Positions 1 through 33,673 of a stretch of DNA of 33,673 bases are shown here, one piece after another. Every line of letters starts with the position of its first letter. Position 1 is the first letter of the stretch. The notes beneath the pieces were generated by a model. It searched no databases. It saw only the letters and a list, made by a program, of their open reading frames with translations, and had not been told where the DNA came from. The stretch is from NCBI GenBank assembly GCA_003131315.1, contig PKUV01000192.1, positions 1-33,673 of the forward strand, given 5' to 3'. The translations under genes and the position numbers were made by a program. The DNA is from Acidobacteriaceae bacterium. Its GTDB lineage: Bacteria; Acidobacteriota; Terriglobia; Terriglobales; Acidobacteriaceae.

Positions 1-1098
1 AATTTTAGCCGGACAGCAGTGAGTTGGTTCAAACAGCGGTATGACGAAGGCAGCCTCGAAATAAGGCCGCCATACCAGCGCCGTCCGGTATGGGTTCAGC
101 GTCAAAAATCAAAGCTAATCGAATCCATTCTAATGGAGCTTCCCGTTCCAGAAATCTACATTGACGAGTCTACAACTTCCGATGGCCGGACAACCTATGC
201 GGTTGTTGATGGCCAGCAGCGAATACGCACAATCCTTCAGTTCTTGGGTGTCGATAAAGACAAACAAGAGCAGGAATTCAACAGCTTTGCCCTCGGGAAA
301 CTGGGACCGACCTCAGAATGGAAAGACAAGACTTTCGACAACCTAACCGGCGACCAAAAGCAGCAGTTTTATGGAGCCCTGATTGCGGTCCGCGCACTTA
401 AGAATCCTACGGAATCCGAAGTTCGTGACATGTTTCGGAGATTGAACGCATACCTCACCAAACTAAACGACCAAGAATTAAGAAACGCCACGTACTCCGG
501 GCCATTCGTCTCACTGGTAAGCGATTTGGCCAATGATTCCTATTGGACTGAAAGCAAAATCGTTTCGACCGCGAACATTCGGAGAATGAAAGATATTCAA
601 TTTGTCAGCGAGTTGCTCATTGGTGTTATTTACGGGCCGCAGGGCGGCTCTGCTCGCGAAATTGATGAGCACTATATGTACTTCGAAGAGTACGAAGACG
701 AGTTTGAGGGACAGGCAAGTGCAAGGGCACTGTATGACAAAACGCTTCTGACGATCCAAAACATTTTGCCGGACATCAGGGAGTATCGCTGGCACAATCA
801 GGCTGACTTCTATTCTCTTTTTGTGGCCATGGCTCAACTATTGAAGCAAAAGCAACTGCGCGACAATCGAAAGGCGGCGAAAAGGGAGTTGGTCAAGTTT
901 GCTGGGTTAGTTGATAGTCGCTTAAAAGATGACACCATAAAAGTTCCTGCCCGAGTAGTTCGTTATGTCCGGGCGGTTGAAAAAGGTGTCACCGATAGGG
1001 CTAGGCGAACTCCACGGCACAAGGCGCTTACTGCTTTGCTCGATCAGTACTTTACAAAGAAGACGACGACGAAACGTACTGCGGGTACAGCTGCCTAA
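1..1098 (+). CDS. DUF262 (GmrS-like) domain protein, 5' truncated by the window
   Basis: The frame is open to base 1, and the first possible start (GTG at 19) lies inside a typical DUF262 lead-in, so the gene very probably begins upstream. About 365 residues are visible. Seen: PPYQRRPVW (near residue 18 from the GTG), then VVDGQQRIRTI, the DGQQR signature of the DUF262/ParB-like nucleotide-handling fold. No HNH (DUF1524) domain follows; the protein ends with a basic RTPRHKALTALLDQYF...KKTTTKR tail. In characterised DUF262 proteins (GmrSD, SspE, BrxU) this domain belongs to anti-phage restriction of modified or unmodified DNA. An endonuclease-like gene starts 88 bases downstream on the same strand, followed by a convergent methyltransferase, so a defence role is inferred. 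The DNA is visibly more AT-rich than the genes after 3366. Confidence 0.85.
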   Translation, partial: NFSRTAVSWFKQRYDEGSLEIRPPYQRRPVWVQRQKSKLIESILMELPVPEIYIDESTTSDGRTTYAVVDGQQRIRTILQFLGVDKDKQEQEFNSFALGKLGPTSEWKDKTFDNLTGDQKQQFYGALIAVRALKNPTESEVRDMFRRLNAYLTKLNDQELRNATYSGPFVSLVSDLANDSYWTESKIVSTANIRRMKDIQFVSELLIGVIYGPQGGSAREIDEHYMYFEEYEDEFEGQASARALYDKTLLTIQNILPDIREYRWHNQADFYSLFVAMAQLLKQKQLRDNRKAAKRELVKFAGLVDSRLKDDTIKVPARVVRYVRAVEKGVTDRARRTPRHKALTALLDQYFTKKTTTKRTAGTAA

Positions 1099-1186
1099 AG
1101 GCGGGCACGCCAAAAGGTGCAGCCTTGTTTCTCTTAAGTTTGGCCTGTCCAAACGTGCTCTAGCGAGGTATTCTTTTGCGTTCGCA

Positions 1187-1825
1187 ATGGCCGCCCTAAT
1201 TCTGCCCGAGCCTATCGATAAGAACGGCTTCAACCCGCGCGCGAAAATTCCGTTTGGCGTAACCACTACCCACGTGCGGGCAGCCATGCAGGATTTCATC
1301 GACTTTTTAACTGCGATAGATACGCAGCTTCAAAGCAAGGGAATGGCAAGCCTAGAAAACACAATGATGCAGGCGAACTTTAGCAGCTTGGTTGGCGAAA
1401 TGATGGGCGCACGCATTCCCAAGCACTGCCCGTCGGTGGTCAAGAACCTTTACCACAACGGGCACCCGGATGTTCTACCAGCCGGAAAATATCCAAATGA
1501 AGCGGCGCAGCACGCGGGCAGCGACGGAATCGAGATCAAAGCCTCACGGTATTTGCAGGGCTGGCAGGGGCACAACGCGGAGGACGTGTGGTTGATGGTG
1601 TTTGTGTTTCAGAGCGGACGCGAAGGGCCAAAGGTTAAGACAACGCAGGCGTTCAAGTTTCTGCTAGTGGCAGGGGCAATGCTCGCCAAGGCCGATTGGC
1701 AGTTCTCGGGCCGGTCAGAAACCAGCCGCAGGACGATTACGGCCAGCGTATCGAAGGCGGGCGCACAAAAGATGATGGCGAACTGGATCTACAAGTGCGC
1801 AGAGCTACGCCAAGGCAAAGGTTAA
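1187..1825 (+). CDS. Putative type II restriction endonuclease (PD-(D/E)XK type)
   Basis: This encodes 212 aa from the ATG at 1187. The frame stays open further upstream to 965 but there overlaps the DUF262 gene, so a start inside 965-1186 is less likely. No clear Shine-Dalgarno sequence precedes the ATG. The candidate catalytic motif is P94-D95 (in HPDVLPAGKY) followed by G114-I-E116-I-K118, the usual D...ExK spacing of PD-(D/E)XK nucleases; the GIEIKAS strand leads into WQGHNAEDVWLMVFVF. The stop overlaps the 3' end of the convergent methyltransferase gene by 21 bp, a common layout for restriction-modification pairs. The nuclease assignment rests on motif and context only; the specificity is unknown. 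With the DUF262 gene upstream it may form a co-transcribed pair. Confidence 0.65.
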   Translation: MAALILPEPIDKNGFNPRAKIPFGVTTTHVRAAMQDFIDFLTAIDTQLQSKGMASLENTMMQANFSSLVGEMMGARIPKHCPSVVKNLYHNGHPDVLPAGKYPNEAAQHAGSDGIEIKASRYLQGWQGHNAEDVWLMVFVFQSGREGPKVKTTQAFKFLLVAGAMLAKADWQFSGRSETSRRTITASVSKAGAQKMMANWIYKCAELRQGKG

Positions 1826-2740
1826 CTGGTCGCGCGGCACCACGACCTTTGTGAGCCGTTCGATAGATTGCGGGGCCGCCTCAAAATACTCGCTGTTCTT
1901 TTCGACACCAATGCAATGCACGCCCACGGCGTTGCCAGCCGCAACCGTGGAGCCGGAACCCATGAACGGGTCTAGAACGATTCCTTTCCCAAGCGGCAGC
2001 ACCGCGTAAACCAGCTCGCGTAATAGCGCTTGGGGTTTCAAACTTGGGTGCGCCGCAAGTTTGCGTTCTTCGCGTGGCGTGCGACCCACTTCAACCAAAT
2101 CCGAAAACGGCAGCCCTTCCGGCAGTCGCCGCAGGCCGCCCGTTTCAAACTGGCGTAGGCAATCACTGACCTTCATACCGGCGGGCAGGGGCTTGCGCAG
2201 TATGCCCCACGGCTCATAGCAGCCACGCGGCAAGGAACACACGTCCGGAAATTCTTCCTCCGCATTTTTTGGCCGATCGCCACCGCGCAACGTTTGCACC
2301 ACACGGATTAGCTGTCCGCGAAACTCTAGGCCACCAGCAACAAGCGCGCTGTAGACCATTTGGCACATGAACGAATTACACGCAATGAAAACGTGGCCGC
2401 CCGGCCTAAGCACGTGCAAGGCAATCTTGCCCCACTCGGTGAAGAATCTGCAAACCTGCGCGCGCTCCTTCGCGTTCAGCGCCGTAAATCGAGGAAGCGG
2501 CTGGCGCGCCGAACCATCAAATGACGGCGGGATGCGCCAGATACCGCCGTTGCCGTTTGCCCGCTTTTCAAGCTGGTCGAACTCATACTCCTTTACGCCA
2601 TAGGGCGGGTCGGTGACAATCCCGTGGATTGAATTCTCCGGGGCACTCCCCATCCATTCAAAACAATCGGCATGAACGATGAGGGATTTGCCAACTGGCT
2701 CGTGAGCGTAATTGAGGGCAAACCTTGCGAGGGGCGGCAT
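1805..2740 (-). CDS. DNA methyltransferase, N4-cytosine/N6-adenine, beta class
   Basis: This encodes 311 aa. Motif IV is TDPPYG (DPPY at residues 44-47) and the AdoMet-binding motif I is DPFMGSGSTVAAG (from residue 257). This IV-before-I order defines beta-class N6_N4_Mtase enzymes (PF01555 type), which transfer a methyl group from S-adenosylmethionine to the exocyclic amine of A or C. PSLKPQALLRELV just before motif I is the usual motif X region. The frame continues upstream to 2971, but that extension is translated GGGAAACCC repeat (PGFPPGFPPGF), so the ATG at 2740 is taken as the start; GTT/TTG alternatives are unlikely. The gene converges on the putative endonuclease with a 21-bp overlap and presumably protects the host against it. 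Confidence 0.9.
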   Translation of the reverse strand: MPPLARFALNYAHEPVGKSLIVHADCFEWMGSAPENSIHGIVTDPPYGVKEYEFDQLEKRANGNGGIWRIPPSFDGSARQPLPRFTALNAKERAQVCRFFTEWGKIALHVLRPGGHVFIACNSFMCQMVYSALVAGGLEFRGQLIRVVQTLRGGDRPKNAEEEFPDVCSLPRGCYEPWGILRKPLPAGMKVSDCLRQFETGGLRRLPEGLPFSDLVEVGRTPREERKLAAHPSLKPQALLRELVYAVLPLGKGIVLDPFMGSGSTVAAGNAVGVHCIGVEKNSEYFEAAPQSIERLTKVVVPRDQLTFALA

Positions 2741-2810
2741 ATTTACTTTGGCAAGTATAACCCCCCACCGCCGGGATGCCACGGTAACTTGCCGCACGAA
2801 TGGACGCTGA

Positions 2811-2876
2811 CGAAACCCGGGAAACCCGGGGGGAAACCCGGGGGGGAAACCCGGGGACAGACGGGACGTTTCCCCT
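2811..2876. repeat. Tandem GGGAAACCC-like G-rich repeat with hairpin
   Basis: Four GAAACCC blocks are separated by growing G runs (GGG, GGGGGG, GGGGGGG, GGGG). The last GGGGAAAC can pair with GTTTCCCC about 17 nt further on, giving an 8-bp stem. The plus strand carries at least four G tracts and could form a quadruplex. It lies about 70-135 bp upstream of the methyltransferase start. Confidence 0.7.
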
Positions 2877-3163
2877 AGAGTCCGACTCTCGCTGCGTCCA
2901 CTTTCATCACTCGCTGATTCTCCACCTTCCGACCTCTTCTTTTCATCACAAACGCCCGGGCCACCCATCACAGACTTCTAACCAACCGTCGGCGACAATG
3001 GGATCGACCTGTGTGTCAGAGCCGAGGTGTGCCCGTCAACCAAGACGGCCCTCGAAGCTACCCCAGCCCCATTTGTCGGCGCTCTTTGAAAACACCAATT
3101 TGGAACAACAAGCGGGCGTCAGCCGCCGCCAAACCCTTGGGCGAAGCGAAAAAGCGAGCTAAC

Positions 3164-3212
3164 TCCTTATTCCTGAATATTTTCCATATAAGTCCTTATT
3201 CTTGAATATTTT
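3164..3212. repeat. Direct repeat, two 20-nt AT-rich copies
   Basis: Copies at 3164-3183 and 3193-3212 read TCCTTATTCYTGAATATTTT with one mismatch and start 29 nt apart. Such spaced AT-rich repeats can be protein-binding sites, but no adjacent gene has its start here, so the role is unknown. Confidence 0.7.
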
Positions 3213-3248
3213 GCGGGCAAGTCTATGATTTTAATGGATTAAAAAATA

Positions 3249-3264
3249 GGGGGGGGTGGGGGGG
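3249..3264. repeat. G8-T-G7 homopolymer tract
   Basis: Eight Gs, one T and seven Gs follow an A-rich stretch. The tract is a candidate G-quadruplex or a site of length variation. It lies downstream of pgl, between it and the defence cluster. Confidence 0.8.
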
Positions 3265-3366
3265 TACCCGTAAAACACTGCTCATTATCTTCGGAGCAAA
3301 CAGGTGAGAATTAAGCCGTTCCCCTGAAACGAAGCCCGAGTTTTCCGCAGCCTGCGGAGCCGGACT

Positions 3367-4128
3367 TCAGAGCGTTAGTTTTGCGGCCGCCGCTTCGTCG
3401 AGCATCCACAACAATCTTCCGTCGGAGGGCTGCACTCTTTGCGAGGGAAACGGAGGCGTGTTCTTGCCCTCCAGAACCTGGCGCAGCATGTCGGCTTTGT
3501 CGGCGCCACTGGCCATGAACATCACTTCGGCGGCGCGATTGAGCACAGGGAAGGTGAAGGTGATGCGGTGGGTGTTGAACTTCGCGACCCAGTTGGCGAC
3601 CACCAGGCGCGACTGTTCATCGAGTGCCGCGGTGTCGGGGAAGAGGGAAGCGGTGTGGCCATCGGGACCCATGCCGAGCAGAATCAGGTCAAAGCGCGGG
3701 AATTCGCCGGGCCGATCTGCGGGCCGAAGTTCGGGAGGAAGTTCGAAGAATCGGCGGAGCTGGGCTTCATAGTCTGTCGCAGCGGCGGCGGCATCGGGAT
3801 TCTCGGCGAGCACGCGAAAGACGTTCTCCGCGGGAATCGCAATCTTCGTCAGCAACGATTCATTCACCATCCGATAATTGCTGTCGGCATCGGTGGGTGG
3901 AACGTGACGCTCGTCGCCGAAGAATAGAAAGATGCGGTTCCAGGCGAAGCCGGCATAATTGGTGGCAAGCAGGGAATAGAGAGCTTTTGGAGTCGAGCCA
4001 CCGGAGAGCGCGACCGTGAATCGGCCTTGGGCGCCAATTGCGTCGCGGGCTGCGCGGATGAATTCTTCGGCGGCGGCGTGAAAGAGATCGGCCGGATTGG
4101 CAAGCACTTCAATGGATCGGGAAGGCAT
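3367..4128 (-). CDS. pgl: 6-phosphogluconolactonase
   Basis: This encodes 253 aa, the normal length for bacterial Pgl. It hydrolyses 6-phosphogluconolactone to 6-phosphogluconate in the cytosol, the second step of the oxidative pentose phosphate pathway. Seen: the sugar-phosphate loop ALSGGSTPKALY, FFGDERHVPPTDADSNYRM, and LILLGMGPDGHTASLFPDT, all hallmark blocks of the glucosamine/galactosamine-6-phosphate isomerase-like family. It lies downstream of zwf and gnd on the same strand. The ATG at 4128 sits only 2 nt from an AT-rich repeat element and has no Shine-Dalgarno sequence; no better-supported start was found in frame, so translation is either leaderless-like or the start is further in (GTG at 4107). 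Confidence 0.95.
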   Translation of the reverse strand: MPSRSIEVLANPADLFHAAAEEFIRAARDAIGAQGRFTVALSGGSTPKALYSLLATNYAGFAWNRIFLFFGDERHVPPTDADSNYRMVNESLLTKIAIPAENVFRVLAENPDAAAAATDYEAQLRRFFELPPELRPADRPGEFPRFDLILLGMGPDGHTASLFPDTAALDEQSRLVVANWVAKFNTHRITFTFPVLNRAAEVMFMASGADKADMLRQVLEGKNTPPFPSQRVQPSDGRLLWMLDEAAAAKLTL

Positions 4129-4130
4129 TT

Positions 4131-4229
4131 GTAATTTGCGATTTGTAATTTGTAATTTTGTAATCGGGTAATTGTTTAACTTGCTCTTGGTTTCAAATTA
4201 CCAATTACAAATCACATATTACAAATTAC
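4131..4229. repeat. Inverted tandem-heptamer element, GTAATTT family
   Basis: The left arm has about six units related to GTAATTT (4131-4174). A core of about 20 nt follows, then a right arm of five units related to AAATTAC (4195-4229), the reverse complement. The element fills the zwf-pgl gap: the zwf stop (TTA on the plus strand, 4226-4228) lies inside the last unit, and the pgl start lies 2 nt beyond the other end. Its architecture matches the ATTGARTC and RGCTNTT elements elsewhere in the window. Confidence 0.85.
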
Positions 4230-5767
4230 TTTTCAAAATTTCTCCAGCGCCGGCCATCGCGCTCCATCAGTTCGTCGGACTCTTTCGGGCCCCAGACCCC
4301 GGAGGGGTAGTTGGGGAAATTGCGCGGAGGCAGCGCTTTCCACACATCGAGTACGGGATCGACAATACTCCAACCGGCCTCGACCATGTCGGCGCGCTGG
4401 AAGAGCGTAGCGTCGCCAGTCATGCAGTCATGGAGCAGGCGTTCGTAGCCAGTCGAAGGAGTGAGTCCGAAATAGTCGGCATACGCGAAGTCCATATTCA
4501 CTTCGCCCAGTTGCATGGCGGGCCCGGGAGTCTTGGCGGCGAAGCGCAGCGAGATGCCTTCTTCCGGCTGGATATGCAGGACCAGTTGGTTGGGCATCAT
4601 ATTTTCGACCTGGGTTTCGCGGAACAGCATGAAAGGCGCGCGCCGGAACTGAATCACGACATGCGTATGGCGGCCGGGCAGCCGCTTGCCGGTACGAAGA
4701 TAGAAGGGAACTCCCGCCCAGCGCCAGTTGTCGATCAGCAGCCTCATGGCGACGAAGGTTTCGGTGCGCGAGTCCGGGGGCACGCCATCTTCGGAGCGGT
4801 AGGCGGGCACACGCTGGTTGTCCATGGTGCCTTCGCCGTATTGCCCGCGAACCGTTTTGCTGAGCACGTCCTCGGCACTGAAGGGTTGGATGGCGTGCAG
4901 AATTTTAGACTGCTCGTCGCGCACCGCGTTCGCCTCGAACGAAATTGGTGGTTCCATCGCGGTCAGAGTGATGAGCTGCATAATGTGGTTGGGCACCATG
5001 TCGCGCAGGGCGCCCGCCCCATCGTAGTAGCCGCCGCGTTTCTCAACGCCGACGGTTTCAGCGACCGAAATCTGCACGTGGTCAATGTAGCGCCGATTCC
5101 AGATCGGCTCGAAAATTCCGTTCGCGAAACGGAGCGCCAAAATGTTCTGGACCGTCTCTTTTCCCAGGTAGTGATCGATGCGGTAGATCTGCCGTTCCGA
5201 AGCAACTTTCAAAATTTGCTGATTCAAAGCCTTGGCGGAATCCAGATCGTGGCCGAAAGGTTTTTCGATAATCACTCGCCGCCAATGGTTATTCTCTTCG
5301 GTCATCAGGCCGACTTTGGAAAGCCGCTCGACGACGTCGCCGAAGAAGTTGGGCGCGGTGGCGAGGTAAAAGAAATAGTTGCCGTGACAGTTGTGATCCT
5401 GGTCGACCTTGGCGAGTGTTTCTTTCAGCTTGTCGTAGGTGGCGGGATCGTCGAAATCTCCACTTACATAACTTATGCGGCGGACAAACCATTCCCACAA
5501 ATCGGCATCGACGGCGCCGGTGGCGAACTGTTTGAAGTCTTCGGTGACTTTCTTCCGCGCGTCGTCATCGCTCATGGGGCTGCGGCCCACGCCGATCACG
5601 GAGAACTCGCGCGACAGCAATTGCTGGGTGGCGAGGTTGTAGAGAGCGGGGATCAGCTTCCGGCGCGTCAGGTCGCCGGTAAATCCGAAGATCACCATGA
5701 CACACGGATCTCCTGTGCGCCCCACCCGCGGTTTGGTTGTTGCTGGCAGAACTTCTGTTTGAGCCAT
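4226..5767 (-). CDS. zwf: Glucose-6-phosphate 1-dehydrogenase
   Basis: This encodes 513 aa, typical for bacterial Zwf. It oxidises glucose 6-phosphate to 6-phosphogluconolactone with NAD(P)+, the entry step of the pentose phosphate pathway. Seen: the nucleotide-binding [19 protein letters not shown] near the N-terminus (the family's G-x-S/T-GDL), EKPFGHD, and the substrate-binding signature RIDHYLGKE at residues 196-204. The ATG at 5767 has a good Shine-Dalgarno GAGGAA about 4 nt upstream. The last codons (FEK then TAA) run into the GTAATTT repeat element, which supplies the stop. It lies between gnd (upstream) and pgl (downstream) on the same strand. Confidence 0.97.
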
Positions 5768-5781
5768 GGGTTCCTCGTGTT

Positions 5782-5872
5782 ATTGAGTCATTGAATCATT
5801 GAGCCATTGAATCATTGACTAAACTTCTCAATGATTCAATACCTCAATGATTCAATGACTAAATGGTTCAAT
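5782..5872. repeat. Inverted tandem-octamer element, ATTGARTC family (copy 1)
   Basis: The left arm has ATTGAGTC, ATTGAATC, ATTGAGCC, ATTGAATC (5782-5813). A short loop follows, then a right arm of five or six units ending in TCAAT (5825-5872). It fills the gnd-zwf gap. The gnd stop codon (TCA on plus, 5868-5870) is part of the outermost unit, so the repeat supplies the final His codon and TGA. Confidence 0.9.
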
Positions 5873-6860
5873 GTGGCTTGGGTTCGACGTGACCACCGAA
5901 CTTCTGTCGCATGGCGGAGAGCATCTTCTCCGCGAATGTGTGATCCTGCCTTGAGCGGAAGCGCGTGTACAAAGCCGCCGTCAGCACTTCGGCCGGAACC
6001 GCCTCTTCGAGCGCCGCCTGGATCGTCCAGCGCCCTTCGCCGGAATCCTGCACGAAGCCGCTGTACTCAGCGAGCGTGGGATTTTCGGCCAGCGCCATCG
6101 CCGTCAGGTCCAGCAACCATGAACTTACCACGCTGCCGCGCCGCCAGACCTCGGCAATATCGGGCAGGTTGAGATCGTAGCGGATATCTTCGGGAAGGTC
6201 CTTACTCGTCGCGTTCTTGAAAATATCGAAGCCTTCCGCATAGGCCTGCATCAATCCGTACTCGATACCATTGTGTACCATTTTCACGAAATGTCCGGAG
6301 CCGGATGGGCCGCAGTGGATGTAGCCGTCTTCCGCGGTACCAGCGGCGGTGCCAGTCATTTTCTCGCGGCCCGGAGTGCGCGGGATGTCGCCGCGTCCGG
6401 GCGCCAGCGTTTCGAAGATGGGGTCGAGGCGCAGGACGGCCTCTTTCGGGCCGCCAATCATCATGCAGTAGCCGCGCTCCAGTCCCCAGACGCCGCCACT
6501 GGTGCCGACGTCGATGTAGTGCACGCCCTTGGCGGCGCAGATTTTGGAGCGGCGAACGTCGTCTTTGAAATACGAATTGCCGCCGTCGATGATGGTGTCG
6601 TCGGCCTGCATGTTTGCGAGCAGAGCCTGCACCGTTTTTTCCGTCGCATCGCCCGACGGCACCATGATCCACGCGACGCGCGGAGCGGTCAGCTTGCCGA
6701 CCAGATCATCGAGCGAAGCCGATGCCACCGCACCTTCGCCGACGAGACCCTTGACGGCATCGGCGCTGAGATCGGAAACCACCATCGTGTGACCGCCGCG
6801 CATCAGGCGCCGCGTCATATTGGAGCCCATGCGCCCCAACCCTACCATTCCCAGTTGCAT
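5868..6860 (-). CDS. gnd: 6-phosphogluconate dehydrogenase, decarboxylating, short form
   Basis: This encodes 330 aa, matching the short (GndA/YqeC-type) branch, not the 470-aa enterobacterial form; members of this branch often prefer NAD+. It converts 6-phosphogluconate to ribulose 5-phosphate and CO2. Seen: Rossmann motif [12 protein letters not shown] at the N-terminus, [39 protein letters not shown] and the catalytic block [16 protein letters not shown]. It ends ...EPKPH with His-TGA drawn from the adjacent octamer repeat. It sits between tal-pgi and zwf in the minus-strand carbon block. Confidence 0.95.
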
Positions 6861-6891
6861 GCGTGCTCCTTAGAAACCGCCGAATTCCTCA

Positions 6892-7094
6892 GGGGCTAAA
6901 GCCCGTGTCTTTATTGCGTCTAGGTGGCACGGCTGAAGCCGTGCCCTTCCCCAAAACCTGCTCGAATCAAAGTGTCCTCGCAGCCAGCCGCGGCTAAAGC
7001 CGGAACCATTTTCGGCGACTTGCGGTATGCCTGAAGGCATACCCTGATACGAATCGCGCGTTTTTCCGCAAGCTGTGAAGCCGTGCCCTTCCCG
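6892..7094. repeat. Cluster of short palindromic (REP-like) hairpins
   Basis: Several hairpins fill the tal-pgi/gnd gap. A GGGGCTAAAGCCC hairpin begins at 6892. There is a perfect 8-bp stem with a TGAA loop at 6926-6945 and another at 7024-7043, and a CGGCTAAAGCCG hairpin near 6990-7002. The block 7019-7053 is a copy, in reverse orientation, of the TTCGTATCAGGG repeat also found at 20541 and 29997. Confidence 0.75.
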
Positions 7095-7114
7095 AGACGA
7101 TTTATAAGATAGCT

Positions 7115-10033
7115 TCACAAAATCTGCTTTACCAGTTCCGCGAGTTTGGTGAGTCCCACTTTCACGTCGCTGCCCAGGTGGACGCGGAGCGCCCGGCGCT
7201 GGCGGTCGGCCAGAACCTGGAAGTCGCCGCGAGCCTGTGCTGCCTTCACCACTCCGAAAGTGTACTTCTGTCTGGGAACCGGCAAGTCCTGGGCATCGTC
7301 GCACGTGATCTGCAGGAACACGCCGCTGTTGGGACCGCCTTTATAAGCTTGTCCCGTGGAGTGTAAAAAGCGCGGCCCGAAGCCGAGGCACGTCGCCACG
7401 CGTTTGTGATCGCGCACGGTCATGCGCAGGACTTGCAGCAGAGATTCGTGCTCCGCATTCATCTCGACATAACCAAGCAGGGCAAAATAGTCGCCGGCGC
7501 CAAGACGCGCCAGATGCGCGCGCAGATAGTTCTTGAGAGGGCCGTCGGACGAACGATCGGACGAAGGGACGGCCCCTGCGGCTTTCGCGAGCTCGGAGGC
7601 GTTCTTGTCGTCGGTGAAGAGCTTGAAGCCCGCTTCTTCAACTACCGGTTTTTCGGGAGGAAGCGAGCCCTTGCTTTCGTATTCGGACGTGAGTTGCTTG
7701 GTTACGATCTTGCTGGCTTCGACGTCGGGCTGATTGAAGGCGTTGATTCCGAGGATCGAGCCCGCGACCGCCGTCGCAATCTCCCAGCGAAAGAATTCCT
7801 GTCCGAGGTTGTAAATGTCGGCCACGGCGATGCGCACTACGGGATTTCCGGCTTTTTCGAGCGCCGAGACCTTGGCATCCTGCGCCGCGTCGGGCGCAGT
7901 CTCCAGCCGGACGTAGGCGAAGATACGGTCATTTCCGTACACGTCCGGCGCGCCGAGTTCTTCGCGATCGACCGGGATGATGCCCTTGCCGAGCTTGCCG
8001 GTGGACTCTGCGATCAACTGCTCGAGCCACGCGCCCAGGTCGGCAATTCCGGGCGAGGTGATGAGCGTAATTTTGTCGCGGCCAAGTGTTGCGGCTGTGC
8101 CAATGATCAGCCCGAGCATCACTCCCGGATTTTGTTCCACGGGAGCGGACGGCTTGCAGGCTTCGACCATCTCTTTCGTGCGCTGGAGGAACTTGCCGAT
8201 GTCGAGGCCCATCGCCGCGGCGGGAACCATGCCAAAGTTCGAGAGCGCCGAGTAGCGTCCGCCGATGGACGGGAGCCCATAGAAAATGTGGCGGAAGCGG
8301 TCGCGCTCGGCGACCTGCTGCATCTTCGAGCCAGGGTCGGTGATGGCGATAAAGTGGCTGCCCGCCTTGTCGGCGCCGATGGTCTGCTGCACGCGCTCGA
8401 AGAAATATTGCTTGTAGATGTTGGGCTCGAGTGTGCTGCCGGACTTGCTGGAAACAATAAAGAGAGTCTTGGCGAGGTCAACCTTTTTTTCGACGCTCCG
8501 GATTTGCGCCGGGTCGGTGGAGTCGAGTATGTGCAGGCGCGGGAAGCCCGCCGTTTGCGCGAAGGTCAGCGCGAGCACTTCCGGACAAAGGCTTGATCCG
8601 CCCATGCCCAGCAGCAGAATGTCAGAGAATCCGGCGCTCTTGACCTCGTTCGCGAACGCCTTCAACTGCGCGGCGCTGGCGAGTTGTTCGTCTGTGATGC
8701 CGAGCCATCCGAGCCATTTGGCTTCGTCTTCGCCGGTCCAGAGAGAGGCGTCGTGCTGCCAGAGCCGTCTTACTTTTCCAGACGCCCGCCAGTCGTTAAG
8801 GTTTTTTTTTACGGCGGCATCGAGATCGGCGGGAAGGGATGCGGTCTGTGGATTGACCTGGGGTGTGGGCGTGCTTGATCGCTTCGTATTCTTTTCGACC
8901 GCAGCCAGCAGAGTACCGAAGGCGTCGGCAAACAATTTCACGCCGTCGGCAGTCAGCTTGTCGGTCACATCTTTCATGACAATGCCAACGCCGGCCAGAT
9001 CGGCCATCGTTTTCCGCGCAGCGTCCACGTCTTCGGTCAGACTCTGGCGCGGCTTGCCATGATCGCGGAAGGCATCGAGCGTCGCCGGAGGAACGGTATT
9101 TACGGTGTCAGGCCCGATCAACTCCTCGATATAAATCACGTCTCGGTAATTCGGATTCTTGGTGCTGGTGCTTGCCCACAGCACGCGCTGGGTCTGAGCG
9201 CCCTTGGCGGCCAGCGCTTTCCAACGCGGAGAAGAAAAGATGCGCTGGTAGGCTTCGTAGGTCAGCTTGCCGTTTGCGATCGCGACTTTCCCCAGAATCC
9301 CCTGCAACTTCGCCTTGCGGGCCGCGTCCGTCTCCTTCTTGAGTTGGTCGCCCACCAGCGAGTCGACCAGCGAATCGATGCGGCTGATGAAGAAGCTGGC
9401 CACGCTCGCAACCTTGCTCACGTCGCCGCCGGTCGCAGCGAACTTCTCAACTCCGTCAATAAAAGCCGCGGCGACTTCCTCATACACTCCCTGCGCGAAC
9501 AGCAGCGTCACATTGACGTTGATGCCTTCGCTGAGCAGTTGGCGAAACGCGGGAATGCCTTCCGGCGTTCCCGGCACCTTGATCATCAGGTTTTCGCGGG
9601 CCACGCTCTTCCACAGTCGCCGCGCCTCGTCGATGGTGCCGCTCGTGTCGTGCGCGAGATAGGGAGATACTTCCAGGCTCACGTAGCCGTCGCGCTTCTT
9701 CGTGCTCTGGTACACCTGAGCGAGGAGATCGGCCGCGTCCTGAATGTCGCGGATCGCCAGCAGTTCATAGCGGCCCTTGGCATCGAGGCCGGTGCGGCCG
9801 GCGAGCGAGTCGAGAAAATCCTGGTACTGGGTCGAGCCCGCAATGGCCTTTTCGAAAATCGCGGGATTCGAAGTCATCCCGCGCAGGCCGTCTTCCGTGA
9901 TCAGGCGCTGCAGTTCGCCGCCCTTCAACAGGTCGCGGCGGATGTAGTCGAGCCAGATCGACTGCCCGAAAGTCTGAAGCTGGGTGAGACGATTCGCGGC
10001 TTTTGCGGTCTCAAGCGTGCCCAACGGATTCAT
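7115..10033 (-). CDS. Bifunctional transaldolase / glucose-6-phosphate isomerase fusion
   Basis: This encodes 972 aa. The N-terminal transaldolase (about residues 1-385) shows MTSNPAIFEKAI and ENLMIKVPGTPEG, with the Schiff-base lysine at K152. The C-terminal phosphoglucose isomerase (about 415-972) shows LLGMGGSSLCPEVL, SSKSGSTLEPN (528-538) and IGGRYSALSNFG. The fusion links sedoheptulose 7-phosphate/glyceraldehyde 3-phosphate exchange with glucose 6-phosphate/fructose 6-phosphate exchange; such tal-pgi fusions are known in several phyla. The ATG at 10033 is chosen because AGGAGA lies about 6 nt upstream; the longer open frame to 10351 is translated repeat DNA. A run of nine A residues (8802-8810, T on plus) lies at the domain junction. 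It is transcribed after tkt and before gnd. Confidence 0.95.
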   Translation of the reverse strand: MNPLGTLETAKAANRLTQLQTFGQSIWLDYIRRDLLKGGELQRLITEDGLRGMTSNPAIFEKAIAGSTQYQDFLDSLAGRTGLDAKGRYELLAIRDIQDAADLLAQVYQSTKKRDGYVSLEVSPYLAHDTSGTIDEARRLWKSVARENLMIKVPGTPEGIPAFRQLLSEGINVNVTLLFAQGVYEEVAAAFIDGVEKFAATGGDVSKVASVASFFISRIDSLVDSLVGDQLKKETDAARKAKLQGILGKVAIANGKLTYEAYQRIFSSPRWKALAAKGAQTQRVLWASTSTKNPNYRDVIYIEELIGPDTVNTVPPATLDAFRDHGKPRQSLTEDVDAARKTMADLAGVGIVMKDVTDKLTADGVKLFADAFGTLLAAVEKNTKRSSTPTPQVNPQTASLPADLDAAVKKNLNDWRASGKVRRLWQHDASLWTGEDEAKWLGWLGITDEQLASAAQLKAFANEVKSAGFSDILLLGMGGSSLCPEVLALTFAQTAGFPRLHILDSTDPAQIRSVEKKVDLAKTLFIVSSKSGSTLEPNIYKQYFFERVQQTIGADKAGSHFIAITDPGSKMQQVAERDRFRHIFYGLPSIGGRYSALSNFGMVPAAAMGLDIGKFLQRTKEMVEACKPSAPVEQNPGVMLGLIIGTAATLGRDKITLITSPGIADLGAWLEQLIAESTGKLGKGIIPVDREELGAPDVYGNDRIFAYVRLETAPDAAQDAKVSALEKAGNPVVRIAVADIYNLGQEFFRWEIATAVAGSILGINAFNQPDVEASKIVTKQLTSEYESKGSLPPEKPVVEEAGFKLFTDDKNASELAKAAGAVPSSDRSSDGPLKNYLRAHLARLGAGDYFALLGYVEMNAEHESLLQVLRMTVRDHKRVATCLGFGPRFLHSTGQAYKGGPNSGVFLQITCDDAQDLPVPRQKYTFGVVKAAQARGDFQVLADRQRRALRVHLGSDVKVGLTKLAELVKQIL
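8802..8810 (-). other. A9 slippery run at the tal/pgi domain junction
   Basis: In the coding strand nine consecutive A residues encode part of VKKN at about residues 408-411. One extra A would give AAA CCT TAA, an immediate stop. One missing A would give a stop 11 codons after the run (GAA AAG TAA). Either slip would release a transaldolase of about 410 aa without the isomerase domain. Confidence 0.6.
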
Positions 10034-10126
10034 AACTGTCTCCTGACTGATGCAGGCAGCAGAATAAATGCCTGACGTTAATAAACTGTTACTTCGCAAA
10101 CATTGATACGCGGGCCTAAAGAGTCT

Positions 10127-10231
10127 GCGTGAGAATTGGGTCGTCCCTCCGGGACTTGAATCATTTTTCCACTTTCCCCAGCGCTGAAGCGCTGGGCTAA
10201 GCTTGGTCGCCCCTCCGGGGCTGGATTCTCG
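10127..10231 (-). repeat. 105-bp palindrome-rich repeat, copy 1
   Basis: This is a near-identical reverse-complement copy of 28457-28561. It contains three hairpins: TCCCTCCGGGA, CCCAGCGCTGAAGCGCTGGG and CCCCTCCGGGG. It lies between tkt and tal-pgi. Read through, it gives the false coding pattern SSPGGTTQFS. Confidence 0.9.
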
Positions 10232-10271
10232 TGTCCCGAGCAACGCGGCTGGATTCTCACTTCCCGAGCAA
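10221..10271. repeat. 28-bp tandem duplication covering the tkt 3' end
   Basis: The 23-nt copies at 10221-10243 and 10249-10271 differ at three adjacent bases. The second copy holds the last tkt codons (LLGK and stop) and the first overlaps the end of the 105-bp repeat. Confidence 0.75.
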
Positions 10272-12350
10272 ATCGCGCGCTGCCTGGAGGACGGCATCGG
10301 TTGTGAAGCCGAATTTCTTCTGCAAATCCTTGAGCGGCGCGGACGCTCCAAAGGTTTTCATTCCTATGATGCGCCCTTTCAGTCCCGTATACTGCGCCCA
10401 CCCGAAGGTGGAAGCCTGCTCGACTGCGACTCGTGCGGTGACTTCGGGCGGAAGCACCTCATCGCGGTAACTCTGGTCCTGATGCTCAAACAAGTCCCAC
10501 GAAGGCATGCTGACGACGCGAGCCCGGATGTCTTCCGCCTTGAGCTTTTCGTAGGCATCGATGCAGAGGTACACCTCGCTGCCGGTGGCCATCAGGATCA
10601 CCTGCGGCTTGCCACCGTCGGCGCCGGCCAGGATGTAGGCGCCGCGTGCCACGCCTGCCGCGGACTGGTATTTCGTGCGATCGAAGGTCGGCAGGGCTTG
10701 CCGCGTAAGGATCAGCGCCACCGGTTCCTTCTGCAGCTTCATGATTATTTTCCACGCCTCGACGACCTCGTTGGCATCGGCGGGACGCAGCGTCATCAGC
10801 CCGGGAACCGCTCGCAGCGAGATCAGTTGCTCGATCGGCTGGTGGGTTGGTCCGTCTTCGCCGACGCCAATGGAATCGTGGGTGAAGATCCAGATTGCGG
10901 GGATTTCCATGATGGCCGAGAGGCGGATCGGCGCCTTCATGTAGTCGCTGAAGATCATGAAGGTCGAACCGTAGGCGCGGATTTTCGACAGAGACATGCC
11001 GTTTACGATTGCGCCCATTGCGTGCTCGCGAATGCCGAAGTGGAAGTTGCGCGCGTTGTACTGGCCCGCTTCGAAATCGCCCGCCCCGTCGAAGGTGAGC
11101 CGCGTCTTCGTCGATGGATACAAATCGGCCGAGCCGCCCATCAGCCAAGGATGGTTCTTGGCAATGGCGTTGAGAACCTTGGAGGACGATTCGCGGGTCG
11201 CGATTCCCTTGGCATCGGGCGCAAATGTGGGCAGGTCCTTGTCCCATCCGTCGGGAGGTTGTTGGCGCTGCATGCGTCCCAATTGAATTGCCAAATCGGG
11301 ATACTGCTTGCTGTATCCGCTGAACAGCGCGTTCCACTGCCCGCTCAATTGCCGCCCGCGCTTGCCCATGACGTCGCGAAAGTTTTCGCGCACGCCGTCG
11401 GGTACCAGGAACTTGGCATCTTCCGGCCATCCGTAGACGCGCTTCGTCAGTTTGACTTCTTCTTCGCCGAGCGGCTCGCCGTGCGCTTCTTTTGTGTCCT
11501 GCCGGTGGGGCGAACCGAAGCCAATGTGGCTGTCGACGATGATCAGCTTGGGGCGATCCTTTACGCTTGGATCCTTCACGCTGAGCGCGTGGTTGTAGGC
11601 GTTGGCCAGTGCAACCAGATCGTTCGCATCACGGACGTGCGAGACATCCCAGCCATAGCTGGCGAACCGGGCGGCAACATTTTCGTCGAAGGCGAGATCC
11701 GTATTGCCCTCGATCGTGATCTTGTTGTTGTCGTAAATCCAGCACAGGTTCGAAAGTTTCAGATGCCCGGCGACCGACGCGGCTTCCGAGGAAATTCCTT
11801 CCATCATGTCGCCGTCGCCGCAAATCGCCCAGATGTTGTAGTTGAACAGTTCGAATCCCGGGCGATTGAAATACTCCGCCAGCCAGCGCTCGGCGATCGC
11901 CATGCCCACGCTGTTTGCGACGCCCTGACCGAGCGGGCCGGTGGTCGTCTCGACCCCCGAGGTCAAGCCGTATTCGGGATGCCCCGGCGTTTTGCTGCCC
12001 AGTTGCCGGAAATTCTTGATCTCGTCGAGCGACACGGCAGGCGTCGAAAGAATTTCGCCCTCCGGACTTACTTCCCGCACGCCCGCCAGATGCAGCAGGG
12101 AATACAGCAGCATGGATGCGTGCCCGTTGGAGAGCACGAAGCGGTCGCGGTTCGGCCAGATCGGATCTTCCGGGTCATAGCGCAGAAACTGCTGCCATAG
12201 ACAATAGGCGACCGGAGCCAACGCCATCGGCGCCCCCGGATGGCCCGAGTTCGCCTTCTGCACCGCGTCCATCGAAAGAGTGCGAATTGTGTTGATACAC
12301 AACTGATCGAGCTGTGTACCGGTGGCGACAGACTGGTCACTGACGGCCAT
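10257..12350 (-). CDS. tkt: Transketolase
   Basis: This encodes 697 aa. It is thiamine-diphosphate dependent and transfers two-carbon units between sugar phosphates in the pentose phosphate pathway. Seen: RTLSMDAVQKANSGHPGAPM at the N-terminus, GPLGQGVANSVGMA, the ThDP/metal motif starting GDGDMMEG (residue 178) through NNKITIEG, FGIREHAMG in the pyrimidine domain and THDSIGVGEDGPTHQP. The ATG at 12350 is preferred over the TTG one codon earlier because GAGGAG lies 7 nt upstream of it. It is the first gene of the minus-strand block tkt, tal-pgi, gnd, zwf, pgl. Gaps of about 100-250 bp filled with repeats mean co-transcription is plausible but not shown. Confidence 0.97.
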   Translation of the reverse strand: MAVSDQSVATGTQLDQLCINTIRTLSMDAVQKANSGHPGAPMALAPVAYCLWQQFLRYDPEDPIWPNRDRFVLSNGHASMLLYSLLHLAGVREVSPEGEILSTPAVSLDEIKNFRQLGSKTPGHPEYGLTSGVETTTGPLGQGVANSVGMAIAERWLAEYFNRPGFELFNYNIWAICGDGDMMEGISSEAASVAGHLKLSNLCWIYDNNKITIEGNTDLAFDENVAARFASYGWDVSHVRDANDLVALANAYNHALSVKDPSVKDRPKLIIVDSHIGFGSPHRQDTKEAHGEPLGEEEVKLTKRVYGWPEDAKFLVPDGVRENFRDVMGKRGRQLSGQWNALFSGYSKQYPDLAIQLGRMQRQQPPDGWDKDLPTFAPDAKGIATRESSSKVLNAIAKNHPWLMGGSADLYPSTKTRLTFDGAGDFEAGQYNARNFHFGIREHAMGAIVNGMSLSKIRAYGSTFMIFSDYMKAPIRLSAIMEIPAIWIFTHDSIGVGEDGPTHQPIEQLISLRAVPGLMTLRPADANEVVEAWKIIMKLQKEPVALILTRQALPTFDRTKYQSAAGVARGAYILAGADGGKPQVILMATGSEVYLCIDAYEKLKAEDIRARVVSMPSWDLFEHQDQSYRDEVLPPEVTARVAVEQASTFGWAQYTGLKGRIIGMKTFGASAPLKDLQKKFGFTTDAVLQAARDLLGK

Positions 12351-12540
12351 CAATGCTCTCCTCGCAAATTAGCATGCCCTGCCGCACTTACGAAATTAGA
12401 TGAAATCAGCGCCAAATAGATACAGCTGCGCCAACTAGCCCAAGTTTACATCGTGATCGAGAAACAAGGCACGAGAGGACGAACTTCCGATTTTACACCG
12501 AGAAGAATTTGGCTAGGGATTGTCTGAATCAGTCTTGATT

Positions 12541-12574
12541 CCTGTAGAGACGGGGCAAGCCCCGTCTCTACAGG
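12541..12574. repeat. Perfect 16-bp stem palindrome with AA loop
   Basis: CCTGTAGAGACGGGGC is followed by AA and its exact reverse complement. A degenerate copy lies at 30040-30072. It sits between the start of tkt and the 3' end of the HD-GYP gene. It lacks the T-run of a classical terminator on either strand. The rest of the gap (12354-12634) shows nothing else clear. Confidence 0.9.
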
Positions 12575-12634
12575 CGTGTTTCTCTAGTGGGGCGTCGTAG
12601 GTTGGGCTGACTTGTGCAATGCGGACTGCCGATT

Positions 12635-13879
12635 TCAGGTTAGAAAAATCTTATCATGGCTGATCCTGTGTTGCAGGGTGGACGCCAGTTGGTCCACGTC
12701 TGTGGCCGAGAGGTTCATCACCTCAGGGGCGAGGATCGGGATGCGGTTGCTTCCGACCGCGTCCCGCCGCACCTGGATCAGCAAAGCCTGCAGCGCCTGG
12801 GGATCGTATTTTTGCGGGGTCATGCGGATCAATTCTTGAAGCGCGGCTCCGACCGACATGCGTTCGCGGTAGGGACGTTCGCTGGTCATGGCATCGAAGG
12901 TATCGGCCAGAGCCACGATGCGCACCGCTTGCGGCATTTCGTCCCCATGCAAGCCGTCCGGGTAGCCCGACCCATCTCCGCGTTCATGATGCCAGCGCAC
13001 GATTTCCGGAATCTGCGGCCAGGGAAACTGCACCTGGCTGACGATCTGATGCCCAACGACAGTGTGGTCCCGCATCTCGCGGAATTCTTCCGCGTCGAGC
13101 TTCGAAGCTTTTCCGAACAGCCGCTTATCGACGGCAACTTTGCCGATGTCGTGCAGATAACCCGCCGAGCGCAGCGACGCCACATCGCTCGGGTCCATTC
13201 CCAGCGCTTCGCCGATCGCTTGTGAGTAGCGGCCCACCCGCAGAGAGTGGCCATGAATGTTGACGTGTTTGACGTCGATGGCGGTGGCGAAAGCTTCGAG
13301 CGCATTGTCGTAGAACCCGTGCAGTGAGGCCAGCAGCCGCAGGTTTTCGGAAACCCGTTGTGCCAGCGTCTGGCCGAGAGTGTGATTCTGAATGGCCAGC
13401 GCCACGTAGTGGCTCAGCATTTCAAAAGCGTCGAGCGCGTCTTCTTCGTACACCGCATCGCCGGGCCGGCGTCCAAGGGCGATCACTCCGGCGAGCTTTC
13501 CACGAACTTTCAGTGGGCAAATGCACTTGAACAGTTCGGGCGCGACATTTCCGTTCGAACTCAGAAAGACATCGTAGGTGGAACTGTTGAGCGGCACCGG
13601 GCCGGCGGCCGCGGTCAGAGTGTGCACGTGGCGGGGAAGCAGGGGAATCAGCGACGGTTCCGGCAGCAGCGCGAATCCTTGGGCATCGACCGAGGTCAGC
13701 AAGGAAGGCCGTTCGCCGAACGAAAACAAAACGGCCTCGCGCGCGCCCGCCGCTTCCATCACGGCGGACAGCATGGTGCGAGCGGTTTGGCGGAAGTCGC
13801 GGTCCGCCGTAAGTTCGGGCCCCAAATCCGCCAGCGCTTCGACTGTTCTTAAAAGCTTCTTGAGATTGGTTCCCTGCAA
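12635..13879 (-). CDS. GAF / HD-GYP domain protein, probable cyclic-di-GMP phosphodiesterase
   Basis: This encodes 414 aa. Residues about 1-175 look like a GAF-type sensor domain; residues about 200-370 are an HD-GYP domain. Seen: HGHSLRVGRYS, the metal-binding HDIGK with H243-D244, DHTVVGHQIV, HHERGDGSGYPDG (297-309, with GYP at 305-307) and ALADTFDAMTSERPYR. HD-GYP proteins hydrolyse cyclic-di-GMP to pGpG or GMP, so the GAF domain probably tunes this output. There is no membrane segment, so it is cytosolic. The start is a TTG at 13879 with AAGAGG only 2 nt upstream; no in-frame ATG is near, so the exact start is uncertain. It is divergent from the GAF-TonB gene. Confidence 0.92.
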   Translation of the reverse strand: MQGTNLKKLLRTVEALADLGPELTADRDFRQTARTMLSAVMEAAGAREAVLFSFGERPSLLTSVDAQGFALLPEPSLIPLLPRHVHTLTAAAGPVPLNSSTYDVFLSSNGNVAPELFKCICPLKVRGKLAGVIALGRRPGDAVYEEDALDAFEMLSHYVALAIQNHTLGQTLAQRVSENLRLLASLHGFYDNALEAFATAIDVKHVNIHGHSLRVGRYSQAIGEALGMDPSDVASLRSAGYLHDIGKVAVDKRLFGKASKLDAEEFREMRDHTVVGHQIVSQVQFPWPQIPEIVRWHHERGDGSGYPDGLHGDEMPQAVRIVALADTFDAMTSERPYRERMSVGAALQELIRMTPQKYDPQALQALLIQVRRDAVGSNRIPILAPEVMNLSATDVDQLASTLQHRISHDKIFLT

Positions 13880-14184
13880 TGCCTCTTGCGGAGGTGCATG
13901 CTAGAAACCAGAGCCCTATCAGCGTAGCATCGCCCCCGCGACTCGATTGTTAGTTAGTTTGGTGCGAGTGCCAGAGCATCGGGCGATCGGGCGATCGGAA
14001 GTTCGGGCAGGGAAAGACGACCCGATGGCCCGATGGCCCGATGATCCGATGAATACGCAGAAGGACATACACCGCGTCACTTTCCTTGACAGGCGCGGGG
14101 AGTTGGCTCATACTTCGGCCAAATCGCCCGCGCCGCTTGCGTTCTGCCGGTTTTGTCCGGCAACTTACCGACCGAGAGAGACCT
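13880..14184. other. Divergent intergenic region with one octamer element
   Basis: This 305-bp region lies between two divergent genes, so it should hold both promoters. No confident -35/-10 pair was identified. The main recognisable content is the ATCGGGCG-type inverted repeat at 13978-14050. Confidence 0.6.
13978..14050. repeat. Inverted tandem-octamer element, ATCGGGCG variant (copy 2)
   Basis: The left arm has ATCGGGCG, ATCGGGCG, ATCGGAAG (13978-14001). The core includes TTCGGGCAGGGAAAGA. The right arm is GACCCGAT, GGCCCGAT, GGCCCGAT, GATCCGAT (14019-14050). The core closely matches that of the copy at 15748-15844, showing common ancestry despite different arm sequences. Confidence 0.9.
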
Positions 14185-15735
14185 GTGGTTGTGCCTCAAT
14201 CCAAGCCGTTTCGCGCAGGGAAAATACTTAGCGTATTTGATCGCGATTCTTCGCCGGAGACTTCCTTCAGCCGGTCCGGCAACGTGTCCGGCAACTTCGA
14301 CGAGAGCACGGCCCTGTTGTCCCTGAAGGAGCTGATCGGAGCCGGGGAGCACCGCCTGGACCCGATACTGGCGACCATCACAGATGCAGCCCGACAACTG
14401 ACGGGCGCCTCCGGAGCCGCACTGGCGATGTGGAAGGAAGGTGCGATGGTGTGCCGCGCGCGCAGTGGCGACACGGCTCCCGCTCTCGGTGCGCGGTTGA
14501 GTGCCGAGACTGGAATCTCGGGGGAGTGTTTGCGCACCGGTAAAATTCAGCATTGCACAGATACCGAGAACGATCCGCTGGTCGATGTGGAAGTCTGCCG
14601 CAGCCTTGGTTTGCGCTCGATTGCCGTCTTTCCGATTCAGGGCTGGCGCGGGATCAACGGAATTCTCGAAGTTTTTTCCACCCAGCCTGCAGCCTTCGCC
14701 GAACAGCATATTGCTTTTCTGCAGCAACTTGCGGCACTCGCGGAACGGGCACGCGCATCGCAACCGCATGGCGCATCGTCCGCCGCGGCGAAGCTTCCGT
14801 TTGAAAAACCACAACCCTCCGGCCTGCTGCCGGCGTCGGATCGTGTCGGGGACGTGGCTCTCGCTTTCCTGGGCACTCGATCGCGACCGTTCGTTTTAGG
14901 CGCCCTGGGCCTGCTGGCGATCTCGCTGCTTGCCTTGGTGATCTGGCTTGGGTGGCGCGGTCCGGATGAGACGGATGGCAAGGCGCATGCGGCGACGCCA
15001 GCTTCTGTCAATGCTGCAACCGTGAACACCGCAACCGCACATCCTCCCGGCAAGCGTCCTCCCGACAATGACCGGGTCTGGAAAGCGAATCCTGGTGGCG
15101 AATCCCTGTTTCCATCCGGCGGAAAGACTTCAGCCGGAACTCCCGTGAAGTTCGCCTCAAAAGTGGACGTGATCGCGGGAAAGAAAACTCAGGCGGATCG
15201 ATCACCCTTGCTCGCCGATTTTGCCGACAAAGTTGCTGCCAATGTTGCCATCCCGCACGAGGTTCACAGCTCGCAGATTGGATCGCAGGCTGGCTCGCAC
15301 AACGGCTCGCGCTCCGACCCGCACCCCGATGAGACCGCCCCGTCCGAGCCGCCGTCGATCCCGGCCGCCGGCTCGACGAACCAGTCCGCCCTCAACGGAG
15401 TTCTCTCCGCGAAAGTTTCGCTGCCCGGGCTCTCTGCACCGGTGTCGCAGGGGGTTTCAGGCGGTCAGCTCGTGCACCGCGTTCCGCCGGTTTATCCCGC
15501 CCAGGCCCGTCTGCTGCGCCTGGAGGGCACTGTCATTCTGGCCGCGATGGTCATGGAAGATGGAACGGTGCGCGATATCAAAGTCGTCGAAGGCTCGCCC
15601 GTGCTTGCCCAAGCCGCCGTGGACGCGGTGAAGTCCTGGCGGTACAAGCCTTATGAGCTCGACGGAAAAGCTGTGAAGAACGAGACCAGGATCACCATTG
15701 AGTTCAAGTTCCCCTCCGACGCTCCCTCGCGCTGA
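14185..15735 (+). CDS. GAF domain - transmembrane - TonB C-terminal domain protein
   Basis: This encodes about 516 aa from GTG 14185 (GAGAGAG 4 nt upstream); GTG 14191 is an alternative. Order of parts: a GAF-like domain at about residues 45-195 (TGASGAALAMWKEG, ETGISGECLRTGKIQ, SIAVFPIQGWRGINGILEVFS); one membrane helix at about 234-257 (FVLGALGLLAISLLALVIWL); a long Ser/Ala/Thr/Pro-rich periplasmic linker; and a TonB_C domain at about 426-512 (VHRVPPVYPAQARLLRLEGTVILAAMVMEDGTVRDIKVVEGSP, then SWRYKPYELDGK). TonB_C normally contacts outer-membrane TonB-dependent receptors. A cytosolic GAF sensor joined to it is unusual; no ExbB/ExbD partner is nearby. The function is inferred as a trans-envelope or energy-coupling protein. 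Confidence 0.85.
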   Translation: MVVPQSKPFRAGKILSVFDRDSSPETSFSRSGNVSGNFDESTALLSLKELIGAGEHRLDPILATITDAARQLTGASGAALAMWKEGAMVCRARSGDTAPALGARLSAETGISGECLRTGKIQHCTDTENDPLVDVEVCRSLGLRSIAVFPIQGWRGINGILEVFSTQPAAFAEQHIAFLQQLAALAERARASQPHGASSAAAKLPFEKPQPSGLLPASDRVGDVALAFLGTRSRPFVLGALGLLAISLLALVIWLGWRGPDETDGKAHAATPASVNAATVNTATAHPPGKRPPDNDRVWKANPGGESLFPSGGKTSAGTPVKFASKVDVIAGKKTQADRSPLLADFADKVAANVAIPHEVHSSQIGSQAGSHNGSRSDPHPDETAPSEPPSIPAAGSTNQSALNGVLSAKVSLPGLSAPVSQGVSGGQLVHRVPPVYPAQARLLRLEGTVILAAMVMEDGTVRDIKVVEGSPVLAQAAVDAVKSWRYKPYELDGKAVKNETRITIEFKFPSDAPSR

Positions 15736-15747
15736 CCCGCTGAAATC

Positions 15748-15844
15748 ATTGAATCATTGAGACATTGAGACGTTGAGTCATTGAGTCATCGGAACTTCGG
15801 ACAGGGAAAAATGATCCGATGATCCGATGACTCAATGTCTCAAT
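15748..15844. repeat. Inverted tandem-octamer element, mixed ATTGAGNC/ATCGGNNC (copy 3)
   Basis: The left arm has five ATTGA/GTTGA units then ATCGGAAC. The core is TTCGGACAGGGAAAAAT. The right arm is GATCCGAT twice, then GACTCAAT and GTCTCAAT. It fills the convergent gap between the GAF-TonB gene and the GT2 gene, ending 2 nt before the GT2 stop. Confidence 0.9.
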
Positions 15845-15846
15845 GT

Positions 15847-17526
15847 CTACACACCGACCGGGAACGGCTTGGTGTGGGTTTCCGAACCCACCGAGAGTCC
15901 GGCGAACCGCCCCTGCAGCAGAGACATCAGCCCTGTGACCCAGTAACCGATCACGAACAACAGCAGGAAGGGAACCGTGAAGTAGTTCTCATTGTCGATG
16001 GCGTAAAAGACCGTCAGCGCGAAATAAGTTCCGATCAGGAGTTCAATCCACGGAACCCATCCCAGACGCTTGCGGTATTTTTTCGCGCCGACCTTGTCCT
16101 TCTTCGATTCGACGCGGTACTTGGGAGTGCGGGCGAAGGCGGTCTGCTTGCCAACCAGCGCCTCAAGCACGGCAATCGTATTGGTGATCGTCAGCCCGAT
16201 TCCCAGAGACATCAATAGAGGCAGGTAGAGCAGCGATCGCAGCCAGCTTTTCGGAAACAGTTCCTTCTGCGAAACCAGATAGAAGCTGGAAATGGAGAAC
16301 GTCGAAGCCATGAACAGGGGCAGGTCGATATAGAGCATCTGGAACCATCCCTGGTAGAAGCGAATAATCATGGCGGGCATCAGCAAAACCGATAGCACGA
16401 TCATCAGCGGATAGCTGAGGTTCGCCGTCAGGTGATAGCAGGCTTCGATTTTTACGTGCCGCGATGCGTCGCTCGCGAACACCCTGGGAAGTATTTTCTT
16501 GGAGACCTGGATCAACCCCTTGGCCCAGCGCGCCTGCTGCGTCTTGAATGCGGTCATCTCTACCGGCAACTCGGCTGGGCATTCGACATCCTGCAGATAA
16601 AGAAACTTCCATCCTTTGAGCTGGGCGCGGTAGGAAAGATCGGTGTCTTCGGTGAGCGTGTCATGCTCCCAGCCGCCGGCTTCGTCAATCGCGCAGCGCC
16701 GCCACATGCCCGCCGTGCCGTTGAAGTTAAAGAAAACGCCGCTGCGTGCCCGTCCCGAATGCTCCAGCACGAAATGGCCGTCGAGCAGGATAGCTTCGAC
16801 TTCGGTGAGCAACGAGTAATTGCGGTTGATGTGCGTCCAGCGCGTCTGCACCATGCCGACCTTGGGATCGGTGAAGTGATGGATACACTTCAGCAGAAAG
16901 TCGGGTGGCGGAACAAAATCAGCGTCAAAGATGGCGACGAATTCACCCTTGGCCGTTTTCAATCCTGCTTCCAAAGCGCCAGCCTTGTAGCCTTCACGAT
17001 TCTCGCGGTGGAGGTACGTGACCGGATGTCCCAACGCGGCGTAGCGATCCACCAAAATGCGGGCCACCTCCACGGTTTCGTCGGTCGAATCGTCCAGCAG
17101 CTGGATGTCGAGCTTTTCTTTCGGATAGTCGAGCCGGCACACGGCGTCGAGCAGCCGGTCCACCACGTATTGCTCGTTAAAGATCGGCAACTGCACGGTG
17201 ACGCGCGGCAGTTCGTTGAAATGAGCCGCGGGTTCCGTCGTCTTGTTCTTCTTGTGCTTGTAATAAAGATAGACCAGCCAGTAGCGGTGCGCGCCGTAGG
17301 CCGCCAGGATGGTCAGGACGATGAAATAGGGAATCAGCAGCGCCAGATCAAACGCATTGACCTGGTAAAGGCCCACGAAAGTCTTGTCCAGAAAATGGTG
17401 GCGAAGGTAGGGCACCAAGCCCTTGGAGGCAAGGATCAAGACCAGGGCCAGCGGGGAAGAAGTGAGCGTCAAATCCATGAACTCAACCGCACCATGAATC
17501 AAAAGGAAAGACAGCAGACCAAGCAT
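15847..17526 (-). CDS. Family 2 glycosyltransferase, membrane-bound, cellulose-synthase-like
   Basis: This encodes about 559 aa from ATG 17526 (AGG 5 nt upstream). An ATG at 17550 lies inside a repeat unit and is less likely; ATG 17478 is another option. Two N-terminal hydrophobic segments precede a GT2 catalytic domain: VTVQLPIFNEQYVVDRLLDAV, LLDDSTDETVEVA, FVAIFDADFVPPPDFL (DAD metal-binding motif), GTAGMWRRCAIDEAGGW, LTEDTDLSYRAQLKGWK (TED) and QQARWAKG (the QxxRW signature of processive synthases). Several C-terminal membrane helices follow. It probably builds or exports a beta-linked polysaccharide or glycan across the inner membrane; the substrate is not inferable. No BcsB/BcsC-like gene is adjacent. 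Confidence 0.92.
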   Translation of the reverse strand: MLGLLSFLLIHGAVEFMDLTLTSSPLALVLILASKGLVPYLRHHFLDKTFVGLYQVNAFDLALLIPYFIVLTILAAYGAHRYWLVYLYYKHKKNKTTEPAAHFNELPRVTVQLPIFNEQYVVDRLLDAVCRLDYPKEKLDIQLLDDSTDETVEVARILVDRYAALGHPVTYLHRENREGYKAGALEAGLKTAKGEFVAIFDADFVPPPDFLLKCIHHFTDPKVGMVQTRWTHINRNYSLLTEVEAILLDGHFVLEHSGRARSGVFFNFNGTAGMWRRCAIDEAGGWEHDTLTEDTDLSYRAQLKGWKFLYLQDVECPAELPVEMTAFKTQQARWAKGLIQVSKKILPRVFASDASRHVKIEACYHLTANLSYPLMIVLSVLLMPAMIIRFYQGWFQMLYIDLPLFMASTFSISSFYLVSQKELFPKSWLRSLLYLPLLMSLGIGLTITNTIAVLEALVGKQTAFARTPKYRVESKKDKVGAKKYRKRLGWVPWIELLIGTYFALTVFYAIDNENYFTVPFLLLFVIGYWVTGLMSLLQGRFAGLSVGSETHTKPFPVGV

Positions 17527-17548
17527 TGTACCTGATCGGGCGAAGACC

Positions 17549-17624
17549 ATTGAGGCATTGAATCATTGAGGCATTGAGTCATTTTTTCCTTGGACCCGAT
17601 GACTCAATGCCTCAATGATTCAAT
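17549..17624. repeat. Inverted tandem-octamer element, ATTGAGGC family (copy 4)
   Basis: The left arm is ATTGAGGC, ATTGAATC, ATTGAGGC, ATTGAGTC (17549-17580). The core reads TTTTTTCCTTGG. The right arm is GACCCGAT, GACTCAAT, GCCTCAAT, GATTCAAT (17593-17624). Read in reverse, the core resembles that of copy 3 (a G-N-C-A-R-GGAAAAAATGA pattern). It lies between the secreted-protein gene and the GT2 gene. Confidence 0.9.
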
Positions 17625-17632
17625 GGGTTTCC

Positions 17633-19306
17633 TTACCGCCACTCCTCACCCGCTGGACTCAGCTTCAGCTCGACCTTCTGATGAGAACCTTCCTCCACTT
17701 TCACCGCCGTACCATTCGCTTCCTGGGACTTCAGAAAGTCGGCGTCGCGCCAGACTCCCTCTTCCAGATCCTGCCAGGCATATAGCGTGTAGCTGCCCGG
17801 CGCCACGCCGCGAATCGTAAAGCGTCCATGCTGGTCGGTCGATCCGAGTCCGAAGCGATCGGTAAGCTTGCGGTATCTTTCCTCGGGCACGGCCACCACC
17901 GTGGCGTTGGCCACGGGATGATCGTTGTCCACATCTTTTTCCTTTTCAACGACCGCTCCCTCGACCGTGCCTCCCTTGGTGCTCACCAGCAGATCAAGCG
18001 AGGCTGGCCCGCTTGCCGTGAATCCGGTTGCGATATCTCGTCCGCCGAGCGTCACCGATTTCAGGAAGAAACCCTGACCGTCGCCTCCGTACACCTGCAC
18101 GATGTAGTTGCCGGGGTTCACGTTCTTCCACTCAAAGTTACCGAACCGGTCCACCGGCGCGTTCGTCCCAAAGAAGTCCTGGGACATGAAGAAGCCTGGA
18201 TCTTCCGGCAACTCGGCCAGGTGCAGGTTTACCGAGTAATGAGTGAGCTCTCCCGACGCCCTGCTTTCGATGCGGAGATGACCCGAGAGCGTGAAAGAAG
18301 GCAGGGGAACCAGCTTCACGCCTTCCACGTCAGCGGCGACGACGCTGATATCCTGGCGCGCAGTGAGCGACTGCGATTCTGTGCCGGCCGACACCCTCAC
18401 CACATACGATCCCGGCCCGACCCCGCGCACTTCGAACTGGCCGTCCGGCCCTACTTCATTCGCGCGGATAGAATCGCCCGCCTTAGAGACCAACTCCACG
18501 ACGGGCTTCTCGGCGACGGTGACACCAGTAACGATTCCGCGAACCCGATACGCTCTCGCTGGCACCAGCGTGAAGTTAACCGGCATCTCGTCGCCCGCCT
18601 TAAGCGTTACGGCTGGGGCCTGCATGGCATCGTAGGTTCCTGGATAGTAGGTGGTGAGGTAACGAGTATCGGGCTGGGCGTCGTTTTTGTTATCGCCCTG
18701 CGGCGATTTCTCGTGCGGCTGTTCGTAGTCGCGGAGGTCCGGAGGCGGCATGGCCACAATCCAATACTGACCGGGAAACAAGCCGGAGAGACGGTATTCG
18801 CCGAGATCGTTCGTCGCCTCGCTCCCGGCGCCCTCCCTCGTTGCCTTCCCTGGTCTTTTCTTTTGCGCGATCACTCTGACCCCGGACATCGGGTCGCCAT
18901 CTTCGTCCGTGATGCGGCCGCTGACGATGGCCGTGGGCAACATGCGAAACACAAGGTCTTCCACCGCCTGCCCGGCCTGAACCGTGAAAACGCTGACGTC
19001 AGACTTGATCCCGCGCCCATTCACCTCGACAAACCCGATTTTCTCGAGGTAGAGCCGGTAACGCCCCGGCAGGATGTTCTCAATGTGGAAATGGCCGTCG
19101 GTGTCGGTCGAGGCAGTGTAGTTTCCGCCCTGTTTCTGGTCTTCCGCGACCACCTGCACCAGCACTTTCTTGAGCGGCTGGCTGCCCGGCTCCTTCACCA
19201 CCGTGCCTGCAATGGAGGGCGCGTTCGCCGCGGGTACGGACTCCTGCGCGCCTGCCAGCAACCAGGCGCTGAGAATGAAACCGGCGAGGGCAAGGGAGCG
19301 CGTCAT
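17633..19306 (-). CDS. Secreted carboxypeptidase-regulatory-like (CnaB-type) domain protein
   Basis: This encodes 557 aa. The N-terminus MTRSLALAGFILSAWLLAGAQ is a signal peptide with likely cleavage near AGA/QES. Several beta-sandwich repeats follow: SIAGTVVKEPGSQPLKKVLVQ, SGRITDEDGDPMSGVRVIA, a central YRVRGIVTG block and GGTVEGAVVEKE...ATVVAVPEE, each ending in a pattern such as GRFTIRGVAPGSYTLYAWQD. These are typical of CarboxypepD_reg/SpaA-like domains, abundant in Acidobacteriota exported proteins and used for adhesion or carbohydrate handling. No catalytic residues are apparent. The ATG at 19306 lies 6 nt from an octamer repeat and has no visible Shine-Dalgarno sequence. Confidence 0.88.
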   Translation of the reverse strand: MTRSLALAGFILSAWLLAGAQESVPAANAPSIAGTVVKEPGSQPLKKVLVQVVAEDQKQGGNYTASTDTDGHFHIENILPGRYRLYLEKIGFVEVNGRGIKSDVSVFTVQAGQAVEDLVFRMLPTAIVSGRITDEDGDPMSGVRVIAQKKRPGKATREGAGSEATNDLGEYRLSGLFPGQYWIVAMPPPDLRDYEQPHEKSPQGDNKNDAQPDTRYLTTYYPGTYDAMQAPAVTLKAGDEMPVNFTLVPARAYRVRGIVTGVTVAEKPVVELVSKAGDSIRANEVGPDGQFEVRGVGPGSYVVRVSAGTESQSLTARQDISVVAADVEGVKLVPLPSFTLSGHLRIESRASGELTHYSVNLHLAELPEDPGFFMSQDFFGTNAPVDRFGNFEWKNVNPGNYIVQVYGGDGQGFFLKSVTLGGRDIATGFTASGPASLDLLVSTKGGTVEGAVVEKEKDVDNDHPVANATVVAVPEERYRKLTDRFGLGSTDQHGRFTIRGVAPGSYTLYAWQDLEEGVWRDADFLKSQEANGTAVKVEEGSHQKVELKLSPAGEEWR

Positions 19307-19312
19307 CGGAGA

Positions 19313-19387
19313 ATTGAATCATTGAATCATTGAATCATTGAATCATTGAATCATTGAGGCATTGATTCAATGATTCACTGCCTCAAT
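19313..19387. repeat. Inverted tandem-octamer element, ATTGAATC family (copy 5)
   Basis: The left arm has five identical ATTGAATC units plus ATTGAGGC (19313-19360). There is almost no core, then a right arm of GATTCAAT, GATTCACT and GCCTCAAT (19364-19387). The five perfect units suggest recent expansion. It fills the mqnC/secreted-protein gap. Confidence 0.92.
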
Positions 19388-19396
19388 GGGTTTGGC

Positions 19397-20452
19397 TCAG
19401 TTCAGAAAATGTTGCCGGTACAGCGTATCCCTCTGCGCCGGACGGAAGCCTGCATCGCGTATGATGCGCCGCAATTCTTCTTCGGTGGTGCAGTTCGTCA
19501 CACCCGCGGCGCGGACGACGTTCTCCTCCAGCATCACCGATCCCACATCGTTGCCGCCGAAGCGCAAGCCCATCTGGCAGACTTTCAATCCCTGCGTCAC
19601 CCAACTGGACTGCACGTTCAGAAAATTCGAAAGATAAAGCCGCGAAATCGCCAACACCTTCAGGTACTCAACCGCCGTGGCCTCATCCCAGCGGCGTCCG
19701 CCGAGCGCGGTGTTGGCAGGCTGAAAACTCCACGGGATGAATGCGGTAAACCCGCCCGTCTCCTGCTGTAAATCGTAAAGGCACTGCAGGTGGTTGACCC
19801 GGTGTTCGATGGACTCGCCGACGCCAAACATCATGGTCGCGGTGGTTCTCATGCCGAGCTGGTGCGCGGTGCGATGCACCTCCAGCCAATCGGTGGTTAG
19901 GCATTTCAAGCGCGCGATTTTGTAGCGGACTTCATCGTCAAGAATCTCAGCGCCGCCGCCCGGGATCGAATCGAGGCCAGCGTCGCGCAGCCGCGCAATC
20001 GTATCGCGCACGCTGAGATTGCTGTACTCGGCAATCGCCAGAATCTCTGAAGCGGAGTAGCAGTGCAGGTGGACCTGCGGGAAGCGCTGCTTGATGCCGC
20101 TGAGCATCCGCTCGTGCCAGTCGATGTTGAGATCGGGATGCAGGCCGCCCTGCATTAGCACGCCGGTGCCGCCGAGTTCCACGGTCTCGCGGATTTTCTC
20201 GTAGATGGTGTCGAAATCGAGGATGTAGCCTTCTTTGGCCGCCGGCCCCGTCAACGGACGATAAAACGCGCAGAACGTGCAATATTCCGTGCAGAAGTTG
20301 GTGTAATTAATGTTGCGGTCGATGATGTAAGTCACGGTGCCTTCGGGATGCATCTTGCGGCGAACCGCGTCCGCCTCCATGCCAATCCCGATCAGATCAT
20401 CGGACCGAAACATCTCCAGAGCTTGCTGTTTGGTCAGGGACATCCTCTTCAC
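19397..20452 (-). CDS. mqnC: Cyclic dehypoxanthinyl futalosine synthase (radical SAM)
   Basis: This encodes 351 aa. MqnC cyclises dehypoxanthine futalosine in the futalosine route to menaquinone. Seen: the radical-SAM cluster C54-x3-C58-x2-C61 (in NYTNFCTEYCTFCAFYR), GGTGVLMQGGLHPDL, SIPGGGAEILDDEVR, TTATMMFGVGE and FIPWSFQPANTAL, all typical of MqnC and distinguishing it from MqnE. The start is a GTG at 20452 or an ATG at 20443; GAAGAGG abuts the ATG directly, so the true start is uncertain. mqnA and mqnD lie further along; mqnE and mqnB are not in the window. Confidence 0.95.
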   Translation of the reverse strand: MKRMSLTKQQALEMFRSDDLIGIGMEADAVRRKMHPEGTVTYIIDRNINYTNFCTEYCTFCAFYRPLTGPAAKEGYILDFDTIYEKIRETVELGGTGVLMQGGLHPDLNIDWHERMLSGIKQRFPQVHLHCYSASEILAIAEYSNLSVRDTIARLRDAGLDSIPGGGAEILDDEVRYKIARLKCLTTDWLEVHRTAHQLGMRTTATMMFGVGESIEHRVNHLQCLYDLQQETGGFTAFIPWSFQPANTALGGRRWDEATAVEYLKVLAISRLYLSNFLNVQSSWVTQGLKVCQMGLRFGGNDVGSVMLEENVVRAAGVTNCTTEEELRRIIRDAGFRPAQRDTLYRQHFLN

Positions 20453-20540
20453 CCCACGGTAATGGCTATTTTAGCTGGTGAGAGGCGGTGGAGGCGAGTT
20501 CGCCGTTCGCTTCGCCTAGCAGCCCGTGGTGCAAGTACGG

Positions 20541-20605
20541 TTCGTATCAGGGCACGCCTTCAGGCGTGCCGTAAGTGCTGCGTTATGAAAGCGCCTTCAG
20601 GCGCT
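20541..20605. repeat. Palindromic repeat TTCGTATCAGGG (copy 2) plus hairpin
   Basis: The block 20541-20575 contains a perfect 8-bp stem with TTCA loop at 20551-20570. A second hairpin, AGCGCC TTCA GGCGCT, follows at 20590-20605. Related copies occur at 7019-7053 (inverted) and 29997-30031. It lies between mqnC and the VTT gene. Confidence 0.85.
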
Positions 20606-20637
20606 GAGGCCGGAGATTGGAGCTTCACCACGGGTCA

Positions 20638-21303
20638 CTAGGCCGTCCGGCGGCGAGGTTGCGATCGCGGGCGGGAAGTTTCCTGGCCGCTGGTTCTCTG
20701 TCTGCGTTTGTACTCGAACAGGCCGTACAGTCCGCCCAGCACTGAGAAAGCGATCAGGGCGATAAGCACGGGCCAGTAGTACAGCGCAAAAAACTTCACA
20801 ATGTGCCGCCCGTAGTGGACCCCGAGATAAGCAAGGATGGTGAACCGAATGCCGCGCCCCACGGCCAGAGCGGTCAGAAACTTCCTGGTGGGGTACTGCA
20901 TGGCGCCGGCGGCCAAAAGCATGGGCACGATGGGAAACGGCGGCGGAAGCAGCGCGGGGATCGCGACTGCCGCGAAGCCCCAGCGTTCAAAAATCGCGTA
21001 TACCTTGTCGGTCTTCTTCTTCGAAAACCTCTTTTCTAGAGTTTCTTTACCACCTTTGCGAGCCATGCGGTAAGTAAGATAGCCGCCGAGGACGGCTCCC
21101 GCCGTCGCCATCATCGCGTAGTAGACCCATGTGTCGCGATGGTGGGCGGCCAGCAGGATGGTGACGACATCCGTGCTACCCGGCATAGGGACGAGCGAGT
21201 TGTCGGCGAGGCCCAGCAAAATGAGGCCCGGGCCGCCGAGATGGATCAGCCATCGCAGAGCGCTCTTCTTCGACGCGAGCAGGACGATCGCAAGCAAGTG
21301 CAT
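20638..21303 (-). CDS. VTT/DedA-like (YqaA-type) membrane protein
   Basis: This encodes 221 aa with about four to five hydrophobic segments. Seen: LADNSLVPMPGSTDVVTILLAA near the N-terminus, GAVLGGYLTYRMARKGG and FPIVPMLLAAGAMQYPTRKFLTALAVGRGIRF, which fit the VTT (SNARE-associated, DedA) fold. DedA-family proteins act in phospholipid carrier recycling or proton-dependent homeostasis; the substrate here is unknown. The C-terminus is strongly basic (YKRRQRTSGQETSRPRSQPRRR) and probably cytosolic. The ATG at 21303 follows GAGGA by 2-3 nt. Confidence 0.85.
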   Translation of the reverse strand: MHLLAIVLLASKKSALRWLIHLGGPGLILLGLADNSLVPMPGSTDVVTILLAAHHRDTWVYYAMMATAGAVLGGYLTYRMARKGGKETLEKRFSKKKTDKVYAIFERWGFAAVAIPALLPPPFPIVPMLLAAGAMQYPTRKFLTALAVGRGIRFTILAYLGVHYGRHIVKFFALYYWPVLIALIAFSVLGGLYGLFEYKRRQRTSGQETSRPRSQPRRRTA

Positions 21304-21560
21304 CTTCCTCTATTGGACCACAGTTGCGACTGGCAGGATGCAACGCTAAAAAGTAGCTTATGCCGTCGGGCTAAAGGGAAATAATAGAAGCTATCGCATA
21401 AATGGCCGTTCGAGGTAGTTGGTGCAAACGCCAGATTGCGACAGTTATCGTGCTCCCACCTTTTGCGTGATGCAAAAGCAAAGCCGCCCAGACGTCGGGT
21501 GGTAGACCTCGGGCGGCAAGATCGGGCGGCATGAAATTTGCAAGTATTAAGCCTTGCCCC

Positions 21561-23159
21561 TCACGCGACCGTTCGCAAGCTGCTTCGTAACCGGAGCAAT
21601 ACCGATCCCAGTGCCGCAGTCCCGGCAAGCCAGATTGCAAGTGCCGAATTCACCACCCAGTCCGGCGCTGCCCCGACGCGGCGCAGCAGAAACGGCAGAA
21701 AATTCCACGTCGTGATGTGAACATGATCCCACGGGTCCTGTGTCATGACCTCGTTGTTCAAGCCCCAGGCATCCATCTTGCCCAAGGCGAAGGCGAGGAT
21801 GTTCTTGAAACGCAGAGCAATCACAAACGTCGGATGTCCGAGTGTCTCCATCTGGTAAATTTCCAGCGGCAACCAGAAGGCCAACGAGGCTAACTGAATC
21901 ATCAGGCTGACTGCGATCAGCACGCATCCCGCGCGCCAGATCGCCGTTCCCAAATGCTCTCGATAGCGCATGAGCAGCGGCACCGCAACCAGTGTCGCCA
22001 GTTCCACCGAGGTCGAAACATAGCGGTCGCCCCAGGCGAAGTCGCCGGCCCAGTAGGCGTATCGCGCGTAAAAACCGATATAGGCCAGCAACAGCAGCAG
22101 AGAGGCCACCCCATACGCGCGTACCTCTGGAGTCAGCCGCTTCCACAGCCATGCCAGGAGGAAAATTGCCAGCACGAGAAGAGGATCGAAGAGAAAAATA
22201 GACTTCTCCGGCTGGAATAGCGGGCCGAGAACGCCGGCGTGAAAGGGCGTGCTCCAGGGAAAGTTCGCCGGCAGCGTAGGATCCCGCTGGCGATATTCCC
22301 GAGCGAATACCGCTACGTATGTATTGGTGAAGGATCCGAAGCGGTAAAACTGGTAGGCACGATCGACCACGAGAAAGAATAAGTAAACGGGTGCGGCGAT
22401 TTTGCAGTAGGCGATGAGACGCCGCCACAATCCGCGACCGCGCGCTCCTTCGAACCCTGCACCTTCGAACCCTGCTCCTTCGAACCATAGTGCGAGTAAG
22501 ACAAAGATTCCTCCCGCAATCAGATCCAAACCGGTGGTGAGACGCGTAAGCAGGTTTAGCCCCAGCGCGCAGGAGCCGATGAAAAGCGTGCGCCGGCTGT
22601 CCGTGCGCAGCCACTCGTACTGAAATGACAATCCAGTAAGCGTCAGCAACATGATGTAGTTGTTCTCCATCATGTTCTGCGTGTAGTGAAGATGGGTGGT
22701 CGAGAACATCAACGCCAGCACGCCCGCTACCGACTCTTTCCTGCCAAAGCGCAACTGACCGAGCAACCGGAAAGCGATCAGCGCGGTGAGGATGTTCACC
22801 AAAATGTTGGTGGTGTAGCTGACCACAATGCTGCGCACCTCAGGGTCGTCGCGGTAACCCGAGAAGATAGACCATTGCTCAATCCACGTCCCCAGGAGAT
22901 CGGCGGGCAGCATGAGCAGCGATTGGCCGATGCCATACCAGCTATAAAGACGCCCTCCACGGCCGTGCAGGCCAAACTCGGGATACTCGTTGGGGAGAAC
23001 CTGCGGCTCCGAGGTCCAGAGCCAATGCGTGGTTTGAAGCCGATGCATCGTGTCGGACGTCCCCAACTCGCCCGATTGCACCACGAAAGCGAGCAGCCCC
23101 GCGGTCAGACACAAGAGAAAAAGCGGATCACGCAGCCATCGTCCGAAGCGAGAAGTCAT
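21561..23159 (-). CDS. Polytopic membrane protein, possible GT-C type glycosyltransferase
   Basis: This encodes 532 aa with about ten or more hydrophobic segments (for example LFLLCLTAGLLAFVVQSG, ILVNILTALIAFRLLG, VASLLLLLAYIGFYARYAYW). The layout of an N-terminal helix followed by an acidic loop (SGELGTSDTMHR) and many helices resembles GT-C mannosyl/arabinosyl-type transferases that use lipid-linked sugars, but I cannot name a family with certainty. A loop after VLLALW carries a FEGAG low-complexity repeat made by a 15-bp tandem repeat. It lies between mqnA and the VTT gene, with no evident link to menaquinone synthesis. Confidence 0.75.
   Translation of the reverse strand: MTSRFGRWLRDPLFLLCLTAGLLAFVVQSGELGTSDTMHRLQTTHWLWTSEPQVLPNEYPEFGLHGRGGRLYSWYGIGQSLLMLPADLLGTWIEQWSIFSGYRDDPEVRSIVVSYTTNILVNILTALIAFRLLGQLRFGRKESVAGVLALMFSTTHLHYTQNMMENNYIMLLTLTGLSFQYEWLRTDSRRTLFIGSCALGLNLLTRLTTGLDLIAGGIFVLLALWFEGAGFEGAGFEGARGRGLWRRLIAYCKIAAPVYLFFLVVDRAYQFYRFGSFTNTYVAVFAREYRQRDPTLPANFPWSTPFHAGVLGPLFQPEKSIFLFDPLLVLAIFLLAWLWKRLTPEVRAYGVASLLLLLAYIGFYARYAYWAGDFAWGDRYVSTSVELATLVAVPLLMRYREHLGTAIWRAGCVLIAVSLMIQLASLAFWLPLEIYQMETLGHPTFVIALRFKNILAFALGKMDAWGLNNEVMTQDPWDHVHITTWNFLPFLLRRVGAAPDWVVNSALAIWLAGTAALGSVLLRLRSSLRTVA
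22444..22488. repeat. 15-bp tandem repeat inside the membrane-protein gene
   Basis: Three in-frame 15-bp units (GCTCCTTCGAACCCT and close variants) encode FEGAG repeats in a loop. The 15-bp length keeps the reading frame, so copy number could vary without breaking the gene. Confidence 0.9.
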
Positions 23160-23245
23160 CGCCTGGATGGTAATTCGAAAGCGATAATTTAAGAAGTATC
23201 GGCGGGGACAGTAAGGCTCAAAGTGGCTTGTTTATCAGATAAGTT

Positions 23246-24088
23246 CTAAACAAAATGAAGTTCCGGCGCTTTCGGAAGCGCCCCGATTTCCGCGCCCAAA
23301 CGGTAATAAAGCTCAAGCCCCTCCAGGCACGGAGGGTCGAGATAATAATGGATGTTATGCGTCAGGTAGACGCGAACGAGCTCGACGCTAAGGCCGAGGC
23401 GCGGCGCCCACTCCTGAGCGATGGCTTCAAGATTTTTCGGCGACAGCCCATGATCCCGTGCCTTCTTGAAGACCTCCGCGATCGCCGCCCCATTTCGTCC
23501 GGCAAGCGCCTGCTTGCGAATGGCCCAGAAAGCGAAGACGAATGACTTTCCCGTGCGCGCCACCCACTCCTCCGCCAAGTCGAGCGTGAAGTAGCGCGTG
23601 CGGTCGACTTGCAGCGCTGGGTCTCCGATGAGCAAAGCCGCATCGCAAGCGCCGAGCATGGCATCGAGATCGGGAGCCATCGGCTTATAATCGCGCGCTC
23701 CGCCCATCCATTTTGCAAACAGAATCTTGGTAAGCGCAACCGACGTCATCGAAGAAGTATCGAGCGCAACCGTGCGGACTTTCTTCGACAACTGCCGCTT
23801 CGACAACTGATTGACGGGCGCTTTGCTAACCAGCAGGATCGACCGCACCGCCCGTCGTGCGGCAATCGCCACGTCGGGAATGATGACGAGATCCGGAACC
23901 GTGGTATAAGCCGCGGCCGGAATGATGCCAATATCAGCCGTTCCCGCACGTAAAGCCTCGGCGCAGGCCGAGGGCATGGTGTAGGAAATATCAAAATTAA
24001 CGCCCGCGCCTGCCTGGCCGTGCTCAAAATCCCACATGAGAGGCACCGTGTTCAGGTAGGAAATGGCCGAGATCTTTAACCGGCTCAT
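23246..24088 (-). CDS. mqnA: Chorismate dehydratase
   Basis: This encodes about 280 aa. MqnA dehydrates chorismate to 3-[(1-carboxyvinyl)oxy]benzoate, the first futalosine-pathway step. Seen: ISAISYLNTVPLMWDFEHG at the N-terminus, a family-wide signature, then SACAEALRAGTADIGIIPAAAY, ALDTSSMTSVALTKILFAKW, DAALLIGDPALQ and LAEEWVARTGKSFVFAFWA. The fold is a periplasmic-binding-protein-like two-lobe domain without a signal peptide, so it is cytosolic. The ATG at 24088 is preferred; a GTG lies one codon earlier. It is divergent from dprA, with a gap of about 75 bp. Confidence 0.94.
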   Translation of the reverse strand: MSRLKISAISYLNTVPLMWDFEHGQAGAGVNFDISYTMPSACAEALRAGTADIGIIPAAAYTTVPDLVIIPDVAIAARRAVRSILLVSKAPVNQLSKRQLSKKVRTVALDTSSMTSVALTKILFAKWMGGARDYKPMAPDLDAMLGACDAALLIGDPALQVDRTRYFTLDLAEEWVARTGKSFVFAFWAIRKQALAGRNGAAIAEVFKKARDHGLSPKNLEAIAQEWAPRLGLSVELVRVYLTHNIHYYLDPPCLEGLELYYRLGAEIGALPKAPELHFV

Positions 24089-24166
24089 CACTTTACGAAT
24101 TCTACCAAAAGTGATGTGCGCGCCATCCTTGACAGCGTTTTCCGCCGCAGGCTAGCGTCACGCAAT

Positions 24167-25351
24167 ATGTCTAACGATATTGATATGTCCGAGGTGGCCA
24201 GTGCCGCCCGCAACCCGGCTTCTTACCAGGGCACCTACTGGCTCGCGCTGGCCCTGACCCAGGGATTGGGCCCGTCGCGCATCAAGAAACTGATCGAGCA
24301 TTATGGCACCGCGGAGCGCGTTTTCCAGGCCAGCCTGACCGAACTCGAAGCTATGGGGATGCGCGCCGTTTCCGCGCAATCGGTGGTCACGGGAAAGTCG
24401 CTCGAACTCGCGCAGCAGGAATGCATCAAGGCGGCCGACGCGCGCGCCAAAATTATCTCCCTCAGCGATCCCGAATATCCGTCACGGCTGAAGGAAATTT
24501 ACGACCCACCGGTAATCCTGTTCGTGAAAGGAAGCGTCGAGGTGCTGGCCCAGCCCGGCATCGCGATGGTGGGAACGCGTCATCCCACGCCCTACGGCAG
24601 CGGCATGGCCGAACGCCTCTCGACCGACCTCGCCGCTCGCGGCCTCGTGATCATCAGCGGCCTGGCGCGCGGCATCGATACCTCGTCGCATCGCGGCGCC
24701 GTTGCTGCCAAAGGAAAAACCGTCGCCGTCCTCGGCACCGGAATTGACGTCATGTACCCCAGGGAAAACACGCGGCTCACAGAACAAATCGTCGCCCTCG
24801 GCGGCGCGCTGATCACCGAGTTCCCGGTCGGAACCTTTCCGGCCCCACAAAACTTTCCCATCCGCAACCGGATCATCAGCGGCATGTCCGCCGGCGTGCT
24901 GGTGGTCGAAGCCGCGGAATACAGCGGCACGCGCATCACGTCGCGCCTTGCCCTCGAGCAAAACCGCGACGTTTACGCCGTCCCAGGCAACGTGACCAAC
25001 AAGAATTCCTGGGGCCCGAACACGCTGATCAAGCAGGGCGCGAAACTCGTCGCCACCTGGGAAGACGTGTGGGAAGAGCTTCCGGCGGACGTGCAGGTCG
25101 CGCTCAGTTCCATGCAGAATGAATCCCCCGAGCCGGAAACCGCATCTCTATTTCCGGACGAGGTTACCTCGCCCCACGAAAAAAAGATCCTCAGATTGCT
25201 CAAGGCCGATGAATCAACGCACATTGATCAACTGGTCGAATTACTGGAAGCCGAAATGTCGTCGTCGGAAATATTTGCTGCGCTTTTCGAACTGGAACTC
25301 AATGGCAAGATACGCCAGTTGCCGGGGAAGAATTTTGTAAAAAGCTTTTAG
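24167..25351 (+). CDS. dprA: DNA-processing protein DprA
   Basis: This encodes 394 aa from ATG 24167; GTG 24116 and ATG 24185 are alternatives and none has a clear Shine-Dalgarno sequence. DprA loads RecA on incoming single-stranded DNA during natural transformation. Seen: an N-terminal helix-hairpin-helix-like region (LALTQGLGPSRIKKLIEHYG), the Rossmann core IAMVGTRHPTPYG, SGLARGIDTSSHRGA, VLGTGIDVMYPREN, FPIRNRIISGMSAGVLVVEA, and a C-terminal winged-helix (SPHEKKILRLLKADESTHIDQLVELLE). The stop TAG (25349-25351) lies across the first two heptamer units of the following element, so the last residues Ser-Phe come from repeat sequence. Confidence 0.95.
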   Translation: MSNDIDMSEVASAARNPASYQGTYWLALALTQGLGPSRIKKLIEHYGTAERVFQASLTELEAMGMRAVSAQSVVTGKSLELAQQECIKAADARAKIISLSDPEYPSRLKEIYDPPVILFVKGSVEVLAQPGIAMVGTRHPTPYGSGMAERLSTDLAARGLVIISGLARGIDTSSHRGAVAAKGKTVAVLGTGIDVMYPRENTRLTEQIVALGGALITEFPVGTFPAPQNFPIRNRIISGMSAGVLVVEAAEYSGTRITSRLALEQNRDVYAVPGNVTNKNSWGPNTLIKQGAKLVATWEDVWEELPADVQVALSSMQNESPEPETASLFPDEVTSPHEKKILRLLKADESTHIDQLVELLEAEMSSSEIFAALFELELNGKIRQLPGKNFVKSF

Positions 25352-25836
25352 CTGTTAGCTCTTGGCACTTGGCTCTTAGCTCTTCGCTTATCAACGCGGA
25401 GGTACTCATGAGGAACTACAGGGACCTGGTGGCTTGGGAAAACGCGCATCGGCTGACTCTGGCGGTCTACAGGAATACTCGATCGTTCCCCAACGAAGAA
25501 CGATTCGGGCTGACTAGTCAAATGCGTCGTGCGTCGGCATCGATTGCGGCGAACCTTGCTGAAGGTTGTGGTCGAAGGTCTGATGGAGAGATGGGCAGAT
25601 TCATCCAGATTGCAATGGGTTCGGGGGCTGAGTTGTCTTATCACTTCTTGCTGGCGCGAGACTTGGGTCTCCTCGAAGCCAAGGTTTATCAGTGTCTGGA
25701 TTCTGATTTGGGAGCAGTCATGCGCATGATGTCATCACTATCGTACAAAATCAGGAGTCACCCAGCGGATGAAAAAACTGGAGGCCCAGTAACGAAGAGC
25801 TAAAAGCTAATAGCCAAGAGCTAAAAGCCAAAAGCC
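25343..25836 (+). mobile_element. Putative element: inverted heptamer arrays flanking a four-helix-bundle gene
   Basis: The left arm (25343-25384) is six 7-nt units: AGCTTTT, AGCTGTT, AGCTCTT, GGCACTT, GGCTCTT, AGCTCTT. The right arm (25795-25836) is six units which, reverse-complemented, read GGCTTTT, GGCTTTT, AGCTCTT, GGCTATT, AGCTTTT, AGCTCTT. The arms match at about 34 of 42 positions with the same phase, so they form long imperfect terminal inverted repeats. Between them lies only the four-helix-bundle gene with its own ribosome site. A gene-less element with the same units lies at 30984-31088. Mobility is inferred; no target-site duplication was identified. Confidence 0.7.
25408..25803 (+). 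CDS. Four helix bundle protein (S23 / Avd-like family)
   Basis: This encodes 131 aa from ATG 25408, preceded by GGAGG at 6-nt spacing. Seen: YRDLVAWENAHRLTLAVYR, then FGLTSQMRRASASIAANLAEGCGRRS and FIQIAMGSGAELSYHFLLARDLGLL. The SI..N.AEG and GS..EL blocks are the signature of the 23S-rRNA intervening-sequence protein family (TIGR02436), whose fold is also that of Avd, the accessory protein of diversity-generating retroelements. The function is unknown for stand-alone members. The whole gene sits between inverted RGCTNTT arrays, and its TAA stop (25801-25803) spans two repeat units, so the last residues Lys-Ser derive from the array. Composition is visibly less GC-rich than dprA and topA. Confidence 0.92.
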   Translation: MRNYRDLVAWENAHRLTLAVYRNTRSFPNEERFGLTSQMRRASASIAANLAEGCGRRSDGEMGRFIQIAMGSGAELSYHFLLARDLGLLEAKVYQCLDSDLGAVMRMMSSLSYKIRSHPADEKTGGPVTKS

Positions 25837-25850
25837 GACCGCTCGCGCAG

Positions 25851-25880
25851 TTGTTGCAATCCGCCAATTCGTGCTAGCTT
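25851..25880 (+). promoter_or_regulatory. Possible sigma70-type promoter of topA
   Basis: TTGTTG (25851-25856), an 18-nt spacer and TAGCTT (25875-25880) lie 30 nt upstream of the topA start. The fit to consensus is only moderate. Confidence 0.3.
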
Positions 25881-25910
25881 CAATTCCATTACCGCGAAAC
25901 TGAGGAACCA

Positions 25911-28439
25911 TTGTCAAAAGGTCTAGTCATTGTCGAATCGCCGGCTAAGGCGAAAACTATCCAAAAGTATCTGGGCAAGGGATTCACGGTCGATGCTTCT
26001 TACGGCCACGTGAAGGACCTGCCCAAGAGCAGCCTCGGTGTCGACGTCGAAAACAATTTCGATACCGAATACGTCGTCATCCCCGGAAAAGAAAAGATCC
26101 TCGCCAAGCTGAAGAAGCTGGCCCTCTTGGCCGACACCATCTACCTTGCGCCTGACCCGGATCGCGAAGGCGAAGCCATCGCCGCTCATCTCGCCGACGA
26201 ACTCGGCGACGATTCGGGCAAGAAAAAGAAGAAGACGAAGGCAGGGACAAAGACAACAAAGACCGACAGCAAGGCGAAGGCGAAGACGAACGCCGGGGAT
26301 GGCGCGCGCATCCGCCGCGTGACCTTTAACGAAATCACGCAGCGCGCCGTCAAGGCCGCTTTCGAGCATCCCCGCGACATCGATCGCAACCTGGTGGACG
26401 CGCAGCAGACCCGCCGTGTGCTCGATCGCCTCGTGGGCTACCAGGTCTCTCCTCTGTTATGGGACAAAGTCCGCCGCGGCCTTTCTGCCGGACGTGTGCA
26501 GACGGTCGCGCTCCGCTTGATCGTCGATCGCGAACGCGAAATCAAAGCCTTCGAGAAAAGAGAATACTGGACGATTGACGCGAATCTCGCCGCCTCTAAG
26601 CCTCCTGCATTCGACGCCCGCTTCCTGGGCAAGGGCGAAGAGAAAATCGAAATCACGAATGGCGAGGAAGCGGAAAAAATCCGCCTGGCGCTCGAAAACG
26701 CCGATTGGATCGTCCGCTCAGCGGAAAAGAAAGAGCGGCGGCGCAATGCCACTCCGCCGTTCACTACCAGCAAGCTGCAACAGGATTCCTCCCGCAAGCT
26801 GCGCTTCAGCGTGAAGCGCACCATGATGATCGCGCAGCGCCTCTATGAAGGTGTCGAACTCGGCGACGAGGGGCTGGTTGGCCTGATCACCTACATGCGA
26901 ACCGATTCGACCCGCGTTGCCGCCGAGGCGATCACCGAGGTCCGCGAGTACATCACCAGCGAGTACGGTGCCAACTATTTGCCGGGTTCCCCCAATACAT
27001 ATAAGGAGAAGAAAGAAGCGCAAGCGGCGCACGAGGCCATTCGCCCGACTTCGGCGGCGCGCCATCCCGACCAGGTCAAGAAATATCTACAGGAAGACGA
27101 ATTCAAGGTTTACAAACTGATCTGGCAGCGCTTCGTTGCTTCCCAGATGAACCCCGCCGTCTTCGACCAGACGACCGTCGACATTGATGCCAAGTCCGGA
27201 AACGATGTCTTCCGGTTCCGCGTCACTGGCTCAGTTCCGAAGTTCGATGGCTTCCTGAAGGTCTATGAAGAGTCCAAAGACAGCAAGGACGAAGAAGACG
27301 AGGAACTGAAGCACAAGCTCCCGCCGCTTGAAGCCGGGCAGAAGCTTACGCTGAAGTCGCTTCTCCCAGAACAGCATTTCACCGAGCCGCCTCCGCGCTT
27401 CAATGAAGCTTCTCTGGTGAAGGAACTCGAGGAGCGCGGCATCGGCCGGCCTTCCACCTACGCCACGATTCTCAGCACCATCCAGGAGCGGCAGTATGCG
27501 CAGAAAATCGGCGGCAAGTTCACACCCACCGAAATTGGCCTGGTCGTCACCGATCTGCTGGTCGAGAACTTCAAGGACATTTTCGACTTCCAATACACCG
27601 CGCGCCTGGAAGAAGAACTCGACGAGATTGAAGAAGGCAAGCAGACGGGGAACGAAGCGCTCACCGAGTTTTACCAGAAGTTTTCCAAGGATCTCCGATA
27701 CGCCGAGAAGCACATGGAAAACATCAAGCGTATGGAGAAGCCCACCGACGAAAAATGTGAACTCTGCGGCGCGCCGCTGGTCATCAAGTGGGGCAAGCAC
27801 GGTTCGTTCTATGCGTGCAGTACCTTTGACAAGGAAAACAAGGAAAGCTGCAGGTTCACCAAAGAAAATCCCATCAATCTGCCCGACCTCGACTCGGCCG
27901 ATGTGCAGGAGACTGCGCAAGAGGAATACTGCGAAAACTGTGGCCGCGTCATGGTCCTGAAGCGCGGACGCTTCGGCCAGTTCATGGCCTGCACCGGCTA
28001 TCCCGATTGCAAGACGACGCGGCGGCTCGATCAGGGCAAGAAGGTGCCCGACATTCCGCTCGATGAAACCTGCCCACTGTGCAAGCGCAACCTGATCCTG
28101 CGGCACGGCCGTTTCGGCGAGTTCACTTCCTGCAGCGGATATCCCGACTGCAAATATGTGAAGCAGAACTTCATCGGCGTGAAGTGCCCGGAATGCAAGG
28201 AAGGCGAACTCGTCGAAAAACGCGCGCGCAAGGGCAACACTTTTTACGGCTGCGGAAACTATCCGAAGTGCAAGTTCACCTCGGCGGCGAAGCCGGTTGC
28301 CGAGAAGTGTCCGGATTGCGGACATGAATTTCTGGTGGAACGAATCCGCAAAGACGGACCGGTGATCGCGTGTCCGAATAAAGAATGCGATTACGAGCGG
28401 GCGGTGGAAGGCGTCGCCGGTTCGTCACAGACCGTGTAG
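25911..28439 (+). CDS. topA: DNA topoisomerase I (type IA)
   Basis: This encodes 842 aa. It relaxes negative supercoils through a 5'-phosphotyrosine intermediate. The start is TTG 25911, with GAGGA 5 nt upstream. Seen: the Toprim domain GLVIVESPAKAKTIQKYLG and DPDREGEAIAAHL, RRGLSAGRVQTVALRLIV, the catalytic block LITYMRTDSTRV with Y328 and R330, and EERGIGRPSTYATILSTI. After the core come five C4 zinc-ribbon motifs (first CELCGAPLVIKWGKHGSFYAC, last CPDCGHEFLVERIRKDGP), more than the three of E. coli. A lysine/threonine-rich insertion (KKKKKTKAGTKTTKTDSKAK) interrupts the Toprim domain after HLADELGDDSG. It lies directly downstream of the heptamer element. Confidence 0.97.
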   Translation: MSKGLVIVESPAKAKTIQKYLGKGFTVDASYGHVKDLPKSSLGVDVENNFDTEYVVIPGKEKILAKLKKLALLADTIYLAPDPDREGEAIAAHLADELGDDSGKKKKKTKAGTKTTKTDSKAKAKTNAGDGARIRRVTFNEITQRAVKAAFEHPRDIDRNLVDAQQTRRVLDRLVGYQVSPLLWDKVRRGLSAGRVQTVALRLIVDREREIKAFEKREYWTIDANLAASKPPAFDARFLGKGEEKIEITNGEEAEKIRLALENADWIVRSAEKKERRRNATPPFTTSKLQQDSSRKLRFSVKRTMMIAQRLYEGVELGDEGLVGLITYMRTDSTRVAAEAITEVREYITSEYGANYLPGSPNTYKEKKEAQAAHEAIRPTSAARHPDQVKKYLQEDEFKVYKLIWQRFVASQMNPAVFDQTTVDIDAKSGNDVFRFRVTGSVPKFDGFLKVYEESKDSKDEEDEELKHKLPPLEAGQKLTLKSLLPEQHFTEPPPRFNEASLVKELEERGIGRPSTYATILSTIQERQYAQKIGGKFTPTEIGLVVTDLLVENFKDIFDFQYTARLEEELDEIEEGKQTGNEALTEFYQKFSKDLRYAEKHMENIKRMEKPTDEKCELCGAPLVIKWGKHGSFYACSTFDKENKESCRFTKENPINLPDLDSADVQETAQEEYCENCGRVMVLKRGRFGQFMACTGYPDCKTTRRLDQGKKVPDIPLDETCPLCKRNLILRHGRFGEFTSCSGYPDCKYVKQNFIGVKCPECKEGELVEKRARKGNTFYGCGNYPKCKFTSAAKPVAEKCPDCGHEFLVERIRKDGPVIACPNKECDYERAVEGVAGSSQTV

Positions 28440-28456
28440 AACGTTCTTCAAAGTAC

Positions 28457-28561
28457 CGAGATCCAGCCCCGAAGGGGCGACCCAGTTTAGCCCAGCGCTT
28501 CAGCGCTGGGAAAAGTGGAAAGAATAATTCAAGTCCCGGAGGGACGGCCCAGTTCTCACGC
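28457..28561 (+). repeat. 105-bp palindrome-rich repeat, copy 2
   Basis: This is a near-identical, oppositely oriented copy of 10127-10231, with hairpins CCCCGAAGGGG, CCCAGCGCTTCAGCGCTGGG and TCCCGGAGGGA. It lies 17 nt after the topA stop. Confidence 0.9.
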
Positions 28562-28639
28562 GCTCACTCCCCACGCGTTTGAACCCTGATCTGATCTTCC
28601 GCGATTGGATACAAGGAATTCAAAACACGAGGCGAAAAT

Positions 28640-29104
28640 ATGGCAAACAAAGCGACCGCGCACGACGCACAGGTGGTTCTGAAACTCTACGATCTCCGCC
28701 GCGAAGCGGAGATGCGCAAGGCAAGAGACTGGTTTACGGTGGAATTCTGGCCGCAGAGCGCCGGCGACATCCTGAAAGTCGCCAACGCGTTCCCCAGCCA
28801 GGAAAATGCCTGGATGCGCCAGGTGGGCGGCTACTGGGACATGGCCGCATCGCTGGTATTGCACGGCGCCGTCAACGAAGAGCTCTTCCTTCAGCCCGGC
28901 ATTAGCGGCGAAATGTTTTTCATTTTCGCCAAGATTCATCCATTCCTGAAGGAAATCCGGGAAAAGATGAACAACCCCGAGGCGTTTGCGAATATTGAGA
29001 AAGTTGCCACCGGATCGAAGACCGCCCGCAAGCGTCTGGAACGCGTCTCGAAGAATGTTGAGAATCGGCGCAAAGCGCTGGCCAAGCCCGCGAAGAAGGG
29101 CTGA
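28640..29104 (+). CDS. Uncharacterised 154-aa protein
   Basis: I do not recognise a family. The ATG at 28640 is preceded by GAGG about 7 nt upstream. The sequence is soluble, has no signal peptide and looks largely helical: it starts AHDAQVVLKLYDLRREAEMRKARDWF, has a central tryptophan/aromatic-rich part (FWPQSAGDILKVANAF, NAWMRQVGGYWDMAASLVLHG) and ends in a basic helix (TARKRLERVSKNVENRRKALAKPAKKG). Codon use and composition match the neighbouring genes, supporting real coding. It lies between topA and bioY. Confidence 0.8.
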   Translation: MANKATAHDAQVVLKLYDLRREAEMRKARDWFTVEFWPQSAGDILKVANAFPSQENAWMRQVGGYWDMAASLVLHGAVNEELFLQPGISGEMFFIFAKIHPFLKEIREKMNNPEAFANIEKVATGSKTARKRLERVSKNVENRRKALAKPAKKG

Positions 29105-29179
29105 CCGCAGCCGAGCCTCTTCTTCATTCTGTGCACATTTTCGTCACCGCCCATCTGCTATCCTAAATGCGTTGTGCGG

Positions 29180-29335
29180 ATGCTCTGGTGGTTTCTCATA
29201 CTAGGAGTCAGTACTGCGGTGGTCGTGTCGGTTGCGCTTACGCTCTACATGCGGGTCCGGCGGCAAATGAAGCGCTCGGCGGCCCACAGAGCGGAACTCG
29301 ACGGCCTCGACCGCTCGTCGCCGCCTGAGGCCTGA
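29180..29335 (+). CDS. Small single-pass membrane protein, 51 aa
   Basis: Starting MLWWFLILGVSTAVVVSVAL, it has one hydrophobic helix (about residues 3-23), then a basic stretch RVRRQMKR and an acidic tail ending SSPPEA. This positive-inside layout is credible for a short membrane protein. There is no Shine-Dalgarno sequence; GTG 29174 is an alternative start, and TATCCT about 20 nt upstream could be a -10 box giving a nearly leaderless mRNA. It ends 35 nt before bioY. The function is unknown. Confidence 0.5.
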   Translation: MLWWFLILGVSTAVVVSVALTLYMRVRRQMKRSAAHRAELDGLDRSSPPEA

Positions 29336-29370
29336 TCCGCCACTACGTCCGCCACCAGGAAAGGAAAGCC

Positions 29371-29988
29371 ATGTCGAGAGTAGCGACCCAAGTTTTCGGT
29401 CAGCAGACCCGGTCCATAGATCGGGGAAAGGATTGGGGAAGGGAATGGGCGAAGCAGGCGGCCATCGTGATCGCCGCCAGCCTCTTCGTCGCCTTGTGCG
29501 CGCGCGTGACCGTGCCCCTACCCTTCACGCCGGTTCCGCTGACGCTGCAAAACTTCGGAGTTCTGGCCGTGGGCTTGCTGCTCGGTTCGCGTGGCGGTTT
29601 TGCCGCTCTCTCGCTCTACCTTGTCGAAGGCGCGTTCGGACTGCCCGTATTCAGCCCCTCAATTCTAGGCGGCGGAATTGCCCAGATACTCGGCCCGACC
29701 GGTGGATTCCTCATGGCCTATCCACTGGTGGCATTCGTCGCTGGCTGGATCTTTGAACACAACTCGGAGCACAACTCCCGCCGTTTCGCCTGGGCTGCGC
29801 TGTCGTCCGTAGCTGCGGAAATTGTGCTCTTCGCCGGTGGACTCAGTTGGCTTGCCGTGTTCTTTCACTCCGTTTCTCAGGCGATCAGGTTTGGCCTCTA
29901 CTGGTTCGTTTTTGCGGAAGTCATCAAGGTGCTGATGGCCGCCGTCGTCGCCGCTCGCTGGCACCAACGGCTTTCTTCGCAACGCTGA
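29371..29988 (+). CDS. bioY: Biotin transporter BioY (ECF S component)
   Basis: This encodes 205 aa with about six membrane segments. Seen: VPLPFTPVPLTLQNFGVLAVG, LGSRGGFAALSLYLVEGAFGLPVFSP and GGIAQILGPTGGFLMAYP, the conserved BioY blocks. BioY binds and imports biotin, either alone or with the shared EcfAAT energising module; no ecf genes lie here, so that module, if used, is elsewhere. The ATG at 29371 follows GGAAAGGAAAG closely. A HNSEHNSRR insertion between helices is a small direct repeat (EHNSEHNS). Confidence 0.95.
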   Translation: MSRVATQVFGQQTRSIDRGKDWGREWAKQAAIVIAASLFVALCARVTVPLPFTPVPLTLQNFGVLAVGLLLGSRGGFAALSLYLVEGAFGLPVFSPSILGGGIAQILGPTGGFLMAYPLVAFVAGWIFEHNSEHNSRRFAWAALSSVAAEIVLFAGGLSWLAVFFHSVSQAIRFGLYWFVFAEVIKVLMAAVVAARWHQRLSSQR

Positions 29989-29996
29989 ACACGAGT

Positions 29997-30072
29997 TTCG
30001 TATCAGGGCATCGCTTTAGCGACGCCGTAAGTTCTTCCGCCTGTAGAGACGGGGCAAGCCGCGTTTCTACGG
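29997..30072. repeat. TTCGTATCAGGG repeat (copy 3) and degenerate CCTGTAGAGACGGGGC hairpin
   Basis: The block 29997-30031 is the third copy of the palindromic repeat also at 7019-7053 and 20541-20575. The block 30040-30072 is a decayed version of the perfect hairpin at 12541-12574. Both lie between bioY and mqnD. Confidence 0.8.
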
Positions 30073-30131
30073 AAAGACGCCCTTTCTAATGAGACCAGTT
30101 GTAAGTTTATAGAACAGGATTAAGGAATCTT

Positions 30132-30980
30132 ATGAGTACAGTATCTTCTCCAGTTCGCGAAATCACCGTGGCGCACAGCCCGGACTCCGACGACGCATTC
30201 ATGTTTTACGGCTTGGCCACGAACAAAGTTCGCGTGCCGGGACTGAAGTTCAGCCATACCCTTTGCGACATCGAGACGCTCAACCGCCAGGCGCAAGAAG
30301 GCGTCTACGACGTAACCGCGATTTCATTCCACGCCTTCCCCTACATTCAGGAAAACTATGCGCTGATGTCGTGCGGCGGCAGCGTGGGCGACGGTTATGG
30401 TCCCATGCTTGTTTCCACCCGCCCCTTCACGCAAGACGAAATCAAGCGCAAGAAAATCGCGGTGCCCGGCAAGCTCACCACCGCCTACCTGGCGCTCGAA
30501 CTGTTCGCGCCCGGCATTGAAGTGGAAGTCGTCCCCTTCGATCAAATCATCCCGCAGATTCTCGAAGGGAAACACGAAGCCGGCCTCATTATCCACGAAG
30601 GCCAGCTTACTTACGACAAGTCGGGACTGCACCGCGTAGTCGATCTCGGCAGGTGGTGGCAGAAAGTCACCGGACTGCCGCTGCCGCTCGGCGGAAACGC
30701 CATCCGGCGCTCGCTTGGCCGGGAAACGATGGCCAGCGTCACCCATGCGCTGCGCGAGAGCATCCAGTACGCCATCGATCATCGCGAAGAAGCGCTCGCC
30801 TACGCTATGCAATTTGCCCGCGATCTCGATACCCAACTCGCCGATAAGTTTGTCGGCATGTACGTAAACGAGCGCACCCTCGACTACGGCGACGACGGTC
30901 GCGAAGCCGTGCGGCGACTGCTCGATATGGGGCACAAGGCAGGCATCATTCCGCAGACGCCGCGCGTGGAGTGGGTGTGA
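30132..30980 (+). CDS. mqnD: 1,4-dihydroxy-6-naphthoate synthase
   Basis: This encodes 282 aa. MqnD forms 1,4-dihydroxy-6-naphthoate from cyclic dehypoxanthine futalosine, the product of MqnC. Seen: [16 protein letters not shown] at the N-terminus, [23 protein letters not shown] and [15 protein letters not shown] with the conserved catalytic-type H155. The fold is a periplasmic-binding-protein-like one without a signal peptide. The ATG at 30132 follows AAGGA by 6 nt. With mqnC and mqnA in the same window, the organism very probably makes menaquinone by the futalosine route. Confidence 0.95.
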
Positions 30981-30983
30981 AGA

Positions 30984-31088
30984 GGCTCTTGGCTATTAGC
31001 TGTTAGCTTTTAGCCTTTTGAACCGAGCGCATCAATCAGTTGTCTCTGGGCTGACCAGCTAAGAGCCAAAAGCTAACAGCTAATTGCT
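30984..31088. repeat. Gene-less inverted heptamer element, RGCTNTT family
   Basis: The left arm is GGCTCTT, GGCTATT, AGCTGTT, AGCTTTT and a longer AGCCTTTT (30984-31019). A 37-nt core follows (31020-31056), then a right arm of AGCT, AAGAGCC, AAAAGCT, AACAGCT, AATTGCT (31057-31088). The units are the same as those flanking the four-helix-bundle gene at 25343-25836. It fills the convergent gap between mqnD and the metallopeptidase gene. Confidence 0.9.
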
Positions 31089-31097
31089 GCTTTCGCC

Positions 31098-32843
31098 CTA
31101 CCTCACCCTCTCCGCAAACGAAAACACCGGATCAATATCCACCGGAACATCCGACGCCGCTTTCAGCGACGCCTTCAATTCCTCTGGCATCGTGCCGTAC
31201 TTCTTGAACCAGTTTTCCGCGCGCGAGCGGTCTCCTGTCGCCTCGATTTCCAACAGCTCTTTGGCCAGATCAGTCAACGCGCCCGGCATCTTGTCGTAGG
31301 CAACCGCGTACCTGCCGCTGGCGTTGCGACTAACCGCGCCGCGCTCCGAGAGATAGTTGAATTCCATCATCTCGGCTTGACCGTGCGCCTCAGCCGTTCC
31401 GAAGCGTACCGTGCGAAACAGTCCGCCTACATAAGACGCGTAATACTCCTCCAGCTTTTCTTTCGGAAGCGCCTCGTGATCCACCAGCCATTTCAAAGTG
31501 AACATCCCGGTCACATCGGCCTTTGCTTCTTCCAGGCCGCTAAAGCCCGGACCGATCGCTTCCCGAATACTGACTTTGCCCGCCGCCGTTCGCGCAAACG
31601 CCGGACCGAGTCCGTGACAGATCTCGTGCATAATCGTACCCAGCAGATAACCCTCGCCCGAAACTTTCGCCGCTTGCTCCGGCTCCATCAGCTTGCGTGC
31701 TACCGGCAAGATGACGTAGTTCACCCGCGCGTCCATGAAATTCTTGAAGAAAAGTTTCTTGCTGCCCTTTTGCTCATGCACCCGCGGATCGTTCGGCAGA
31801 TTGTCGGCCACGGCCTGGTAGCCGTGAGTCAGGTCTCCCGCTCGGAACGGAGCATCCATTACTTCCATCGGCGTCTCCAGACCATGTTTCGAAGGCCGAT
31901 CTTCCGCTTCGAGCGGCAGCGCGTCCTGAATTTGCGGCACGTATTTTTGGAACAGCTCCAGCTTCTTGCTCTCGCGTTCGTTGCGCACCATCACCGCCGC
32001 GCCGTACGAACCTTTGACGCCCAGCAGTCCGTCCAAGTAGGTTTCATAGGGCGCAAAAATGATGTCGAATTTCGGATTCTTCAACTCCAGCCATGCCAGG
32101 TCGCTCGGGAAGTAATCATCGCTGAGCAGCGCATCGGCCCGCAGCCGAAGAAACTTCGCGAAAGCCGCATCATCACTGAGGCTGGCCGCTGCCCGCAGAG
32201 CTTTTGCCGCCGGCTCCAGAAAAGCGCGAAACGCAATCCGGTAGGGAACGGCCTCCAGTTTTTCGTGATGCCAGCGCACGATCGTGAACTGATCGTAGAT
32301 TGCCGCCTTCTGATCCGGATGCTCCTTGACGTATTGTTCCACCTGATCGTGCGTCAGGTTCGCAGGATAGAATCCTCGCCCCGGCGGAATAGCCTCCGTA
32401 CCCACAAACGGTTTATTTTCGTCAATCAGATCGAAGCGCGAAGCGTTGATCCACAAGTACCGTCGCAGTTGCACATCGCGCCGGTTCCGGCTCGAGGCGA
32501 GCGACTGGTACAGCGTCAGGCCCTCGGGATCGCTCTGCCGCCAGTAGATGCTTTCCAGATAGCCGCAGGCCTCCACCAGTTTGCGAACCAGTTGCTGCTC
32601 GCGAGCGCTCAGACCTGCCGCCCGGAAAGGCATTTGGACGCGCCGGAATTTCGCCAGGCGTTGTTCCAAGTCAGCCGCGACCTTCAAATTCGCTGGGGCG
32701 CCGCCCTTCGCCGCCGAACCCGCCATCACCCGTCTTTTCTGCTGCGCCACACCGAAAGTTGAAAGCAGGAGAATGAAAAATAAAACTGGCCCGTACTGTC
32801 TGACAAATTGCGCGAAAAAGCTTTTAATACTGCCGTTCTTCAT
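31098..32843 (-). CDS. Exported M49-like zinc metallopeptidase
   Basis: This encodes 581 aa. The N-terminal QYGPVLFFILLLSTFGVAQQ is a signal peptide. The catalytic region shows LLGTIMHEICHGLGPAF with H406-E407-x2-H410, and EEAKAD with E438-E439 about 30 residues on, the likely third zinc ligand. This arrangement resembles the dipeptidyl-peptidase III family (M49), which normally has HExxGH; here the spacing is the shorter HExxH. It may act on peptides in the periplasm. The ATG at 32843 has no obvious Shine-Dalgarno sequence. It is divergent from the HAD gene, 55 bp apart. Confidence 0.82.
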   Translation of the reverse strand: MKNGSIKSFFAQFVRQYGPVLFFILLLSTFGVAQQKRRVMAGSAAKGGAPANLKVAADLEQRLAKFRRVQMPFRAAGLSAREQQLVRKLVEACGYLESIYWRQSDPEGLTLYQSLASSRNRRDVQLRRYLWINASRFDLIDENKPFVGTEAIPPGRGFYPANLTHDQVEQYVKEHPDQKAAIYDQFTIVRWHHEKLEAVPYRIAFRAFLEPAAKALRAAASLSDDAAFAKFLRLRADALLSDDYFPSDLAWLELKNPKFDIIFAPYETYLDGLLGVKGSYGAAVMVRNERESKKLELFQKYVPQIQDALPLEAEDRPSKHGLETPMEVMDAPFRAGDLTHGYQAVADNLPNDPRVHEQKGSKKLFFKNFMDARVNYVILPVARKLMEPEQAAKVSGEGYLLGTIMHEICHGLGPAFARTAAGKVSIREAIGPGFSGLEEAKADVTGMFTLKWLVDHEALPKEKLEEYYASYVGGLFRTVRFGTAEAHGQAEMMEFNYLSERGAVSRNASGRYAVAYDKMPGALTDLAKELLEIEATGDRSRAENWFKKYGTMPEELKASLKAASDVPVDIDPVFSFAERVR

Positions 32844-32898
32844 ATCGACACAAGTCTATCAAAGTCGTGAATCCGCCCGGAGCCATTATCATAAACAG

Positions 32899-33603
32899 AT
32901 GCTTGGAGAGAACGGCGCCCAGACTCTGCTCATCGATGCCGATGACACGCTCTGGGAAAATAACATCTATTTCGAACGGGCGATCGCAAAGTTCATTTCG
33001 TTCCTCGACCATCGTGAACATTCGCCCGAGATGGTTCGCCTGGTGCTGAACGACGTTGAGCGAGAGTCCATCGTCAAGCACGGCTACGGCCTGCACAGCT
33101 TCGCGCATTCGCTGGTTGAAACCTTTGAGAAGCTTTCCGTCGACCCGGTCACGCCCGACTTGCACGAACGCATTCGCAGTTTTGCCCACCAGATCGCCGA
33201 TCATCCGATTGAAGTTCTCCCCGGCGTGCCCGAGACCCTTCAGTATCTCGGCGAGCGCCACCACCTCATCATGATGACCAAAGGAAACCCCGCCGAGCAA
33301 TCCGGAAAGGTCGAGCGTTCAGGATTGAAGGAGTATTTTTCCGCCGTCGAGATCGTAGCCGAGAAGGACGAATCGACTTACCGTTCCGCCATCTCCAAGT
33401 ACGCCCTTCCGGCGGACACCACCTGGATGGTCGGCAACAGCCCGAAGTCCGATATCAACCCCGCCCTCGCCGCAGGTCTGCACGCCGTCTTCATCCCCCA
33501 CGGCAACACCTGGATTCTCGAGCACGAGGAAGTCGCGACCGCCCCAGCATCACAGCGGCTGCTGGTGGTAGATCGTTTCGGCGACCTTAGAAAACACTTC
33601 TAG
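32899..33603 (+). CDS. HAD-superfamily hydrolase
   Basis: This encodes 234 aa from ATG 32899; the frame is open further upstream but overlaps the divergent gene. Seen: the motif I nucleophile block LLIDADDTLWENN with D13 and D15, motif II threonine in LIMMTKGNP, and motif III/IV MVGNSPKSDINPALAAGLHAVFIPH. The cap region between them is helical (about residues 25-110). This fits a phosphoglycolate-phosphatase-like or haloacid-dehalogenase-like phosphatase; the substrate cannot be named. It is cytosolic. No further gene is visible in the last 70 bases. Confidence 0.9.
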   Translation: MLGENGAQTLLIDADDTLWENNIYFERAIAKFISFLDHREHSPEMVRLVLNDVERESIVKHGYGLHSFAHSLVETFEKLSVDPVTPDLHERIRSFAHQIADHPIEVLPGVPETLQYLGERHHLIMMTKGNPAEQSGKVERSGLKEYFSAVEIVAEKDESTYRSAISKYALPADTTWMVGNSPKSDINPALAAGLHAVFIPHGNTWILEHEEVATAPASQRLLVVDRFGDLRKHF

Positions 33604-33673
33604 TGCCGCGACCGCGTGATTGTTACTGCTGTCGATCCAAGCTTGTTGGTGGAGAGCCGGGCGTCCCCGCCCG

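Follow-up and report, generated by a model that had tools for sequence, protein, structure and literature searches.

Short tandem repeats of seven nucleotides and proteins of the S23 family are both described in bacteria. The 23S intervening sequence of Coxiella is described, in the accessible part of the report, as carrying 28-bp terminal inverted repeats together with tandem heptamers GACAGAT (PMC4990558). Intergenic GGGAATC heptamers of Xanthomonas form many convergent inverted pairs (70 in Xcc and 75 in Xac), heptamer arrays are also described in Nostoc, and heptamer arrays are reported, without explanation, as over-represented in bacterial genomes; the available portion of the text leaves the role of the Xanthomonas and Nostoc arrays open (PMC4692102). 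TAACTGA repeats likewise make up intergenic heptamer arrays over distant taxa, namely Beggiatoaceae, cyanobacteria and Bacteroidetes, and the term S23 does not occur in the available text of that study (PMC4679880). On the protein side, the solved S23 structures are titled hypothetical or of unknown function; one of them, XCC0516 (PDB 2GSC), is encoded by Xanthomonas campestris, a species that has the GGGAATC arrays. The original prediction for the locus analysed here stated that no characterised system with its layout was known. We found no open PMC paper, among the top matches listed, that joins S23 with flanking heptamer arrays, and, among the matches listed, no paper combining S23 terms with heptamer terms.

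The S23 gene and its two arrays

The window, i.e., the whole stretch of 33,673 nucleotides analysed here (contig PKUV01000192.1 of an Acidobacteriaceae bacterium), contains two short tandem arrays between the host genes dprA (24116–25351, + strand) and topA (25911–28439, + strand). The left, upstream array (25343–25384, + strand) consists of six in-register heptamers RGCTNTT, five of which are exact while one, GGCACTT, deviates. The right, downstream array (25795–25836, − strand) consists of six reverse-complement heptamers AANAGCY, all exact. Apart from the deviating left unit, the predicted layout of phased inverted arrays, six units plus six with one gene between them, was therefore borne out by direct observation. 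Aligned as arms (25344–25386 and 25793–25835), the two sides measure 43 nt each, are 86% complementary and lie 406 nt apart. The arrays reach into the neighbouring reading frames: the dprA stop codon (25349–25351) lies within the left array, overlapped by its first two units, and the stop codon of the enclosed gene (25801–25803) lies inside right-array units.

The sole gene of the array-to-array interval (25408–25803, + strand) belongs to the S23, or 23S_rRNA_IVP, family, scoring 111.1 bits with PF05635 (curated cut-off 33.8) and 108.2 bits with TIGR02436 (cut-off 24). Its start is likely the ATG at 25408, with GGAGG upstream (25398–25402, + strand), which reads as a likely ribosome-binding site; the listed TTG start at 25369 falls within the left array. 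Structure comparison identifies the product as a four-helix bundle. The model reaches a TM score of 0.96 to 2GSC (target-normalised) and has the fold of 2GSC and 2RLD, while Foldseek places it at TM 0.88 (target-normalised, E-value 0.028) to Avd 4DWL; a solved S23 homologue has five chains. No catalytic or transposase domain was found in the protein, the profile search returning PF05635 only.

Searching the window with RGCTNTTRGCTNTTRGC and at most 2 mismatches gave 17 matches against 0.31 expected, a number reached in 0 of 100 shuffles. Eleven of these lie at the S23 element and the other six at a second inverted pair of the RGCTNTT unit, which holds no gene and is located between two convergent open reading frames (left arm 30984–31014, + strand; right arm 31058–31088, − strand; both from the pattern search). 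Genome-wide the unit pattern has 208 matches, compared with 3 for a reversed control pattern, so that RGCTNTT arrays are not unique to the S23 gene of the window.

Occurrence of the layout at other S23 genes

The genome of the window contains six PF05635 genes. By eye, tandem units of 7 or 8 nt are present beside all six, the units are inverted-paired at each of the five genes readable on both sides (the sixth lies at a contig end), and the units of the six genes all differ. For larger samples each locus was scored by the strongest inverted match of one 250-nt flank to the other and was called positive at a score of at least 14, leaving out L001 and other loci whose flanks stop at contig ends. 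The sample from relatives comprised the best-scoring 30 plus 60 of at least 160 loci, together with the six of the own genome; since best-scoring loci were taken, weaker S23 genes are under-represented, and this holds likewise for the cross-phylum and later sets.

Inverted arms were found in relatives at 86 of the 94 usable S23 loci, compared with 14 of 275 mismatched flank pairs and 0 of 30 PIN genes. The best array period at these 94 loci was 7 in 67 cases, 14 in 12, 8 in 5 and 15 in 1, with none in 9. As a positive control, Y1_Tnp genes (REP/RAYT family) had arms at 24 of the 30 top-scoring genes in relatives, with a best period of 7 in 0/30; at these loci (L183–L212), the genes with arms lie between inverted, mostly REP-type palindromes. 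In the phylum sample, an S23 gene occurred in 144 of 297 genomes. Across phyla, arms were detected at 52 of 76 usable loci (80 sampled) against 8 of 226 mismatched pairs. The layout was seen in loci named Bacteroidota, Planctomycetota, Chloroflexi, cyanobacteria, proteobacteria, Fibrobacter, candidate phyla and others. It was also present at 36 of 43 non-redundant S23 loci of viral contigs, at 5 of the 10 loci read on cyanobacterial plasmids (two of these five being near copies of one region), and at 79 of 87 loci of a later set. Pooling all but the later set, 194 of 240 S23 loci have arms, as opposed to 2 of 324 control intervals shifted by 850 nt at the same loci; when a 7-nt period is also required, the figures are 148/240 and 1/324. 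The pooled 240 include orthologues and duplicate viral contigs. S23 loci without arms at the threshold numbered 8/94 in relatives, 24/76 across phyla, 7/43 in viral contigs and 8/87 in the later set. Most of the S23 homologues tested are thus flanked by arrays, and arrays were not equally common around the unrelated genes and intervals examined, so that neither of the two outcomes named beforehand as refuting was encountered.

Several plasmid loci deserve mention on their own account. The S23 genes L401–L404 of cyanobacterial plasmids have short inverted arrays (7 or 8 nt) and adjoin annotated integrase or tyrosine recombinase genes. On a Pseudanabaena galeata plasmid (L410, 1998–2357), cas6 and cas4 enclose an S23 gene whose RGCTTTT arrays are very long; despite the different phylum, this unit is almost the one seen in the window. 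A survey of CRISPR systems, as far as the accessible text goes, names 23S rRNA IVP in a figure legend on adaptation-module associations (PMC10910872), an entry that insertion of S23 elements might explain.

The repeat unit follows the protein

Of the 143 loci that show a 7-nt period and an inverted score of at least 13, 118 have an upstream-arm unit that phases as AGNNNNN. Mean unit similarity between S23 pairs of the same genome (0.511, n = 65) is about that between pairs of different genomes (0.515, n = 3338), and unit similarity increases the more alike the proteins are (Mantel r = 0.42, 0 of 2000 permutations; r = 0.39 on the 118 loci). As judged from these alignments, the unit is element-specific and tracks the S23 protein rather than the host genome.

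The dprA-topA junction illustrates this at one site. In 24 genomes of the genus, 20 of the 22 readable junctions contain an S23 gene, and by eye their units fall into five types: RGCTNTT in 3, AGCTNTC in 9, AGTTNTC in 2, AGCTNCT in 3 and CGAGCTN in 3. The S23 protein of the window is 80% and 72% identical to those of the two other RGCTNTT carriers and 49–54% identical to those of the nine carriers of AGCTNTC; in this group the topA segments reach 90% identity. These identities indicate that S23 protein and unit travel together and not with the flanking DNA. The predicted unit RGCTNTT therefore holds for the window element and does not hold as a fixed unit, each element having its own. As a side observation that is suggestive only, the AGCTNTC share of arrays is lower in hosts of RGCTNTT cassettes (n = 3) than in hosts of AGCTNTC cassettes (n = 9; Mann-Whitney p = 0.018).

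A candidate residue for the third base of the unit

The relation between protein and unit was examined residue by residue, with counts restricted to loci having a clean AG-phased 7-nt unit (118 of 185 kept; 52 of 87 in the later set). In the 118 loci the alignment column most informative on base 3 of the unit is the residue directly after the motif NIAEG. Cys at this position accompanies AGC in 38 of 47 loci, Gln accompanies AGT in 28 of 29 and Lys accompanies AGG in 8 of 13, while Tyr is divided between G (5/11) and T (5/11). In the window the conserved motif reads NLAEG and is directly followed by a TGT (Cys) codon (25567–25569, + strand), a candidate specificity residue which agrees with the association of Cys with AGC. 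In the structure model the post-NIAEG residue ends helix 2, ahead of the loop to helix 3.

With average-background correction (APC) this column comes third for base 3, and in comparisons of pairs at equal protein identity it comes first, with 0.34 against 0.21 for the next column (0.33 against 0.19 with 163 loci). A rule limited to Cys, Gln and Lys was fixed before the held-out loci were examined; it was right at 15 of 21 new loci compared with 6.6 expected, a result obtained in 0 of 10,000 permutations. By residue, it was right for Cys in 6/7, for Gln in 9/13 and for Lys in 0/1, the base at the Lys locus not being callable. Seen afterwards in the held-out set and outside the rule, His occurred with G in 6/7 and Tyr with G in 4/5. 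In viral contigs read by eye, Gln goes with T in 2/2 and the pairing of Cys with C is mixed. A counter-example exists at the dprA-topA junction, where the two AGTTNTC carriers retain Cys. Furthermore, a tree test of the code gave only 2–3 supported independent pairs, so shared ancestry may inflate it. Overall, the residue after NIAEG is a candidate predictor of the third base of the unit.

Pairing between the arms

The protein was originally proposed to bind the hairpin formed by the arms. A related account takes the element as an RNA device: the transcribed arms would form a long stem that has the S23 gene as its loop, and the protein would bind this stem and control its processing or stability. 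The layout does match that of the 23S rRNA intervening sequences, the Coxiella one combining 28-bp inverted repeats and heptamers in the accessible text (PMC4990558). The S23 fold also resembles Avd of the diversity-generating retroelement ribonucleoprotein, and the window segment folds better than its shuffles (z = −3.14), as does the gene-less pair (z = −2.43). If pairing were the main constraint, however, it should be visible at the variable unit positions. At 119 loci the mean score of co-variation between arms at these positions was 20.36, compared with 19.84 after shuffling within phase (p = 0.07); 8 loci were individually at p ≤ 0.05, and matching in order is found for instance at L054, L061, L292 and L045. 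Arm mismatches of the G-U type are not in excess over the A-C type (135 to 123, p = 0.49), i.e., there is no bias towards a sense RNA, and the letters of the unit are kept as sequence, beyond mere complementarity. The arms match because both are built of one unit, in general with no matching beyond that. Hairpin pairing as the main constraint was rejected on these two tests, and we consider the RNA account unlikely. An across-arm identity of 0.67 against 0.35 expected at variable positions, apparently in favour of pairing, was set aside as biased since the register had been chosen to maximise identity. No sign was seen of arms kept as a base-paired hairpin; the lack of general co-variation and of G-U bias fits recognition of sequence better than recognition of a hairpin.

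Inversion of the cassette

Two loci have, in one species each, a cassette that is turned round in place while the flanks are conserved, amounting to five pairs (L054 versus L040, L044 and L066; L045 versus L043 and L108). In addition, L119 and L127 have orthologous flanks and S23 genes of opposite orientation. These cases could be taken to mean that the element is an invertible switch, whose arms let the S23 gene flip and so change its own expression or that of the neighbours. Against the 5 inverted pairs stand 172 collinear ones, all 20 dprA-topA copies have one orientation, and ordinary recombination between inverted repeats gives the same outcome; a switch is therefore, in our estimate, very improbable.

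Remnants and turnover at orthologous sites

Three S23 sites were followed through 24 genomes of the genus. At the L003 site, readable in 22, the spacing is S23-sized in 9 and short in 13. The six short alleles read consist of AGTTCTC hairpins (2), REP-like palindromes (3) and an S23 gene truncated between arms (L382), the last being a deletion derivative observed directly. REP-like palindromes and S23 arrays replace one another between species at this site. Among the short alleles listed by eye for the other two followed sites, some have arrays built of other units, one has the remnant of an S23 gene next to a single array (L394), and further ones have other palindromes or show nothing clear. 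In the L390 allele (G009, L005 site) a foreign gene with palindromic repeats of its own comes after an AGAGGTC left arm, giving a nested-like arrangement; by eye, this gene resembles a GIY-YIG nuclease.

Gene-less arrays also change unit at orthologous places. The gene-less site of the window (30984–31088) has other units in 3 of the 6 relatives read, and at four further gene-less sites a tandem array is present in 17 of 20 relatives' stretches, most of them with another unit (by eye). At the L027 site, whose flanks are presumably fusA-like and rpsG-like, a CGAGCNG, TAGCTNC, TTCGCTN, RGCTNTT or 8-mer array is found, depending on the species; six relatives carry four unit families unlike that of the window genome, and the seventh, G022, carries none. 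G022 is the sole member of the genus without an S23 gene, and the two unit patterns counted have 0 and 1 matches in it. Four S23-bearing genomes are also array-poor for the two patterns taken together (G005 with 6 matches, G007 with 5, G012 with 6 and G015 with 5), and S23 gene count and array number show no correlation in the genus (Spearman 0.17, p = 0.43). As for movement, no near-identical S23 genes (at least 85% over 200 nt) with different flanks were found among 248 loci, so that movement itself was not seen.

Part of this picture would also be expected if the array hairpins were host-level slippage products or terminators into whose loops S23 genes insert. Gene-less inverted arrays are common, as the 208 pattern matches of the own genome indicate, arrays occur at fixed intergenic sites whether or not an S23 gene is present, and the number of S23 genes is uncorrelated with that of arrays. 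Against this, the units of same-genome S23 genes differ as much as units from different genomes. Units track the protein, also in the held-out test, and the S23-less G022 is nearly devoid of matches, even though counts are also low, at 5 or 6, in four genomes that do have S23 genes. Insertion into such landing sites is accordingly rather improbable, somewhat more so than the RNA account.

Proposed mechanism and implications

The reading that we favour, with a probability of roughly 0.6, is that the S23 gene and its two inverted short-tandem arrays form one compact selfish unit whose protein recognises its arrays. The S23 protein would bind, by its sequence, the unit that makes up its own arrays, with the post-NIAEG residue reading the third base of AGNNNNN, and would hold or mark both arms, acting probably on DNA. 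Host replication or recombination enzymes may then copy, convert or invert the arrays, both arms staying of one type, and arrays of the protein's type would come to occupy other intergenic sites. Gene-less pairs would represent non-autonomous derivatives, arising by internal deletion and maybe maintained in trans. Physical binding, upkeep and spread of arrays driven by the protein, and the choice of host enzymes for cutting and copying are what we infer here. The proposal that S23 proteins at large are sequence-specific readers of short tandem arrays, with a residue-to-base code, and drive their upkeep, conversion and spread is tentative, and we place it a little below even odds.

If this proposal is true, S23 elements would form a class of selfish DNA that is widespread and for which no transposase is known, and they would be the source of the surplus of intergenic heptamer arrays that stands unexplained in bacterial genomes, Xanthomonas and cyanobacteria among them. 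Many phyla have S23 or "four helix bundle" proteins, and the link to arrays supplies this family with a target; conversely, it gives heptamer repeats a likely agent. The link would also make the 23S intervening sequences one instance of a broader kind of element, and Avd of the diversity-generating retroelements would appear akin to a family of repeat-recognising proteins.

Comparison with known systems

The S23 element resembles REP/RAYT systems in having a small gene between inverted, palindrome-bearing arms, an intergenic location and many gene-less copies; such dispersed gene-less terminal repeats are seen here in the 208 genome matches and in the pair at 30984–31088. It differs in that a Y1_Tnp (HUH tyrosine) transposase was not found in the gene between the arrays, which matches PF05635 only, and in that its arms are tandem arrays of 7–8 nt with an element-specific unit instead of single palindromes. 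As to recognition of its own repeat by the protein, correlation and held-out prediction were observed. The analogy to REP sequences and their RAYT transposases drawn in the original prediction is hence partly upheld, by gene-less hairpins, truncated S23 copies beside arms and the match of protein and unit; recent transposition was not seen among the 248 loci, nor did one element occur there at different sites as transposable elements do.

With the 23S rRNA intervening sequences the element has in common the S23 protein family and inverted terminal repeats (window arms of 43 nt, 86%). Unlike these sequences, the window copy has dprA and topA as its neighbours and is not part of a 23S rRNA gene; eight other S23 loci (conserved-flank Bosea, Rhizobium and some viral contigs) gave no Rfam match to rRNA at curated thresholds. 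The likeness to Avd is one of fold alone, at 10% sequence identity. As for heptamer arrays, the TAACTGA study differs from the S23 arrays in dealing, in its available text, with one unit, in direct repeats and one indirect (PMC4679880). A search of viral contigs for GGGAATC arrays returned 3 loci, and no S23 gene was recognised in L398, the sole one with open reading frames examined. The apparent joint evolution of the S23 protein and its unit points to S23 genes with inverted arrays as a so far undescribed type of selfish DNA.
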